This document shows, piece after piece, positions 1 to 64,000 of a DNA stretch of 64,000 bases. The notes under the pieces were generated by a model. It was not told the DNA's origin. It searched no databases and saw only the letters and a list, made by a program, of their open reading frames with translations. The position numbers and the translations under genes were made by a program. This DNA is from Sulfurimonas hydrogeniphila. GTDB lineage: Bacteria > Campylobacterota > Campylobacteria > Campylobacterales > Sulfurimonadaceae. Positions within the stretch are counted from its first letter, which is position 1; each line of letters starts with the position of its first letter. The stretch is taken from assembly GCF_009068765.1 (NCBI RefSeq), contig NZ_CP035534.1, positions 868,001-932,000 of the forward strand, written 5' to 3'.

Positions 1-385
1 GCTCTGTATGAAAAACAACGCCAAGGCTCAGGGCATATTCTATAAAAATCTTGGCAACACTTTTGGCTTCATTGCTCAGCGGATAGGCTCTTCCGTCATC
101 CGTTACATGTAAGAGCAGTCCGATTGATGCGGCAAATTTTTCAAACTCTTTAAATCCGAAGTTCCTGATGGCATACTCTACAAAATTCGGATTTTGAGAA
201 AAAAAATCGTTTACATGTAAATTTTTGTTTGTAATATTACAGCGTCCGTTTCCAGAGACGAGAATTTTTTTTGCCGGTTTGGTATTTTGCTCATAGAGCG
301 TTACATGTAAACCTGCTTTTGCACAAAAGACGGCACACAAAAGCCCGCTTGCACCGCCTCCGATGATTGCAACTGATTTTGCCAT
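1..385 (-). CDS. HI0933/BaiN-family NAD(P)/FAD-dependent oxidoreductase, partial (N-terminal part)
   Basis: This is the N-terminal 128 residues of a flavoprotein of the HI0933 (YhiN/BaiN) family; the rest lies beyond the left edge. The start ATG at 385 is followed at once by an FAD-binding dinucleotide loop (IIGGGASGLLCA, residues 7-18). The family motif SGNGRCNITN lies near residues 50-59. Members are FAD proteins often annotated as aminoacetone oxidases or hydroxylases; the true substrate is usually unknown. The ATG overlaps the mutS2 stop codon by one base (TAATG), so the gene is the last visible member of the murC-mutS2 operon. It carries three copies of TTACATGTAA within 208 bp, all reading Leu-His-Val. 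Confidence 0.9.
   Translation of the reverse strand, partial: MAKSVAIIGGGASGLLCAVFCAKAGLHVTLYEQNTKPAKKILVSGNGRCNITNKNLHVNDFFSQNPNFVEYAIRNFGFKEFEKFAASIGLLLHVTDDGRAYPLSNEAKSVAKIFIEYALSLGVVFHTE
103..310. repeat. Three copies of palindrome TTACATGTAA (103, 211, 301)
   Basis: Perfect 10-bp palindromes lie at 103-112, 211-220 and 301-310, spaced 108 and 90 bp apart inside the flavoprotein gene. All three are read in the frame TTA CAT GTA (Leu-His-Val). This is the densest cluster in the window. Confidence 0.9.
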
Positions 386-2619
386 TACAGATGTACTACC
401 TTTGCTCCAAATCCGCCCATATGCTGTGGGGCATCCTCAAATTTTTTCACTCGCGGGTGACGTTTTAAAAACTCTTTGACCGCATAAGAGAGTTTTCCTG
501 TGCCTATGCCGTGATAGACTATGACTTCATCCCAACCGTTGATAAGGGCGTCGCTTAAAAATTTGTCTAAGACTTCACAGGCCTCTTCGGCTCTTAAACC
601 GTGCAAGTCACATTTGAGTCCCGCTTTTTTCTCTACATGTAAGCTCAGATTTGTCGCCGGTTTCGGTTGAATGATTTGTGTAGGTTTGAGATGTTTTGTT
701 TTGACGCGAACCCGCATACCGTCCACTTCTATGGTCGCCTCGTTTTTGCCTTTCATGGAAACTATCGTTCCTTTTTGGGAATGGTATTTGACCTTGTCTC
801 CGACTTTAAACTCTATATTTCTTTTGTCCTCTTTTTGTGTCTGTTTTGGCAGTTTTTTGTTTGCTTTGTTCATCGCACGGTGAATCTCTTTGACATCGCC
901 TGCTTTTGCCGCATTTTTGGCTTCGTTTATGGCAACATCATAAGAGTGTTTGAGTGCTGCTTTTTCTTTTTCAAGTTCACGCAAAAGCTGTTCTTTTTGT
1001 TCTTTGAGGGCATGCTCTTTTTTATGAATTTCATCCAGCTTTTCATCGACTTTTTGATGTTTTTGCCTGAGTTCGCGTTCAAGTTGTGAACCGCGCTCGA
1101 TCAAGAGTGAAAGTTTTTCCGAGTTGTCGCCATAGACTTTTTTTGCCTCATTGACAATGGTATTTGAGATGCCGTAACGGCTTGCTGTCTCAAATGCGTA
1201 ACTTTTCCCGATGATGCCCTGCATAAATTCATAAGTGGGTTTTCTCTGCTCTTCATCATAAATGGCAGCCATCAGTTCCACATCATCACGGTCTGCCATG
1301 AGGGCGGCAAGGCGTTTGTGGTGGGTGGTCACAACCACTTTTTGTCCGCGTTTGATTAAATCATCGAGGATGACCTTAAAAAGCGCCGCCGCTTCATCGG
1401 AGTCTGTTCCGAGTTCTATCTCATCGACTCCGATGAGTGCTGATTTGTACTCAAATATACGGGAAAACTGCTGCATTCTCCCGGCAAAAGTCGAGATGTC
1501 GTTTTTGACATTTTGCGGATCATCTATAATGGCCTGTATCGCTTTAAAATTGCCTATATGTGACTTTGTCTCATTAAGTTTCATAGGAATAATATACTTT
1601 GCCATAAATGCAGCTGCCAATATGGACTTCAAAAGCATGGTTTTTCCGCCGGCATTGACACCCGTAATCATCAAAATATTTTTGGAAAAGTCAACATTGA
1701 TAGGTTTTGCATTATGCAAAGCAGGATGAATAAAACTGTTGAGCACTATTTTTGTATCTTTTTTGCTTTTGATGAGCTGCAGGTTTTTGCTTTTTGCAAA
1801 GAGTACCCGTGCCTGATAGTTGTCAAACTTTGTAAACTCTTTGTCTATAAAGTTGATAAAAGGCTGCAGTTCATAGAGTTTTTTTGAAAACTCTTTGGCA
1901 TATTCGTAAAATATTGCTTCACGTTCTTGCTCTATAAAACGAATCTGCTCTTTTGATTTAAGTACGCTGTCGGGTGCAACATAAAAAAATCCACCGGTAC
2001 TTCTGCCAAGTATGGCACCTTTAAGGACATGGTTAAATCCGCCACGCACAAGCAGACACTCTTCATTGTTTATAAAGTGAATCTGGGTATCGACAAGATA
2101 CCCGGCCAGTTTGGAACTCGACATCATTCTTTTGAGTGCGCCTGAGATGTTGCTTTTGTGCTCTTGTATGCGTTTACTGAGCGTAAAAAGGTTTTCATCC
2201 AGATTTTCTTCAAATTTTCCGTCATTTGTGAAATATTTTTCTATTTCCAAAAACTGTTCCGGGATGATGAATTTGTCCATCCACTCTCCGATTAGGCCCT
2301 CAAGTTCTCTGTTTTTAAAATAACGAAAATAGCGTACAATTTTTACAATCTCAAAAATCTGTTCAAAATTTAAGACACCGTGTTTTTTCAAATGTCCTTT
2401 GATTTCAAAAAAATCACTTACTTTAGGCGGGGCTTTAAACTCCAGCTTATCCAACTCTTTGATATAACGAAAATGCAGTTCCTGATCACCTTCAATGTAC
2501 AAAGAGTGTTCACGGGAAAAAAAACTTTTAAACTGTTCTATATGTTCAACTAAGTCAAGTTGGTGGATGAGGGTATCGACTCGGGAACTTTTAGCAGTTT
2601 TATTCACAACTGTCTGCAC
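385..2619 (-). CDS. mutS2: Endonuclease MutS2 / ribosome-collision ATPase
   Basis: 744 residues, slightly shorter than the usual 780 or so. The MutS-like core and helical clamp are followed by a Walker A motif (GVNAGGKTMLLKS, about residue 320), a Walker B region (GVDEIELGTD, about 398), a long charged coiled coil (about 500-600) and a C-terminal Smr domain beginning CDLHGLRAEEA (about 672) with the HGIGTGKL loop. Family members were described as anti-recombination nucleases and, in Bacillus, as a factor splitting collided ribosomes (RqcU); the sequence cannot tell these apart. The start overlaps the end of the preceding small membrane protein gene by 20 bases, which suggests translational coupling. 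A core TACATGTA lies at 634-641. Confidence 0.96.
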   Translation of the reverse strand: MQTVVNKTAKSSRVDTLIHQLDLVEHIEQFKSFFSREHSLYIEGDQELHFRYIKELDKLEFKAPPKVSDFFEIKGHLKKHGVLNFEQIFEIVKIVRYFRYFKNRELEGLIGEWMDKFIIPEQFLEIEKYFTNDGKFEENLDENLFTLSKRIQEHKSNISGALKRMMSSSKLAGYLVDTQIHFINNEECLLVRGGFNHVLKGAILGRSTGGFFYVAPDSVLKSKEQIRFIEQEREAIFYEYAKEFSKKLYELQPFINFIDKEFTKFDNYQARVLFAKSKNLQLIKSKKDTKIVLNSFIHPALHNAKPINVDFSKNILMITGVNAGGKTMLLKSILAAAFMAKYIIPMKLNETKSHIGNFKAIQAIIDDPQNVKNDISTFAGRMQQFSRIFEYKSALIGVDEIELGTDSDEAAALFKVILDDLIKRGQKVVVTTHHKRLAALMADRDDVELMAAIYDEEQRKPTYEFMQGIIGKSYAFETASRYGISNTIVNEAKKVYGDNSEKLSLLIERGSQLERELRQKHQKVDEKLDEIHKKEHALKEQKEQLLRELEKEKAALKHSYDVAINEAKNAAKAGDVKEIHRAMNKANKKLPKQTQKEDKRNIEFKVGDKVKYHSQKGTIVSMKGKNEATIEVDGMRVRVKTKHLKPTQIIQPKPATNLSLHVEKKAGLKCDLHGLRAEEACEVLDKFLSDALINGWDEVIVYHGIGTGKLSYAVKEFLKRHPRVKKFEDAPQHMGGFGAKVVHL

Positions 2620-2929
2620 TTATCATCTCTGCATAGTGGGGTGTGTTCTTTTTGCCTATGAAGGTATAGGTGCCTGTACTGAGGGAGTATATGTCTGCAT
2701 TGACATCGACGCCGTTACATGTAATCGTTTTTCCCTGTTTGTATTTTATTATTGTCTTGAGCATTTTGTCTCTTTGTGCCTGATTATATTTGTTGTAGGT
2801 AATGGCACCGAGTATGATAAAGAGCAATACAGCTCCGATAAGAAGTTTTTGCAATTTGTCAAGCTCTGTAAAGTAATGCAGGGCTGCAAACAGCAGGGTA
2901 ACTATAATTAAGCCATATATATATGCCAT
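2600..2929 (-). CDS. Small two-helix membrane protein, unknown function
   Basis: 109 residues, not recognised. The first third forms two hydrophobic helices (about residues 4-20 and 27-45) separated by a short charged loop, followed by a basic stretch and a soluble C-terminal domain of about 50 residues with two cysteines. It sits between murC (the start codon meets the murC end at 2929) and mutS2 (20-base overlap), so it is a real member of the operon. Its soluble tail contains a TTACATGTAA read in another frame (Thr-Cys-Asn). No function can be assigned; a cell-envelope role is only a guess from murC. Confidence 0.75.
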   Translation of the reverse strand: MAYIYGLIIVTLLFAALHYFTELDKLQKLLIGAVLLFIILGAITYNKYNQAQRDKMLKTIIKYKQGKTITCNGVDVNADIYSLSTGTYTFIGKKNTPHYAEMISADSCE

Positions 2930-4242
2930 TACAGTGTGCCTCTGATTTGATAGGTAATATCACCTGCACCAAAACCGATGATGAGACCTTTATCAAGTGT
3001 TTCCAAGTCTTTATTGTCTTTTATAACTTTTATAGTATTGTTACTGCGGGATATTTTGTCCGCTAGAGTAAGGTTGTAATGTTTGAAATTTTCTTGAAAA
3101 TCAATATCGCGCGGTGCTTCTCCCGCTGCCCATACAGGGAGGATGATAAGCTCGGCCGCTCCGTCAAAACATTTGATGAATTCCTCCAGATTGTCAATGG
3201 TTCTGGAGTATTTGTGCGGCTGCCAGATGGCTGTAATTTTGTCAAAACCTTTGAGCATGGCATACTCTTTGACCGATTCAAAAGTGGCTTTGATCTCTGT
3301 AGGATGATGCCCGTAATCATCTATGATAACACTGTCGTGCTCAAATCCGACAATATCAAAACGTTTTTTAATACCTTTGAAGTTTAAAATATTTTTGCGT
3401 ATATCTTCTATGGACATGGATTCATGCGCCGCAAGTATCGCGAGGGCTGCATCAATGGCAATATGCTTGCCAAATCCCCAAACATCAAAACTCCCAAAAT
3501 CACGGAAGGTAAAACGGGTATGGGGCTGATTGTTTATGAGTACGAACTCTATGTTTTGTATCTCTTTGCTGGGATAAAGCCACTTGGCTTCAACTTCATT
3601 GACCAGTGTTGCCAAAAACGGGTCTTCGGCATTTAAAACTTTGAGTGGTGCAAGATTTATGAAAGTTTTGTAAGAGTCGTAAAATCTTTCATAATTATAG
3701 TCATAATACTCCATATGCTCAGGCTCGGCATTGATGACGATGGCACAGTGCGGGTTAGAGTTTATAAAGCTTCCGTCACTCTCATCAGCTTCAAAGATCA
3801 TAACATCATTTGTTGCATCGTAACGGACGTTTGAGCCAAACTCTTTGGATTCTGCACCGATAATGGCAGAGCCGCTCATAATAGCTGAGAGAATTGCTGT
3901 CGTTGTGCTCTTTCCATGCGCTCCGGCAACAGAGTAGACTTTTTTGTCCTGCAGAATTTTAGGCAGTGCTTCACGGCGGGCAAGCACTTCTATACCTTTT
4001 TCTTTGGCTGCAATAATTTCGGGATTGTCAGGACGGATAATCGCAGAGTGTACTACCAGGTCGTGATTCGTAACAGCATCTGCAGAGTGGGGTATGGTTA
4101 CATGTAAACCAAGAGCGCGCAGTTTTTTGGTAATAACAGTCTCCTTGATGTCAGAACCGCTGACTTCATGCCCTTTGTAATGCATATACTGTGCAAGTCC
4201 TGAGATACCGATGCCGCCGATGCCGATGAAGTGTATTTTCAT
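2929..4242 (-). CDS. murC: UDP-N-acetylmuramate--L-alanine ligase
   Basis: 437 residues, the normal length. MurC adds L-alanine to UDP-MurNAc using ATP, the first step of the peptidoglycan stem peptide, in the cytoplasm. The N-terminal UDP-binding loop is GIGGIGISGLAQ (residues 6-17), the ATP-binding P-loop is GAHGKSTTTAIL (about 107-118), and the ligase motif ADESDGSF (about 152) and C-domain motif DDYGHHPTEI (about 309) are present. The ATG overlaps the stop of the upstream helical protein gene by 4 bases. MurC is placed here with an aminotransferase of the lysine/DAP pathway, which would feed the same stem peptide. Confidence 0.98.
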   Translation of the reverse strand: MKIHFIGIGGIGISGLAQYMHYKGHEVSGSDIKETVITKKLRALGLHVTIPHSADAVTNHDLVVHSAIIRPDNPEIIAAKEKGIEVLARREALPKILQDKKVYSVAGAHGKSTTTAILSAIMSGSAIIGAESKEFGSNVRYDATNDVMIFEADESDGSFINSNPHCAIVINAEPEHMEYYDYNYERFYDSYKTFINLAPLKVLNAEDPFLATLVNEVEAKWLYPSKEIQNIEFVLINNQPHTRFTFRDFGSFDVWGFGKHIAIDAALAILAAHESMSIEDIRKNILNFKGIKKRFDIVGFEHDSVIIDDYGHHPTEIKATFESVKEYAMLKGFDKITAIWQPHKYSRTIDNLEEFIKCFDGAAELIILPVWAAGEAPRDIDFQENFKHYNLTLADKISRSNNTIKVIKDNKDLETLDKGLIIGFGAGDITYQIRGTL

Positions 4243-4748
4243 GCTTTTGTGCCTTTGTCTTTCATTGTGTCGAGCAATTTTTGTGCCTCTTGCTGAAACT
4301 CGCTTATGTAAAAAGTTCCCGCTCTTTGTGTCGCTTCCAAATCTGCAACTCTGTCAAGGAAGTCATCAAAAGAAATTTTTTCCTCTGCTGCTATCCAGTG
4401 CAGTTTTAAAGCATTTGAAAATTTTTCGTCATTGCTAAGCCCGCTGAGTACCTCAAAGAGGGCAGCAGCATCATTTGCCTTACCGGCGGAGTAGTGCTCT
4501 ATCGCATATTCATACAAAGCACGCAGGGTTGCAAAATCCTGCACTTCGTTCATATCCATGGCTCTGTGGGCTTCGAGTGTTTCGGTAAGCTTTTCCAGCG
4601 CCAAATCAAGAATATTTGCATAAAAACCTTGCAGTGTTTCTTCATCGAAACTGTCATGTGCCTGCTGTTCCAAAACATAAAGTGCTGCTATGTCACCGCT
4701 TTGCTGGGCTTTGAGGATTTTTTCTTTTAACTCTTTATCTTTGCTCAT
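4239..4748 (-). CDS. Helical (TPR-like) protein of unknown function
   Basis: 169 residues, predicted almost entirely alpha-helical and acidic, with no signal peptide, membrane segment or cysteine. The Ala/Leu/Glu spacing in the central part resembles degenerate TPR helices, but no repeat is clear enough to name. It is translationally coupled on both sides: 14 bases overlap with the aminotransferase gene upstream and 4 with murC downstream. I do not recognise a family; it is likely a conserved hypothetical of Campylobacterota and may be an adaptor in envelope synthesis, which is inference from position only. Confidence 0.8.
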   Translation of the reverse strand: MSKDKELKEKILKAQQSGDIAALYVLEQQAHDSFDEETLQGFYANILDLALEKLTETLEAHRAMDMNEVQDFATLRALYEYAIEHYSAGKANDAAALFEVLSGLSNDEKFSNALKLHWIAAEEKISFDDFLDRVADLEATQRAGTFYISEFQQEAQKLLDTMKDKGTKA

Positions 4749-5889
4749 TTAAACATTCCTTAATTCTTACAAGTGCATCTTTTGTTTTTTGGGGATTCTC
4801 AACCAGTGCAATACGAATGAACCCTTTGCCCGGGTTGTCGTCTTTTGCATCTTCTCGGGCAAGATATTCGCCCGGAAGTACTTTTACATTGTAGTTTTTG
4901 TATAATCTTTTAGTAAATTCAAGCGCATCACCGACATGTATCCAGAGGTAAAATGTAGCATCAGGAATTTTTGTTCCCAATATCTCCTGGGCTATACGAA
5001 AGTTTTCCTGATAGACAGCTCTTGCTTTGGCAACATGTTCTTCATCACTCCAAGCCGCTGCTGCCGCATATTGCAGAGGAAGGGGTGAGGCACAGCCTAT
5101 GTAGGTTCTGTACTTCATATACTCTCCCAGTATTGTGGCGTCACCGGCGATAAAACCGGAGCGAAGACCAGGTGCAGAAGAACGCTTGGAAATGGAGTTA
5201 ATCACTAAAATATTTTTAAATGTATCATTGTTTACATGTAACGCGGCTTCTAGGAGTGAAGGCATCGGTCTGTTTGTATATATTTCGCTGTAACATTCAT
5301 CATTGAGCAAAACGAAATCATGTTTGAGCGCGAGTTTGACCCACTCGCCTAGTTCGTCAAGAGTGAGCGTTGCCGTAGTAGGATTGTTTGGAAAGTTAAG
5401 TATAACCAGATCACACTTTGCCAGCTCTTCTTCGTTGATTTCTGGTTTGAAGCTGTTTTTTTCACTCAAATTCAAATGTATCACTTTTGCTCGTGTCGCT
5501 GTTGCCGCACCTTCGTAGATTTGGTAAAAAGGGTTTGTGTAGGCAATAACGGGATTTTTCTTGTCAAAAAGCAAAAACTGCGGGAAGTTAAAAAGAACTT
5601 CACGCGTGCCGAATGTGGGAATGATCTGTGTATCATTGAGCTTGACACCGAATCTTTTGGAAATAAAATCTCTTTGCGCTTCTCTTAAAATCGTCTCACC
5701 GCTGGTCTTTGGATATTTTTTTAAAAGTGCAGTATTGTCAGTTAATGTTTTTTGTATAAAATCAGGTGTTTCAAACTGTGGTTCGCCGATTGTTAAAACA
5801 GATGGATAGTAGCCTTTGTTTGGTTGTATATTTTGCAGTAAATTAGTTAGTTTTTCAAATGGATAGGGTTCAAAATTCATAGTTTTCAT
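4735..5889 (-). CDS. PLP-dependent aminotransferase, probable succinyldiaminopimelate transaminase
   Basis: 384 residues, fold type I class I/II aminotransferase. The PLP-binding lysine sits in SISKRSSAPGLRSGF (Lys about 234), the substrate/PLP Asn in NFPNNPT (about 168) and the Asp/Tyr pair in NDECYSEIY (about 197). The C-terminal Arg that binds the substrate carboxylate is in FIRIALV. Epsilonproteobacterial proteins with this N-terminus (EPYPFEKL) are annotated as DapC-type enzymes of the lysine/DAP route, which fits the murC neighbour, but specificity cannot be read from sequence. ATG at 5889 and at 5880 are both possible starts. A divergent promoter region separates it from the cytochrome gene. 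Confidence 0.88.
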   Translation of the reverse strand: MKTMNFEPYPFEKLTNLLQNIQPNKGYYPSVLTIGEPQFETPDFIQKTLTDNTALLKKYPKTSGETILREAQRDFISKRFGVKLNDTQIIPTFGTREVLFNFPQFLLFDKKNPVIAYTNPFYQIYEGAATATRAKVIHLNLSEKNSFKPEINEEELAKCDLVILNFPNNPTTATLTLDELGEWVKLALKHDFVLLNDECYSEIYTNRPMPSLLEAALHVNNDTFKNILVINSISKRSSAPGLRSGFIAGDATILGEYMKYRTYIGCASPLPLQYAAAAAWSDEEHVAKARAVYQENFRIAQEILGTKIPDATFYLWIHVGDALEFTKRLYKNYNVKVLPGEYLAREDAKDDNPGKGFIRIALVENPQKTKDALVRIKECLNEQR

Positions 5890-5904
5890 CGCTTTATTAA
5901 ATTA

Positions 5905-5945
5905 AAGCTATTATACTGTACAATAACTAATAAACAATTAAGGAA
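5905..5945. promoter_or_regulatory. Overlapping divergent promoters
   Basis: ATTATA at 5910-5915 reads as a perfect TATAAT -10 box on the minus strand for the aminotransferase-murC operon. TATACT (5912-5917) and TACAAT (5919-5924) are -10 candidates for the plus-strand cytochrome gene. The two promoters would overlap, so transcription of the two units may be mutually exclusive. AAGGA at 5940-5944 is the ribosome binding site of the cytochrome gene. Confidence 0.5.
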
Positions 5946-5946
5946 T

Positions 5947-6435
5947 ATGAAAATGAAGATAGTATTATCAGTTGTACTTGCAATGTTGATTGCAGGATGC
6001 AGTGACGAGAAAAAATCTGAGAATGTATCGGCTACAGCAGAAGTTGCGAAAGAGGTACAAACGGTCCAAAAACAACCTGTTCAAACCCGACAAAATGATG
6101 CAATGCAAAAAGTTGCTGCAGTGCAAAAAGCCATTGAAACAAAGAAGCTTGTAGTGGTAGAAAAGGTAACAAAAGATGTGCCTCAGACAAAAACAGCTGA
6201 TGGTGCAAAACTTTTTACTGCTTGTTCAAGTTGTCACGGAGCACATGCTGAGAAAAAAGCTTTAGGAAAATCTCAGATAATTAAAGGATGGGACAAAACA
6301 AAAATCATAACGGCGCTCAAAGGCTATAAAGACGGAACATACGGCGGAGCCATGAAAGCTGTTATGAAGGGACAGGCAGCAAAACTTTCTGATGCAGACA
6401 TCAAAGCTTTGGCAGAATATATTTCTCAATTATAA
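5947..6435 (+). CDS. Lipoprotein c-type cytochrome (class I, monoheme)
   Basis: 162 residues. A signal peptide ends in the lipobox LIAGC (Cys 18), so the mature protein should be lipid-anchored on the periplasmic side. A low-complexity linker rich in Val, Gln and Lys (about residues 20-80) precedes a class I cytochrome domain with one heme motif CSSCH (about 93-97) and a distal Met ligand likely in the AMKAVMKGQ region. The domain ends with the usual LAEYISQL helix. Such c553-like proteins shuttle electrons between membrane complexes and terminal oxidases or reductases. It is monocistronic, with AAGGA before the ATG. Confidence 0.9.
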   Translation: MKMKIVLSVVLAMLIAGCSDEKKSENVSATAEVAKEVQTVQKQPVQTRQNDAMQKVAAVQKAIETKKLVVVEKVTKDVPQTKTADGAKLFTACSSCHGAHAEKKALGKSQIIKGWDKTKIITALKGYKDGTYGGAMKAVMKGQAAKLSDADIKALAEYISQL

Positions 6436-6517
6436 TATGTAATATTACACTGATATTCAAGTAAAGTTGGTACAATTATAAAAAGGGTACCTTAAAAAAT
6501 AGAAACGGGAAATATTA

Positions 6518-6718
6518 ATGACAATAATAGTGAATGGAAACAGTAAAGTCTTTCAAGACGGAGCAACGCTTTTGGAAATTTTAAAAGAACTTGATTTGGT
6601 TGATAAAGTTATGGCAGCGGCAGTAAACATGGAAATCGTAAAGCAAAATGACTGGGATAAAAAAGTTTTAAAAGATAATGATAAACTAGAACTGCTTGAT
6701 TTTGTCGGAGGAGGGTGA
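6518..6718 (+). CDS. thiS: Sulfur carrier protein ThiS
   Basis: 66 residues with the ubiquitin-like ThiS/MoaD fold and C-terminal Gly-Gly (ends FVGGG). The terminal glycine is adenylated and thiocarboxylated to supply sulfur for the thiazole ring of thiamine. The N-terminal IIVNG strand and the internal AAAVNMEIV segment are typical. No thiG, thiF or thiH is adjacent, and I see no TPP riboswitch upstream. The 3' end overlaps the convergent acpS gene by 33 bases. Confidence 0.9.
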   Translation: MTIIVNGNSKVFQDGATLLEILKELDLVDKVMAAAVNMEIVKQNDWDKKVLKDNDKLELLDFVGGG

Positions 6719-7069
6719 GTTTAAAAACTCTATATTGACAACACTGATGGCATAGTCTCCGTCATGTGTAATCGATAAAGCAACATCAGTAATCTTAAAT
6801 TTTTCAATGATCTTTTTTGAAAGTGCAAAAAGCGGAGCGCCTTTTTCCGATTTATAAATTCTCATATCGAAAAAAGAGCATTCGGCACCTATGCCTGTTC
6901 CCAGTGCTTTAGAAAATGCCTCTTTTGCAGCCCAGAATCCGGCTGCTGTTTTGTAGGACTTTACAAGTCTGATTTCATCTTCTGACAGAAATCTGCGAAG
7001 ACCTTTGTCGCCGAACCGCATCATCAGATGCTGCATACGTGATGCTTTTATAATATCTATACCAATCAT
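6686..7069 (-). CDS. acpS: Holo-[acyl-carrier-protein] synthase
   Basis: 127 residues. AcpS transfers 4'-phosphopantetheine from CoA to apo-ACP. The Mg-binding Asp is in MIGIDII (residue 4) and the second metal site is in WAAKEAFSKALGTGIG (Glu about 49). The C-terminal strand LSITHDGDYAISV is present. The last dozen residues beyond the core (from about 115) are encoded in the overlap with convergent thiS and may be dispensable. It lies just downstream of fliL in the same direction, with 6 bases between them. Confidence 0.95.
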   Translation of the reverse strand: MIGIDIIKASRMQHLMMRFGDKGLRRFLSEDEIRLVKSYKTAAGFWAAKEAFSKALGTGIGAECSFFDMRIYKSEKGAPLFALSKKIIEKFKITDVALSITHDGDYAISVVNIEFLNSPSSDKIKQF

Positions 7070-7075
7070 TAATTA

Positions 7076-7633
7076 TTATTGAATAACAAATTCAGTAAAA
7101 TAGATACCTTGTATTTTTCCGTCAGTAATCATAGAGTTCAGTGTATCCATAATTTGTTGTGAAACTTTTTGTTTGCCTTTTTTGGAAGAGATTTCTTCTA
7201 AAGTTTTAGAACTGAGTATTCGAATAATTCTGTCCCGAAGTACCGGTGCTTTTGAGTCAAGTTCATGACTGAGCTCGGGAGAATCAAGTTCTAAAGACAT
7301 TGTTGCTTTGAGATATCTTCTTCCTGAATCACTTTTTAAGTTAACTGTAAAAGTGTCCAGCGGATATAAGACACCGATATCACTCAGTTTTCTGTTGTTG
7401 TCAAATGAACTGCTAGATACACTCTTTCTGCTTGTATGTGTATCTGCCATTCTTTCCTGTGCCTGAGGAGCATTGTTGACTGCTGCTTCTTCATCTGAAC
7501 CCATTAACAAAAAGGCAACTACAGCACCTATGATTATGATAAGAATCAAAACAACAATGATAATAATCATCAGCAAATTACTGGATTTTTTTTCTACGGG
7601 TGCGGATTCTTCGGTTTCTTTTTCTTCAGCCAT
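7076..7633 (-). CDS. fliL: Flagellar basal body-associated protein FliL
   Basis: 185 residues. A short acidic cytoplasmic tail is followed by one strongly hydrophobic helix (about residues 21-44, Ile/Val-rich), a Ser/Thr-rich linker and the stomatin-like FliL domain (about 85-185) with the family markers YPLDTFTVNL and YFTEFVIQ at the end. FliL is a single-pass inner-membrane protein around the stator ring that supports motor torque. The gene is away from other flagellar genes, followed by acpS, an arrangement I would expect in Campylobacterota, where flagellar genes are scattered. Confidence 0.95.
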   Translation of the reverse strand: MAEEKETEESAPVEKKSSNLLMIIIIVVLILIIIIGAVVAFLLMGSDEEAAVNNAPQAQERMADTHTSRKSVSSSSFDNNRKLSDIGVLYPLDTFTVNLKSDSGRRYLKATMSLELDSPELSHELDSKAPVLRDRIIRILSSKTLEEISSKKGKQKVSQQIMDTLNSMITDGKIQGIYFTEFVIQ

Positions 7634-7697
7634 ATTTCTTCCTTGAAATTACAGTTTTATTTTTGTTAGTATATCAGAAAAATAATTATTTTTATTT

Positions 7698-7958
7698 TCA
7701 GTTAATAACTTTAACATCAAGAGACTTGATTATTTCTTCAAAAATCGGTCCGGCTTCACGATTACAGTCATCATGAAATTCAATAACCAAAACTTCTTTT
7801 CCGTTAGCGACTTTTGTTGTATATGTGTCAGGCTTGAAAGCATATTTATTGATTATTGATTCTATTTTTGCACATACATCATCTTTTTCTTTCGCACATT
7901 CGTAAGCCAGTGACAATCTTGAAAATCGTTCTTCGCTTCTAAACTCTGCATCTATCAT
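7698..7958 (-). CDS. Conserved small acidic protein, unknown
   Basis: 86 residues, soluble, with three cysteines (about residues 20, 29 and 66) in an N-terminal helical half and a C-terminal alpha/beta half (VLVIEFHDDCNREAGP). No signal peptide or membrane segment. It lies between radA (70 bases upstream) and fliL (64 bases downstream) on the same strand. The codon pattern and the conserved-looking secondary structure make it a real gene, but I do not recognise the family. Confidence 0.7.
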   Translation of the reverse strand: MIDAEFRSEERFSRLSLAYECAKEKDDVCAKIESIINKYAFKPDTYTTKVANGKEVLVIEFHDDCNREAGPIFEEIIKSLDVKVIN

Positions 7959-8028
7959 TTTTTGCCTTTTGAAAATATAGGGTTATTATACAACGAAATT
8001 ATGCAAATATAACTTTAAAATGTATAAT

Positions 8029-9375
8029 TTAATACCACTCCAAAAGTTTTGTTACTTCATCGACTATAAATGTTTTTATACTTGTCTTTTCAAGTGGTTT
8101 TTTAGATACAAGTGCCTTGGTGATATTTTGCATTCTTGCCTCTTTGAGCCTTGCATCAAGGGCATATACTTCTCGAACATCGCCAACCAGAGAGACTTCA
8201 CCTATAAAAATAGTCTCTTTTGAGATGGCACGGTCACGGAAACTGCTGATAATTGCTGCGAGTATGGCTAAATCGGCTGCTGTTTCGGTGATTTTAATAC
8301 CGCCTGTTATATTGATGAAAACATCATATCCCGAAAGCGGAATCTCCAGTTTTCGCTCAAGCAGTGCCAAAAGCATATTTAGTCGGTTGTTGTCAAAGCC
8401 GGTTGCCTGTCTTTTTGCATTTGGCGTGTGTGATTCTGACACAAGCGCCTGAACTTCTAAAATGATGGGACGGGAACCCTCCATAATGACAGTAAGTGCA
8501 GAACCGCTTTGAGAGGAGTTACGGTTAAAAAAGCGTGAAGCAATGTCTGTGGCACTCACAAGTCCTTCGGCTTTCATCTCAAAAACACCTATTTCACTTG
8601 TTGCCCCGAAACGGTTTTTAAAGCCTCGTAAAATTCTCAGCTCCTGGGAAGAATCCCCTTCAAAATACAAAACGGTGTCAACCATATGTTCCAAAACCCG
8701 AGGACCGGCAATAGAGCCTTCTTTTGTAATATGCCCGATAATGAAAATGGCTATATCCTTGTCTTTGGCAATACGCATTAATTCAAAAGTGATCTGGCGA
8801 ACCTGTGTAACACTTCCCGGAGCAGAAGAGATGTTTTCCGAGTAAATAGTTTGAATAGAATCAATAATCAAAAAATCATATTTTCTGTGTTCAAGTTCAA
8901 CCAAAATCTGCTCAAGTCGTATTTCACTTAAAAGGTAGAGTGAATCATGGTTTGACTTGAGGCGGTTTGCACGCAGTTTTATCTGTCCGGCTGATTCCTC
9001 TCCTGTAACATACAGTACATCTTTGCCTGTTGATGCAATGTTTGAACCTACTTTAAGCAAGAGGGTTGATTTGCCAACACCCGGACTTCCTCCTATAAGT
9101 GTGAGTGAACCGGGAACAATGCCTCCTCCTAAAACATTGTCAAGCTCATCGTCGAGTGAAGAAAATCTATAGACTTCTTCTTCTATAATGTCATTAATAC
9201 TGACAGCTTTAGCCGATGATGATGTCGTTGATTTTGTCTGTTTGACAACTTCCTGTTGGTGCTCGTTTAATTCAACAAAGCTGTCCCAGGCACCGCAGTT
9301 GGTACATTTTCCCATCCATTTAGGTGTGGTAAGCCCACAGTGTTGACACTCAAAGAGTACTTTTTTCTTAGCCAT
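8029..9375 (-). CDS. radA: DNA repair protein RadA (Sms)
   Basis: 448 residues, full length. The N-terminal zinc finger has the pattern C-x2-C-x13-C-x2-C (residues about 10-28, CQHCG and CTNCGAW). The RecA-like ATPase has Walker A GSPGVGKSTLLL (about 94-105) and the RadA-specific KNRFG motif (about 252). The C-terminal Lon-protease-like domain lacks protease function in this family. RadA is a hexameric helicase promoting branch migration in recombinational repair and, in several bacteria, natural transformation. A minus-strand TATAAT lies about 35 bases upstream of the ATG. The upstream side borders the accessory island. Confidence 0.97.
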   Translation of the reverse strand: MAKKKVLFECQHCGLTTPKWMGKCTNCGAWDSFVELNEHQQEVVKQTKSTTSSSAKAVSINDIIEEEVYRFSSLDDELDNVLGGGIVPGSLTLIGGSPGVGKSTLLLKVGSNIASTGKDVLYVTGEESAGQIKLRANRLKSNHDSLYLLSEIRLEQILVELEHRKYDFLIIDSIQTIYSENISSAPGSVTQVRQITFELMRIAKDKDIAIFIIGHITKEGSIAGPRVLEHMVDTVLYFEGDSSQELRILRGFKNRFGATSEIGVFEMKAEGLVSATDIASRFFNRNSSQSGSALTVIMEGSRPIILEVQALVSESHTPNAKRQATGFDNNRLNMLLALLERKLEIPLSGYDVFINITGGIKITETAADLAILAAIISSFRDRAISKETIFIGEVSLVGDVREVYALDARLKEARMQNITKALVSKKPLEKTSIKTFIVDEVTKLLEWY

Positions 9376-9765
9376 AATAATTATCTCTTATTTATATTTG
9401 AAGCATTATAATCTATTTTTTATTTTTGTATTAAAAAAATGACATTTTGTCATAAAATAGAAAGAGCCAATCACAGGGGGGGTAGTCCAATGGCATTAAG
9501 TTAAGTGGCTTTTTCGAAACCCGTACTTCAGTGCGGGCTTTGTGTCTTTCAAGACTAAGGCCTGGGTTAAAACCTAGGTTCCGAGAAAACATCAAGCTAT
9601 TTTCTTAACTTAATGGCATTGAGAGGGGTAATTTTTTTTTGCATAATATTTTTGCAACTCTTTATATTGACACATCAAACATCTGTTGCAGATTATTCTA
9701 CTTCCTACAAATTATATATAGAAAAGCTTAAAATGATACAACTGATAATATAAATATTTATCAAG
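9376..9765. other. Intergenic stretch between radA and the recombinase remnant
   Basis: 390 bases without a gene. The first 60 hold the minus-strand radA promoter. A run of seven G (9476-9482) precedes the inverted-repeat element (9487-9622). The remaining 140 bases are AT-rich, with a T9 run at 9632-9640; I see no open frame, tRNA or other structure there. Confidence 0.8.
9487..9622. mobile_element. MITE-like structured element, copy 1
   Basis: A 136-bp non-coding element bounded by inverted repeats: the left arm 9487-9505 matches the reverse complement of the right arm 9604-9622 at 17 of 19 positions. Inside are nested stems: an outer TTTTTCGAAACCC / GGTTCCGAGAAAA pairing, a 7-bp hairpin CCCGTAC-TTCA-GTGCGGG, a GTCTT/AAGAC hairpin and a CCTGGGTT/AACCTAGG hairpin. 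A second copy lies at 62785-62920 in the same orientation. GGGGTA occurs just outside both ends, possibly a degenerate target duplication. It has no coding capacity, so if mobile it would need a transposase in trans. Confidence 0.8.
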
Positions 9766-10059
9766 CTATAATTTTCCAAACTCCAACCACTTAATTCCCT
9801 TAAAAAGTTCCTTAACACTATACCCACTAAAATACTGCTGAGTAGTAGTGTCTTTATCAGGTTCATGTCCAAGTATTCTGTTTATTAAATCTTTCGGAAG
9901 TTTTTGGTGTACTGCATTTCTAAGCATTTGTGAACTTGGATTATGTCTCAGAGAGTAAAAAACTTGATTTTCTTCTTTTGTTACATATCTTCTAATTCCA
10001 CCCATGTGATTGAATATCCTTTTTACTACCTTATGTTCAACCTGCCTTAATGATAAATT
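9766..10059 (-). pseudogene. Tyrosine recombinase/phage integrase, 5'-truncated
   Basis: Only about the last 97 codons of a tyrosine recombinase remain. Visible are the box II region SLRHNPSSQML (R of the catalytic set plus H), the ILGHE motif and the C-terminal nucleophile region TTQQYFSGYS (Tyr). The N-terminal DNA-binding domain and the first catalytic Arg are missing. The reading frame stays open upstream of the first ATG (10005) to exactly 10059, where it abuts the TAA of the neighbouring ATPase gene (10060-10062). That junction suggests the recombinase was cut by the arrival of the ATPase gene or by a deletion. No intact integrase is near. Confidence 0.8.
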
Positions 10060-11244
10060 TTAATATAAAAACCCAAACAACCAGAGTGGAATCTTATTGC
10101 CGTGCCCGATTTCAATATCATCCGCAACAACAAAGCTGTCTGGTATATCTTTTATTTGTTTAAAAGTTTTATTTTTACTGCCTACTTCTACCAAATATTT
10201 ATTGTTTATTAAAAAATCACCTTTTGCAGGTACACTTAGAACATCATCGTCAAACATACTCATAAAAAAAACTTCTCTAATCGTACCTATCTCAATATTT
10301 TGGCAATACGCATAATGAAGATTCGTATTTCCCAAATAAAGTTTATCCGGCTTAGTGAAAATATTATCGCCTTTGGTTTTCGCTCTTAAAAGGTTAAGAA
10401 TTTTACCTCTTTTTAAATACTCCATATATTTATAGAGTGTATGGTAATCACTTGTACCTATTTTTACAGAGAGCTCTTTAATATTGATTTTAAATGGTTT
10501 AGATTCACATACAAATTTTATAAGCTTTTTAAGCTTAATAATTTTATCATACTCTATCGGAAAAATAGAGGGTATATCTACTTCAATAACCGTATTGATT
10601 GTCTCTTGGAGTCTAAGCAGATAACTTCCCTCATTTTCAAAATAAAAAGGGTAGTATCCCATTTTTAGATACTCCGTCCAATACTCATAAATTTTTAATT
10701 TGGAAGATATTTCATACGCTATATTTTCATGGTCGACAAAAAGTTTTTCATATGTAAAAGTTGGCAACTTTTTTGAGCTCTTTAACTCTATAAATTCTCT
10801 AAAAGACAGACCTTTCATATGGTATAGAACAGCTCGTCTGCTTAAATCTCCTTTAGAATTATCTAATTGCAATGCACTTGAACCAGAAAATATTACATGT
10901 AAATCAAGCATATCATAAATTTTTTTTAGCTCTATTTCAAAATTTTTATATTTATGAATTTCATCTATGACAAGTAGCTTCCCACCCTCTTTTGAAAAGT
11001 TGTATGCTATCTCAAACAATGATTCTATTTCTATTGCATCTGCACTAAAGTAAAGCTTTTTAGCAAGAGGCAGATCATTTTCTTGTAAATACTGTAATAA
11101 GAAAGTTGTTTTTCCAACACCTCTGGCACCTATGAGACCTATCATTTTTTGAGGAAAATCTATATTTTTGTGTATATAGCGCTTATAGGAACTTTTTAAA
11201 ACTCGTAAATAGTTCAGTTGATAATCTTTAAGAGTTTGAAGCAT
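10060..11244 (-). CDS. AAA-family ATP-binding protein (AAA_14/DUF4143 type)
   Basis: 394 residues. Walker A GARGVGKTTFLLQYL (about residues 36-50), Walker B LLVIDEIHKY (about 89-98) and a sensor-like IFSGSSALQL (about 117) define the ATPase. The rest matches the DUF4143-type architecture, with a winged-helix-like middle and a C-terminal nuclease-like fold (DFLINNKYLVEVGSK with a conserved Glu/Lys). Such proteins are common in accessory regions of bacteria and archaea and their role is mostly unknown. Base composition is more AT-rich than the flanks. A paired operator-like motif lies upstream. The gene contains a TTACATGTAA (10893). Confidence 0.85.
   Translation of the reverse strand: MLQTLKDYQLNYLRVLKSSYKRYIHKNIDFPQKMIGLIGARGVGKTTFLLQYLQENDLPLAKKLYFSADAIEIESLFEIAYNFSKEGGKLLVIDEIHKYKNFEIELKKIYDMLDLHVIFSGSSALQLDNSKGDLSRRAVLYHMKGLSFREFIELKSSKKLPTFTYEKLFVDHENIAYEISSKLKIYEYWTEYLKMGYYPFYFENEGSYLLRLQETINTVIEVDIPSIFPIEYDKIIKLKKLIKFVCESKPFKINIKELSVKIGTSDYHTLYKYMEYLKRGKILNLLRAKTKGDNIFTKPDKLYLGNTNLHYAYCQNIEIGTIREVFFMSMFDDDVLSVPAKGDFLINNKYLVEVGSKNKTFKQIKDIPDSFVVADDIEIGHGNKIPLWLFGFLY
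10893..10902. repeat. TTACATGTAA copy in the island ATPase
   Basis: Perfect palindrome read as Leu-His-Val within the ATPase domain, just before the IFSG segment. Its presence in an apparently acquired gene means the motif is not limited to core genes. Confidence 0.9.
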
Positions 11245-11302
11245 TAGAAGTCCTTTTATTGTTTGAACATAAATATTATATCATAAAATTATGGTTTGAA
11301 CC
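11245..11302 (-). promoter_or_regulatory. Promoter with two operator-like GTTTGAAC motifs
   Basis: Upstream of the ATPase gene, TGTTTGAACA (11260-11269) and ATGGTTTGAACCAT (11291-11304) share the core GTT-TG-AAC and lie 33 bp apart, about three helical turns. A minus-strand TATAAT lies between them, and AGGACT precedes the ATG. The layout suggests repression by a dimeric regulator bridging the -10 box, possibly autoregulation, although the ATPase shows no obvious DNA-binding repressor domain beyond its winged-helix-like part. Confidence 0.45.
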
Positions 11303-11349
11303 ATATTTTATCCGTATGTTTTATGAAGTACTATAATATAAAAGCAGAG

Positions 11350-12228
11350 TTATGCATCTTCTGTAAAAATGGCATCAAGCAGACCATCGACAAATTCGTA
11401 TTTGTCAAACGGTGTGAGATTTTCCGGCTGTTCTCCTGTGCCTACGTAAATTATAGGAAGTTCCAAGGCATAGGCGATGGAGAAGATACTGCCGCCTTTT
11501 GCCGTACCGTCGAGTTTTGTGATGATGATGCCGTCTATGCCTATCATCTCATTGAAGGCCTTTGCCTGACTTATTGCGGAATTGCCCTGTGTGCCGTCTA
11601 TGATGAGTACGGTTCTGTGCGGTGCGCCTTTGTGGGCTTTGTCGCAGATGCGTTTTACTTTTTTGAGCTCATTTGCCAGGTTTGTCTGTGTGTGGAGACG
11701 TCCTGCAGTGTCTATGATGACATTGTCAAAACCTTTTGCCTTTGCCGAATCTATGGCATCATAGGCAACTGCCGAGCTGTCATGCCCCTGTTTGGAAGAG
11801 ACAATGGGAATGTCAAGTCTGTTTGCCCAAAGTGTCAGCTGTTCGATGGCTGCGGCACGAAAGGTATCGCCTGCACCGAGTAAAACTTTTTTGCCTTCCT
11901 GCTTGTACTTGTAAGCGAGTTTTGCAATAGTGGTTGTTTTTCCGGCACCGTTGACGCCGACTATGAGTTCTACAAAAGGAGGTGTGAACTCCGGTTCTTT
12001 GTAAGAGGTGTATGCCAGTGTCGCCAAGAGTTTTGAGCGAAGAATTTCACGTGTGATTTTGTCTTGGTATATTTCGTTGAGAATGATTTCGACCAAAGCA
12101 TATTCAACATCCGCTTCAAGCAAAATGTCTTCGAGTTCTTCTTTGGTAAAAGTGATTTTTTTCTTTGGAGCGACTGTTTTTATAGCGGCGACGGTTTTGC
12201 TGAGGGATTTTTTTATAAAACCAAACAT
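11350..12228 (-). CDS. ftsY: Signal recognition particle receptor FtsY
   Basis: 292 residues, the short form without a long acidic A domain. The NG GTPase has G1 [15 protein letters not shown] (about residues 89-103), the DTAGR G3 motif (about 171) and [11 protein letters not shown]4 plus closing loop (about 236-245). FtsY docks SRP-ribosome complexes at the inner membrane for co-translational insertion. Its start is 2 bases from the stop of the TlpA-like lipoprotein gene upstream, so the two are co-transcribed. Confidence 0.97.
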
Positions 12229-12230
12229 TG

Positions 12231-12794
12231 TTATATTCCTAACGCTTTTTTAATGTCACTTTCGATAAACTCTTCTTCTGTAGCACCCTGATAATAATTG
12301 ATTATTTTACCGTCTTTATATAAAACCATAAGCGGAATTCCGAAGTCTCTGCCTAATTTTAACTCTTTTGCTATTTCACTGATGATACGTGAGTTTTCAC
12401 TTGAATTGACAAGAGTATAGTTTGCATTATATTGTTTTTTGAATGTTTCAAGCTTTTCGTTTGGAATATTGTTTTCAACGCTAATCCCAATAATGATGAG
12501 TTTATCTTTGTATTTTTTTTGGAGTGAGGCAAGGTGTGACGCTTCCGCCTGACAAGGCGGACACCAGGTTGCAAATATATCATAAATGACTACTTTGCCT
12601 TTTGCCCCCTCAAGTTGCAGTCCATTGTCTGCTTTTTCGACAACAAGCTGTTTGTTGTCGAGTGATGTTAAAACGATTTCATTTGTTGCAAGGAGTGAAT
12701 TTGCTTCTTGGCGGGTGTTTTCTTTCTCTTTTGAGCAGGCTCCAAAAAGTAATCCGATTGCCAGTAAAGTAGTTAAGAGTGGAGTGTTTCTCAT
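12231..12794 (-). CDS. TlpA-like thioredoxin-fold lipoprotein
   Basis: 187 residues. A signal peptide with lipobox LLFGAC (Cys 20) anchors it to a membrane on the periplasmic side. A thioredoxin-like domain follows with active site ATWCPPC (about residues 74-80) and the cis-Pro segment [12 protein letters not shown] (about 152). ResA/TlpA-type proteins reduce disulfides in apocytochromes or copper proteins, which fits the many c-type cytochromes here. It is co-transcribed with ftsY, 2 bases apart. The exact partner cannot be told from sequence. Confidence 0.9.
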
Positions 12795-12860
12795 ATATTT
12801 TTTTGCCTTTGTTTGTTTATTTGTGTAAAATATGCAAAATTATAGCGATAAAGATTTAAT

Positions 12861-13427
12861 ATGACTCTTACAAAAAACAGTTTCAGGCAAATATGTCTTC
12901 AAAAGATTAAAAAAGCATCACAACACAATAAGTTTTATAAAGATTTTTTAATAAATAATGCACTCTTAAAAGAGTTGGAACATTTTAAAACCGGCAAAAG
13001 ACTGAAAATATTGTTTTTTTATCCGTTGCCATATGAGGCAGATATCCTTAAAGTGCTTAAAAAAATGAGAAAAAAACACGATATTTTTGTGCCGTTTATG
13101 CAAGGCGAAAGTTTTAAAATGGTACCATTTAGATTACCGCTAAAGAAAAAAAAATTTGATATTTTTGAAGCGGGAAATACAATAAAAAAAAATAATAAAA
13201 TTGATATAGCTATAGTTCCAGCAGTGGGAGTTGACGGTAATTTACAGAGAATTGGTTTTGGAAAAGGGATGTATGATCGTTTCTTTGCAAAATTAAAAGA
13301 AAAACCATATACTATTTTTGTACAACCGGTATTTTGTCACACAGACAGTTTGATATGTGATGCATATGATGTGGCATGTGATGTACTTATAACCCCGACA
13401 AGAACACTGCGTAAACGGAGTAGCTAA
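12861..13427 (+). CDS. 5-formyltetrahydrofolate cyclo-ligase
   Basis: 188 residues of the MTHFS family, converting 5-formyl-THF to 5,10-methenyl-THF with ATP. The diagnostic loop RIGFGKGMYDRFF lies near residues 132-144, and the N-terminal basic helix and the FVPFMQGESFKMV segment correspond to the substrate region. It is Lys-rich and lacks a clear Shine-Dalgarno before its ATG. It starts 66 bases from the divergent TlpA gene and is followed 24 bases later by rny in the same direction. Confidence 0.9.
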   Translation: MTLTKNSFRQICLQKIKKASQHNKFYKDFLINNALLKELEHFKTGKRLKILFFYPLPYEADILKVLKKMRKKHDIFVPFMQGESFKMVPFRLPLKKKKFDIFEAGNTIKKNNKIDIAIVPAVGVDGNLQRIGFGKGMYDRFFAKLKEKPYTIFVQPVFCHTDSLICDAYDVACDVLITPTRTLRKRSS

Positions 13428-13451
13428 GGTCTTTATAAAAAGGTTTATTAG

Positions 13452-15020
13452 ATGTTAAACGAAATACTGCTTGGTGGTGCAATTGCAACAGTAAGTGGAG
13501 TAGTTGGTTTTTTAATTTCTAAAAAGATAACCGGTGCTAACTTTGATGTATATGTTGAACAGGCGGTTGCCAAAGCAAAGGCGATTGAAAATGAAGCACA
13601 GACACTTCTGGAACGTGCAAAACTCAAAGCACGTGAAATAGAGCATGAAGCACAAAAAGCCTTTGACAGTGCCAAAGAACGTGCACGTGCAGATTTTGCG
13701 CAAAGAGAAGATGAACTTTTACGCAAAGAACAAAGTCTGAAGCGCTTGATACAGGATGAAGAAAAAAACATTCAAAATGAGTTAAACAGAATCAAAGCAC
13801 AAAAAGTTAACCTGGAAAGAAATGAAAAATCACTGGCTTCACTGAAAAAAAAGTATGAAGAGAAAATAGATGAAGCAGTCCATACCATAGAACACAGTGC
13901 AGGTATGACACAGGAAGAGGCTAAAAAAATTCTTCTTGATAAAATTGAAGAAAAGGCGCGTGGCGAGATAGCACATATTGTAAGAAAATATGAAAATGAA
14001 GCCAGACAAGAAGGGGAGCGCAAAGCCAATTTTATTTTGGCACAGGCAACGAGTCGTTTTGCCGGAGAATTTGCTTCTGAGAGATTGACAAATCTGGTTC
14101 ATTTGGAGAGTGATGAACTCAAAGGCCGCATTATCGGTAAAGAAGGGCGAAATATCAAGGCTTTGGAAACTCTTCTTGGTGTGGATATCATTATAGATGA
14201 CACACCAAATGCTATTCTTGTGAGCAGTTTTAATTTGTATCGTCGTGCTATTGCAACAAAAACACTGCAGTTGCTTATAGAAGACGGAAGAATTCAGCCT
14301 GCGCGAATAGAAGAGATATTTAAAAAAGTTTCTGAGGAGTTTGAATCCAAAATTTTGGCAGAAGGTGAAGAACTGATAGCCGAAATGAATATCGGTGTAA
14401 TGCACCCGGAACTTATGAAATTAATCGGAAGACTGCGTTACCGCGCAAGTTACGGACAAAATGCGTTAGCCCATACGCTTGAGGTTGCCCATCTTGCCGG
14501 AATTATGGCTGCAGAAATGGGGGGAGACCCGATCTTGGCAAAACGGGCAGGACTTTTGCATGATATAGGCAAGGCATTGACGCATGATATGGATGGAAAT
14601 CATGTTGATTTAGGGGCCCAGATTTGTCGCAGATACAATGAAGATGAAGTTGTCATCAATGCAATCTATGCACATCACGGACAACAGGAAATCAACTCCA
14701 TAGAGTGTGGTGCGGTTTGTGCTGCAGATGCACTTTCAGCGGCACGTCCGGGTGCACGAAGAGAAGTTCTGGAGAGTTTTTTAAAGCGTGTTACCGAAAT
14801 AGAAGATATCGCATCGCGTCACAGCGGTGTAAAACAGGCATATGCGATTAATGCCGGACGAGAAGTCAGAGTCATCGTGAATGCAACTTTGGTAAATGAT
14901 GATGAGTCAATTCTGATGGCAAGAGAAATTGCAAAAGAGATAGAAGATCGTGTGCAGTATCCGGGTGAAATTAAAGTAAATGTTATTCGGGAAAGTCGGG
15001 CTGTGGAATTTGCCAAATAA
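13452..15020 (+). CDS. rny: Ribonuclease Y
   Basis: 522 residues, standard length. An N-terminal membrane helix (about residues 4-22) is followed by a long Glu/Lys/Arg coiled coil (about 30-200), a KH domain (GRIIGKEGRNIKALE, about 222-236) and an HD metal-dependent phosphohydrolase domain (His in AHTLEVAHLAG about 337-347, HD in LLHDIGKALTHD about 370). RNase Y is the membrane-tethered endonuclease that starts mRNA decay in bacteria lacking RNase E. Its stop codon lies within a perfect hairpin. Confidence 0.97.
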   Translation: MLNEILLGGAIATVSGVVGFLISKKITGANFDVYVEQAVAKAKAIENEAQTLLERAKLKAREIEHEAQKAFDSAKERARADFAQREDELLRKEQSLKRLIQDEEKNIQNELNRIKAQKVNLERNEKSLASLKKKYEEKIDEAVHTIEHSAGMTQEEAKKILLDKIEEKARGEIAHIVRKYENEARQEGERKANFILAQATSRFAGEFASERLTNLVHLESDELKGRIIGKEGRNIKALETLLGVDIIIDDTPNAILVSSFNLYRRAIATKTLQLLIEDGRIQPARIEEIFKKVSEEFESKILAEGEELIAEMNIGVMHPELMKLIGRLRYRASYGQNALAHTLEVAHLAGIMAAEMGGDPILAKRAGLLHDIGKALTHDMDGNHVDLGAQICRRYNEDEVVINAIYAHHGQQEINSIECGAVCAADALSAARPGARREVLESFLKRVTEIEDIASRHSGVKQAYAINAGREVRVIVNATLVNDDESILMAREIAKEIEDRVQYPGEIKVNVIRESRAVEFAK

Positions 15021-15042
15021 AGTAGAAAACTCTACTTTATTT
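15015..15042. terminator. Bidirectional hairpin between rny and DUF3365 gene
   Basis: A perfect 12-bp stem AAATAAAGTAGA / TCTACTTTATTT with loop AAAC. The arms contain the rny stop (15018-15020) and touch the stop of the convergent gene (15041-15043). A/T-rich sides give a U-run in both directions, as expected for a shared terminator. Confidence 0.7.
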
Positions 15043-15616
15043 ACTTTTTAATCGTAACAACGACGGCTCCTCTCAAGTCACCCATCTTGTAGTGCTGTGC
15101 TTTATCTTCCGGATATCTTTGGGCAATGGCACGTTCTAAAGCTTCATTCTGTATATTTCCATGACATTTCAAGCACACCTGTTTGTTTATTACTAATGGT
15201 TTATAGTATTTGTATGTATGTTCATCTACTTTTTGTATCAACTGTTTTGGTAGCTTTACATGTAGGCTTTGGAGCTTTTCAAGTGATTCCAAAACTTCTT
15301 GTTCATTACCTTGCGGCTGGTTGGCGGGGTTTCTGTATTTTGTACTGATTCTTTTGACTGTTACTCCTTTTGGAAGCTTTTTGTTCACTTCCTCTGTCAG
15401 GGTATAGGCTTTTTGTGTACAGAAATCAAGGGCTTGCATAGGACCGCCTGCTTTCATATTTCTTTTCATATTGGAACCCAAGGTTTTTAGCAGCAGTATG
15501 GAACTTTTCTGTCCTGTTTTTATTATGTTCTGCAGTTGTTTGTTTTCCTGTTGAGAGGCCCCAAAAAGCAATGAAACACTCAATGTAATATATGTAACGG
15601 ATTTTAAAATATTCAT
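15041..15616 (-). CDS. DUF3365 (Tll0287-like) c-type heme protein
   Basis: 191 residues from the ATG at 15616, chosen because GAGGAGG lies just upstream and a signal peptide (residues 1-19, ending LLFGAS) follows; an upstream in-frame ATG would hide the signal. The domain carries one heme motif, CLKCHG (about residues 144-149), and the family segment RISTKYRNPANQP (about 93-105). DUF3365 proteins are periplasmic, PAS-like heme-binding modules often found in sensors; here it stands alone, so a soluble redox or gas-sensing role is possible. A near-copy TTACATGTAG lies at 15256. Confidence 0.85.
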   Translation of the reverse strand: MNILKSVTYITLSVSLLFGASQQENKQLQNIIKTGQKSSILLLKTLGSNMKRNMKAGGPMQALDFCTQKAYTLTEEVNKKLPKGVTVKRISTKYRNPANQPQGNEQEVLESLEKLQSLHVKLPKQLIQKVDEHTYKYYKPLVINKQVCLKCHGNIQNEALERAIAQRYPEDKAQHYKMGDLRGAVVVTIKK

Positions 15617-15685
15617 GAAATCCTCCTCGATTAAAATATTCTTGGGATGATTATAACAAAACTTAGAATAATTTAATGCAACTTT

Positions 15686-15727
15686 GAGTATAATTGCGTC
15701 AATATTTAAAGACAAGGGAGCACACCT
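15686..15727 (+). promoter_or_regulatory. atpB promoter and ribosome binding site
   Basis: A perfect TATAAT (15689-15694) is followed by a 33-base leader with AAGGGAG about 7 bases before the atpB ATG. No -35 box is evident, as is usual for sigma-80 promoters in Campylobacterota. Confidence 0.6.
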
Positions 15728-16405
15728 ATGGGTGAACTGTTTACTTTTTTCGGACTTATCTCAGAAGATAAAACGTTTATTTTTATGAGTCACATGTTGC
15801 TATCAGCCGGTATAGCTTTAATCTTAGCGAGAGTGGCTATGTCAAATTTACAACTTGTACCCAAAGGGACACAAAACCTGATGGAAGCATACGTGCAGGG
15901 TGTATGGTCTATGGGTACGGATGTAATGGGCAGATTGCATGCCCGTAAATATGTTGCACTGGTAGCAACTATCGGTTTGTTTGTTGGAATTGCAAATATT
16001 ATTGGAATATTCCCAGGATTTGAAGCGCCTACAGCAATGTTGGAAATGCCTTTGGCTCTTGCTATAACAGTATTTGTGTATTACAACTATGTTGGTATTA
16101 AAGAGCATGGTCTGCTGCTTTATCTCAAGCACTTTCTTGGACCTGTCTGGTGGCTGTACTGGTTAATGTTCCCGATTGAGATTGTGTCTCATATCTCCCG
16201 TATTATCTCTTTGACATTCCGTCTTTTTGGAAATGTAAAAGGGGATGATATGTTCTTGATGGTAATATTGATGCTTGCTCCTTGGATATTGCCGATTGTT
16301 CCGTTTGCTCTGTTGACATTTATGGCATTTTTACAGGCGTTTATCTTTATGATGCTTACATATGTTTACCTTGGTGGTTCATTACTTGTCGATGAGACTA
16401 TCTAA
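15728..16405 (+). CDS. atpB: ATP synthase F0 subunit a
   Basis: 225 residues with five or six hydrophobic helices. The essential stator arginine lies in SLTFRLFGNVKGDDMF (about residues 157-172). Subunit a forms the proton half-channels of F0 facing the c-ring. No other atp gene is adjacent: atpB stands apart from the F1 operon, as known in Campylobacterota. A small membrane protein gene follows 9 bases downstream. Confidence 0.96.
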   Translation: MGELFTFFGLISEDKTFIFMSHMLLSAGIALILARVAMSNLQLVPKGTQNLMEAYVQGVWSMGTDVMGRLHARKYVALVATIGLFVGIANIIGIFPGFEAPTAMLEMPLALAITVFVYYNYVGIKEHGLLLYLKHFLGPVWWLYWLMFPIEIVSHISRIISLTFRLFGNVKGDDMFLMVILMLAPWILPIVPFALLTFMAFLQAFIFMMLTYVYLGGSLLVDETI

Positions 16406-16414
16406 TTTCTCTCA

Positions 16415-16678
16415 ATGCAAAAAGACATTTATGAAAAAATTATAAGCTTTTTGCTTGGAGCATCATGGGCAATAGTATTGTTCGGTGCTCTGTTTACTTT
16501 CAAGATATTTATCAATTTCGGAATCGTAATAGCGATTTTTACCACGATGGTATATATCTTTATCTCACTCTTTCTTATTCTCGCAATAGATGCTTTTTTA
16601 GTCAATAAACAGCGACTGCAGGAAGCGAAAAAACAAACCAAACTCTTAGAAGAAATCTATACTCAAGTCACTTCATAA
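16415..16678 (+). CDS. Small two-helix membrane protein after atpB
   Basis: 87 residues with two hydrophobic helices (about 11-33 and 37-62) and a basic, helical cytoplasmic tail ending LLEEIYTQVTS. Its size and topology recall AtpI/AtpZ-like assembly factors, but no conserved motif supports that name. It follows atpB by 9 bases on the same strand, so it is probably co-transcribed. Function unknown. Confidence 0.7.
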   Translation: MQKDIYEKIISFLLGASWAIVLFGALFTFKIFINFGIVIAIFTTMVYIFISLFLILAIDAFLVNKQRLQEAKKQTKLLEEIYTQVTS

Positions 16679-16740
16679 CGTCCTTTAAAGCATACATTGG
16701 TTAAAATAAGAACAATTAATTTATTTTCACAAGGAAATTT

Positions 16741-18171
16741 ATGTTTGAAGTAGTTATCGGTCTTGAAGTCCACGTACAATTAAATACAAAAACGAAACTT
16801 TTTTGCTCGTGTCCTACGAGTTTTAACCATAAGCAAAATACAAATACCTGTCCGACCTGTTTGGCACTGCCCGGTGCACTTCCTGTGCTTAACAAAGAAG
16901 TTATACATAAATCCATAATGCTCGGTACAGCCCTTGATGCTACGATTAACAGAGTTTCTTATTTTGACAGAAAATCCTATTTTTATCCGGATTCTCCCTC
17001 TTCTTATCAAATTACGCAGCTCTATACGCCTATAGTGGAACACGGGAAACTGCAAATTGATTTTGAAGACGGTTCACACAAAACGATTCGTGTCAATCGG
17101 GCACACATAGAGGCTGATGCCGGTAAAAACATCCATGACGGCAATATTTCAAAAGTTGATTTAAACCGTGCCGGAACACCCTTGCTCGAAATTGTAAGTG
17201 AACCGGATATGCGCAGTGCTGAAGATGCGATTCTTTATCTGAAAAAGCTCCACTCGATTATCCGCTATTTGGATATAGGTGATGCAAACATGCAGGAGGG
17301 TTCTTTTCGAGTGGATGTAAATGTCTCTATCCGTCCTAAGGGAGATGAAAAGCTGTATACCCGTGTCGAGATTAAAAACATCAACTCTTTTAAATTTATT
17401 CAGCGTGCTATAGAGCTTGAAGTGGCTCGTCAGATTGATGCATGGGAAGATGGAACATATGAAGAAGAGATTTGTCAGGAAACACGTCTTTTTGATCCTG
17501 TAAAACAGGAAACACGTTCTATGAGAGGAAAAGAAGAAGCGGCTGATTACAGATATTTTCCGGAACCTGATCTGCTCAAATGTGTTGTAACAGATGAAAT
17601 GATGCAAAAATATACACAAATTCCTGAACTGCCTGATGCAAAAAAAGAGCGTTTTGTGAATGAATACGGTATGAATAAATACAATGCTATGGTAATCACT
17701 TCTGCCGTGGAGACGGCAAACTTTTTTGAAACAATGCTGCAAGAGGAAGGGGTGAGTGCAAAAACGGCTACTACATGGCTGACTGTGGAGTTGCCTGCCC
17801 GTTTCAAAGGGGAGATAAATATAACGAACTCTCCGATAGATGCAAAAAAGCTTGGATTTTTGGTCAAAAGAATAGATGATAAAACCATCAGCGGTAAAGC
17901 GGCGAAAGAAGTTTTAGATTTTTTAATGGAGAATGAAACTGTAGATGTTGACAGTGCAATTGACAAACTCGGACTCAAACAGGTTACAGATACCGGAGCA
18001 ATCGAGGCGATGTGTGATGAAATTATCAATGCAAATGAGGATAAAGTTGCCCAGTACAAAGGCGGAAAAGAGAAACTTTTCGGTTTCTTTGTCGGTCAGG
18101 TGATGAAAGCAAGCAAAGGAAGTGCAAATCCACAGGTTGTCAATGAAATTCTTAAAGCTAAACTGGGTTAA
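16741..18171 (+). CDS. gatB: Aspartyl/glutamyl-tRNA amidotransferase subunit B
   Basis: 476 residues, full length. GatB binds misacylated Glu-tRNA(Gln) or Asp-tRNA(Asn) and transfers ammonia made by GatA. The N-terminal signature [20 protein letters not shown] (residues 5-24) and the zinc ligands (CSCP, CPTCL) are intact. The ATP-binding cradle includes [17 protein letters not shown]. The C-terminal Yqey-like tail domain (about 330-476) is complete. AAGGAAATTT precedes the ATG. It is followed by the potassium channel gene 5 bases downstream. Confidence 0.97.
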
Positions 18172-18176
18172 CTTCT

Positions 18177-19739
18177 ATGATAAAAAGTTTGATACTTGAT
18201 GCGGCCTATTTTTTAAATACCTCAAAAAAGTATCAGTCTTTTAAAAACTTTTTTTACAATATTTTAGAGAATGACAAATGCAAATATAAAAGATATATAG
18301 ATATCTTTATGATTCTGCTTATTTTTATAAGTGTGGGTGTTTTAATTCGGGAAGTCAAACATCATGTAAATGACTACCTGATGTTTTTTAGCAATTATGT
18401 AATTTCTATCATTTTTTTTATAGAGTATATGTTGCGTTTGTGGGTAAACAGCAGTGTCAGTGAAATTATTGTCAAACGAGCGGAACATGATACATTTTTG
18501 CTTCGAGAGGTTAATCTTTACAAGGCGTTTAAAGAGATCGCAAAAGTAAAACTCAGCTATATGGCATCACCAAAAGCCATTATAGATCTTCTTGCAATTT
18601 TACCGTTTTTCCATGAATTGAGACTGTTGCGTATATTTATTCTTTTTAGGGTTTTTAAACTTTTTCGGTATGCCAAAAGTTTGCAAATACTGAGTTCTGT
18701 TCTTGCAACAAAAAAGTTTGAGTTTTTTACGCTTGGTATTTTTGCCTTTGTCGTTATTTTTATCTCTTCTGTTTTGATCTATGTTATGGAAGGCAACAGG
18801 GCAGACTCTCCTGTTGATACTCTTTTTGAAGCACTTTACTGGGCTATAGTGACCATTTCAACTGTGGGATACGGTGATATAGTTCCGGTAACGAGCGAAG
18901 GGCGTTTTGTATCCATCATCGTTATCATTGCAGGTATTGCAGTTTTGGCATTTACTACATCTTTGTTTGTTTCTGCTTTTACCGAGAAGCTTGAAGAGAT
19001 CAAAGAGATAAAAACAATTGAAAATATTGCCAAACTAAAAAAATTTTATTTGATATGCGGATATGAAAATGTTGCCAGGGAAGTTGCCAGAAAACTTTCA
19101 AAAAGCGGGCATAACATTATCGTTCTTGATGAAGATACCCAAAGGGTGGAAAATGCAAAACTGGACGGGTATACTACATTAAATTATAATCCCGGCAATA
19201 AAGAAAGCTATGAAAAACTCAACATAGATATGAAAAAACAACTCAAAGGAGTGCTGTGTCTGCGTGAAAATGATGTAGACAATGTTTATGCCGCTTTGAC
19301 TATACGGTCTTTAAACAAAGATGTTATGATTTTGTCTTTGTTAAACAATGATGCAAACCGTAACAAACTGGAGTTTGTAGGCATCAATAAAATAGTTTAT
19401 CCTCAGGAGCTTGTGGGACTTATAACGAAAGAGCTGGTAGGAAAGCCTGTTGCTTTTGAAGTGATTCATGAGCTTAGGAGTGAGGATTCTGATGTAATTA
19501 TCGATGAGATCGGCATCACCAAAAGAATTGTAGAAAACTTTCCTACAGTCGGAGATTTGAACAATAAACACTACAGTATCGTTTTGCTTGGCGTGTATAA
19601 GCATGAAAAAGACCGTTTTTATTTTAACCCTTTAGACAGCACTTTGTTGGAGGCCGGAGATTATCTTTTGGTCATTGGATATCAGGTGTATATTAAAGAA
19701 TTTGAAAAATATTTGCATACAAGAGTACATGATGACTAA
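18177..19739 (+). CDS. Voltage-gated-like potassium channel with RCK (TrkA) domains
   Basis: 520 residues. Six membrane helices (about 40-270) include an Arg-rich S4-like segment (LRLLRIFILFRVFKLFR) and the K+ selectivity filter STVGYGDIVP (about 225-234). A TrkA-N/RCK nucleotide-binding domain follows (YLICGYENVAREVARKL, about 291-307; acidic end of beta-2 in VLDEDTQ) and a TrkA-C domain ends the protein. Kch/MthK-type channels open by ligand binding to an RCK ring. The next gene encodes a second, soluble RCK protein and overlaps by 11 bases. Confidence 0.93.
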   Translation: MIKSLILDAAYFLNTSKKYQSFKNFFYNILENDKCKYKRYIDIFMILLIFISVGVLIREVKHHVNDYLMFFSNYVISIIFFIEYMLRLWVNSSVSEIIVKRAEHDTFLLREVNLYKAFKEIAKVKLSYMASPKAIIDLLAILPFFHELRLLRIFILFRVFKLFRYAKSLQILSSVLATKKFEFFTLGIFAFVVIFISSVLIYVMEGNRADSPVDTLFEALYWAIVTISTVGYGDIVPVTSEGRFVSIIVIIAGIAVLAFTTSLFVSAFTEKLEEIKEIKTIENIAKLKKFYLICGYENVAREVARKLSKSGHNIIVLDEDTQRVENAKLDGYTTLNYNPGNKESYEKLNIDMKKQLKGVLCLRENDVDNVYAALTIRSLNKDVMILSLLNNDANRNKLEFVGINKIVYPQELVGLITKELVGKPVAFEVIHELRSEDSDVIIDEIGITKRIVENFPTVGDLNNKHYSIVLLGVYKHEKDRFYFNPLDSTLLEAGDYLLVIGYQVYIKEFEKYLHTRVHDD

Positions 19740-20451
19740 AACTACAGCATTGATATTTGGACACAATAAATACGCCTATGAAATAATTAAAAATGTAAAA
19801 GACAAATACAACAGCATCAAAGTATACTCTTTGGATGACAATGATAAAAAAGAGGGTTTGTATGATGTGGAACTTTTTGATTTAAGTGATGAGTGGGAAG
19901 ATATAGAAAACAATGTCGATATTGAAAATTCAATAGCTTTTTGTGCATTGGAAGACCCTTCCGAAAATATATTTTTAACGATATCACTGCGTTCAAGTTT
20001 TAAAAACCTGACAATTATAACCATTGCATCAAATAAAGAAAATTCAGATAAACTGAAAATGGCAGGAGCCACAAAAGTCATTCCGATTGTAGAAACGACA
20101 TCGGATATTATTGCAAATGTATTGGAAAAGCCGGTATCAAACAAGGTACTGCACAGTATTTTATATGAAGAGAGTGATCTCAAAATTGCACAAATTAAAA
20201 TTGACGACACAAGTCATTTTAAAGATGAAAAACTTAAAAGTATAGACTGGACACGATATAATGGCATACTGGTATTGTCTGTGATGCACGAAGATATGCA
20301 GAGTGAATTTATATATTCAAACAAAGCAAAAGAGCATGTTATAAAAAGCGGTGATATTCTCGTAATTGTAGGATATGAAAAAGATATACAGGAATTTGAA
20401 AATTTGATTGGGAGTAAGCGATATGTCAATTGGAGTCATTGGAGCAGGTAA
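19729..20451 (+). CDS. Soluble RCK/TrkA-like protein paired with the channel
   Basis: 240 residues. The start is ATG 19729 or the next codon 19732, both inside the end of the channel gene. It has a Rossmann-like N-domain (TALIFGHNKYAYEIIKN) and a TrkA-C-like domain at the end (KSGDILVIVGYEKDIQEF), in the same order as the tail of the channel protein and clearly paralogous to it, but no membrane helices. The usual GxGxxG is degenerate (FGHNKY), so nucleotide binding is doubtful. Co-translation with the channel suggests a mixed gating ring. The 3' end overlaps gpsA by 29 bases. Confidence 0.85.
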   Translation: MMTKTTALIFGHNKYAYEIIKNVKDKYNSIKVYSLDDNDKKEGLYDVELFDLSDEWEDIENNVDIENSIAFCALEDPSENIFLTISLRSSFKNLTIITIASNKENSDKLKMAGATKVIPIVETTSDIIANVLEKPVSNKVLHSILYEESDLKIAQIKIDDTSHFKDEKLKSIDWTRYNGILVLSVMHEDMQSEFIYSNKAKEHVIKSGDILVIVGYEKDIQEFENLIGSKRYVNWSHWSR

Positions 20452-21310
20452 GTGGGGCAGTGCTTTGGCATTTGCCCTGAGTGAAAAAAACAGTGTTCTT
20501 ATAACGTCTAGAACTCCGAGAGATTTAGACAATTTTGTCACTCTAGATGAGATTCTTGAATGTGAGTATCTTGTGATTACAGTACCTGCACAGCAGATAG
20601 CAGGCTGGCTTGAAGAAAATTTTGTATTTAAAAACCAAAAAATTCTTGTGGCATCGAAGGGCATAGAGGCTACAAGCGGAAAGTTTTTAAATGAAATATA
20701 TGAAAAGTATGTTCCCGATGAAAATATAGCCTTTTTATCTGGTCCCTCTTTTGCGTCAGAAGTGATGCAGTCCCTGCCGACTGCCTTGGTTATAAACTCC
20801 TCGAATGAGAAACTTGCTCAAGAATTGGGTGGTTTGTTTCCCTCTTTTATCAAAACATATACCTCAGATGATGTGACAGGCGCAGAAGTTTGCGGTGCAT
20901 ACAAAAATGTCATTGCGATTGCCGCAGGCATATGCAATGGATTGGAATTGGGAAATAATGCAGCTGCAGCGTTGATATCTCGCGGTTTGGTTGAAATGCA
21001 ACGCTTTGGCATTGCATACGGCGCAAAAGAGGAGAGTTTCATAGGGTTAAGTGGTGCAGGTGATCTGTTTTTAACAGCTTCTTCTCCCATGAGCAGAAAC
21101 TTCAGAGTGGGAATCGGTCTTGCAAAAGGCCGTACTCAAAAAGAAATTCTTGAAGCATTGGGCGAAGTTGCAGAGGGAATAGGAACTGCGTATGCGCTGC
21201 AAGACATCTCTGCAAAACATGGTTTGTATCTTCCTATTGCGCGAGAAGTGTATCTGACACTTGAGGGAAAAAACCCACATGAGAGTTTGAAAGATTTATT
21301 GACAAAGTAG
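20423..21310 (+). CDS. gpsA: Glycerol-3-phosphate dehydrogenase [NAD(P)+]
   Basis: 295 residues from ATG 20423, chosen because the NAD-binding loop IGVIGAGKWGSALA must lie at the extreme N-terminus. The substrate/catalytic lysine is in AYKNVIAIAAG and the glycerol-phosphate site in GLSGAGDLFLTASS (about residues 212-225). The enzyme reduces dihydroxyacetone phosphate to sn-glycerol-3-phosphate for phospholipids. The start lies within the end of the RCK gene, so the two are translationally coupled although functionally unrelated. Confidence 0.96.
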   Translation: MSIGVIGAGKWGSALAFALSEKNSVLITSRTPRDLDNFVTLDEILECEYLVITVPAQQIAGWLEENFVFKNQKILVASKGIEATSGKFLNEIYEKYVPDENIAFLSGPSFASEVMQSLPTALVINSSNEKLAQELGGLFPSFIKTYTSDDVTGAEVCGAYKNVIAIAAGICNGLELGNNAAAALISRGLVEMQRFGIAYGAKEESFIGLSGAGDLFLTASSPMSRNFRVGIGLAKGRTQKEILEALGEVAEGIGTAYALQDISAKHGLYLPIAREVYLTLEGKNPHESLKDLLTK

Positions 21311-21324
21311 AAAGCAGGACATAT

Positions 21325-22656
21325 ATGAAAATAGCAGTGGCACTGAGTATAGGACTTTTCTTTTTTGCTCTAAGCGGAGTCTTTTTTACACTCCAACAGA
21401 GTACCCTTATAGGGTGTATAGCCTTTTTTGTAACGCTTTGGACAAACGAAGGTCTGCCATTGGGCGTAGTCTCTCTTTTACCGATAGTTCTTTTTCCTGC
21501 CTTTGGGATTTTAGATACAAAAATGACTGCCACAAATTATGCCAATCCTATCATTTATCTCTTTTTTGGCGGTTTTTTACTTGCAATAGCGGTTGAGAAA
21601 ACAAAGCTGCATTTACATGTAGCCAATAAACTTTTGGGTTTGTTTCCTGCAACACCAAGAGGGATGATATTTTCTCTTGCACTGACATCAGCTTTTTTAA
21701 GTTCCATTTTGTCCAATACGACAACAACCCTGTTACTTATCAGTATTGCAGTTTTTTTAACAGATAATATAAAATTAAAAATGCGTTTTGCCCTTGCTAT
21801 TGCTTATGGTGCAAGTATAGGAGGTATATTGACACCCATCGGCACACCTCCAAATTTGATTTTGCTCGGTATTATGCAAGAACACAGTATGCAGCTTATT
21901 CCGTTTTTTCAGTGGATGTTTATGGTTGCGCCACTCTCTCTTTTTATGTTGACAAGTGTCGGTTTTTTACTGAGTTACGGTGTCAATGCAATACCGATAC
22001 AGACAAAAATAGAAAAAAAAGTTTTAGAGCCATCACAGAAAAAAGTGATGTATTTAATGTTGGGCTTAATTGCAGTCTTGTTTGTCAACGCTCCTGTAAG
22101 ACCCTATTGGAATGGTCTTGGTATGAGTGAGAGTGGCATACTGCTTGGTTTTGGATTGGCACTGTTTATGCCGCCTTTTAATATACTGCAATGGAAAGAG
22201 GACAGTAAAAAAATTCCTTATGCCATAATGTTTTTATTTGGTGCGGGTTTTTCTATTGCAAAAGCTTTTGCACAAACCGGACTGGCAGATGAGGTTGCAT
22301 CATATCTCTTACATATGACTGAACTTTCACCATTGCTTCTTCTGTTGAGTGTTGCTGTATTGATAACTTTTACGACAGAAATTACGTCAAATACGGCACT
22401 GATTTCGATAATGCTGCCGGTTATCTATTCTGTAGCAGAGCAGTCCGGCATAAATACAACACTTTTCATGATGGTGGCTACCCTGTGTGCCAGTTATGCT
22501 TTTATGCTGCCTATTGCCACACCGCCCAATGCTATTGCGATGAGCAGCGGAGCTGTCGGGGTAAAAGATATGCTGAAATACGGAATAGTTTTGAATTTAC
22601 TTGGAATATTTTTTATCGTTTTTATTGCAGAATATTTTTGGAAAAATATTTTATAG
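21325..22656 (+). CDS. SLC13/DASS-family anion:sodium symporter
   Basis: 443 residues with about 11-12 hydrophobic helices. The two Ser-Asn-Thr substrate/sodium motifs are visible in LSNTTTTLLLI (about residues 131-141) and EITSNTALISIMLP (about 352-365), each followed by the paired Pro hairpin (TPIGTPPNLIL and IATPPNAIAM). Members import dicarboxylates, sulfate or phosphate with Na+. Substrate cannot be fixed from sequence. It follows gpsA by 14 bases and carries a near-copy TTACATGTAG (21613). Confidence 0.92.
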   Translation: MKIAVALSIGLFFFALSGVFFTLQQSTLIGCIAFFVTLWTNEGLPLGVVSLLPIVLFPAFGILDTKMTATNYANPIIYLFFGGFLLAIAVEKTKLHLHVANKLLGLFPATPRGMIFSLALTSAFLSSILSNTTTTLLLISIAVFLTDNIKLKMRFALAIAYGASIGGILTPIGTPPNLILLGIMQEHSMQLIPFFQWMFMVAPLSLFMLTSVGFLLSYGVNAIPIQTKIEKKVLEPSQKKVMYLMLGLIAVLFVNAPVRPYWNGLGMSESGILLGFGLALFMPPFNILQWKEDSKKIPYAIMFLFGAGFSIAKAFAQTGLADEVASYLLHMTELSPLLLLLSVAVLITFTTEITSNTALISIMLPVIYSVAEQSGINTTLFMMVATLCASYAFMLPIATPPNAIAMSSGAVGVKDMLKYGIVLNLLGIFFIVFIAEYFWKNIL

Positions 22657-22842
22657 TTTGTCACTCTTTTTTCTGATGTACATGTAAAGGTCTTTGAGGA
22701 TTAAAAATACAGAGTAGACCCATAAAATATCCAGAATTGGATTATGCTGCAGACCATGTGTCAGCATGTACGGATAAACAACGGCGATTGGCCATTTCAA
22801 AAAATAAAAAAATAAAATTCCTACACCGTATAACTCTTTCAT
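22651..22842 (-). CDS. Small membrane protein, unknown
   Basis: 63 residues with hydrophobic segments at about 4-24 and 36-54 and a basic tail (YIRKKSDKL). It converges on the SLC13 gene with 6 bases overlapping. There is no Shine-Dalgarno, but TAAGAT lies 6 bases before the ATG, so a leaderless transcript is possible. Coding status is plausible from the hydrophobic pattern and the lack of another use for the stretch; family unknown. Confidence 0.5.
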   Translation of the reverse strand: MKELYGVGILFFYFLKWPIAVVYPYMLTHGLQHNPILDILWVYSVFLILKDLYMYIRKKSDKL

Positions 22843-22909
22843 ACAGGTATCTTAGCAAAATATTATAAAATCTTTGCTAATATTGCAAGAAATATCTAAA
22901 GGTTGAAAA

Positions 22910-23203
22910 ATGATAGTCCATATAGTGATGTTTAAATTTAAAGATGAAAACAAAGCTTTAAATATAGCAAAGGCAAAAGCGAAACTTGAAAGTCTGGAAA
23001 AAAGTATTGATGTGCTCAGAACCATTGAAGTTGGTATTAATTTTAATGAATCAGACAGAGCTATGGACCTCTCTCTTTACTCAACATTTGCAACCCAAGC
23101 AGATCTTGAAACATATGCGACACATGAAGAGCATCTCAAAGTGGTCTCTTTTATTAAAGAAGTTACTGTAGAGTCAAAAGTTGTTGATTATATACTTGAG
23201 TAA
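22910..23203 (+). CDS. Dabb-domain (stress-responsive alpha/beta barrel) protein
   Basis: 97 residues. The ferredoxin-like Dabb fold starts VHIVMFKFKDE, has the central DLSLYSTFATQADLETYATH segment with the conserved His (HEEHLKVVSFI), and ends in a beta strand. Proteins of this family dimerise into a small barrel; roles range from stress response to polyketide cyclisation, so the role here is open. AAAGGT precedes the ATG. It appears monocistronic. Confidence 0.88.
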   Translation: MIVHIVMFKFKDENKALNIAKAKAKLESLEKSIDVLRTIEVGINFNESDRAMDLSLYSTFATQADLETYATHEEHLKVVSFIKEVTVESKVVDYILE

Positions 23204-23334
23204 CTGAATTTTTCTAAAATGACGATAAAACAAAATAAAAAATAGACTTAAATCGTCAAACTAGCTCTTTTTTATCACATCAGCTTATATTTATTTTTGA
23301 TACAATCTCACAAAATATTTATAAAGGATGGAAA

Positions 23335-23547
23335 ATGATGTCAGAACCAAGATTAGAAGATATGGGTGATTACAATACGTTAAAAGGCGAAAAAAAGAGA
23401 ATTGTATGGGCGGTTATCATTGCCGGTCTTCTTTTAGGCGCTGTATATATGATCGCATATAATATATTTGATGACAAAGGAGATGTTATTCCTGTAAAAG
23501 ATGAAATAACAATCGTTCCGTTAAGCAAAAGTATTCCAATTAGATAA
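23335..23547 (+). CDS. Small single-pass membrane protein, unknown
   Basis: 70 residues: a charged N-terminus (about 1-22), one hydrophobic helix (about 23-43, IVWAVIIAGLLLGAVYMIAY) and an acidic C-terminal tail. AAGGATGG precedes the two adjacent ATG codons (23335 and 23338). It lies 42 bases before the M48 protease gene on the same strand. No family recognised. Confidence 0.7.
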   Translation: MMSEPRLEDMGDYNTLKGEKKRIVWAVIIAGLLLGAVYMIAYNIFDDKGDVIPVKDEITIVPLSKSIPIR

Positions 23548-23589
23548 GTTTTAGCTATAATTTCTCAATTAAAATAAGGCGGTAGTGGC

Positions 23590-24849
23590 ATGTTAATGAC
23601 AATAGTGGGTATATATAGTTTTTATGTATTGATAATGATATATACAAGTGTAATGCAGATAGGCTATATTAATCTCATAAAAAGAAAAACACCGGTTTTG
23701 CTGTCTGCTGCTGATTTCTTAAAAGCGGGAAATTATGCTGTTGAAAAAGAAAAACTCTCGATTGTAAATACTTTTGTTGACTATCTTGTGTTTATTGCCT
23801 GGATCGGCATTGGGATAAAGTACCTTGTTGAACAGTACTATACTCTGTCAAACCAGGCATTGATGAATGTGGCTATAGTCATGAGTTTTGTAGTTGTAAA
23901 CTATATCATTTCTTTGCCTTTTTCCTATTATGAAAAATTTGTGATTGATGCAAAATACGGCTTTAACAATTCAACCCTTGGACAGTGGATAAAAGATACG
24001 TTTATTTCTTTTTTTCTGACAATTGTTTTTGGTTCTCTGGTTGTGTGGGGTATTTATGAAATCATTGCAAACTTTGAGTTGTGGTGGCTGTGGAGCTTTT
24101 TGTTTGTTTTTGCGATAGTGATTTTGATAAATATGCTTTATCCTACTTTTCGTGCAATGTTTTTTGATAAACTGACACCGCTTGAAGATGCAGAACTTGA
24201 CAGTGAAATTAAAAGACTTATGGACAAAACAGGTTTTGTAAGTTCGGGTGTTTTTGTAAGTGATGCGAGTAAGCGGGATAACAGGCTCAATGCCTATTTC
24301 GGCGGATTCGGAAAAGCTAAAAAAGTTGTTTTGTTTGACACTTTGCTTAAAAAACTGACAACGAAGGAGCTTTTAGCCGTTTTAGGGCATGAACTCGGAC
24401 ATTTTGCCCATGGGGATATTTATAAAAATATTGCTTTGGTGGGTGTGATGCTTTTTGCAATGTTTGCAATCTTTGGTAATTTGCCGGATTCGCTTTACCT
24501 GGAACTCGGTGTTTCCAAACAGCCCTATGTCATTATGATTTTACTGATGCTGTTTATGCCGGTACTTGGTTTTATAATGATGCCTGTTATGGGAATTGTC
24601 AGTCGGCATAACGAATATGAAGCGGATAAGACGGGGAGTGAACTTGGCGGAAGCGCAGGTGCAATTGAACTTGCAAATGCACTGAAAAAACTGGTAAATG
24701 AAAACAAAAGTTTTCCGCTTTCGCATCCTTTGTATATTTTCTTTCACTATACACATCCTCCTGTGATTGAACGATTAAAGGAACTCGGCATGGATGTGGG
24801 ATATATAGAAAAGAGCGGTACTGAGGGTAAATGCGAAGCAGATATATAG
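23590..24849 (+). CDS. M48-family zinc metalloprotease (Ste24/CAAX prenyl protease type)
   Basis: 419 residues, an integral membrane protein with about seven helices. The zinc-binding motif is HELGHFAHGD (His pair about residues 267 and 271), the third ligand Glu lies in NEYEADKTGSELGG (about 340), and the C-terminal SHPLYIFFHYTHPPVIERL motif is typical of Ste24-type enzymes. Eukaryotic relatives cleave CAAX proteins; bacterial ones are thought to act in membrane protein quality control. The gene overlaps prmC by 19 bases. Confidence 0.93.
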   Translation: MLMTIVGIYSFYVLIMIYTSVMQIGYINLIKRKTPVLLSAADFLKAGNYAVEKEKLSIVNTFVDYLVFIAWIGIGIKYLVEQYYTLSNQALMNVAIVMSFVVVNYIISLPFSYYEKFVIDAKYGFNNSTLGQWIKDTFISFFLTIVFGSLVVWGIYEIIANFELWWLWSFLFVFAIVILINMLYPTFRAMFFDKLTPLEDAELDSEIKRLMDKTGFVSSGVFVSDASKRDNRLNAYFGGFGKAKKVVLFDTLLKKLTTKELLAVLGHELGHFAHGDIYKNIALVGVMLFAMFAIFGNLPDSLYLELGVSKQPYVIMILLMLFMPVLGFIMMPVMGIVSRHNEYEADKTGSELGGSAGAIELANALKKLVNENKSFPLSHPLYIFFHYTHPPVIERLKELGMDVGYIEKSGTEGKCEADI

Positions 24850-25661
24850 TCAAAGATTTACTTCGTGAGGTTACACAGAATCTACAGCCTTGTGTACAAA
24901 GAGCCCCAAGAGAAGCACAGCTGCTTTTAATGAAATATCTTGAAGTGGATGAACTCTGGCTCATTACCCATCAAAACAGTTCTGTAGAAATTTCACAGCA
25001 GTTTTTTGAATGGGTACAAAGACGGCAAAACAATGAACCTTTTGAATACATCACAAAGCGGGTAAGCTTTTACAGTGAAGAGTTTTACATAGACGAGGGC
25101 GCCCTGATACCCCGTCCCGAAACAGAACTGCTGATAGATGAAGTGATCAAAAACGTACCGGATAAAAAGAGTGCTTTCACTTTTGCCGAGGTCGGAGTAG
25201 GGAGCGGCATCATCTCTATAATGCTTGCAAAGACTTTTAAAAACTCTAAAATCATCGCAGTGGATATTTCTCAAAAAGCTTTGGATGTGGCACAAAAAAA
25301 TATAGAAAAATTTGGACTGCAGGAGCAGATTGAACTGCGGTTAGGATCTCTGCTTGAACCGGTTTGTGAAAAAATTGATTATCTGGTTTCAAATCCGCCG
25401 TATATTGAAAACGGTACTGCTTTGGAATCAAATCTCTCCTATGAGCCGCAAAATGCACTTTTTGGGGGAGAGGTCGGTGATGAAATTATTAAAGAACTTC
25501 TTGATGAAGTCTTAAGACAAAAGATTAGATTTTTTAGTTGTGAGATTGGTTATGACCAACAAGATAAAATACAGGATTATATGCAAGGAAAAGATTTTAA
25601 ATCTATAACTTTTTACAAAGACTACAGCTCGTTCGATCGCGGATTTACATTACAAATATAA
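24831..25661 (+). CDS. prmC: Peptide chain release factor N5-glutamine methyltransferase
   Basis: 276 residues. PrmC methylates the GGQ glutamine of release factors using SAM. The N-terminal helical RF-binding domain (about 1-85) is followed by the methyltransferase with IPRPETELLIDE (about 97-108), SAM loop EVGVGSGIISIML (about 122) and catalytic NPPYIENG (about 187-194). The ATG at 24831 lies inside the M48 gene. A DUF4149 gene follows 14 bases after. Confidence 0.95.
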   Translation: MRSRYIVKDLLREVTQNLQPCVQRAPREAQLLLMKYLEVDELWLITHQNSSVEISQQFFEWVQRRQNNEPFEYITKRVSFYSEEFYIDEGALIPRPETELLIDEVIKNVPDKKSAFTFAEVGVGSGIISIMLAKTFKNSKIIAVDISQKALDVAQKNIEKFGLQEQIELRLGSLLEPVCEKIDYLVSNPPYIENGTALESNLSYEPQNALFGGEVGDEIIKELLDEVLRQKIRFFSCEIGYDQQDKIQDYMQGKDFKSITFYKDYSSFDRGFTLQI

Positions 25662-25675
25662 CAAGGTTTTACAAA

Positions 25676-26167
25676 ATGAAAAAAAATATTTATCTGGATT
25701 TTACATATTTTATTGTTTTAGCAGCTACTTTTGGAGCTGTTTTGGTTTTAGGTGCTATCGTTGCGCCTGTTATTTTTCATACAGACAAGATTACAGTCAA
25801 CTTGCTGATAGACCATTATAATGCGGGTATTATAATGGGAGAAATTTTTCACAGGTTTTCATATTGGACCTATTTTGTAGCAATTTTTGTCGCTTTGTAT
25901 GAGACTATGGCTTATAAAATGGGTCAGCGTGATGCCATCAGTTTTGCAGCGGCTGTCACAGTGATATTTGCATCTTTGATGTTTTCTGCAGTGTATGTTC
26001 CAAAAATCCTTTCTATGCAGGCACTGGGAGCAGAAGCTACACAAAGCGATACCTTTGAACATCTTCATATTGCAAGTGAGATAGATTTTAAAATACTGGC
26101 ATTTGCTCTTTTGGTTCTGTTTGTCAGAAGATTGATGCTCTTAAGAGTACCTTCCAGGCAACTTTAA
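25676..26167 (+). CDS. DUF4149 membrane protein
   Basis: 163 residues with four hydrophobic helices (about 10-30, 55-75, 88-108, 133-153). The pattern matches DUF4149/TMEM205-like proteins: a GxxxG-containing first helix leading to VAPVIF, then a GEIFHRFSYW segment. Function of the family is unknown. It follows prmC by 14 bases, so it is probably in the same operon. Confidence 0.8.
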   Translation: MKKNIYLDFTYFIVLAATFGAVLVLGAIVAPVIFHTDKITVNLLIDHYNAGIIMGEIFHRFSYWTYFVAIFVALYETMAYKMGQRDAISFAAAVTVIFASLMFSAVYVPKILSMQALGAEATQSDTFEHLHIASEIDFKILAFALLVLFVRRLMLLRVPSRQL

Positions 26168-26229
26168 CGCTAAATTAACACTATTTTGATAAGATTTGTC
26201 CTGAACATATTTTTGTATTAGGTGGTTTT

Positions 26230-26898
26230 ATGTCAATTTTTAAATTTTTCATTCTTGTTCCTCTTTTTTCAACACTTCTTTTTTCTTATCCGAATTATTC
26301 ACAGGCCTTTAAAGAGAAGAAGCTTTATCCTATGGGTGAAAAAATTTATAAGAAAAAATGTTCTGATATAGACGTAAAGAGATACAACAGTTATGAAGAA
26401 CTCTCAAATGCTTTGCTTACAAAAAAGAGTTGTGCAACACTCAATAAAAAATACTTGGAGGCATTGGCGCTTTATCTGTGGGAGGTTAAAAGAGTCTCAG
26501 GCAAACACAGACACTTTTGCAAACTTACTGTTTCAAAAGATGAAAAATGTCCTGTGTGCGGTATGCTTTTATATAAATATCCAAGTTGGATTTCACGTAT
26601 AGAGTATACTGACAAAAATGTATCTTTTGACGGAATTAAAGATATGATGAAGTACTATTTTGAACATCCGAAGAAAATAAAACATATGTTGGTGCAAGAG
26701 TATTATACGCAGCAGGTTATAGATGCAAAAAAAGCCTATTTTGTTATGTGGAGTGATGTGTACGGACCTATGGGAAATGAGTTGATAGCTTTTAAGGATG
26801 AAGCATCTGCCAAACGGTTTTATCTTGACCACAAGGGAAAAAAGATACTCAAGTTTGATGATATCACGCCTGAAGATGTGTATAAACTGGATGAATAA
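26230..26898 (+). CDS. NosL-like periplasmic metal-site protein
   Basis: 222 residues. A signal peptide (about 1-19, FSTLLFS) is followed by an unusual N-terminal region with three Cys (about 40-75), then a NosL-type domain with the metal motif KCPVCGMLLYKYPSW (about residues 107-121) and the fold-closing YGPMGNELIAF (about 178). NosL proteins bind Cu(I) and serve nitrous oxide reductase assembly, but no nos genes are here; the gene begins a five-gene unit with an ABC transporter. The N-terminal half resembles a cytochrome-like helix pattern without a heme motif. Confidence 0.82.
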   Translation: MSIFKFFILVPLFSTLLFSYPNYSQAFKEKKLYPMGEKIYKKKCSDIDVKRYNSYEELSNALLTKKSCATLNKKYLEALALYLWEVKRVSGKHRHFCKLTVSKDEKCPVCGMLLYKYPSWISRIEYTDKNVSFDGIKDMMKYYFEHPKKIKHMLVQEYYTQQVIDAKKAYFVMWSDVYGPMGNELIAFKDEASAKRFYLDHKGKKILKFDDITPEDVYKLDE

Positions 26899-27088
26899 AA
26901 AAAGCCGTTTTTGTCTCTTTACATGTAGTGCTTTAGTGCTTTTGAGTGTGGGAGAAATATTTTATCTACAGATGAATGATACGCTGACAAAACAAGAGTG
27001 TATGCAAAAGAAAAAATTTGTACAAATGACAACTGTTTCCAATTTTGTTTTGGCGCTGAAAAACAACTCTATTAAGGCAATACCGTGA
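26891..27088 (+). CDS. Small membrane-anchored protein in the NosL/ABC operon
   Basis: 65 residues from the ATG at 26891, which overlaps the NosL-like stop by 8 bases. One signal-anchor helix (about residues 7-26) precedes a short periplasmic tail with one Cys. The stop overlaps the GTG start of the permease gene (GTGA). Tight coupling on both sides supports a real gene; no family recognised. A near-copy TTACATGTAG lies at 26919. Confidence 0.65.
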
Positions 27089-28257
27089 AAAAGATTAATT
27101 TTCATCTTCTGGAATATGCCATCAATTATATTTTACGATATAAAGCAAAGAACATATTTATTCTTATAATACTGACACTGCTCATTACTCTGTTGGCGTC
27201 ATTCTTTTTTGTGCAAAACTCGCTGAAGTATGAACTGGAATCAACACTTGATGCCCAACCGCAAATTATAGTGACAAATCAAAAGGCGGGCAGAGATACC
27301 ACTGTGGATGAGCATGTGATAGATAGCATTGTAAATATTAAAGGTGTATCCGATGTAAATGCACGTGTATGGGGATATTATTGGTTTAAACATATGCATG
27401 CAAGATTTATTGTAGTAGGTATAGATGAATTTGAAAATCAATACAATGCTACTTTTGAAAATATAATAAAAAACAGTGAACTGAATGCTTCGTCTATGCT
27501 TGTAGGAGAGGGAGTCAAACGCATATTGGATGCAAGTTATTATAAAGAATATTTTAATTTTATTTCTCCTGATTTATCAGTAAAAAAAATTTATATAGCC
27601 GGAACATTCAAAGCCGCAACACAGTTGGAATCAAATGATATGATTGTTATGAACAAAGATACTGTGAAAGAAATTTTTGGTTACACAAACAGTGAGGCTA
27701 CAGATTTGGCTGTTCGTGTCAATAACCCTCTGGAACTTCCTTCCATAATGTCAAAGATTCAAAATAGATTTCCAACTTTTAAAATTGTTGCGAGAAAAGA
27801 TTTGAAAACAGCACTTGAAAACCAGTTTAATTATACCAGCACTGTTTTTTTAATTCTGTTTACCATTACTCTTTTTACATTTTTTATGATTGTTTATGAT
27901 AAATCCAGCGGACTCAGCAGTGAAGAAAAAAAAGAGATAGGCATACTTAAGGCAATAGGCTGGACAATTGATGATGTTCTTAAAGCACGCATATATGAAG
28001 GTCTCATTATCTCTTTTATCGCTTATATTATGGGAATAACCCTGGCTCTCTTTTATGTGTATATTTTAAATGCGCCGATACTCAAAAATATATTTATAGA
28101 CTATAATGATATTGCAAACAGTTTTACGCTTCCCTTTGTGCTTGACTATAAGATACTGTTTTTACTTTTTTTGCTCAGTGTCCCTGTATATATGTTTGCA
28201 ACAATCATTCCGTCATGGAGAATTGCTACGCTTGATGCTGATGAGGTAATACGATGA
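27085..28257 (+). CDS. FtsX/MacB-type ABC transporter permease
   Basis: 390 residues, starting at GTG 27085. One N-terminal membrane helix (about 21-42), a large periplasmic domain (about 45-250) and three C-terminal helices (about 255-275, 307-330, 350-375) define the MacB/LolC/FtsX topology. The FtsX-core segment [17 protein letters not shown] is clear. Such permeases do not form a classical import pore; they drive mechanotransmission, lipoprotein extraction or periplasmic work. Partner ATPase is the next gene (4-base ATGA overlap). Confidence 0.9.
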
Positions 28258-28913
28258 TAAAACTGCTACATGTAAGCAAAATTTATGATGATATAAAAGC
28301 TTTGGATAACATTGATTTGGAAATTGGCGAAGGAGAACTTGTCATATTAAAAGGGGTCAGTGGCAGTGGAAAAAGTACCATACTTTCATTGATTGCCGGA
28401 CTGCTCAAACCGACAAACGGAGATGTCCTGGTTGAAAACAAACATATCTCAAAACTGCCGGATCATTTTTGCTCCCGATACAGAAGAGACAATATCGGAT
28501 TTATATTTCAAAAATATAATTTGATTCCGACGCTGAGTGTTCGTGATAATATTTTACTGCCATTGGTGCCGTTAAACCTGGATGAAAAGGCTTTACATGT
28601 AAAGCTTTTTTCTGTAATGAAGATGTTTGACATTGAACATAAAAAAGATGCGAGGGTAAAGAATCTCTCGGGTGGTGAACAGCAAAGAGTTGCAATAGCC
28701 AGGGCAAATGTAAACAATCCAAAAATAATTCTGGCAGATGAACCGACTGCAAATCTGGATGAAAAGCTCTCTTGTGAATTCATACAAATTCTTAAAGAAT
28801 TAAAGTCTATGAATAAAACTGTCATCGTTGCAACGCATGACCCTCTTTTTTTTGATTTGGATTTTGTGGATCGTGTTGTAGAGATACATAATGGTAAACT
28901 GCTATGCTCCTGA
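28254..28913 (+). CDS. ABC transporter ATP-binding protein (LolD/MacB-type)
   Basis: 219 residues. Walker [13 protein letters not shown] (about 34-45), Q-loop [12 protein letters not shown] (about 84), signature [14 protein letters not shown] (about 138-151), Walker [14 protein letters not shown] (about 158-170) and switch His in VATHDPLFF (about 193). Length and motifs fit the LolD/FtsE/MacB class that pairs with FtsX-type permeases. Its start overlaps the permease stop, and its end overlaps the next gene by 10 bases. It contains one perfect TTACATGTAA in a 16-bp palindrome and a near-copy at 28266. Confidence 0.94.
28266..28605. repeat. TTACATGTAA within a 16-bp palindrome (28590-28605), near-copy at 28266
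   Basis: GCTTTACATGTAAAGC at 28590-28605 is a perfect 16-bp palindrome with the 10-mer at its centre (28593-28602). The near-copy CTACATGTAA is at 28266-28275. Both read Leu-His-Val. Confidence 0.85.
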
Positions 28914-29863
28914 CGCCTGAAGTATTGACAATAGACATACTGAATCTGCTCTTTGTTGTTTTCGCCACTCTTGCATTTTATTACAGTGTGAAAATAGTCT
29001 CCCGATACGACCGTAATGCTACAACTCCATTGCAGTATAATCTGGAAAAACAAAGCTATCTGGTAAGTGTAGTTATAAAATTTATTTTTTACACCAAGGT
29101 TTTATTGTTTATATTTTTTATTTTTACTCTTGATGATATTTCAAATATTTTACCCGGGGCAATGTGTGGAGCCGGTGTCGTCAATGCAACACAATACGGT
29201 ACCTATCTTCTGATACTTAAAGTTATCAATTTATATATTTTTGCCTACTGGCTGGTACTTAACAATGAAGATATGAAATCAGAACAACAGATATATTTAC
29301 AATTGAAGTTAAAAATATATCTGTTTGCATATTTTTTACTCATTCTCGAAATAGGGCTGGAGAGCCTGATGTTTCTTTCTATAGATACAAAGAGTGTTGT
29401 AGACTGTTGCGGTGCTATTTTTTCTACAACAGACGGTACCTACATGGCACATTTGCTAAGTGTAAACCCGGTAATGCTTCTTGGAAGTTTTTATGCTCTG
29501 TTTGCGTTTATTGTATTGGCATACAAAATAAAAAACAGATATCTGTTTTCTCTTATGAATCTACTGTTTGTTATTGCAGCCTTGGTCTCACTCATAGGTT
29601 TTTTTGGAACGTATATATACGAACTGCCAACACATCACTGCCCGTTTTGTCTGCTGCAAAAAGATTATAACTATATAGGATATTTGTTATATATATTTTT
29701 ATTTATCGGTACTTTTTTTGGTATTGTTTTGGGGCTTGTTCCTTTCAGGCAAGAAGATGAAAATGCAAAATATAAGATATCGCTTTTTTTTACAACTCTG
29801 TATGTTATAGCTGTAAGTTACTATCCGCTTGCATATTATATAAAAAATGGTGTTTGGCTTTAG
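28904..29863 (+). CDS. Polytopic membrane protein with Cys motifs, NosL/ABC operon
   Basis: 319 residues with about eight hydrophobic helices. Three conspicuous cysteine clusters lie in the extramembrane loops: AMCGAGVV (about residue 87), VDCCGAIFS (about 167) and THHCPFCLLQ (about 246). The last is CxxC flanked by His, suggestive of a thiol redox or metal site facing the periplasm. I do not recognise the family. It ends the five-gene unit; the start overlaps the ATPase gene by 10 bases and the end overlaps the convergent J-domain gene by 4. Confidence 0.8.
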   Translation: MLLTPEVLTIDILNLLFVVFATLAFYYSVKIVSRYDRNATTPLQYNLEKQSYLVSVVIKFIFYTKVLLFIFFIFTLDDISNILPGAMCGAGVVNATQYGTYLLILKVINLYIFAYWLVLNNEDMKSEQQIYLQLKLKIYLFAYFLLILEIGLESLMFLSIDTKSVVDCCGAIFSTTDGTYMAHLLSVNPVMLLGSFYALFAFIVLAYKIKNRYLFSLMNLLFVIAALVSLIGFFGTYIYELPTHHCPFCLLQKDYNYIGYLLYIFLFIGTFFGIVLGLVPFRQEDENAKYKISLFFTTLYVIAVSYYPLAYYIKNGVWL

Positions 29864-30162
29864 ACATTATGTTGGTTGTCCCCAAATTTACTATTCCACC
29901 ACTCTTGAGGTGTGTAGGTTGATTTTTTAACACTCTCTTCATCAAGAGGGTATTCATAAGTGTTGCAGTAGTCAAGTATAATTTGATAGGCTTCATTGAT
30001 TTGCATACTCATCTGTGTTGCCTGTTCATAGTTGTCTTTATGTTTGTCAGGATGCCATTTTTTCATAAGGTTTTTATATTTGTTTTTTATTTCTTTGAGA
30101 GAAGCTTTTTCGCGAAGACCAAGGAGTGATTTGGCCTTCATTATTTTTTCAAAAGAGTGCAA
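29860..30162 (-). CDS. Short J-domain protein downstream of ftsZ
   Basis: 100 residues. The J domain spans about residues 10-70 with the HPD motif in KKWHPDKHKDN (about 35-45), so it should stimulate a DnaK-type ATPase. There is no G/F-rich region, zinc finger or membrane segment. The tail is short and acidic (YTPQEWWNSKFGDN). It lies 5 bases from the ftsZ end on the same strand, which places a co-chaperone in the division operon. Confidence 0.88.
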   Translation of the reverse strand: MHSFEKIMKAKSLLGLREKASLKEIKNKYKNLMKKWHPDKHKDNYEQATQMSMQINEAYQIILDYCNTYEYPLDEESVKKSTYTPQEWWNSKFGDNQHNV

Positions 30163-30167
30163 TGGAG

Positions 30168-31280
30168 TTAGTCTTGTTGTTGTCTCATATAAGCAGGAAT
30201 ATCCAGATAGTCACCGTCAAGTTCGCCGCCTACGACAAGTCTTGGTCTTACTTTGGCGCGAACAGGAGCAGGTGTTTCACTGACAAAATCTTCATTGTTT
30301 GTCAGTTCTTTTTCAAAACCTGTTGCAACAATAGTGATTTTAATATAGTTCTCAGGAATCTTCTCGCTTGTAGAGGTTCCCCAGATAACTTCTGCATCAT
30401 CATGTGCACTTTCATGGACAACTTCCATTGCTTCTGCAAGTTCCATCATAGGAAAATCAGGATGCATACTGAAATGTACCAAAACACCCATTGCACCGTT
30501 AATGGACATGTTGTCTAAGAGCGGAGACTCTATTGCCGCTTTAATCGCTTCATAGGCTGCATTTTCACCTTCATGTTCCCCCACACCCATCAGTGCCATA
30601 CCTTTGTGACTCATAACAGTTTGCAAGTCGGCAAAGTCAAGGTTGATATCATTGTCCCCGCTTGAGAGGATAACACCTGATGTTCCGCTGACAGCCTGTG
30701 CCAATACGCTGTCTACTATTTTAAAGCTCTCTTTAAGTCCCAGTCTTCGGTCGATGATTGATAAAAGTTTGTCATTTGGAATAACTACTATAGAATCACT
30801 CTCTTTTTTGAGTTCTTCTAATCCTTCTTCCGCTAATTTTAAACGTTTTTTTCCTTCAAACATAAAAGGTTTGGTAACGATTGAAATAGTAAGGGCTCCA
30901 ACTTCTTTGGCTATCTGAGCAACTACAGGTGCAGCACCTGTTCCGGTTCCTCCGCCAAGACCTGCAGAGATAAAAACAATGTCAGCCCCTTCAAGTGCTG
31001 CTCTGATTTCATCATAGTTTTCCAGTGCAGAATCTTTGCCTATGCTTGGTTTCATTCCGGCACCCAAACCTTTTGTAAGTTTTGCACCTATTTGAATCTT
31101 TGAAGCGGCATTTGTTTCATTGAGAACCTGTGCATCGGTATTGATAAGCATCATCTCAATACCTGTTACACCTTCATTAATCATATGTCCTATCATGTTT
31201 CCACCGCCGCCACCGACACCGACAGCTATAATTCTTGCACCGGTAGGGCTCTGTGCTTCTTCTATTACAAATGGTTCCAT
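30168..31280 (-). CDS. ftsZ: Cell division protein FtsZ
   Basis: 370 residues. The tubulin-like GTPase carries the signature GLGGGTGTGAAPV (about 103-115) and the early loop GVGGGGGNMIGHMI (about 21-34); the T7 segment is in NDINLDFADL. The C-terminal tail ends with DYLDIPAYMRQQQD, the conserved peptide that binds FtsA. FtsZ polymerises into the division ring. AAAGGAGTGAAAGA gives a strong ribosome binding site. It follows ftsA by 12 bases. Confidence 0.98.
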   Translation of the reverse strand: MEPFVIEEAQSPTGARIIAVGVGGGGGNMIGHMINEGVTGIEMMLINTDAQVLNETNAASKIQIGAKLTKGLGAGMKPSIGKDSALENYDEIRAALEGADIVFISAGLGGGTGTGAAPVVAQIAKEVGALTISIVTKPFMFEGKKRLKLAEEGLEELKKESDSIVVIPNDKLLSIIDRRLGLKESFKIVDSVLAQAVSGTSGVILSSGDNDINLDFADLQTVMSHKGMALMGVGEHEGENAAYEAIKAAIESPLLDNMSINGAMGVLVHFSMHPDFPMMELAEAMEVVHESAHDDAEVIWGTSTSEKIPENYIKITIVATGFEKELTNNEDFVSETPAPVRAKVRPRLVVGGELDGDYLDIPAYMRQQQD

Positions 31281-31292
31281 TCTTTCACTCCT

Positions 31293-32657
31293 TTAAAATA
31301 ACTGGGTTGCCCAGTTCCAAAATTTACTGAAACTTCCAGCTTCATCACTTTTTTTCTCTTTCGCTGTCTCTAAGTTTACCATTTTATCCTTATCACTAAC
31401 TGTTTGTTCTTCAGATGAGACTATAGGTATAACAGGTTCATTGGACAGATCAATACTGTTTGTTACTGTCGGCTCTTCATTAGTATGACGGACTCTTTTA
31501 TTGACATCAATCTCATAAGGGGTATAAGGAGAAGCAGAGTACATAACCAGTCCGACAGCACTTGCATATTCCGGACCGCGCAGTGAGTCAAAAAGACCGT
31601 TCATCTCAATAGGTTTTGCCAAACGAACAGGGACAGAACCAAAGGTTGCTACAGCCAAGTCACGTATACCATCCATTTTTGAAAAACCGCCTGTGAGGAC
31701 TATACCTGCTCCAATCTGCTCTTTAAGCCCACTGTTTTCTATAAACTGTGCAAGTATCATTAATGTCTCTTCGACTCTTGCAAATATAACATTGTGGACA
31801 ACTTCCAGAGAGACTTCATGCGTAGAGTTCTCATCCCCGATAATAGGAAGCTCTATTAAATCATTGCTTGGAGTGAGCAGTGAACCATAAGTCAGTTTTA
31901 CTTTGTCTGCAACATTAAGCGGTGTGTGCAAGGCCATGGAAAGGTCACTTGTCACATGGTTTGAACCAACACCCAAGAATTCGTTGTAGCGAATTGAATT
32001 GCCTGAGTGAATGGCAATGTTGCTTGTATTACCACCCATATCAATAACTGCGGCACCTAACTCTCTTTCATCTTCATTGAGTGTTGCGATGGCTGAAGCA
32101 TAACTGTTAAGGACTACATTCTCCACCTCGACACCAGCTCCCCTGACAGCTTTTTTAAGATTGTTCAGATTTGATTTTTGTGTCGTTATGATGTGTGTTT
32201 CAACCTCAAGTCTTGAAGCATTCATCCCAAGCGGATCTTCTATATAGTCCTGGTCATCTACTTTAAAGTTAAAAGGCAGTGCATGCAGAACTTCGTATTC
32301 GTTTGGTATATTGGCGTTGTACAAAGAAGTGTGCATAACTCGTTTTATCTCTTCAAAGGAGATCTCCTTTGATTGAATGTTTACAATGCCGTTTGAGTTA
32401 AGGCTTTTTGTGTAGGCTCCGGATATGGAAACAATTGCCGTGTTGATATTGCTGCCTGATACCCGTTTTGCATCTTCAACTGCTGTTTTTATACTTCTTG
32501 AAGCAAGTTCAATGTTTGTTATGCTTCCCTTTTTTAAACCCTGTGCTTTTGTTGTGCCTGCACCGGTTATTGAGATTGTATGATTATTGTCGATTTCTGC
32601 AATGATTGCACAAATTTTTGTCGAACCTATATCTATGGCTAAAACAGTTCTACTCAA
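31293..32657 (-). CDS. ftsA: Cell division protein FtsA
   Basis: 454 residues. Actin-like ATPase with phosphate-1 loop LAIDIGSTKICAII (about 5-18), SHS2 domain (about 85-165), phosphate-2 VIDMGGNTSNIAIH and adenosine motif GIVLTGGFSKMDGI (about 320). A linker (about 390-435) rich in charged residues precedes the C-terminal amphipathic helix GSFSKFWNWATQLF that anchors FtsZ to the membrane. The start overlaps no gene but lies one base from the ppiD-like stop. Confidence 0.97.
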   Translation of the reverse strand: MSRTVLAIDIGSTKICAIIAEIDNNHTISITGAGTTKAQGLKKGSITNIELASRSIKTAVEDAKRVSGSNINTAIVSISGAYTKSLNSNGIVNIQSKEISFEEIKRVMHTSLYNANIPNEYEVLHALPFNFKVDDQDYIEDPLGMNASRLEVETHIITTQKSNLNNLKKAVRGAGVEVENVVLNSYASAIATLNEDERELGAAVIDMGGNTSNIAIHSGNSIRYNEFLGVGSNHVTSDLSMALHTPLNVADKVKLTYGSLLTPSNDLIELPIIGDENSTHEVSLEVVHNVIFARVEETLMILAQFIENSGLKEQIGAGIVLTGGFSKMDGIRDLAVATFGSVPVRLAKPIEMNGLFDSLRGPEYASAVGLVMYSASPYTPYEIDVNKRVRHTNEEPTVTNSIDLSNEPVIPIVSSEEQTVSDKDKMVNLETAKEKKSDEAGSFSKFWNWATQLF

Positions 32658-32658
32658 T

Positions 32659-34125
32659 TTAGAGTCCTTGAATATAAATCTCAGTTTGGTACTTGTTTTG
32701 AAGCGTTTTTATAAGCCCTTCGTTAAACAGAGTATTTTTTAATTTTGCGACAGTATCGCTAACATTGTTGTTTTTATTTGTAAGCAGTTTTTGTTCCAAA
32801 ATGTTGTATAAAACAACTTTTTCGTTATTCAGACCGATATAAGATCTTTTTTTATCACTCACAAACAGTTTTTGTAAGAAATCAGCAGCTTCTTGCTTAC
32901 TTAGAGGTGCTAACTTGTCTACAGAAGTCACAGTAAGAAAATCAGAAGTTTTGCCTATAAAAGTATTTACAGAATCATTGACAAGTTTCATCAGTTTTTC
33001 TTTTTTCTTTTGTGTTATATAGAGTGGTAAAATTTCCGCTTTTGCTTCTTCAAATGATTTTGGTTTTGCAGGTATTGTTTTTGTTAACTCAAAAACATAG
33101 TATGTTCCATTGATATTTATCGGTTTTGTATATGGTTTCGTCAGTGCCAGTTTGGAAATTGTATCGAGTGTTTGCTCATTGAACGGATTGTTTGATTTTG
33201 AGATTTGAGTACTTTGCGGTTTTACAGTGTCCGGGAGTTTGTTCTTTTTAAATGCTATATATGTTCGTAAGGCTTTGTCTTTCATCGCTTTTGCATTAAG
33301 CTCCCTAAGAACCTTTTCTTTAGCTGCCTCAAGAGTTAAAATTTTACCGTCACTGCCTTTGAAATGTGTTCTGTTTTCTTTGTAGTATGTCGCAATCTCT
33401 GTATCGCTGAATTTTTTTGTTACAGGGGCTACCTTGATAAAAGTAACCTCGTAAACAACATCATTCATAAAATTGTTTTTCTGTTTTTGCCAAAACTTTT
33501 TTAATGCTTCATTGTCTACAGAAACCTGAATGTCATCAAGTGCAAGAACTTTATAGTTTATTTTGTCTGCGATGTTGAAAATCGTGTTTAAAATATTTTC
33601 TTCATTTTTTGATGTTTTTACAGGAAGTAGTTTCAAAGTTTTTTGTATAAGAAGTTCTTTTCGCAACTCGGTTTCATACTCTTTGATACTCAGTCTGTTC
33701 TGGGAAAGGACAAGCTTGTATGTCTCTTTGTCGAATGCTCCGTTTTTGTAAAAAGCTTTTTGCTGTTTGAGTGCTTCAATCATCTCTTCGTCACTTACAA
33801 TAAGGTCATAGGACTGTGCAAGATTTATAAGCAATGCCTGCTGTATCAACTGTTGGAGTGCCTGTTTGTCCAATCCGAACTGTTTTGCTTTTTCTTCATC
33901 AAAGTTTCCCTGAAACATTTGATTATACTGTGCATAAAGACGAGAATAGGTTTTTTGCAGTTCACCGTTTGTAATTTCAACATTTCCCACTTTTGCAACA
34001 GCACCTGCTTTGTTGCCATAGCTGTATTGTCCCCAGCCGACAAAGCCTGCTCCAACAAATGCTATTGTTGAAATCCATATAGTTATAATAAGCCATTTCT
34101 TATGTCTTTGCATCCATGTAATCAT
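32659..34125 (-). CDS. PpiD-like membrane-anchored periplasmic chaperone (SurA_N)
   Basis: 488 residues, shorter than the 620 or so of E. coli PpiD. One N-terminal membrane anchor (about 11-32, ending VGWGQYSYGN) is followed by a SurA/PpiD-type helical chaperone domain (about 42-225) and a region (about 225-380) where a parvulin domain would lie but where the catalytic signature is hard to see. Such proteins hold newly exported polypeptides near SecYEG. It heads the ftsA-ftsZ operon, an arrangement also reported in other Campylobacterota as far as I recall. Confidence 0.85.
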   Translation of the reverse strand: MITWMQRHKKWLIITIWISTIAFVGAGFVGWGQYSYGNKAGAVAKVGNVEITNGELQKTYSRLYAQYNQMFQGNFDEEKAKQFGLDKQALQQLIQQALLINLAQSYDLIVSDEEMIEALKQQKAFYKNGAFDKETYKLVLSQNRLSIKEYETELRKELLIQKTLKLLPVKTSKNEENILNTIFNIADKINYKVLALDDIQVSVDNEALKKFWQKQKNNFMNDVVYEVTFIKVAPVTKKFSDTEIATYYKENRTHFKGSDGKILTLEAAKEKVLRELNAKAMKDKALRTYIAFKKNKLPDTVKPQSTQISKSNNPFNEQTLDTISKLALTKPYTKPININGTYYVFELTKTIPAKPKSFEEAKAEILPLYITQKKKEKLMKLVNDSVNTFIGKTSDFLTVTSVDKLAPLSKQEAADFLQKLFVSDKKRSYIGLNNEKVVLYNILEQKLLTNKNNNVSDTVAKLKNTLFNEGLIKTLQNKYQTEIYIQGL

Positions 34126-34207
34126 ATAATAAAAACCTTGTTTGTGATATTGTTTGATATTCTATGTAAATTCGTATTAAAACTTGATAAAGAGAGAAAA
34201 TAAAAGG

Positions 34208-34222
34208 TATAATTTGCCCATG
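34208..34222 (+). promoter_or_regulatory. bioA -10 box directly before the start codon
   Basis: TATAAT at 34208-34213 is only 6 bases from the bioA ATG (34220). With normal -10 spacing, transcription would begin at or within a base of the A of the ATG, giving a leaderless mRNA. No Shine-Dalgarno is present. Confidence 0.5.
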
Positions 34223-35515
34223 AAAAACAATGAATTGAAAAACAGAGATCTGGATGTCCTTTGGCATCCGTGTACACAAATGAAAGACCACGAAACGCTG
34301 CCGCTTATTCCGATTAAAAAAGCACACGGTATTTATCTGGAAGATTTTGAGGGAAACAGGTATATAGATGCTATCAGCTCCTGGTGGGTAAATATGTTTG
34401 GACATACGAATGAATATATTAATTCAAAAATAAAAGAACAGCTTGATACTTTGGAACATGTTATATTGGCAGGTTTTACGCATGAACCGGTTATAAGGCT
34501 CTCTGAGCGTCTTGTAAAACTAACACCGGCTAACCTGGATAAGTGTTTTTACTCAGATAACGGTTCATCTGCTGTTGAGCTTGCCTTGAAGATGAGTTAT
34601 CATGCTCATTATAACGACGGAAAGAAAAAGTCTCTTTTTGTTTCTTTAAGCAATTCATACCATGGAGAAACCATAGGTGCTTTGAGTGTCGGAGATGTGA
34701 AACTTTACAAAGAGACCTATGAGCCTCTTTTGATCAAAACAATTCAAACACCTGTCCCTGTTGATATGAGTGAGACGGCAGCTGTAGAAGCAGCGCAGAA
34801 GTTTGAAGAACTGTGTCAGGAAAAAGCATCACAAATCAGTGCCTTGATATTAGAACCTCTTATACAGGGTGCAGGCTATATGCATATGTATCATGCAAAG
34901 TATCTGGTACTTGTTCGGGAAATATGTACAAAATATGATATTCATCTTATAGCCGATGAGGTAATGGTCGGTTTTGGAAGAACAGGAGAACTTTTTGCCT
35001 GTGAAAAAGCAGGAATATCTCCCGATTTCCTGATTCTTTCAAAAGGCTTGACCGGTGGATATTTACCGCTTTCTGTGGTTCTGACTTCCAATAACATATA
35101 TGCAAAATTTTACTGTGACTATAATGAGCATAAAGCTTTTTTGCATTCTCATTCCTATACAGGGAATGCCTTAGCCTGTGCCGCTGCAAATGCAACACTT
35201 GATATTTTTGAAAATCAAAATATTATTGAAAAGAACAGAGAGCTTGCAGACTATATGTCAAAAAAACTCCAAAGGTTTTTAGAATTGCCGAATGTAGAAC
35301 AAATCAGACAGACAGGGATGGTTGGCGTTGTGGAACTCAAAGGCTATGATGCTAAAGAGAGAATAGGGCTAAAAGTATATGAATATGGGCTTGAACATGG
35401 TGTTTTACTGCGTCCGCTTGGACACATAGTCTATTTTATGCCGCCTTATGTGATAACTAAGGAAGAGATAGATACTATGATGGATGTGGCATATGAAGCC
35501 ATAACAGGGCTTTAG
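34220..35515 (+). CDS. bioA: Adenosylmethionine-8-amino-7-oxononanoate aminotransferase
   Basis: 431 residues from ATG 34220; an upstream TTG is in frame but precedes the -10 box, and later ATGs would delete the family motif DLDVLWHPCTQM. BioA makes 7,8-diaminopelargonic acid for biotin using SAM as amino donor. The PLP lysine is in LILSKGLTGGYLPLS (about residue 276), with ADEVMVGFGRTG upstream and the HSHSYTGNALACAAA motif after it. The gene converges on the aldolase-like gene with 4 bases overlapping. No other bio genes are near. Confidence 0.96.
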   Translation: MKNNELKNRDLDVLWHPCTQMKDHETLPLIPIKKAHGIYLEDFEGNRYIDAISSWWVNMFGHTNEYINSKIKEQLDTLEHVILAGFTHEPVIRLSERLVKLTPANLDKCFYSDNGSSAVELALKMSYHAHYNDGKKKSLFVSLSNSYHGETIGALSVGDVKLYKETYEPLLIKTIQTPVPVDMSETAAVEAAQKFEELCQEKASQISALILEPLIQGAGYMHMYHAKYLVLVREICTKYDIHLIADEVMVGFGRTGELFACEKAGISPDFLILSKGLTGGYLPLSVVLTSNNIYAKFYCDYNEHKAFLHSHSYTGNALACAAANATLDIFENQNIIEKNRELADYMSKKLQRFLELPNVEQIRQTGMVGVVELKGYDAKERIGLKVYEYGLEHGVLLRPLGHIVYFMPPYVITKEEIDTMMDVAYEAITGL

Positions 35516-36105
35516 TCATAATCACAAAGAGAGTTACACGAATCACCTAACATGAGTAAGCGACAGCTTTTTTCCAAAATGGCAAGTTTTTTTGCCATTT
35601 CATGAATATCTCTGCTGTATGCATAGACCCCATATCCGCGAATCACCATCAGATTTGTCTTTTTTGTTTGAAAATACAAAATAATTTCACTTTGTGCTCT
35701 TTCATACCAGTCTTCAAATTGTTTGGGATCGATTATTTCCACCAAGCCTATCTCTGTATATCCAAAATAATCTTTTGGAATGATAATGTTATGTTCAAGC
35801 GAATAGGCTGTAGTGAATTGTGGCATACTGAAGCATATAAATTTTGCTTCTGAAATATGAGAATAGATGCCTTGGTGAATATTGGCGTCTATACTTGCCT
35901 GTTTCCATCTGTAGTCCTGTTTGAAAGACAACTCTATAAGACTCTCTTCATTGATGTTGTCAAATATAGCCTCTTTTGTGTTGATGATAAAGCGGCTTTT
36001 GTCTGTTTTGGAAGATATTGAACCGTGATATATGCCAAAAAAATCTTTTCTAAACATGGAAAGTGCCAGTGATGAGAGTTGATTTTTAAGGCGTGTTTTA
36101 TTCAT
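35512..36105 (-). CDS. Class II aldolase/adducin-fold protein lacking zinc ligands
   Basis: 197 residues with the class II aldolase fold: the N-terminal GIYHGSISSKTDKSRFIIN matches the SGNxS phosphate loop plus its beta hairpin, and the C-terminal IRGYGVYAYSRDIHEMAKKL matches the GHGvxaxg segment. The zinc histidines of the family are missing: the usual HTHP position reads FSMP and GHG reads GYG. The SGN loop reads HGS. It is probably not an aldolase; a regulatory or scaffold role is possible. It is followed upstream by dnaJ (5 bases) in the same direction. Confidence 0.75.
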   Translation of the reverse strand: MNKTRLKNQLSSLALSMFRKDFFGIYHGSISSKTDKSRFIINTKEAIFDNINEESLIELSFKQDYRWKQASIDANIHQGIYSHISEAKFICFSMPQFTTAYSLEHNIIIPKDYFGYTEIGLVEIIDPKQFEDWYERAQSEIILYFQTKKTNLMVIRGYGVYAYSRDIHEMAKKLAILEKSCRLLMLGDSCNSLCDYD

Positions 36106-36110
36106 AAGGG

Positions 36111-37232
36111 TTACTTAAACCAGTTTTTCATTTTGTCTATCACTGAATCCAAAATACCTTCATGAGGTTTTGATTCTATGCCAAAAGAGTCTTGAATTTT
36201 GTCTAAAAGTTCTTTTTGTTCATCAGTCAGTTTTTTAGGATACTGGATGTTGATCACAGCGATTAAATCACCTTTTCCGTGTCCATGGACATCTTCTATC
36301 CCTTCACCTCTAAAGACATACCGTTGTTTGTCTTTTGTTCCGATGTCAAGTTTTAGTTCAAGTTCGCCTGTTAAAGAAGGTATTGTCAGGGTGTCTCCTT
36401 TAACAGCTTGCGTGAAAAATACCGGAATTTCAATATATACATCATTGTCATCTCTTATAAAATGTTTGTCAGGTTTGACTTCAAATGTTACATAAAGATC
36501 GCCACGGTTTCCTTTTTTGCCGATATTTCCTTTTCCTGAAACGCGTAAGCGGTTCCCGCTGTCAATACCTTTTGGCACAGAGATGGTAATAGTCTCTTTT
36601 ACCTCTTCATAACCCTTGCCATGGCATTTTCTACATTTGTCTGTTGCTGAGGTACCTGTTCCGTTACATACCGGACAGGTTTGAGAAAAGGTCATAAAGC
36701 CCTGTTTCATATAGATTTGCCCCTGTCCTTTACATTGCGGACATGTTGAGAGCTTGCCGTCTTTTGCTCCTGTACCTTTGCATGATTCACAGGCTTTTTT
36801 ATAGGTGTATTTTATCTCTTTTTCACAGCCAAATACAGCCTCATTAAAATCAATGACAATATCGACATTCATGTCAAGCGGATATTTGTCCATATCGGCA
36901 GGATTTTGGCGTCTTGTGCGTCCGCCGCCAAATCCGCTGAACATCTCTTCGAACATAGACCCCAAATCATCAAAACTTGAAGAAGATCGACTGCCGCCGC
37001 CCATTCCCTGGAGACCTTCCTTGCCATAACGGTCATAAATACTGCGTTGCTGGTCATTGCTCAAACACTGATAGGCTTCATTAATAAGCTTAAATTTGTG
37101 TTCTGCCTCTTTATCCCCAGAGTTTTTATCCGGATGATATTTTTTTGCCAAAGTTCGGTAAGCTTTTTTGATAGTTGCCTTATCTGCATTTTGTGATACT
37201 TCTAAAATCTCATAATAGCTTAAGTGTTCCAT
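36111..37232 (-). CDS. dnaJ: Chaperone protein DnaJ
   Basis: 373 residues. J domain (1-70) with HPD in KKYHPDKNSGDKEAEH, a Gly/Phe/Ser-rich linker (about 75-105), four CxxCxGxG zinc motifs (CESCKGTG, CPQCKGQG, CPVCNGTG, CRKCHGKG; about 148-220), and the C-terminal substrate-binding domains. It co-operates with DnaK in protein folding. AGGA lies upstream of the ATG. It is divergent to mltA, and the 87-base gap holds both promoters. Confidence 0.98.
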   Translation of the reverse strand: MEHLSYYEILEVSQNADKATIKKAYRTLAKKYHPDKNSGDKEAEHKFKLINEAYQCLSNDQQRSIYDRYGKEGLQGMGGGSRSSSSFDDLGSMFEEMFSGFGGGRTRRQNPADMDKYPLDMNVDIVIDFNEAVFGCEKEIKYTYKKACESCKGTGAKDGKLSTCPQCKGQGQIYMKQGFMTFSQTCPVCNGTGTSATDKCRKCHGKGYEEVKETITISVPKGIDSGNRLRVSGKGNIGKKGNRGDLYVTFEVKPDKHFIRDDNDVYIEIPVFFTQAVKGDTLTIPSLTGELELKLDIGTKDKQRYVFRGEGIEDVHGHGKGDLIAVINIQYPKKLTDEQKELLDKIQDSFGIESKPHEGILDSVIDKMKNWFK

Positions 37233-37306
37233 TATAATAAAATCCTATTTAAATATTTTTTTGAAATTATACCCATTTTGTAGTTTAAAAAAAAATAATT
37301 AGATGA

Positions 37307-37322
37307 TATAATACTGTTTATG
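37307..37322 (+). promoter_or_regulatory. mltA -10 box directly before the start codon
   Basis: TATAAT at 37307-37312 lies 7 bases before the mltA ATG (37320), with no Shine-Dalgarno; a leaderless transcript is implied. A run of nine A (37287-37295) lies near the -30 position, where Campylobacterota promoters often carry A/T tracts. Confidence 0.5.
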
Positions 37323-38423
37323 AAACAAACAACTCTTTTTTTCCTGATGATGACACTTTTTTTAGGGTGCAACAAACATACACAGTCGCCACAGCCGAGT
37401 AAAATAAAAAATGTAAATTTTACCAAAACATCTTTTTCAAAACTTCCCGGATTTCAAGAACAAAATTATGATGAATTCTTAAATAATTTTACAAATAACT
37501 GTAAAAGTACACAGGGACAAAAAATCTATAAAAATTTATGTCAAAAAGCCTTACATGTAACAGATGCAAAACAGTTTTTGCTTAATAACTTCACCCCTTA
37601 CTCAATAGCTGATAAAAGTGGAAATAAGGAGGGATTGTTAACCGGGTACTATGAAGCATGGATACACGGTTCTTTTCATAAGAGCGATACCTACAAATAC
37701 CCGATTTATGCAACACCAAAGGATCTGGTTGTTGTAGATCTGAGTTCTATATATCCCGAACTCAAAAACTACAGGCTTCGAGGAAAGATACAAAATAACA
37801 GACTGGTTCCTTATTACAGCCGCAAAGAAGCAAAGCTTCATGATTTAAATGCCTCGGTCATTTGCTACTGTGATTCTAAAATAGACAGATTTTTTCTACA
37901 GGTACAGGGCTCAGGAAAGGTAATCTTGGATGATAATTCGACGATGTATATAGGGTATGAAAACCAAAATGGCTATAAATATAAATCAATAGGAAAGTAT
38001 TTGGTGCAAAAAGGAGAAATTTCTTTGCAAAACATCTCTTTGCAGAGTATCCGTAAATGGTTGGAGGAACATCCCTCTCAGATCGATGAAATACTTGATT
38101 ACAATCCTTCTTTGGTCTTTTTTACAAAAAGAGACAAAGGTGCAACAGGTGCATTAGGGTTACAACTTCGAGAGAAAAGTTCTATTGCAGTTGATAAAAA
38201 ATATATTTCGTTGGGAAATATGCTATACTTGTCATCAAATTTCGGAAAAGAAAAATTTAATAATATCGTTTTTGCCCAAGATACGGGTGGGGCTGTCAAA
38301 GGTCCTGTACGGGCAGATCTGTTTTTAGGCAGTGGAGAGGATGCATTGCAAATTGCCGGAAAACTACAATCACCATTACAGCTATGGCTATTTATGCCAA
38401 ATAAAAAAGAAGTGAATGAATGA
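37320..38423 (+). CDS. mltA: Membrane-bound lytic murein transglycosylase A
   Basis: 367 residues. A lipoprotein signal peptide with lipobox LFLGC (Cys 17) supports the ATG at 37320, since later ATGs would leave the signal too short. The MltA barrel (LLTGYYEAWIHGS, about 101-113) and the 3D domain with catalytic Asp in FAQDTGGAVKGPVRADLF (about 318-335) are complete. The enzyme cleaves glycan strands with anhydro-MurNAc formation. Its end overlaps recR by 4 bases (ATGA). TTACATGTAA lies at 37551. Confidence 0.94.
   Translation: MKQTTLFFLMMTLFLGCNKHTQSPQPSKIKNVNFTKTSFSKLPGFQEQNYDEFLNNFTNNCKSTQGQKIYKNLCQKALHVTDAKQFLLNNFTPYSIADKSGNKEGLLTGYYEAWIHGSFHKSDTYKYPIYATPKDLVVVDLSSIYPELKNYRLRGKIQNNRLVPYYSRKEAKLHDLNASVICYCDSKIDRFFLQVQGSGKVILDDNSTMYIGYENQNGYKYKSIGKYLVQKGEISLQNISLQSIRKWLEEHPSQIDEILDYNPSLVFFTKRDKGATGALGLQLREKSSIAVDKKYISLGNMLYLSSNFGKEKFNNIVFAQDTGGAVKGPVRADLFLGSGEDALQIAGKLQSPLQLWLFMPNKKEVNE
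37551..37560. repeat. TTACATGTAA copy in mltA
   Basis: Perfect palindrome in the N-terminal part of the mltA gene, reading Leu-His-Val. Confidence 0.9.
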
Positions 38424-38989
38424 ACAGTTCCTTGGAAAAATTTAACAGGCTTGTTGATGCACTCGGTGAATTGCCGAGTATAGGAAAAAAGTCGGCGACA
38501 AGACTGGCGTATCATATGATTATGAACGATACATTTGCAGGGATGAAAATAGCACATGCTATTGAAGATGCCCTGGGGAGTCTGAAAAAATGCAAAGAGT
38601 GTGGTGGTATGAGCGAAGATGAACTGTGTCATATCTGCTGTGACGAGACACGCGACACATCTTTATTGTGCATAGTTGAAAATGCTAAAGATATTTTGCT
38701 TTTGGAAGAAAATGGCCTGTTTGACGGAAAATATTTTGTTTTGGAATCACTCGAAGAGTTAAGTATGACACATCTGGAAACTATTGTACAAAATGGAATA
38801 AGAGAAGTGTTGTTTGCGCTTACGCCCTCAATAGCAAATGATGCCGTCATTCTGTATATAGAAGACAAACTTGGTATATATGATTTGAATTTTTCTAAAA
38901 TAGCACAGGGTGTCCCGACAGGAGTCAGTTTGGAAAATATAGATTTGCTTTCATTAACGAGAGCGTTAGAAGATAGAGTAAGGGTGTAG
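38420..38989 (+). CDS. recR: Recombination protein RecR
   Basis: 189 residues. A helix-hairpin-helix (LPSIGKKSATRLAYH, about 18-32), a Cys4 zinc finger (CKECGGMSEDELCHICCD, about 57-74) and a Toprim domain (about 79-175) are in the normal order. RecR with RecO (and RecF where present) loads RecA onto SSB-coated DNA gaps. The start overlaps mltA and the stop is directly followed by pldA, so three unrelated genes form one transcript. Confidence 0.96.
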   Translation: MNSSLEKFNRLVDALGELPSIGKKSATRLAYHMIMNDTFAGMKIAHAIEDALGSLKKCKECGGMSEDELCHICCDETRDTSLLCIVENAKDILLLEENGLFDGKYFVLESLEELSMTHLETIVQNGIREVLFALTPSIANDAVILYIEDKLGIYDLNFSKIAQGVPTGVSLENIDLLSLTRALEDRVRV

Positions 38990-39880
38990 ATGAGATTATT
39001 TTTATATGTGATTTTAATAGTAACGGTGCTCCAGGCAGAACAAATCTCTGATGCAACAAAAAGTAAAATAAATATTGAAAATATTACAAATGATACTTCA
39101 AAAGAGAATATGCAAAAATGGCTTGATAACTCTTTTGGTCTTCGTCCCTATAAAGCAAATTACCTTTTACCTTTTGGTGTTGCAAATAAGAAGTATATAA
39201 ATCATAAACTCGATATTGTGCCATATGATAAGTTTGAAGCTGAAATCCAAGTGAGCTTGCAATTGCAAGTTTTTAAAAATATTTTTGGTTTAGGGGAAAA
39301 ATACTCTTTGGCATATACGCAACAGGCTTTTTGGCAGATATATGTTACATCTTCTCCTTTTAGAGAAAACTTATATAACCCTGAAGGATTTGTTGTTTTT
39401 CCCATTAGTGACAAAAGCTCAATATTTCAAATGCGATCATTAAAATTTGCTATTGCACATAAATCAAACGGACAGCCGAATACAGAGTATATACCAGAAT
39501 TTAATGGTTTTAATCTCTCTAAAAGTATAAATTATTTTTATACAACATTGCGATTGCAACATAGTACGCTTATTACAGACTTAACACTTTTGGTACCTTT
39601 CCCGGGAAGTGCAAATTTAAGTGATAATCCTGATTTAATGAAATATTTAGGGTATACAAAGGTAAAATTTACCTATTTTTATAAGAAACATATGTTTAGT
39701 CTGATGGCACGAGGGAATATAGACAGTATGAGAGGAGCGGTTGAAGCGACCTATTCTTACCCTTTACGAAAAGACAAATCATATCTGTATATAAAACTTT
39801 TTAGTGGATATGTAGAGTCTTTAATAGATTACAACAAAGATATCACAAAACTTTCTATAGGTTTTAGCTTTTCTCGTTAG
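38990..39880 (+). CDS. pldA: Outer-membrane phospholipase A
   Basis: 296 residues. A signal peptide (about 1-16, ending LQAEQ) is followed by a 12-strand beta-barrel domain. The OMPLA catalytic His-x-Ser is in FAIAHKSNGQ (about residues 154-163), with the third residue probably the Asn of INYFY. The YTQQAFWQIY strand and SSPFRENLYNPEGFV are strongly conserved in the family. The last residue is aromatic-basic (GFSFSR) rather than Phe. PldA is dormant until dimerised by membrane damage. Confidence 0.92.
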   Translation: MRLFLYVILIVTVLQAEQISDATKSKINIENITNDTSKENMQKWLDNSFGLRPYKANYLLPFGVANKKYINHKLDIVPYDKFEAEIQVSLQLQVFKNIFGLGEKYSLAYTQQAFWQIYVTSSPFRENLYNPEGFVVFPISDKSSIFQMRSLKFAIAHKSNGQPNTEYIPEFNGFNLSKSINYFYTTLRLQHSTLITDLTLLVPFPGSANLSDNPDLMKYLGYTKVKFTYFYKKHMFSLMARGNIDSMRGAVEATYSYPLRKDKSYLYIKLFSGYVESLIDYNKDITKLSIGFSFSR

Positions 39881-40671
39881 TAAAGAAAACTTTTTTGCAT
39901 CTCCTTTTTTATGGCTTCTTTGTCAAGTTCAAAGTTGCAAAAAAGTTCATTTGCCAAAACTCCCTGTCCCAAAAGCATATCTGCACCGTCTTTACATGTA
40001 AGACCTTTTTCCTTGGCAAGTTGTAAAAAGGGAGTAATTCTGCCATATATGGCATCTGCAACATAGCGAGTATTTTGCAAAGCAGCTTCAATCATCTCTT
40101 TTGGTGCAGGCAGATTTTCATCTTTGAGACCGGCACTTGTTGTATTTATAACCAAGTCATACTGACTGGGCTGAAAATTTTCCCATGTATAACATTCACA
40201 GTCAAGTTTTTCAAAGTATGTAAGGCGTGCCTTGCTTCTGTTGAGTATGCTTACATGTAAACCTTCTTCTAAAAATTTTTGCACAAGAGCTTTTGCTGTG
40301 CCGCCTGCACCAAGTACCAAAATATTTTGTATATTTTTAAACTCATTTATGGCATACATAAAGCCATCAGCATCTGTATTGTAGCCGATAAGTTTTCCGT
40401 TTTCATTTATAAGTGTATTGACAACTCCGATTTTTTTTGCAAAGCCCCGAACTTCATCACAGGCAGCATAGGCGCTCTCTTTGTGTGGTACTGTGACATT
40501 GGCACCGCTCAGGCCCAGAGAAAAAAAGGTTTCTTTGAGTTTGTTGCCATCTTTGAGAAGCGTGCGTGTATAGCAGGCATTGTAATTAAGATTTTTGAAA
40601 ACGCTGTTGTGCATCAGAGGACTGCGGGAGTGTGAAACAGGATTTCCAAAGATGGAGAAAAGTTTATGCAT
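39877..40671 (-). CDS. aroE: Shikimate dehydrogenase
   Basis: 264 residues. AroE reduces 3-dehydroshikimate with NADPH. The shikimate site SHSRSPLMHN (about 14-23) and catalytic Lys in NVTVPHKESAY (about 60-70) are present, as is the NADP loop VLGAGGTAKALV (about 121-132) and ADMLLGQGVLANELF near the end. It converges on pldA with 4 bases overlapping. Two TTACATGTAA copies lie in it. Confidence 0.96.
   Translation of the reverse strand: MHKLFSIFGNPVSHSRSPLMHNSVFKNLNYNACYTRTLLKDGNKLKETFFSLGLSGANVTVPHKESAYAACDEVRGFAKKIGVVNTLINENGKLIGYNTDADGFMYAINEFKNIQNILVLGAGGTAKALVQKFLEEGLHVSILNRSKARLTYFEKLDCECYTWENFQPSQYDLVINTTSAGLKDENLPAPKEMIEAALQNTRYVADAIYGRITPFLQLAKEKGLTCKDGADMLLGQGVLANELFCNFELDKEAIKKEMQKSFLY
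39992..40260. repeat. Two TTACATGTAA copies in aroE (39992, 40251)
   Basis: Perfect palindromes at 39992-40001 (read Leu-Thr-Cys-Lys) and 40251-40260 (read Leu-His-Val), 259 bp apart. The first is one of only two copies not in the Leu-His-Val frame. Confidence 0.9.
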
Positions 40672-40681
40672 TGTATCTCTT

Positions 40682-42094
40682 TTAGTCTTTTTTATCTAAA
40701 TCTTCAAGTGAGTGAATGAGCGCACCCAGTTTATTGTTTACTTCAAGATACTCCAGTTCTTTTATACTGTCTGCGACTATGCCTGCACCTGCCTGAAGAA
40801 CTACCTTGTCTTCTTTTACAAGGGCTGTCCGTATGGCAATTGCACTGTCCATATTTCCGTCAAACCCGAAGTATCCGACACTGCCGCTGTAAAAACCGCG
40901 TTTTAAGCCTTCATATTCGGCTATAAGTTCCATAGCACGAATTTTTGGAGCACCGGTCATAGTACCTGCTGTAAATGTTGCCATAAACAGATCAAACATA
41001 TCTTTGTCATCATCGAGTGTTGCTACCACATCAGAAACAATATGCATAACATGTGAAAAACGCTCTATATGCATAATATCTTCCACTTTGACTGTACCGG
41101 TTTTGGCAACCCGGCCGACATCGTTTCTGCCAAGATCTATAAGCATTAAATGTTCAGCCAACTCTTTTGGGTCTGCGAGCAGTTCTTTTTCAAGTTCTTT
41201 GTCTTTTTGTTTTGTAGTTCCGCGTTTTCTTGTACCGGCAATTGGGCGAAGAAGCAATTGTGTATCTGTGAGTCTCACCATAACTTCAGGCGATGAGCCG
41301 ACGATACTGAAATCTTCATACTCCATTAAAAACATATAAGGGGAGGGATTTTTTGTACGAAGAATACGATAAAAACTAAAAGGGTGCACTTTTATATGTC
41401 TAGTGAAACGATTTGTCATCAAAATTTGAAAAACATCACCGCTTTTAATCATCTCCTTTGATTTGTCTATCATGGCAAAGAATTTTTCTTTTGTATGGGC
41501 AAAGCTTCCTTTGTCCTCTCCAATGTTGAAGACTCTGTGTTTGTAAGTATATGTGCCTTTTAAATCATTTTCAATGGCTTGAAATTTTTCACTGTACTCT
41601 TTGAGTGTCGAAATAAGTGTAATCTGATGATTTTTATGGGAATAGACAAGGACAAGTTTTGGTAAAATCAGGTCTAAGTCCGGAGTGTTTAATTCGTCTT
41701 TGAGGTTGTCCATGAATGATCGAAGTTTTGGCTCAAAGACTTTTACCATATCATAACCGATATAGCCGATAAATCCATCCACATAACCGACATTTAGTTT
41801 TTTTGTGGCATTTTTATATTCGTCTGTATCTATATTTTTATAATACTCTTTTAAAAAGGAAAAAGGATTTTCTTTTTTAATATGTTTTGTACCGTTTTTG
41901 TCTGTATAGACTGTTTTGTCGTCTATAAACTGTAAGCGTTCTCTCGCACCTATACAGATAAAACTGTAGTTTCCCTCACTCTGTCCGGCACTTTCAAAAA
42001 GGTAGGAGACCTCCTCCTTGAAAAACTCTTTTAGTTTTGAATAAACGGCAATAGGTGCCAGCTGATCTTGTGTAAATTGTTTAGAATATATCAA
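40682..42094 (-). CDS. trpE: Anthranilate synthase component I
   Basis: 470 residues. The chorismate-binding domain has IDLGRNDVGRV (about 312-322), the MHIVSDV motif (about 347), GTMTGAPKIRAMELI (about 375-389) and AGAGIVADS near the end. TrpE makes anthranilate from chorismate with ammonia from TrpG; no trpG is here. The frame begins with TTG (42092-42094), preceded by AAGGG, so the start codon is non-ATG. It lies 10 bases from aroE, so the two aromatic-pathway genes are probably co-transcribed. Confidence 0.92.
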   Translation of the reverse strand: MIYSKQFTQDQLAPIAVYSKLKEFFKEEVSYLFESAGQSEGNYSFICIGARERLQFIDDKTVYTDKNGTKHIKKENPFSFLKEYYKNIDTDEYKNATKKLNVGYVDGFIGYIGYDMVKVFEPKLRSFMDNLKDELNTPDLDLILPKLVLVYSHKNHQITLISTLKEYSEKFQAIENDLKGTYTYKHRVFNIGEDKGSFAHTKEKFFAMIDKSKEMIKSGDVFQILMTNRFTRHIKVHPFSFYRILRTKNPSPYMFLMEYEDFSIVGSSPEVMVRLTDTQLLLRPIAGTRKRGTTKQKDKELEKELLADPKELAEHLMLIDLGRNDVGRVAKTGTVKVEDIMHIERFSHVMHIVSDVVATLDDDKDMFDLFMATFTAGTMTGAPKIRAMELIAEYEGLKRGFYSGSVGYFGFDGNMDSAIAIRTALVKEDKVVLQAGAGIVADSIKELEYLEVNNKLGALIHSLEDLDKKD

Positions 42095-42110
42095 GATTAC
42101 CCTTGTAAAA

Positions 42111-42761
42111 TTATAATTTTACTAAAAATGCACCCGGCTCAATTTTGGCACGAATAACACGTTTAGCATTATTTGCTTCTTTTTGTGTTTTAAATGGTCC
42201 AATCAATACTTTGTTAAGTGTTTTTGAATTGACTGTAACTTTATGATATCTATATTTATAGCCTAAATTCGTAATAGATTTTAGGAATTTTTTATTTGGT
42301 TCATATTTTGAAAAAGACCCCACCTGTATATAATACTTTACCTTTGATGTTCCATGAGGTTTCTGTTTTATCTGGGGTTTCTGTGTCACTTTTTTGGTTT
42401 GAGTCACTACTTTTTTCTGTGGTGCAGCAACTGTTTTATGTTCTTGTTTACTTTCTTGTTTGAGTTTTTGTGCGATTTTATCTAAATCTTCATCAACAGA
42501 ATTATTTTCCTGTATGACATCCACTTCTTCAAAAAGAGGTTCTTCAGGTGTTTCCTGTGTAAGAGTTTTGGCTTGAGGTTCCGGCGGCAGTATAGCTTGA
42601 GGCAAGTTGTCTGTCCCCTTGGAATTAAGTGAATTCATAAGCATTACAACTACTATGAGAATAATTCCCAATGTGGCAACAGCGAGAATTATTTTTTTAT
42701 TTGAGCTGGAAGAGCCGTTTTTATTCAGGACAATATCACTTAGTTCATTCTTATCATTCAT
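42111..42761 (-). CDS. SPOR-domain membrane protein
   Basis: 216 residues: a short cytoplasmic N-terminus, one membrane helix (about 24-43), a Pro/Glu/Gln/Lys-rich periplasmic linker (about 50-140) and a C-terminal SPOR domain (about 144-216, starting YYIQVGSFSKYEPNKKFL). SPOR domains bind denuded glycan strands at the division site, so this is probably a septal protein of the FtsN/DedD kind. It lies 16 bases upstream of trpE on the same strand. Confidence 0.85.
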   Translation of the reverse strand: MNDKNELSDIVLNKNGSSSSNKKIILAVATLGIILIVVVMLMNSLNSKGTDNLPQAILPPEPQAKTLTQETPEEPLFEEVDVIQENNSVDEDLDKIAQKLKQESKQEHKTVAAPQKKVVTQTKKVTQKPQIKQKPHGTSKVKYYIQVGSFSKYEPNKKFLKSITNLGYKYRYHKVTVNSKTLNKVLIGPFKTQKEANNAKRVIRAKIEPGAFLVKL

Positions 42762-42822
42762 ACTATTATACCCTCAATTTTTTATTTGTTCTATGATACC
42801 AAAAATAACCTAAAGAACAAAA

Positions 42823-43365
42823 TCACATATGCTTCGACCACGAAGCGCCTCTCTCTTTTGCATAGACTTCATAAGGAAGTGTCAAAATGTTGTATTCATC
42901 AGGCAAATCATTTGTCGGAAACATTCTCCACTGCTTTGGCTGTTTTGCAGCCAGTTTCATACTGATCATTTTGCCAAGCTGTATCGCTTCTTGCAGTGTT
43001 GTATGCCCTTTGTGAATATAGAGATGCAAATGCCCTTTGGTCTTTGTTTCATAGGCTGTAAAGTTAATAAAACCTTCTTCTCGTAAAAGAAGCTGTGCTT
43101 TGTGATAAAATCTTTCAGGATCTCTGCCGTTATAATCAATAACTATATTTTCAACAATCCCTTTTTTGTCCACAATCGAATGGGCTACAGTTATTTCACC
43201 TTTTATATGTTTGTTAATCACAGACTGGTTTAAAGGCGCATTGACTTTTTCAAATTTATTGTAAAAAGTACGCCCTTTAAAGGTGATTTTGTTCACTACC
43301 GTATCTCTTTTGATCCAGTAGTGGTCACTTACCATTTTTATAAGTTTTAAATCCATGGCAGTCAT
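42823..43365 (-). CDS. DUF1882-like protein
   Basis: 180 residues, soluble. The sequence has the look of the epsilonproteobacterial DUF1882 family: [20 protein letters not shown] (about 12-31), [20 protein letters not shown] (about 73-92) and [19 protein letters not shown] (about 107-125). The strand-helix order with a GHLHLY segment recalls the core of archaeo-eukaryotic primase-like folds, but key acidic residues are not convincing. Function unknown. It lies upstream of the SPOR gene and just downstream of glyA. Confidence 0.75.
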
Positions 43366-43374
43366 GTGGGAACC

Positions 43375-44622
43375 TTAATATGTTGGTTGGTTGTATATTA
43401 CAAAATTTTGTGCAAGTTCTTTGAGTTCTTCTTTTATTTTTGCCTGAAGTTCAGTATTGTTGATATCATCCAAAACATCTGCCATTTTATTTGCGATGAG
43501 TTCAAACTCTTTTTCTTTCATACCGCGAGATGTAAGTGCCGGTGAACCGATACGAATACCTGATGTTACGAAAGGACTTCGTGTCTCTCCGGGAACAGTG
43601 TTTTTATTGACAGTGATCCCTGCATTTCCCAGAGCTGCATCAGCATCTTTTCCGGAGATCTCTTTGCCTACAAAACTGACAAGCACTAAGTGATTGTCTG
43701 TTCCTCCGCTTACGACATCATAGCCGCGTTTCATAAGTACATCAGCCAATACAGAAGCATTTTTCTTTACCTGTTTCGCATAATCTTTCCACTCTGGTGT
43801 AAGATTGTGTTTAAAACCAACTGCTTTTGCAGCGATTACATGTACAAGCGGTCCGCCTTGAAGAGCCGGGAAAATAGCAGAGTTTATCTTCTTTGCTATA
43901 TCCTCATCATCTGTCATTATCATACCGCCGCGAGGTCCTGCAAGTGTTTTGTGTGTAGTTGTTGTAACTACATGTGCGTGAGGGAATGGACTAGGATGCT
44001 CACCTGCGGCTACCAAACCTGCAATGTGTGCGATATCTGCAAAAAGAATTGCACCGACTTCATCGGCAATTTCACGAAATTTCTTAAAATCAATTTCACG
44101 GGCATACGCAGAAGCCCCGCATACGATGATTTTAGGCTGTACAATTTTAGCGATATCTAAAACTCTGTCATAGTTAATACGTCCGTCAAGTTCAACACCA
44201 TAGGTGAAACTGGAGTAGTTTTTCCCTGAAAAACTTGGTTTGGAACCATGTGTCAAGTGTCCGCCATGGCTCAGGTCCATACCTAAAAGTTTGTCACCTG
44301 CTTTTAAAAGTGCCGCATAAACAGCTCCGTTTGCCTGTGATCCTGAATGTGGCTGCACATTTGCATATTTGCACCCAAAAAGTTTACATGCTCTGTCTAT
44401 AGCCAGCTGTTCTACGCTGTCAGCATATTCACATCCGCCATAGTAGCGTTTTGCCGGATACCCTTCAGCATATTTGTTTGTAAAAACCGAACCCATAGCT
44501 TCCATTACTGCCGGAAGTGTGAAGTTTTCACTTGCTATCATTTCCAGATGGTTAGTCTGTCTCTCTAACTCTTTTTCGCACAAGTTATAAACTTCTTCAT
44601 CGTACTCTTTTAAAAAACTCAT
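43375..44622 (-). CDS. glyA: Serine hydroxymethyltransferase
   Basis: 415 residues from ATG 44622; the frame is open further upstream, but AAGGA lies before this ATG and the family N-terminus begins here. GlyA interconverts serine and glycine with THF. The conserved EMIASENF (about 28-35), [13 protein letters not shown] (about 95) and PLP lysine in [15 protein letters not shown] (Lys about 228) are present. Length is normal. A near-copy TTACATGTAC lies at 43836. Confidence 0.97.
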
Positions 44623-44787
44623 GGTGTCAAAATCCTTGTAAAAATTAAAAAATATATTTATTGTACTGAAAATATAATAATATTGTTCTGAATGGAGAGT
44701 CTGTTTTTTATTTATCAGGGTTTTGAGAGCTGTCCTTAAGTTTCTATGTGCAATAATGATGGAAAATTTCAATATAAAGGTGTTGCT

Positions 44788-45444
44788 ATGAGAAAGTATG
44801 AAACGTATAGATGTAACAAATGTGGAAATATTGTAGAAATACAGGCAGTCGGAGGAGGAGAACTGCATTGTTGTGGCGTGGCAATGGAGATGATTACTCA
44901 AAATCTTACTTTAGTCAATCTTATGAAAGCGTTTGCCGGAGAATCTCAAGCCCGAAACAAATACGAATTTTATGCAAAAGTAGCACAAAAAGAAGGTTAC
45001 CGAGATATAGCTGCCCATTTCCAAAGAGCGGCAAACAATGAAAAAGAGCATGCAAAATTAGAATTTGCCCTGCATAACAGGCTCAAAAACAACAGTGAAG
45101 AGAGCTTTGGCAAGACAATGGAAAATCTTCAAGATGCCATTAATGGTGAGCATTATGAAAATTCTGATATGTATCCTGATTTTGCAAAAATTGCCAAAGA
45201 AGAGGGTGATAAAGAAGCAGCTGCACTTTTTACGGCTATTGGCAAAGTGGAAATTGAGCATGAGAAAATGTATAAAATGCTTTTAGAACGTCTAACTTCC
45301 GGACATGAGTTTGAAAGTGATGAAGAAGAAGCATGGATATGTGAAGTGTGCGGGCATGTTCATTATGGAAAAAAACCACCGAAAAAATGCCCTGTGTGTA
45401 AACATCCGCAAGAGTATTTTTCAAGACTGCTTGAAATAAAATAG
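44788..45444 (+). CDS. Desulforubrerythrin (Rrc type)
   Basis: 218 residues from ATG 44788. Three metal domains are arranged in order: an N-terminal desulforedoxin (CNKCG ... CC; about residues 9-34), a four-helix ferritin-like diiron domain ([17 protein letters not shown] with Glu ligands, [25 protein letters not shown]; about 47-180) and a C-terminal rubredoxin ([20 protein letters not shown], about 190-209). The same arrangement in Campylobacter jejuni is Rrc, which reduces hydrogen peroxide. AAAGG precedes the ATG. Confidence 0.93.
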
Positions 45445-45468
45445 GTCCCAAAGAGGATGAAGGAAGTC

Positions 45469-46023
45469 TTAAAAGACTATCGCTTCATATACATACAGCG
45501 TTGCATCCTTGCAATGCTCGGGTGCAATTCCCGCTTTTTCAATGCAGCAGCTTCTGACAAACTGCTCTTTGTCCCATCCCATATCTGTTGCCACTTGCGG
45601 TAAATAGGTACCGTTTTTATTGCCGTATTCAATATATATTCCATGTTTGCCGACAATGACATCATCAACAGAATTGACTTTTTTTCTCGGTGTAAGCACT
45701 GAAATTTCAATCTCTATATTGTCAAGTTCTTCTTTTGTGACAGGGGTAAAACGGGTGTCATACCGTGAAGCGGAAATTGCCATATCTATAATGACTTGAT
45801 AAAGAGGCTCATCCGGTTCAAATCGTCCTATACAGCCTCTGAGTCTGCCGTTTTCTTTAAGTGTGACAAAAGCACCGAGGTGCAGTTTGAATTTTGGAGG
45901 TACTTTCTCTTCATCGAGGGCAATTTTTCGGTTGTGTATAACAGCTTCATAAAGCGCTGCTTTTGCTATCTCTTTGAGTGCTTTTTTTTCTTCGTCTGTG
46001 AGGTAAAATTCATCTGTGTCCAT
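45469..46023 (-). CDS. AMMECR1-domain protein
   Basis: 184 residues. The AMMECR1 core motif NGRLRGCIGRFEPDEPLY lies at about 58-75, followed by ASRYDTRFTPVTKEEL (about 86-101) and the IEISVLTPRKKV strand. AMMECR1 proteins are often fused or linked to Memo and radical SAM proteins; the function is not settled. Two Cys in the FVRSCCIEKAG loop are notable. It is divergent to moxR, 62 bases apart. Confidence 0.92.
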   Translation of the reverse strand: MDTDEFYLTDEEKKALKEIAKAALYEAVIHNRKIALDEEKVPPKFKLHLGAFVTLKENGRLRGCIGRFEPDEPLYQVIIDMAISASRYDTRFTPVTKEELDNIEIEISVLTPRKKVNSVDDVIVGKHGIYIEYGNKNGTYLPQVATDMGWDKEQFVRSCCIEKAGIAPEHCKDATLYVYEAIVF

Positions 46024-46085
46024 AATAAAACTCCTTTGTAAATATATTTTACATATCTTTTACAAACTAATACTACACTTTATAT

Positions 46086-47033
46086 ATGAAAAACAAGATA
46101 AAATTATTAAAACAAGAAATAGCAAAAGGGGTCATCGGTCATGAAAATATGATTGATGCTCTGCTTATCGGACTTATTACAAACGGACATATATTGCTTG
46201 AAGGGGTTCCCGGTCTTGCAAAAACAACGGCCGTCAATGCCTTGTCAAAAGCATTGAGCCTGGATTTTAAACGTGTGCAGTTTACTCCTGATTTACTGCC
46301 GTCAGACATTATCGGAGCAGAAATTTATGATGTCAAATCCGGAGAGTTTAAAATTAAACACGGTCCGGTTTTTACAAATTTGCTTTTGGCAGATGAAATA
46401 AACAGAGCGCCTGCAAAAGTACAATCGGCACTCTTGGAAGTCATGCAAGAGAGACAGGTTACAATCGGTGATGAAAGTTTTAAAATCGAACCTCCGTTTT
46501 TGGTGCTTGCAACACAAAATCCGATTGAGCAGGAGGGCGCGTATACTTTGCCCGAAGCGCAGTTAGACCGCTTTATGTTTAAAGTAATTGTCGGTTATAA
46601 CACAGAAGATGAAGAGTATTTAATAGCACAAAAAGCTGCAAATGAGACTTTTGAAACCATTGAACCGGTTCTTTTGGCCAGTGAACTCGAAGAGATGAAA
46701 GAAGAGGTAAAAGCTGTTTATATCGAAGAGGAGTTGAGTACCTATATAGTAAGACTGATCTTTGCAACAAGAGATCCGAAAAAATACGGTCTTGAAGCGT
46801 TGGAACGATATATAGCTTTTGGAGCAAGTCCGCGTGCAACGATAAATATGCTCAAAGCCGTCAAAGCAAGAGCCTATTTAAGAGGGAATGATTTTGTCTC
46901 TCCTATAGATATTGCTCTGAGCATCAAAGATGTATTGCGACACCGTATCATTTTAAGTTATGACGCCATTGCAGAGGGGTTAAGCAGTGATGATATTATT
47001 CAAACAATCCTAGAATCTATAGAAATACCGTAA
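46086..47033 (+). CDS. MoxR-family AAA+ ATPase
   Basis: 315 residues. Walker A GVPGLAKTTAVNALS (about 39-53), Walker B LLLADEINRAPAKVQSALLE (about 101-120), sensor 1 LATQNPIEQEGAYTLPEAQL (about 141-160) and arginine fingers near RFMFK. MoxR proteins act with VWA proteins as chaperones, here with the genes that follow (DUF58, VWA, VWA-TPR, BatD). TACACT lies 6 bases before the ATG with no Shine-Dalgarno, so the mRNA may start at the ATG. Confidence 0.95.
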   Translation: MKNKIKLLKQEIAKGVIGHENMIDALLIGLITNGHILLEGVPGLAKTTAVNALSKALSLDFKRVQFTPDLLPSDIIGAEIYDVKSGEFKIKHGPVFTNLLLADEINRAPAKVQSALLEVMQERQVTIGDESFKIEPPFLVLATQNPIEQEGAYTLPEAQLDRFMFKVIVGYNTEDEEYLIAQKAANETFETIEPVLLASELEEMKEEVKAVYIEEELSTYIVRLIFATRDPKKYGLEALERYIAFGASPRATINMLKAVKARAYLRGNDFVSPIDIALSIKDVLRHRIILSYDAIAEGLSSDDIIQTILESIEIP

Positions 47034-47037
47034 CAGC

Positions 47038-47898
47038 ATGCTAAAAACACTTTTGGAGTCCAATAAAAAACTTGCACTAATCCTTATCAAAACACAAAGA
47101 GAAGTCTTTAGTAAAATTGCAGGGGAAAATATTTCAAAAAAAAGAGGCGAGGGATATGATTTTCAAGAACTCAGAGAGTATGAAAGCGGAGATGATATAA
47201 GGCATATTGACTGGATTATAAGTGCAAAAACTACAAAACCCTATGTGAAAGTTTTTCATCAGCAAAAAGAACTCAACGTAGTGATTGTTCCGTTTTTATG
47301 CGGTTCGCTTCATTTTGGAACGAAAATACTGAAAAAAGATTTACTGACTCAGATTTGTGCATTACTCAGTTACAGCTGTGTCAAGCAAAACAATCCCTTT
47401 GAGAGCTATATCTGCAGTGACACACTTTTTTTGTGTACGCAAAAAACAAAACAGCTTTTTGCTGTGCGAAGACTGCTGGAAAAGGTTGAGAGTTTTGATG
47501 TCCTTGGAAAAACTTTGGATTATTCGTATAGTACACAGGCTCTTTACAGACAAATTCAAAGAAAGAGCATTCTGTTCTTAATCGGAGATTTTTTTGATAC
47601 GCATGATTTAAATTTGATGGCATTGAGTCTGAAACATGAGCTTGTACTTATTATTGTCCGTGACCGTTTTGAAGAAAATCCTGCAGAACTGGGAGAGTTG
47701 CATATTACCGACCCGGCTTTGGGTATGAGTGCAGAGATAAGCCTTAACAAAAAAACGCTCCATTCCTATAGAAAAAAAATAGTACAAAATGATGAGATGC
47801 TGTATAAAAAACTCAAAACAGCAGGAGTCCGTTTTGTGAAAATTTACACAGATGAAGATCCGGCTGAAAAAATTATCGGTCTTATGGAGAAAACATGA
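47038..47898 (+). CDS. DUF58 protein of the MoxR/Bat operon
   Basis: 286 residues. The DUF58 core starts with YDFQELREYESGDDIRHIDW (about 41-60), the family signature, followed by VKVFHQQKELNVVIV. These proteins have a VWA-like fold and accompany MoxR ATPases. No membrane helix, unlike many DUF58 members. It is 4 bases from moxR, and its end overlaps the next gene by 4 bases (ATGA). Confidence 0.9.
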   Translation: MLKTLLESNKKLALILIKTQREVFSKIAGENISKKRGEGYDFQELREYESGDDIRHIDWIISAKTTKPYVKVFHQQKELNVVIVPFLCGSLHFGTKILKKDLLTQICALLSYSCVKQNNPFESYICSDTLFLCTQKTKQLFAVRRLLEKVESFDVLGKTLDYSYSTQALYRQIQRKSILFLIGDFFDTHDLNLMALSLKHELVLIIVRDRFEENPAELGELHITDPALGMSAEISLNKKTLHSYRKKIVQNDEMLYKKLKTAGVRFVKIYTDEDPAEKIIGLMEKT

Positions 47899-48281
47899 AT
47901 GAAATAAATGATATTTTTGCTCCTGTAACAGTACCGGACAACTCTTTGTATCTGTTAGTGTTTTTTATACTGCTTTTTTTTATACTGTTTTTTGCACTCT
48001 TTTATTTTTATAAAAAAAGAGTGCAAAAAAATAAAACAGACGAAACATGCTATTTGAAAATACTGCTGCATTCAAATTTTTATAATGTCAAACAAAGTGC
48101 TTATCTTTTTACCTATTACGGAAGAAAACTGGCAAAAACACAAGAGCAGAAAAAAGAGCTTGAGCATATAATTTCACAGCTTTTTCTCTATAAATACCAA
48201 CAAAAATCTCTACAGATACCGCAAAAGCTCTCTCATGAAATAGAAAATTTTTTAGATACGCTAAGAGAATTCTATGCTTAA
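47895..48281 (+). CDS. DUF4381-like single-pass membrane protein
   Basis: 128 residues. One very hydrophobic helix (about 18-41, Phe/Leu-rich) after a short N-terminus containing IFAPVTVPDNS, then a basic cytoplasmic helical tail. Position between DUF58 and BatA, and the N-terminal P/D motif plus membrane helix, match DUF4381 members of Bat operons, although sequence identity is not obvious. It overlaps batA by 8 bases. Confidence 0.75.
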   Translation: MNEINDIFAPVTVPDNSLYLLVFFILLFFILFFALFYFYKKRVQKNKTDETCYLKILLHSNFYNVKQSAYLFTYYGRKLAKTQEQKKELEHIISQLFLYKYQQKSLQIPQKLSHEIENFLDTLREFYA

Positions 48282-49188
48282 TTCCTTTCATTTTACATAT
48301 CCCTTTTTTTTGCTGCTGCTTCCTTTGTTTGTTTTGAGCACTTTGTTATTCAATCAGGAAAAAGAATCTTTCTATATGCCTCATTTTTTGCAACTGCTCT
48401 TGCATGTTAAGAAGAAACACTATGCAAGAGAAATTTTAAAATGGGCTATGATTACATGTATGACTGTTGCATTGAGCGATCCTGTTGTAGTGAAAAAAAT
48501 AAAAGCAGTCAGGAGCAATGCCGTTGATATTGTGTTGGCACTTGATACCAGCGGTTCTATGAGTACTTATGGCTTTAATGAAAAAAATTACAAACAAAGC
48601 AGACTGGATGTGGTAAAAGAGGTCGTGAAAAGTTTTATAGATATGAGAAAGAGCGACAGAATAGGTTTGGTCATTTTTGGTACAACAGCCGCTATAGCCT
48701 CTCCTCTGAGTTTTGACAAAGAGGCGCAAAAAAATATCGTGGGCAAGATTGAAGTGGGGGTTATTGGAAAAAGCACAGCTTTGATTGATGCTCTCGTCTC
48801 CTCTGTAACGCTTTTGAAAAATTCAAAAAGTAAGTCAAAAATCATTATACTGTTGAGCGACGGAGAAGACTCTGCAAGTAAAATTCCGCTTGCATTTGCA
48901 CTGAAACTGGCAAAAAAATACAGCATAAAAATTTATACGATAACCATAGACAAAAGTTACAGCAACATGATGAAGGTTATTGCCAGTAAAAACGGTGCAC
49001 AAAACTTTGAAGTGCAAAATAAAAAAGATTTACTTAAAGTCTACAAACGCATTGATAGGCTGCAAAAAAGTGAACTTGAGTACAATACTTTAGATGTAGA
49101 AGAGCATATATATTTTTATTTTCTTCTGTTTTCGTTGTTGTGCGCAATCTTGCTTGTAGCACATGTAAAAACGAGAGGGGTGTTGTAA
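48274..49188 (+). CDS. BatA-like VWA-domain protein
   Basis: 304 residues. N-terminal membrane helices (about 7-25 and 50-66), a VWA domain with the MIDAS motif DTSGSMSTYG (about residues 90-99) and the acidic SDGEDSAS near 196-203, and a C-terminal helix (about 280-300). It belongs to the aerotolerance (Bat) family, membrane proteins facing the periplasm that act with MoxR. It is followed directly by the second VWA gene. Confidence 0.92.
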   Translation: MLNSFHFTYPFFLLLLPLFVLSTLLFNQEKESFYMPHFLQLLLHVKKKHYAREILKWAMITCMTVALSDPVVVKKIKAVRSNAVDIVLALDTSGSMSTYGFNEKNYKQSRLDVVKEVVKSFIDMRKSDRIGLVIFGTTAAIASPLSFDKEAQKNIVGKIEVGVIGKSTALIDALVSSVTLLKNSKSKSKIIILLSDGEDSASKIPLAFALKLAKKYSIKIYTITIDKSYSNMMKVIASKNGAQNFEVQNKKDLLKVYKRIDRLQKSELEYNTLDVEEHIYFYFLLFSLLCAILLVAHVKTRGVL

Positions 49189-50736
49189 ATGTTCTTTTTA
49201 TATGATTATGTACTGTACCTCTTGGTTGTTCCTGCATTACTCTTTGTTTTCTCTTTTAAAAAGAGCAACAATATTCTCGAAACTGTTTTTTCTCAGGCAG
49301 TGATCAAACAACTCGTATTACATCCTCAGTTAATACAAGCTTCCATGCGCTACAGATATTTTTTACTTGTCATATCTTTGATGATAATCGCACTTGCCCG
49401 TCCTGTATATCTGAAACAAAATACGGTGATCAAACAGATGAGTAGTTCGGCTGTTATTGCACTTGATGTCTCAGAATCTATGAACTCATCAGATATTTAT
49501 CCGAGCCGTTTCACTTTAGCCAAAGAAAAACTTGTAAAACTCATCGAAAAAGCAGAGCATTTACATGCAGGGGTACTGTTGTTCGCTAAAAACAGCTATA
49601 TGCTTTATCCTCTCAGTGAAGATACACAGGCTCTTGCCTATATGCTTAAAAACGCTCAGATAAAGCAAAAATTTGAGCCAAACACCAATCTCTTTGGTGT
49701 ATTTGAGGCAAGTGAAAAAATGCTGCATACAGAAAAAACAAAAAATATAATTTTACTGAGTGACGGTGGTGAAGATGTCACAAGAGTGGATGAAACTGCA
49801 TATATTAGAAAAAATCATCTAAGGCTGTATGTCATTGATTTTGCATCCAGGAAAAATAATGCCTTGAACAATATGGTGCAAAAGAGTCATGGGTATTATA
49901 CAAAGTATCAATGGGGAGAGGGTGACATAGAAAAAATTCTCAATGCCATACAAAAGAGTTCGCAAAAGATATCTGCTGATGCATATGATATGAAACAGTA
50001 TCAGGAACTGTTTATGTATCCTTTGGGGCTTGCACTGTTGATTCTCTATTTTGTTTTTATACTGGGCTTGAAAAAAAAGCATACAGTTAAACTGACAGTG
50101 TTGTTTGCTCTGATGCAGCTGACTTTTTTAAATACTCCTGTAAATGCGGGTGCTTTCGATTTTATAACTCTGCAAAAAGCAAAGTCTTTTTATGCAAAAA
50201 AGCAGTACGAACAAGCGGTAGAATGTTACAAAAAGCTCAAGCCTACAAGCGCAGTTAATTATAATATTGCCAATGCTTTGTATAAAAAACATGAATATTT
50301 ACAGGCAATAAAGTATTATAAAAAAGCACTCGGCAAAGATAAACTGTTCAATGCAAAAATTTATCACAATATCGGCAACTGTTATGTACAAAGAGGGAAA
50401 CTGGAACTGGCAAAGTCTCAGTTTGAGCATTCTTTGCAACTGCATGTTTTTGATAAGACAAAAAAGAATTTACAGATAATTACACAGGAGCTTAAAAAAA
50501 GAAAAAAACTCAAAAAGATTTTCAGCAGAGGCACGGCAAAAGTATGTTTTAAAAACAGGCTTGAACAAATGAATAATGATTATAAAGTCAGTTCAAAATA
50601 CAAGATAAAACTGCAAAAACTGGTTTTGTCAGAGGAAGAAAAATGGATAAAAATAATACAAAAACAAAAAACTCCTGTTTTCTTGCAAAAAATCCGGACA
50701 AAAAGGAGCAGCAGTGACAGTAAAAAACCTTGGTAG
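49189..50736 (+). CDS. BatB/BatC fusion: VWA domain plus TPR repeats
   Basis: 515 residues. N-terminal membrane helices (about 5-22 and 57-75), VWA domain with MIDAS DVSESMNSSD (about 93-102, Ser in place of the central Gly) and SDGGEDVTR (about 189). A third and fourth membrane segment (about 275-295 and 301-320) lead to a tetratricopeptide region (about 330-430, repeats such as NYNIANALYKKHEYLQAIKY and KIYHNIGNCYVQRGKLELA), then a highly basic tail. In other bacteria BatB and the TPR protein BatC are separate. The end overlaps batD by 23 bases. Confidence 0.9.
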   Translation: MFFLYDYVLYLLVVPALLFVFSFKKSNNILETVFSQAVIKQLVLHPQLIQASMRYRYFLLVISLMIIALARPVYLKQNTVIKQMSSSAVIALDVSESMNSSDIYPSRFTLAKEKLVKLIEKAEHLHAGVLLFAKNSYMLYPLSEDTQALAYMLKNAQIKQKFEPNTNLFGVFEASEKMLHTEKTKNIILLSDGGEDVTRVDETAYIRKNHLRLYVIDFASRKNNALNNMVQKSHGYYTKYQWGEGDIEKILNAIQKSSQKISADAYDMKQYQELFMYPLGLALLILYFVFILGLKKKHTVKLTVLFALMQLTFLNTPVNAGAFDFITLQKAKSFYAKKQYEQAVECYKKLKPTSAVNYNIANALYKKHEYLQAIKYYKKALGKDKLFNAKIYHNIGNCYVQRGKLELAKSQFEHSLQLHVFDKTKKNLQIITQELKKRKKLKKIFSRGTAKVCFKNRLEQMNNDYKVSSKYKIKLQKLVLSEEEKWIKIIQKQKTPVFLQKIRTKRSSSDSKKPW

Positions 50737-52093
50737 TATAATTTTTTTACTCTTTTGTATTCCTTTGGAACTGTATGCATGGGTACAAACAACTGCACCC
50801 AAAGAGATTGTCAAAACAGAAACTTTGGAGTTTCGCGTGGTTGCAAAAGGTTTTCATGTTACATTTCCAATGATAGAGTATATAGACGGGTATATCGTGC
50901 AAAATGTGAAAACTTTCCATGAGGCAACGCTGATTCATGCGAAAAAAGCAGACAAAGTGACTAAAATTTACTCTTTGGCACCGACCGAAGATGTTACATT
51001 ACCTGCTTTTAGTATCAAAGTTGACGGCAAGGTTGAAAAGACACAGCCTTTACATGTAAAGGTGAAAAAACGCACACAAACACATTCACCGGATTATAAA
51101 CTCAGTATGAACATCAGCAATATAACGCCGATGGCAGGAGAAAAGTTTCTGTTACATGTAAGGCTTGTCTCTAAAGATGATGTAGAAGACTATACTGTCG
51201 AGACCCCCCGTTTTAATGATTTTGCATTGCAGGAAATCAGTGACAAAGAGTATAAAAACGATAAAGGCGAATGGGTCGAAGAGCTTCGCTATGAAATCAT
51301 AGCCCAAAAAAGCGGTACTTTTGTTTTAAATCCCATAAAAGCTACAATAGAACTCTCAAGCCCAAAATATGCAAAACGAAATATTTATTCTAATGCTCTG
51401 AACCTGGAAGTGAAAAAAATTCCAAATAATCTTACTGTTATGGGTTCTTATGAGCTTCATGCAAGTGTGAATGTCAAATATGTCCAAAAAAATCAGCCGG
51501 TACAATTCACACTCTCTCTGCAGGGCAAGGGCAATATCAATAATTTTAATGATATAAACATAAGTATAGCAGGTGCAACCGTATACGAAAAAAGTACAAA
51601 AAAACTGCACCAGGGAGAGGAAGAAATTTATCAAAAAAGTTTTGAAATTGTTTCGGATAAAAACTTTACAATTCCCTCTGTTTCTTTAGAATATTTTGAC
51701 ATCAAGGAGCAAAGAGTAAAAGAGATAACAACACAGGCTTTTGCGATACATGTGGAAGATGCTGTGTTTGAAGATACAACAAAAAAGAAGGAAAGGACAA
51801 CTATGATGGAAAAAGCAGTTTATTTTTTGTCGGGAGTATTTGCAGCACTGTTTTTAGTTTACCTGTATCGTGTACTGAAAAATACTACAAGAACGGACAA
51901 AGAAAAAAGGATCAAAAAAGAGTTGCAGAGTATTGGGGATAAAGAGAAATTTTTGAAAAAAGTTGTACCTTATTTGGGAAAAAACAGATCACTGGACAGA
52001 TTACTGTATACTCTTGAAAATGTAGAAAATGCTGAATTTAAGCAATTGAAAAAAGAGATAATCAGATATATCTGTGAAGAAGATATTTTATAG
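50714..52093 (+). CDS. BatD-like oxygen tolerance protein
   Basis: 459 residues. A signal peptide (about 1-20) is followed by a large beta-rich periplasmic region (about 25-360) and one membrane helix (about 370-392) before a cytoplasmic tail. BatD proteins are anchored periplasmic partners of BatA/BatB. The start at 50714 lies inside the previous gene. TTACATGTAA copies at 51050 and 51152 lie in the periplasmic part. The gene ends at a hairpin terminator. Confidence 0.85.
   Translation: MTVKNLGSIIFLLFCIPLELYAWVQTTAPKEIVKTETLEFRVVAKGFHVTFPMIEYIDGYIVQNVKTFHEATLIHAKKADKVTKIYSLAPTEDVTLPAFSIKVDGKVEKTQPLHVKVKKRTQTHSPDYKLSMNISNITPMAGEKFLLHVRLVSKDDVEDYTVETPRFNDFALQEISDKEYKNDKGEWVEELRYEIIAQKSGTFVLNPIKATIELSSPKYAKRNIYSNALNLEVKKIPNNLTVMGSYELHASVNVKYVQKNQPVQFTLSLQGKGNINNFNDINISIAGATVYEKSTKKLHQGEEEIYQKSFEIVSDKNFTIPSVSLEYFDIKEQRVKEITTQAFAIHVEDAVFEDTTKKKERTTMMEKAVYFLSGVFAALFLVYLYRVLKNTTRTDKEKRIKKELQSIGDKEKFLKKVVPYLGKNRSLDRLLYTLENVENAEFKQLKKEIIRYICEEDIL
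51047..51161. repeat. Two TTACATGTAA copies in batD (51050, 51152), one in a 16-bp palindrome
   Basis: CCTTTACATGTAAAGG at 51047-51062 is a perfect 16-bp palindrome around the first copy; the second is at 51152-51161. They lie 102 bp apart and both read Leu-His-Val. Confidence 0.9.
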
Positions 52094-52114
52094 CAACATT
52101 ATGTTGCTATAAAA
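52086..52114. terminator. Hairpin terminator between batD and the peroxidase gene
   Basis: Inverted repeat TTTTATAGCAAC-attat-GTTGCTATAAAA with perfect 12-bp arms and flanking A/T tracts. It includes the batD stop codon and touches the stop of the convergent peroxidase gene (52115), so it can terminate both. Confidence 0.75.
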
Positions 52115-53128
52115 CTAGTTTAAGTTCGGTTTAGGAGTTTTATCTGTTGAAGCAGGAAGCATAGGCATCATCATATACGGTTTTTTCCCTGTTAATGAAC
52201 CTAAGAATGCTTCAATAGACTCAGCCTGTTTGTCCGTAATTTTCATTCCAAGTTGAATACGCCCCATCTCTTTGATAGCATCTTTTAAGTTCCAAATCAT
52301 ACCATTGTGAAAGTAAGGTGCAGTCTCAGTAATGTTTCTGAGTGTCGGTACTTTTACCATGCCGTTTTTGTCACCTTTAAAGTCACCTGTATTCATGTAT
52401 TTGTATGTTGCTGCCACATTCAATACATTCATTTCACCGCCAAGTGCTACACCGTTATGACAAGATGCACAACCAACTTGAATGAAAGTTTTCAGACCCT
52501 CTTTTTGCTTTGGTGTCATTGCTTCTTTGTAACCATTCATAAATGCATCAAACGGTGCCGGTGTTACAAGTGTACGTTCAAAATTTGCAATAGTGTCCGT
52601 AATTTTTTCAAAAGTAATTTTTACGTTGTCACCGTATGCTTTTTTAAATGCTTTTACATATTCCGGCATAGATTTGACTACTTCTTCTATATGTCCTTTT
52701 GTTGCTGCCATTTCAGGATGGGCAAGTGCCGGTCCCTGTGCCTGCTCTTCCAAATCTTTTGCCCGTCCGTCCCAAAACTGAGAACCGAAAAACACTGCAT
52801 TGTAAACTGTCGGTGCATTTAAGTGATGCGGATTGTGTCTCCACATATGTCCTGTTGAAGGACCTACGCCGTCATCTCCACCTTCCATTAAATTATGGCA
52901 TGTGTTACATGAAATAAGACCACTGCGTGAAAGACGTGGATCCATATAAAGCTTTTCACCGAGTTTTACTTTTGCTTTTGTGATAGGATTTTTCGGATTG
53001 TCTATCAGTTTTAAAAGTTCAGTTTGTGAACTCGGAATTGGCATAAGGCCTGCGTTTTTTGCATCTTGAACCAATGATGATGCCATTAACGAAGCGGCTG
53101 TTAATGCTAGTGCTGCGATTTTTTTCAT
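52115..53128 (-). CDS. Diheme cytochrome c peroxidase
   Basis: 337 residues with a signal peptide (about 1-17). Two heme motifs: ISCNTCHNL (about 73-81) and CASCHNG (about 220-226). The family segments DPRLSRSGLISC and AYFHNGMIWNLKDAI are typical of bacterial CCP/MauG-type peroxidases that reduce H2O2 in the periplasm with electrons from a monoheme cytochrome. AAGGA-like bases precede the ATG. It converges on batD at a hairpin and stands alone. Confidence 0.95.
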   Translation of the reverse strand: MKKIAALALTAASLMASSLVQDAKNAGLMPIPSSQTELLKLIDNPKNPITKAKVKLGEKLYMDPRLSRSGLISCNTCHNLMEGGDDGVGPSTGHMWRHNPHHLNAPTVYNAVFFGSQFWDGRAKDLEEQAQGPALAHPEMAATKGHIEEVVKSMPEYVKAFKKAYGDNVKITFEKITDTIANFERTLVTPAPFDAFMNGYKEAMTPKQKEGLKTFIQVGCASCHNGVALGGEMNVLNVAATYKYMNTGDFKGDKNGMVKVPTLRNITETAPYFHNGMIWNLKDAIKEMGRIQLGMKITDKQAESIEAFLGSLTGKKPYMMMPMLPASTDKTPKPNLN

Positions 53129-53230
53129 TTTGTCTTCCTTCTAAATATTTATAGGTGTAGTATAACAGAATTAATCTTAAAGGAAAATAATTATCCATTA
53201 AGTGGGTTGAAATATAGAATAACTTTTTAT

Positions 53231-54316
53231 TTACTCTGAATAATTGTTTTTTGCTTCATTTTCCATATCATTTAAAAGTCTATACATGTTTTTGCTTTCT
53301 TCTTCCATACCTTGAAAATCTTGTAAAGAAGTTTTCATTGTTGCTTCCATAGCATCGTCAACACCTTGTGCAAAGCGTTTTTGTGATGCATCAATTTGTT
53401 GATATGCTTTTGTCTGTCCAAAAGCTTTTTTCCCTGATTCATTTTTCCATGTATCAAAACTATGAGACCCATTATCGTTCATAGGATTACCATTACCAAT
53501 TAGTTTTTCTTCATACGCACGAATTTTATAAAGAAAATTATTGATTTTTTGTTGAAGTGCTGAGATAGCATCAGCTAAGTTATGTAGCTCGTTTATAGTT
53601 TTTAAATCAATTTCATACAGTTTATCAAAACCTTCTTTAAAATTATTCATAAACGTTTCCATAGAACCTATGATTTGATCTAAACTTTCTGATGCTTCAA
53701 GCATAATGGAACTATTTTGCTTTAACATACTAATACTTGTATCAACTTCATTTGTAGCTTTTTGTGTTCTTTCTGCAAGTTTCCTTACTTCATCAGCAAC
53801 AACAGCAAAACCACGACCATGTTCGCCAGCTCTTGCTGCTTCTATAGCAGCATTGAGGGCAAGTAGGTTTGTTTGGTCAGCAATATCCTTAATCAGTTGA
53901 ATAATTTCAGAAATACTATGCACACTTTCATTTAAGTTTGAGGTATTGTCTCGTGTTTCTGAAGCATATTGTATAAGATGAGTGATTTGTGAAATAAAAT
54001 TGTCAAAATTATTTCGTAGTTCTTTTATTTCTCCTTTTACAGATTCTGTTGTTTCTGCTAGCTCACGTAAGTTTTCTACATTTTCATTTGAACGTTCTGC
54101 AATTTCTGTCATATTTTTAACATTTCCAATGAGCATTTCATCCATAACATTAATTTTATTCTTTTGTTCGTTGCAACTTGTTTCTTCTTGCATTAAAAAT
54201 GTATTTTTGCGACTCAATTCTTCTATTGTTTGTCGCAAAGATTCATTTTCTTGTTGAAGTCTGTTTATTTCATCCTCATTGTCTTTATATTGTTTATTTG
54301 TAAAAAAACCTAGCAT
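53231..54316 (-). CDS. Soluble methyl-accepting chemotaxis protein with vestigial CZB domain
   Basis: 361 residues, no membrane helix, so cytoplasmic. A coiled coil (about 10-60) precedes the MCP signalling hairpin with the invariant tip [20 protein letters not shown] (about 145-164). The last third aligns by eye with a CZB zinc domain, as in TlpD: an N at the first His position (NNFLYKI), His in place of the Cys (SHSFDTW), and SQKRF where HxxxH is expected. It would not bind zinc normally. It is directly downstream of the CZB-EAL gene (12 bases) on the same strand. Confidence 0.88.
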
Positions 54317-54328
54317 TTGAACTCCTTT

Positions 54329-56356
54329 TTATTCATTAAGTTTTTCGATTAATAATTCATCAATCTCTTTTGGTTTTGAAAGATGAAATCCTTGTGCATA
54401 AGTAATATTATATGTTTTTACTAAATTAAAAACTTCTTCAGTTTCAATATATTCTGCAACACTGACAAGCTCCATAATATTAGAAAGTTCTGCTATTACT
54501 TTAACTATTTTTTGGTTTTGTTCATCAGAAGCTAATTCTTCAATAAGAGTTCCATCCATTTTCAGAACTTTCAGTAACCCTCGTTTTGCTAAATCTGAGA
54601 CAAGTTTTAAAGAAGAATAACCACTTCCGAAGTCATCAACTGCAAAATGAAAACCATATTTTGCATACATTTTTTCTATAACATCAATATTTTCTATTAG
54701 GCTTTGTTCTGTTAGTTCAAATACTACAATATCATTCTTATATACCTCAATGAACTTTTCAAATTGCTGTTTAAATTCTTCATTAAATAGAGATTTAAAA
54801 CTTAAGTTTACAAATAAAATTTTTGCTGCTTTAAATATTTTCTCTCTTTTTTTAATTAAATCTTTTAGCATTAATGAGTCTAAAAGTGCATCCTTATCTA
54901 TAGCTATAACTTGATCTATGAATACACCGGCAGGAATAAGTTTTTTCCCATCTCGAATACGAGCAAGAGCTTCAACTACTTCAAGTTTATTTTCTTTAAT
55001 ATTGTAAATAGGTTGAAAAACTGCTTCTATTTCTTCCTCTTCTAATTTTTGTATGATAAAATCTAAATTTTTATAAGAATCCTCTAGCCAATTGACAAGT
55101 CGTATGCATTCTTTTTTTGATTCTATATGGTAGCTTTTTTTTGCTTGGGAAAGTGATTCAAACTTTAAACGATGCATCAGTTTGATAAAATCATCACTTG
55201 TTTTTCCGTGAAATCCAAGAAGGTTTAAAGAAACTACGGATGATTCTACTGGAATTGATTTACCATTATTTTGGTAAGTTTGATTTACAACAGCATAAAT
55301 ATCTTTGTGAATATTTAAATATTCTTCTGATTCAAGTTCAATACTCATCATATAATAGTTTGCAGTCACTCCTTTTATCAAAAGCATATGGCTTGCTTGT
55401 TTATCTATAGTATTTTGTAAGGAGATACTTATATTTTCCAATATAGTGTTTATATTTGCCTCACCGTAACGGGCATTAAGTTTTTTAAGTCCTTTTATGT
55501 CAATCATTGTTAAATAAACATGCTTTTTTTGATATAAAAATGATTCAAGCAGTCGAAAAAAATTCTCTTCTAAGTTGTTGTATGCTTGAAAGTAGAGTTC
55601 CATTAATGTTGAAGTGAAAATATTTATCACTTTTTCAAGTTCTTTATATGCCAAGTAGGCTTGGTAGTATTCTTCTTTTTTATAATATAAATAAAAAATA
55701 TTAGCATTTTTATGAACAATATGATGTAAATCATGTAGCTGTTTGCATAAATTTAAATCAATGCAAATCATTAAAGATTCTGGATACTCTAAATATTTGC
55801 TAAAATCACATTCAAGGGATGAAAAAAGAGGAAATAAAGAGAGGTCATCTTTACGTATAGCTTTTATGATTCTTTCATACCACATTACATGAGTACGAAA
55901 AAGAAGATAATTTTGAAATTTGTGTAAACTAGAAAAGGGTTTGTCAATCTCTTTTCGAATATAAATTTTTGCGATAAGATTTAATAAATTGTTAATATCA
56001 TTAGAAACTTTTAATACTTCTACTTTGTTATCAGTTTGTAAAAGTAATTCATTCATAATTTCAACTTTAAGAAGTTGTAAGCTTTTGTATATTAACAAAA
56101 ATGGTACGTTGGCATCTTTATAAAAATGCCAACATAGTTTCTCATCAATGTTATGATGATAATATTCAAAATATTTTATAAGTAAAGCCTTTTGTTCTGT
56201 TATTAAGTTATTTAATTGAGTTTCACTAATTAAGAAGCTAATACTTTCATCGTTTCGTATCTCTTTTTCTATATTATCTAGAAGAAGAGGAAGAGAGTGC
56301 TTTATTTTGTTTAAGTATTTCATTAATAATTCCTTGCAGACTACAACTTTTTTCAT
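54329..56356 (-). CDS. CZB-degenerate GGDEF-EAL c-di-GMP phosphodiesterase
   Basis: 675 residues, cytoplasmic. An N-terminal helical region (about 15-140) is followed by a CZB-like zinc domain: H in RTHVMWYERI, Cys in ECDFSKYL 26 residues later, and HDLHHIVH about 20 residues after that (about 155-220). Then a GGDEF-like domain without GGDEF (about 275-410) and a C-terminal EAL domain (about 440-675) with EALARIRDG, FELTEQSLIEN, VDDFGSGYSSL and AEYIETEEV, which looks intact. Activity on c-di-GMP may be zinc-controlled. AAAGAGA precedes the ATG. An 8-G run lies 98 bases upstream. Confidence 0.85.
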   Translation of the reverse strand: MKKVVVCKELLMKYLNKIKHSLPLLLDNIEKEIRNDESISFLISETQLNNLITEQKALLIKYFEYYHHNIDEKLCWHFYKDANVPFLLIYKSLQLLKVEIMNELLLQTDNKVEVLKVSNDINNLLNLIAKIYIRKEIDKPFSSLHKFQNYLLFRTHVMWYERIIKAIRKDDLSLFPLFSSLECDFSKYLEYPESLMICIDLNLCKQLHDLHHIVHKNANIFYLYYKKEEYYQAYLAYKELEKVINIFTSTLMELYFQAYNNLEENFFRLLESFLYQKKHVYLTMIDIKGLKKLNARYGEANINTILENISISLQNTIDKQASHMLLIKGVTANYYMMSIELESEEYLNIHKDIYAVVNQTYQNNGKSIPVESSVVSLNLLGFHGKTSDDFIKLMHRLKFESLSQAKKSYHIESKKECIRLVNWLEDSYKNLDFIIQKLEEEEIEAVFQPIYNIKENKLEVVEALARIRDGKKLIPAGVFIDQVIAIDKDALLDSLMLKDLIKKREKIFKAAKILFVNLSFKSLFNEEFKQQFEKFIEVYKNDIVVFELTEQSLIENIDVIEKMYAKYGFHFAVDDFGSGYSSLKLVSDLAKRGLLKVLKMDGTLIEELASDEQNQKIVKVIAELSNIMELVSVAEYIETEEVFNLVKTYNITYAQGFHLSKPKEIDELLIEKLNE

Positions 56357-56453
56357 TCTCTTTAGTTCTATATAAATATTAAAAAAGCAATTGTCTGTTG
56401 AACATCATAAAAAAATAAAACTTACAAAAACATAAAATATGACAAAAAAATTC

Positions 56454-56461
56454 GGGGGGGG
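56454..56461. repeat. Poly-G tract (8 G) upstream of the EAL gene
   Basis: Eight consecutive G at 56454-56461, 98 bases upstream of the EAL-protein start and 13 bases beyond the pdxA stop, in otherwise AT-rich sequence. In Campylobacter and Helicobacter such tracts vary in length and switch genes on and off. Here it is in a non-coding position, so it would act on promoter spacing, not frame. Confidence 0.7.
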
Positions 56462-56473
56462 TATTTTTATACT

Positions 56474-57400
56474 TTACGAGTTATAAAGTATCAATTTTAT
56501 CGCTGCCTGTACAGCATTGATATAACTCAGTGTTTTTGCTTTATTTTTGTAGGCGATGTCAAAAGCAGTTCCATGATCGACTGATGTGCGTATGATGGGC
56601 AGGTTAAGTGAAATATTAACACTTTCGTCAAAATAGAGTGCTTTGAGCGGAGCAAGTCCCTGGTCGTGATACATTGCTGCAAAATAGTTGTAGTTGTTGC
56701 GGCAGTAGGGTGCAAAGGCCACATCAGGCACCATTGGACCGACAAACTGTTCAAAGCCTATTTTTTTGTTGGCACTTTTTATTGCCTTCGTGATTATAAG
56801 CTCTTCATGCCCCAAAACACCGTTGTCTCCAGCATGCGGATTAAGACCGAGCACGGCTACAGGGGCTTTTGGAATTGTATTGTGCATATCCAAAAAGAAC
56901 TGTTTGAGTTTTTTGTATTTTATACTTTTTGCAACATCTTTGAGTGGAATGTGTTCTGTAAAAAGTGCCACATACATTTTATGGCATCCTAGCATCATAA
57001 TGGCTTCTTTGCCAAAGTGTTTGCGTAAGAGGTCTGTATGTCCTTTATACTCAAGTCCTGCCTGCATCCAGGCTTCTTTATGTATCGGTAAGGTTACAAC
57101 GGCTTTGGCTTTTTTTTCTTCACACAAACGCACGGCAGCCATAAAAGAATCATAGGCGTACAAACCGCTCTTGGCAGCTACTTTTCCCGGCTGCAGAGCA
57201 AAATCTCCCGCAACTTCATAAAGTGTGAAATCATCAGGGATGCTTACATGTAACAGTGCAGAGGCTTTTTGCAAGATATTTTTATTGATGCAGTAAACCG
57301 GATGGCATATTTTAGCAATCTCTTCATGTGCTTTGAGTGCTATCTCCAGTCCGACACCGTTTACATCACCGACACTTACGGCTATTGTTGGTTTATTCAT
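56474..57400 (-). CDS. pdxA: 4-hydroxythreonine-4-phosphate dehydrogenase
   Basis: 308 residues. PdxA oxidises 4-phosphohydroxythreonine for pyridoxal phosphate synthesis. Start motif VSVGDVNGVGLEIALKA (about 8-24), metal/substrate His in YKGHTDLL (about 118), GLNPHAGDNG (about 186-195) and YHDQGLAPLKALYF (about 243-256) are all present. The ATG overlaps the pdxJ stop by 4 bases, so the two steps of PLP synthesis are coupled. TTACATGTAA lies at 57244. Confidence 0.97.
   Translation of the reverse strand: MNKPTIAVSVGDVNGVGLEIALKAHEEIAKICHPVYCINKNILQKASALLHVSIPDDFTLYEVAGDFALQPGKVAAKSGLYAYDSFMAAVRLCEEKKAKAVVTLPIHKEAWMQAGLEYKGHTDLLRKHFGKEAIMMLGCHKMYVALFTEHIPLKDVAKSIKYKKLKQFFLDMHNTIPKAPVAVLGLNPHAGDNGVLGHEELIITKAIKSANKKIGFEQFVGPMVPDVAFAPYCRNNYNYFAAMYHDQGLAPLKALYFDESVNISLNLPIIRTSVDHGTAFDIAYKNKAKTLSYINAVQAAIKLILYNS
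57244..57253. repeat. TTACATGTAA copy in pdxA
   Basis: Perfect palindrome in the N-terminal part of pdxA, reading Leu-His-Val. Confidence 0.9.
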
Positions 57401-58179
57401 CGCCTTGTAACTCTTTTCATCTCTTGTATCGCTTCACGTAATCCGGTAAAAACACTGCGGGCGATAATGCTTTGTCCGATGTTCAACTCTGTAATCTCCT
57501 GAATCTGCATGATTTCATCTACATTATGATAATTGAGTCCATGGCCTGCTGCTACTTCGAGACCAAGTTCTTTTGCATATCTTGCAGAGAGTTTTAACTC
57601 TTCGAGGGCAGTTTCCAGTCTGTCACTGAGTTCATATCTTGGAAATTCAAGTTCTTTTACAGAGTGATTTGATTTTGGCAAAGAGGAGTGAAGCATCGCA
57701 AAAAGATTTGCAAAAAGTCCGGTGTGAAGTTCGACCATCTCGGCTCCGAGCTTTTTTGACTGTTCTATCGCATCTGTAGAGGGGTCAACAAACAGCGAAA
57801 CAGGAATGATGGCGTCATGGAGTTGCTCAATTGCATAGGATATTTCATTTTCATAGGCAAAAACATCAAGTCCGCCTTCTGTGGTAACTTCTTCTCTTTT
57901 TTCAGGAACCAAGGTTGCACGATGAGGCCTGACCTTACTGACAATGTCGAGTATTTTTTTATTAATCGAACATTCCAAATTAACAGGCACCTTCGAAAAC
58001 TGCAAAATATTTGTAACATCATTGTCCTGAATATGTCTTCTGTCTTCTCGTAAGTGTATAGTAATCTGATCAGCACCGCTTTCACAGGCGACGTAAAGTG
58101 CCTGCAAAATATCAGGGTCATTTACCTGCCTGGCTTCTCGTAAAACTGCTACATGATCAATGTTTACACCAAGTTTCAT
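57397..58179 (-). CDS. pdxJ: Pyridoxine 5'-phosphate synthase
   Basis: 260 residues. PdxJ condenses the PdxA product with 1-deoxyxylulose 5-phosphate to make pyridoxine phosphate. LGVNIDHVAVLREAR (about 3-17) opens the TIM barrel; ITIHLREDRRHIQD (about 39-52), FVDPSTDAIEQS and AAGHGLNYHNV (about 210) follow. Length is typical. It overlaps plsC by 4 bases upstream, forming a plsC-pdxJ-pdxA operon. Confidence 0.97.
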   Translation of the reverse strand: MKLGVNIDHVAVLREARQVNDPDILQALYVACESGADQITIHLREDRRHIQDNDVTNILQFSKVPVNLECSINKKILDIVSKVRPHRATLVPEKREEVTTEGGLDVFAYENEISYAIEQLHDAIIPVSLFVDPSTDAIEQSKKLGAEMVELHTGLFANLFAMLHSSLPKSNHSVKELEFPRYELSDRLETALEELKLSARYAKELGLEVAAGHGLNYHNVDEIMQIQEITELNIGQSIIARSVFTGLREAIQEMKRVTRR

Positions 58180-58892
58180 TTGTTTCCTTTTGTTTTTTCT
58201 TTTACTGATTTATAAAATTCAAGATACTTTTCTTCCAAATTCTCATAGTTGATGATTTCGCCTATATGGACTTCAACAGTGTAAGGTTCATTGTAAGGGG
58301 CATTTTTAAATACCTTTTCAAGTTTGTCATTGATATATACAGGAACTATGTCAAGGTTGTTTGCTTTGGCTATTTTTGAAGCACCGCTTTGAAATTGTTT
58401 AATGTCTTCTCCATTGTATCTCTCACCTTCTGGAAAGATGTAAATATTTAAGTCATCAACTTTGGCAAGTGTTCTTTTGATGGTCTTAAAAAAGCGTACG
58501 AGTCCTTTTTTGTTTTCCAAATCTACAGGAATACATCCGCTGTATTGAAAAAATTTGCCATATATCGGGTCTTCAAAAAGTTCCTGTTTTGCTATCCAGG
58601 CACCACTTTTGCTGTATCTTGAAAAAATATTTTCCATCACGAGAATATCAAGCAGAGAACGGTGGTTGATTGCATAAAGAATTTTGTCTTTGTTTGGAAG
58701 TTTGCCTACAGGTTTTACTTTGATATTTAAAAAGTCCAAAACTTTGTTTGAATACTCCTGTCTTGCTTTTGAGAGTTCCTGATAGGCATATTTTTGTGTG
58801 ATAAACGGATGAAAATAGGTTTGTTTGAAAATTTTTATATATTTGAAGCCAAGCTCAATCATAAAAATAAATTTTCCTAAATCTTTTAGCAT
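58176..58892 (-). CDS. plsC: 1-acyl-sn-glycerol-3-phosphate acyltransferase
   Basis: 238 residues from ATG 58892; a second ATG at 58907 lacks a ribosome binding site, while AAAGG lies before 58892. PlsC makes phosphatidic acid from lysophosphatidic acid at the inner membrane. The acceptor motif AINHRSLLDILV (HxxxxD, about 80) and the FPEGERYNGED motif (about 150) are intact. One hydrophobic segment near the N-terminus anchors it. It heads the pdxJ-pdxA unit. Confidence 0.93.
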   Translation of the reverse strand: MLKDLGKFIFMIELGFKYIKIFKQTYFHPFITQKYAYQELSKARQEYSNKVLDFLNIKVKPVGKLPNKDKILYAINHRSLLDILVMENIFSRYSKSGAWIAKQELFEDPIYGKFFQYSGCIPVDLENKKGLVRFFKTIKRTLAKVDDLNIYIFPEGERYNGEDIKQFQSGASKIAKANNLDIVPVYINDKLEKVFKNAPYNEPYTVEVHIGEIINYENLEEKYLEFYKSVKEKTKGNK

Positions 58893-58955
58893 GAGGTGCC
58901 CTTTCATTGAAAAAGAAAATTATAGCTAAAAATATACAACCCTTTTGTAACACGC

Positions 58956-59897
58956 CTACGCATTGTCTTTTTTTAAGGTCATCTCTGTTTCCATGATTCT
59001 GATTTCATCATTGGCAGAAATACGTATGTCAGCATCTGCTTTGAGTTTCTGTTTGTCAATTTTTTTCGGATAGTCAAAATGGTTTAATATATGTTTGATG
59101 GTATTTATACGGGCTTTTTTCTTGTTATCGGAACGAATGATTGTCCAGGGTGCATAGTCTGTATGAGATGCTAAGAGCATAGAATATTTCGCTATGGTGT
59201 ATTTGTCCCATAAATCTTGTGATTTTTCATCCACCGGTGAGAGTTTGTACTGTTTGAGCGGGTCTGTTTTTCTCTTTTCAAAACGTCTTTTCTGTTCGGC
59301 TTTTGAAACAGAAAAATAGAATTTAAAAATTTTTATATTGGAATTGACAAGCATCTTTTCAAATTCGGGAACTTCATGTAAAAACTCTTTATGCTCCTCT
59401 TGTGTACAAAAGCCCATAACAGGCTCAACACCTGCACGGTTATAGTAACTTCTGTCAAAAAGGACTATCTCTCCGGCTGATGGCAGGTGTTGGACATATC
59501 TTTGAAAATACCACTGTGTTCTCTCTTTGTCACTGGGCTTGTCAAGGGCTACTACTCTTGCACCACGAGGATTGAGATGTTCTGTAATACGTTTGATAGT
59601 CCCGCCTTTTCCCGCAGCATCACGACCTTCAAAAATCATTAAAACCTTTTGTCCTGTTTCTTTGACATGGTTTTGCATTTTTAAGAGTTCTATCTGTAAA
59701 TCTTTGAGTTCACTTTCATATCGCAGGACTTCATCTTTTACCCAGACGGCAACACGTTTCTTATGAGGGTCTTTGCCTCTTTTGTCCTCAGTGTCTTTCT
59801 CTTTTGTTTTATTTTTTCTTCTGTCTTCATGTACAATATCTTTTAAATCAGTACCTTCTTTTATCTCATCTTCGAGCATAGTTCTTTCATGTCCCAT
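58956..59897 (-). CDS. Polyphosphate kinase 2 (PPK2 family)
   Basis: 313 residues. Walker A in IFEGRDAAGKGGTIKRIT (about 85-102), Walker B/lid in FDRSYYNRAGVEPVMGF (about 145-161) and an N-terminal highly charged extension (about 1-55) rich in Lys/Glu. PPK2 enzymes use polyphosphate to phosphorylate nucleotides; whether it acts on NMPs or NDPs cannot be told. The start is GGAT-preceded. It is divergent to the CHAD gene, whose product should bind polyphosphate. Confidence 0.94.
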   Translation of the reverse strand: MGHERTMLEDEIKEGTDLKDIVHEDRRKNKTKEKDTEDKRGKDPHKKRVAVWVKDEVLRYESELKDLQIELLKMQNHVKETGQKVLMIFEGRDAAGKGGTIKRITEHLNPRGARVVALDKPSDKERTQWYFQRYVQHLPSAGEIVLFDRSYYNRAGVEPVMGFCTQEEHKEFLHEVPEFEKMLVNSNIKIFKFYFSVSKAEQKRRFEKRKTDPLKQYKLSPVDEKSQDLWDKYTIAKYSMLLASHTDYAPWTIIRSDNKKKARINTIKHILNHFDYPKKIDKQKLKADADIRISANDEIRIMETEMTLKKDNA

Positions 59898-59956
59898 CTT
59901 TTTATCCTTTGATTTATTATAATCACTTTCACCTTAACATAAATTTTGTTCTATGT

Positions 59957-59993
59957 TATAATGGTACAAGAAGGTATGAAAAGATGGATGTAA
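59957..59993 (+). promoter_or_regulatory. CHAD-gene promoter with an overlapping 5-codon upstream frame
   Basis: TATAAT at 59957-59962, then AAGAAGG and an ATG at 59976 that opens a 5-codon frame (M-K-R-W-M, stop at 59991-59993). The CHAD ATG (59984) lies inside it in another frame, so the two starts share one ribosome binding site. Confidence 0.35.
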
Positions 59994-60853
59994 GTATTGA
60001 ATCAGCATTTAAAAATTTTTTGGAAATTGATTTTAAAAAAATAAAAAAATACAAAAAAGCTGTGCTTGCAAAAAAAGAGACCGAACCCCTGCATCAAATG
60101 CGTGTCTCTTTGAGAAGGATGCGCTCTGTATTGTTTACTTTTCAACCCGTAATACCAAAAAAAATTACAAAAAAAATTGACATAAAAATTGCAACCGTGG
60201 CCTCTTATTGCAACAGAGCCCGTGATATTGATGTTTACATGGAAACATACTTGAAAAAAGAGACATTGTCTTCTACAGAATCGCTGCTTTATAAAATTGT
60301 TGTCCACTACAGAGAAAAAGAGTATAAAAAGATTCAAAAGTATTTAAAGTCTCACAAATATAAAAAGCTTATAAGAGAACTAAGAAGATGGATACAAACA
60401 AAAAAATGGCGAAAAAAGCTTAAAAAAAAGGAGTTGTCCGCCCTGGAAAAAAACATTATTCCTTTTGCCGAAAATTTTTTAAAAAGCTATACAAATGAAA
60501 TAATTTTATACGGTTCCGCAACAGGGAGTGTCCTGGAAGATGAACAGGCACACAAATTACGAATTAAATTAAAAAAACTGCGATATGCCACAGAGCTGTT
60601 TTCCGCTTATCTGCAAAATAAAGATACTTTCAGAAACACACTCAAAGAACTACAGGATATTTTAGGAAAACTTCATGATATATATGTAACAAAAGAGTTG
60701 CACAAAGTTTTTCTGCAATCCCAAAAAAACAAAAAACTTTTTACCTTTACAAAACAACTTGAAGCAGAGAATACAAAGAGGAAAAAAAAGCTTAAAGAAG
60801 CTTTTTTTCTAAAGTGGAAAGAGTTTAGAAAGATTGCTCAACAAGTTGATTAA
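59984..60853 (+). CDS. CHAD-domain protein (polyphosphate-binding)
   Basis: 289 residues from ATG 59984. The CHAD domain is visible through [15 protein letters not shown] (about 36-50), the Lys-rich middle and [18 protein letters not shown] (about 190-207) followed by [16 protein letters not shown]. These form two four-helix bundles around a basic groove that binds polyphosphate. The pI would be very high. Its neighbour on the opposite strand is PPK2, a polyphosphate enzyme, which supports this role. Its 3' end overlaps the DUF255 gene by 29 bases. Confidence 0.9.
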
Positions 60854-62756
60854 TCTTATCCACATCCTGTGTATTTGCAAAACAGCTTTTCTCTCCGCAT
60901 ATCATGAAATCATCCGTTTCACTTCTTTTTAACAGTGTGAACGGATATTTTATTTTTGCCAGTTTGTACGCGTAGTTGTAAATGTTTTGTTCGCTTGTTT
61001 TTATAACTCTGTCTCCTTTGACATATCGTAAAGCCTGTATAAGCATAGAGGGGTAGTAAATTGGCTTACGCCCGAGTTCATAAGAGTTGTATTCCATTGT
61101 TTTAAAGGCAAAATGGGTATATTTTTCATCTTCAAGAAGTGTTCCGAGGGTTTGTAGAACATCTATCATAATACTGACGGAACTTGTATATGTTGTATCC
61201 GTAATTTCTGCTTTTACAGCAAATTCGCCGCTACTGAAGTTCCATAGTCCTTTGTCGTAAAACTCTTCCAGTGCTTTGTTGACAAACCGTTGGGCATGTA
61301 TAAGATACATTTCATTTTGTGTGTATTTAAAAGCGCTGAGAAGTGCCTGTGAGAGAAATGCATAATCTTCCAAAAAAGCTTCAACTTTTGGCTTTTTGTG
61401 TATAAGTGTCGTATGATACAGTTTTTCATCAATAAAGAGTGTTTCAAGAAGCTTATCAAGGCTTTTTATGGCTTTTTCTTTGTACTTGCTATCCACAGTT
61501 CCAAGTAAAAATAAAGCATTTATCATCATACCCGACCATGATGTCTGTACTTTTTTGTCTGTAAAAGGGTAGTCTCTTTTTTGTCGAATTTTTTGCAGAA
61601 GTGGTTTTACATCACTGAACCATGCAGGAATCTCTTCTTCGAAACGAATGATATTTTTGCCTTCAAAATTTCCGTGATGCGTAACATGCATCGTTTCACA
61701 CATCTCTTTTGCATTTTCATATCCATTTTGAACAAGAAGCGTATAAACTTCATCATAGGTATAAACAAAGTAGCTTCCCTCTCCCCCCTCACTGTCGGCA
61801 TCACTTGCACTGTAAAAAAGTCCATCTTCACTCATAAAGTTGTACCAGAAGTCTGCTGTCTCTTTTGCAATATGCAAATATGTTTTATCCTCATATAGCA
61901 AATAGGCTTTTGTGTAGACACCACAGAGCAGGGCATTGTCATAGAGCATCTTTTCAAAATGCGGTACAAGCCATTTTTCATCTACACTGTAACGGCAAAA
62001 GCCTCCGTCTACAAGGTCATACATACCGCCTTTTATCATGTTTTTGAGTGTATTGGTCAGCATTGTTTTTGCATCGGCATCATTGTAGAGTCTTGCAACA
62101 ACAAGCAGGGCATCAAGAGTGGAAGCACGTGGAAATTTCGGTTTATCTGAAAAACCGCCGTTTTGTGCGTCATAATTGTTTTTGGCTTGGAGCAGAAAAT
62201 TTTTATAAAACTCCTCTTTTAACACAGTCGCTTCTTTTGGATGCTCTTTTTGACCCAAAAAGCCTTCTATCTCATTGGCATTTTCAAAGAGTTTGGGATC
62301 TCCCTCTTTTACTTTTCTTGCTATAAGTTGTGTAATCTCTTTAAAACCCATGCCTTCTATGCTGCCAGAATTTGATTCAGGCGGTATGTAAGTGGCGGCA
62401 AAAAAGGGTTTGTTCTGTGGTGTACAAAAGATACTTGTCGGCCATCCTCCGGCGCGACGATTCAAAAGCATATATACTTCCTGATAATATTTATCTATAT
62501 CCGGACGCTCTTCTCTGTCTACTTTTATAGAGATGAAACTTTCATTTAAAATATCCGCACACTCTTTGTTTTCAAATACTTTTTCTTCCATTACATGGCA
62601 CCAGTGACAGGAACTGTAGCCTATGCTGATGAAAATTGCTTTGTTTTGGGCCTCAGCCTGAACAAAAGCCTCCTCACACCACGGCCACCAGTCTACGGGA
62701 TTGTCTTTGTGCTGCTGCAGGTATGGAGAATCTTCGTTTGCTAATCTGTTTGACAT
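60825..62756 (-). CDS. DUF255 thioredoxin-domain protein (YyaL-like)
   Basis: 643 residues. The N-terminal DUF255 thioredoxin-like domain (about 1-165) carries [18 protein letters not shown] (about residues 47-64) with a CxxC, then an (alpha/alpha)6 barrel like glycosidases (about 190-600). Bacterial homologues are called YyaL, human SSP411. The role is unsettled; a redox or folding function is likely. Start ATG 62756 lies about 30 bases from the second inverted-repeat element. Confidence 0.93.
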
Positions 62757-62784
62757 AGTTTGTAACCTCTTGTATTTTATAGGG

Positions 62785-62920
62785 TCAATGCCATTAAGTT
62801 AAGCAATTTTTTCGGAACCCGTACTTTAGTGCGGGCTTTGTGTCTTTCAAAATTAAAGCCTAGGGTAAAACCTGGGTTCCAAGAAAACATCAAACTTATT
62901 TCTTAACTTAATGGCATTGA
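62785..62920. mobile_element. MITE-like structured element, copy 2
   Basis: A 136-bp element, the same as the copy at 9487 in orientation and layout. The terminal inverted repeats (62785-62803 and 62902-62920) are perfect over 19 bp. Internal stems are kept: TTTTTTCGGAACCC / GGGTTCCAAGAAAA, the 7-bp hairpin CCCGTAC-TTTA-GTGCGGG, and CCTAGG/CCTGGG, where the two arms are exchanged relative to copy 1. The small GTCTT/AAGAC hairpin is lost. TAGGGT occurs on both sides (62780-62785 and 62931-62936). It lies between two divergent genes. Confidence 0.85.
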
Positions 62921-63033
62921 TTTTGTATGGTAGGGTATGAAAAAAGGGCTGATGCTTTGCTTAAGCGTGTAATTTACACAACTTGTATAAAAACATGATA
63001 CAATAGTGTTGAATTTAGTGAATAGAGTATTGT

Positions 63034-63534
63034 ATGAAAAAAATCTATATAGCCGGACCTGATGTTTTTGAGCCTGATTCTGTTGCAATTGGAAAAAATT
63101 TAGTGCAATTGTGCCAAAAATATGGATATGAAGGTCTCTACCCGCTTGACAACATTGTTGATTTTTCACAGCAAAAACATAAAATTGCACAGGATATATT
63201 TGATGCAAATATTGCAATGATACAAGAGGCTGACATAGTGATAGCCAACTTAAATCCTTTTCGCGGGAAAGAGCCTGACAGCGGAACTGTTTTTGAGTGC
63301 GGATATGCCTATGGACTCAAAAAAGAGGTATACGGATACTTAAGTCCTGCCTGTAATTATATTGACAGATTTACAGAAGATGAAAGATTTGCAAAAGAGG
63401 GATCTTTTTACGATTTGGATGCAAGAGTGATAGAAGATTTTGATTATCCGCTTAATCTAATGCTCTCCTGTTCTACAAAAATTATAGAAGGCAGTTTTGA
63501 AACAGTTTTAAAATTTTTAAAAGGCAGAGAATGA
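63034..63534 (+). CDS. Nucleoside 2-deoxyribosyltransferase
   Basis: 166 residues. The family opening KKIYIAGPDVFEPDS (about 2-16) and the catalytic Glu in EPDSGTVFECGYAYG (about 80-94) are clear; Asp in IVIANLNPFRG binds the substrate. The enzyme swaps bases between deoxynucleosides in salvage. The ATGA overlap with the next gene (63531-63534) shows they share a transcript. Confidence 0.92.
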   Translation: MKKIYIAGPDVFEPDSVAIGKNLVQLCQKYGYEGLYPLDNIVDFSQQKHKIAQDIFDANIAMIQEADIVIANLNPFRGKEPDSGTVFECGYAYGLKKEVYGYLSPACNYIDRFTEDERFAKEGSFYDLDARVIEDFDYPLNLMLSCSTKIIEGSFETVLKFLKGRE

Positions 63535-64000
63535 GATTTTTCCTATTGATACTCTTCTTTTTATGTGGTTTCACAGAAGCCGATACAAACCGAGGACATG
63601 CTGCAGATGCCTTGGAAAAAGTCTCTTTGCAACTCCACTGGAAATATCAGTTTGAGTTTGCGGGATTTATTGCTGCCAAAGAAAAGGGATTTTACCGTGA
63701 TGCCGGTCTGGATGTGGAGATCAAAGAGTACAGGACGGGGATGGATGTCGTTGATGAGGTTCTCTCACAAAGAGCAAATTACGGTATTTACAACTCTTCT
63801 ATTTTACTGGAGTATCTGCAGGGAAAACCCCTGATTCTGTTGGCGTCATTTTTTAAGCGTTCCGCACTTGTATTGATTACACAGCCTTCTATCCATTCTC
63901 CCAAAGATCTGATCGGCAAAACAGTGATGTCTTCGCTAGTTGATGATTTCAGGCTTAATTTTAAACCTTATTTGGATGGATACGGCGTAAAGATAAGTGA
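63531..64000 (+). CDS. NMT1/THI5-like substrate-binding protein, partial
   Basis: The first 156 residues; the gene continues past the right edge. A signal peptide (about 1-17) precedes an NMT1-like periplasmic-binding domain: VSLQLHWKYQFEFAGFIAAK (about 31-50), EKGFYRDAGLDVEI and ALVLITQPSIHSPKDLIGK. In Campylobacterota this domain is often followed by membrane, PAS or GGDEF/histidine kinase modules, so the full protein could be a sensor; that part is not in view. It overlaps the deoxyribosyltransferase gene by 4 bases. Confidence 0.85.
   Translation, partial: MRFFLLILFFLCGFTEADTNRGHAADALEKVSLQLHWKYQFEFAGFIAAKEKGFYRDAGLDVEIKEYRTGMDVVDEVLSQRANYGIYNSSILLEYLQGKPLILLASFFKRSALVLITQPSIHSPKDLIGKTVMSSLVDDFRLNFKPYLDGYGVKIS

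Follow-up and report, generated by a model that had tools for sequence, protein, structure and literature searches.

A short, strongly folding element without a gene stands twice in the 64,000-nucleotide stretch of Sulfurimonas hydrogeniphila DNA analysed here, which we call the window. What this element is, and which enzyme has moved it, is the question that the locus raises. A preliminary description had read it as a 136-bp element at 9487-9622 with 19-bp terminal repeats, either a non-autonomous DNA transposon (MITE) or a mobile structured RNA. It had considered the element too ordered for a REP-type repeat and had proposed to look for further copies, for a full-length parent between the same ends and for empty sites in relatives. 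In our view the element is almost certainly a MITE belonging to the IS4 subgroup of the IS4 family, which presumably was moved in trans, generated a 12-bp target duplication and carries a REP pair as cargo.

Borders, ends and fold of the element

The element as such was recognised correctly in the preliminary description, whereas its edges have to be redrawn: copy 1 spans 9488-9621, is 134 bp long and has terminal inverted repeats of 18 bp (CAATGSCATTAAGTTAAG). The features of both copies are given here with their positions in the window.

9476..9487, no strand: copy 1 left 12-bp target copy GGGGGGGTAGTC, decayed, 8/12 compared with the right copy
9488..9621, plus strand: MITE copy 1, whole element, 134 bp
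9488..9505, plus strand: copy 1 left terminal inverted repeat CAATGGCATTAAGTTAAG, in agreement with the consensus of IS4-subgroup ends, -AATR--------WTW----
9516..9539, plus strand: copy 1 inner REP hairpin 1 GAAACCCGTACTTCAGTGCGGGCT, genome 877516-877539; helix 2, 98% paired
9559..9582, minus strand: copy 1 inner REP-like hairpin 2, inverted GGAACCTAGGTTTTAACCCAGGCC; helix 4, 95.5% paired
9583..9603, plus strand: right subterminal AT-rich stretch AAAATAGCTTGAWGTTTT, matches the relatives' insertion sequence (IS) in its subterminal part at 17/18 positions, suggestive only (E = 0.017)
9604..9621, minus strand: copy 1 right terminal inverted repeat CAATGCCATTAAGTTAAG, the same sequence as either end of the 1587-bp IS in L287
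9622..9633, no strand: copy 1 right 12-bp target copy AGAGGGGTAATT
62774..62785, no strand: copy 2 left target copy ATTTTATAGGGT, 10/12 compared with the right copy
62786..62919, plus strand: MITE copy 2, whole element, 134 bp
62786..62803, plus strand: copy 2 left terminal inverted repeat
62814..62837, plus strand: copy 2 inner REP hairpin 1, genome 930814-930837
62857..62880, minus strand: copy 2 inner REP-like hairpin 2
62902..62919, minus strand: copy 2 right terminal inverted repeat
62920..62931, no strand: copy 2 right target copy ATTTTGTATGGT

Copy 1 has ends that are complementary at 17/18 positions, copy 2 at 18/18, and both copies have the same orientation, as described before. The window holds four matches to the end where 0.24 are expected, and none of 100 shuffled sequences reached four. 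The stems reported earlier were also confirmed, with RNA fold z-scores of -7.1 (copy 1) and -7.6 (copy 2) and 0/200 dinucleotide shuffles equally stable. Likewise, the reported lack of coding capacity holds, since the element contains no open reading frame of 60 or more amino acids. A search of a plasmid collection gave no match.

Copies in the host genome and in the genus

The host genome is a single 2.34-Mb contig that contains the window. BLAST with the element returned 75 matches in this genome, and the 18-bp end with up to three mismatches occurs at 39 sites, compared with 2 for a reversed-pattern control. About nine copies keep both ends. In a survey of the genus the element family was found in 7 of 120 genomes; G033 has about fourteen copies with 88-95% identity, G093 harbors a larger and more divergent subfamily, and the same element is present in a Sulfurimonas MAG (L146). 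The element is thus not confined to the window, and being short, non-coding, bounded by inverted ends and present in many copies it has the properties of a MITE. Together with the parents and empty sites described below, these copies support the earlier reading as a MITE.

The parent insertion sequence

The first clue to the transposase was a Clostridium locus in which the same ends flank one gene, assigned to the IS4 family by the profile NF033592 (172.9 bits, cut-off 115 bits). A full-length parent between the same ends does exist in relatives. In G098 (L287) both ends of a 1587-bp IS are identical to the MITE end over 18/18 positions, and in G093 there are six transposase gene copies in 1585-bp elements, five of them complete with both ends read (CAACGCCATTAAGTTAAG). 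The 454-aa transposases of the relatives score 141 and 153 bits against NF033592, above the same cut-off, and carry the YREK motif YSLRWGIETYYDLIK at residue 309. The parent IS is flanked in relatives by duplications of 10-11 bp. Members of the IS4 subgroup have ends of the form -AATR--------WTW----, a length of 1400-1650 bp, 10-13 bp duplications and the YREK motif (De Palmenaer et al. 2008, PMC2266710). The MITE end CAATGCCATTAAGTTAAG agrees with every stated position of this consensus, the parents of 1587 and 1585 bp with their single DDE/YREK transposase fall within the size range, and the duplications measure 12 bp in the genus and 10-12 bp elsewhere. Copy 2 has 23 bp in common with one parent IS end (TCAATGCCATTAAGTTAAGCAAT), and copy 1 matches the subterminal part of the same IS end at 17/18 bp, a likeness that is suggestive only because the stretch is short and AT-rich.

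In the host genome no IS4-subgroup transposase was found; the Clostridium IS4 transposase as query gave no match there and NF033592 gave sub-threshold hits only. Therefore the host copies look stranded, and their mobility in this genome today is only putative. We infer that the element was mobilised in trans by the transposase of the parent and that the parent has been lost from the host genome, where the copies of the MITE are probably stranded.

An IS4-like IS with a 426-aa transposase and a YREK motif is present in the host genome in 13 copies (L193, L195-L203, L206; for example 1919821-1921326) and was at first suspected as the parent, because one copy stands between MITE-like ends. It was rejected, having its own ends (CATAAGTATCTACACAAC) and an 8-bp duplication; the copy in question had inserted into a MITE. 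All copies of this IS that were examined have entered a REP hairpin at its loop, with the 8-bp duplication ACTTCAGT/ACTGAAGT, and some sit within the REP of a MITE that is itself placed in a REP.

Insertion sites and target duplications

Copy 2 is positioned between two divergently transcribed genes. Empty sites, that is the same flank without the element, were found in three genomes of the same genus (G043, G037 and G033). In all three, the flank alignments overlap at the copy 2 junction by 11-15 bp, and the G043 alignment has TTTATTTTATAAGGTAGGGTATG unbroken where the window reads ATTTTATAGGGT, element, ATTTTGTATGGT. The overlap and the unbroken sequence therefore indicate a 12-bp target duplication. 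The target, ATTTTATARGGT, is duplicated in the window, and the empty site of G043 reads ATTTTATAAGGT. At copy 1 no empty site was recovered, the relatives' DNA upstream of radA not being alignable beyond about 9463. A supposed empty site in the host genome for a G033 copy was rejected, as the orthologous place holds a different REP variant. In G093 the copy 2 site (L280, G093:C1:1385000-1386100) is occupied by a different insertion of ~290 bp with inverted ends of ~25 bp (AGTGCCTGACCAGAATAAATGACAT), so that insertions may be unusually frequent at this place.

The flanks of the element's ends in the host genome are significantly palindromic at a length of 12 bp only (0.433 versus 0.263 +/- 0.031; lengths 9 to 14 tested), with symmetry at 11 and 13 bp at background level. 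Intact 12-bp duplications at REP tips flank copies in L146, G113 and G033; the duplications at copies in the genus other than copy 2 (AGACTTTAGTCT, AGACTGAAGTCT, AGACTAAAGTCT, AGGTTGAAACCT, AGGTTTCAACCT) are REP hairpin tips. At several copies in the host genome the duplication is decayed or absent (2/12 in L002, 6/12 in L011). Copy 1 stands in a G run, and the parent IS of the relatives also enters G or C runs. Within the genus two kinds of target are preferred, 12-bp dyads at REP hairpin tips (AGACTNNAGTCT, AGGTTNNAACCT) and G-rich runs, a preference that is strong, although not exclusive. Targets in the genus also resemble the element's own interior, with a mean of 0.756 compared with 0.634 for flanks. 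Outside the genus this was seen in 1/33 cases, and hence the notion of an element that brings its own landing site applies to the genus and L040 only.

REP hairpins in the interior

The interior of the element consists of two facing REP hairpins, a REPIN-like pair that takes the place of the transposase gene. The earlier view that the element is too ordered for a REP was not borne out, as its inner stems are REP hairpins. The REP motif GGAAYCSGTACTTYAGTGCSGRCT occurs at 142 places in the host genome, with none for a reversed-pattern control, and these REPs often form inverted pairs about 47 bp apart or follow each other in 89-bp tandem steps. In G033 (C6:2200-2642) the REP unit forms a tandem array with one match per 89 bp. 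A RAYT-like gene of 169 aa (genome 1545209-1545719) has five REPs within 200 bp; its protein matches Y1_Tnp above the cut-off and NF047646 with 74.8 bits, just below the cut-off of 80. In the G043 element the first REP has been swapped for another REP sequence. Four copies in the host genome (L006, L007, L009, L011) lack exactly 12 bp of hairpin 2 between CCTAGGTT direct repeats, a loss of the kind that slippage at a palindrome is expected to cause.

Elements with the same ends in other hosts

The 16-bp core of the end was found at no fewer than 117 loci in species genomes. Single 16-mer matches are uninformative, because some 240 are expected by chance in 257 Gb; they were set aside, and only inverted pairs with duplications were taken as evidence. 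Among the matches listed there are 67 inverted end pairs 80-360 bp apart, one of them L146; judged by their record titles they come from about ten phyla. A duplication of 9-13 bp with at most one mismatch flanks 34/67 of these listed pairs, compared with 66/20000 swapped flanks. Their interiors vary between hosts: among the matches listed, 38/51 non-redundant, unrelated interiors fold at z < -3 versus 2/51 flanks, and in at least 22/67 the interior hairpins are also found outside the element in contigs of the same organism. Taken together, the recurrent duplications, the folding interiors and the matches to host hairpins suggest that IS4-type ends have taken up REP-like hairpins of their hosts repeatedly. 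The wider idea is that MITEs of the IS4 type form a widespread class which acquires REP pairs from its hosts again and again and inserts into REPs, convergently in about ten phyla; we put this idea forward tentatively and with less than even confidence. If recurrent capture were true, REPs would have a DDE-transposase route of spread beside RAYT, and every insertion would add landing sites.

Two observations concern particular hosts. In Pedobacter mendelii (L116:817-2291) a transposase fragment lies between IS4-type ends together with a short-chain dehydrogenase gene (259 aa) that is intact, possibly a gene-carrying derivative. MITEs with IS4-type ends are frequent in Ca. Thiomargarita nelsonii (JSZA02; L042, L051, L060, L128, L144, L148, L149). 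The published hupL MITE of this organism was described with an inverted repeat of 19 bp and direct repeats of 10 bp; no parent was found for it, and an origin from a PD-(D/E)XK system was suggested (PMC4853749). The hupL MITE may be a member of the IS4-type-ended family, and since such MITEs are common in these contigs, an IS4 parent is a lead. More generally, the 18-bp end and its IS4 parent offer a candidate origin of the orphan MITEs that abound in giant sulphur bacteria and in other phyla.

How the element might move, and alternative readings

In the mechanism that we propose, an IS4-type DDE transposase supplied in trans would bind both 18-bp ends and move the element by cut and paste, with insertion producing the 12-bp target duplication. 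Within the genus it would choose 12-bp dyads at REP hairpin tips and G-rich runs, and the element carries two inverted REP hairpins between the ends instead of a transposase gene. These REPs might have entered when a REP pair inserted into a deleted IS, or by template switching onto REPs during gap repair; these are the two routes that we favour.

One could instead suppose that the REP pair itself is what transposes, as a REPIN driven by the single-strand transposase RAYT, with the 18-bp ends incidental or added later. The RAYT-like gene with its five neighbouring REPs, the 142 REP places with their frequent inverted pairs about 47 bp apart, and REP pairs with the same spacer and without the ends in L010, L022 and L025 would fit this. 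However, both the junction of the empty site and the 12-bp duplications fall at the 18-bp ends and not at the REPs, so that transposition of the REP pair as the unit was not encountered for this element, and in other hosts identical ends enclose unrelated interiors. IS200/IS605-type transposition is not known to produce such target duplications. We consider this explanation improbable. Somewhat less so, yet still unlikely, is that the hairpin interior was selected as an insulator, which by termination or protection of mRNA ends makes insertions tolerable, the REP origin being secondary. The excess of strongly folding interiors among the listed matches speaks for it, in that hairpins are also a recurring feature of interiors without an observed REP copy in the host. 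But both copies in the window lie upstream of genes and none downstream, and selection on structure alone would not require the sharing of interior hairpins with the own host that was seen in at least 22/67 elements.

The structured-RNA option, in which the element acts as a regulatory RNA or is an RNA element that transposition has spread, draws on the very stable fold (z about -7) and on an alignment of 18 copies in which 91.4% of the cells are paired. Such stability is expected from inverted ends and REPs, though. In the 18-pair terminal helix 0/18 pairs are changed on both sides and mismatches are common among the 18 copies. The lack of double-sided changes indicates that the ends are conserved as sequence, as expected of transposase sites. 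The overall covariation score of 0.064 is close to the 0.053 of shuffled alignments (36/500), the middle stem is 82% paired, and the double changes in the REP 1 stem come from the exchange of the REP in one copy. With no match in an Rfam search of the element either, the earlier alternative of a mobile structured RNA is not supported and appears very remote compared with an IS4-subgroup MITE.

Relation to known repeat systems

Each component of the system, the IS4-subgroup MITE, REPINs, REP-targeting IS and the Thiomargarita orphan MITEs, is already known. With the IS4 subgroup the element shares the end consensus, a parent of ~1.59 kb, the YREK transposase, 10-13 bp duplications and target preference, which has been reported to be strong in some members (PMC2266710); it differs in having no transposase gene and an interior of host REP hairpins. 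Bacterial MITEs such as RUP, NEMIS, ERIC, Nezha, MITEAba12 and the hupL MITE are likewise 70-300 bp long and non-coding, with inverted ends and a parent usable in trans, but interiors of classical MITEs have mostly been seen as IS remnants and not as REP pairs. REPINs and BIMEs with RAYT (PMC3116915, PMC2817692) also consist of an inverted REP pair about 44 bp apart, with REPs clustered at the RAYT gene. Here, in contrast, the pair is enclosed by DDE-transposon ends and duplicated within that element. Insertion into REP hairpins is known for ISRm22 (IS4 family) and ISPpu9/10 (PMC1525189), which carry a transposase and no REP cargo, while the target preference found here is strong but not exclusive. 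Elements that both carry REPs and target them, and do so in one host after another, were not found described in the literature searched. REPs are thought to spread via RAYT, a domesticated single-strand transposase, and here they are also cargo of a cut-and-paste mini-transposon. The element joins two repeat systems that are usually treated apart, and it points to a second, testable route of REP spread.

The neighbourhood of copy 1

A truncated tyrosine recombinase close to copy 1 had been taken as a sign that this locus has received insertions. The C-terminal motifs of the remnant (9766-10005, minus strand) resemble those of integrases, and it has a weak profile match to phrog_7685 integrase (E = 0.12), while a Pfam search with it gave no match. 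The remnant plays no part in the element, because the ends and target duplications are those of an IS4-family DDE transposase. An AAA_14 ATPase gene (10060-11244, minus strand) adjoins the remnant near radA, and the two together are possibly the trace of an old island beside radA.
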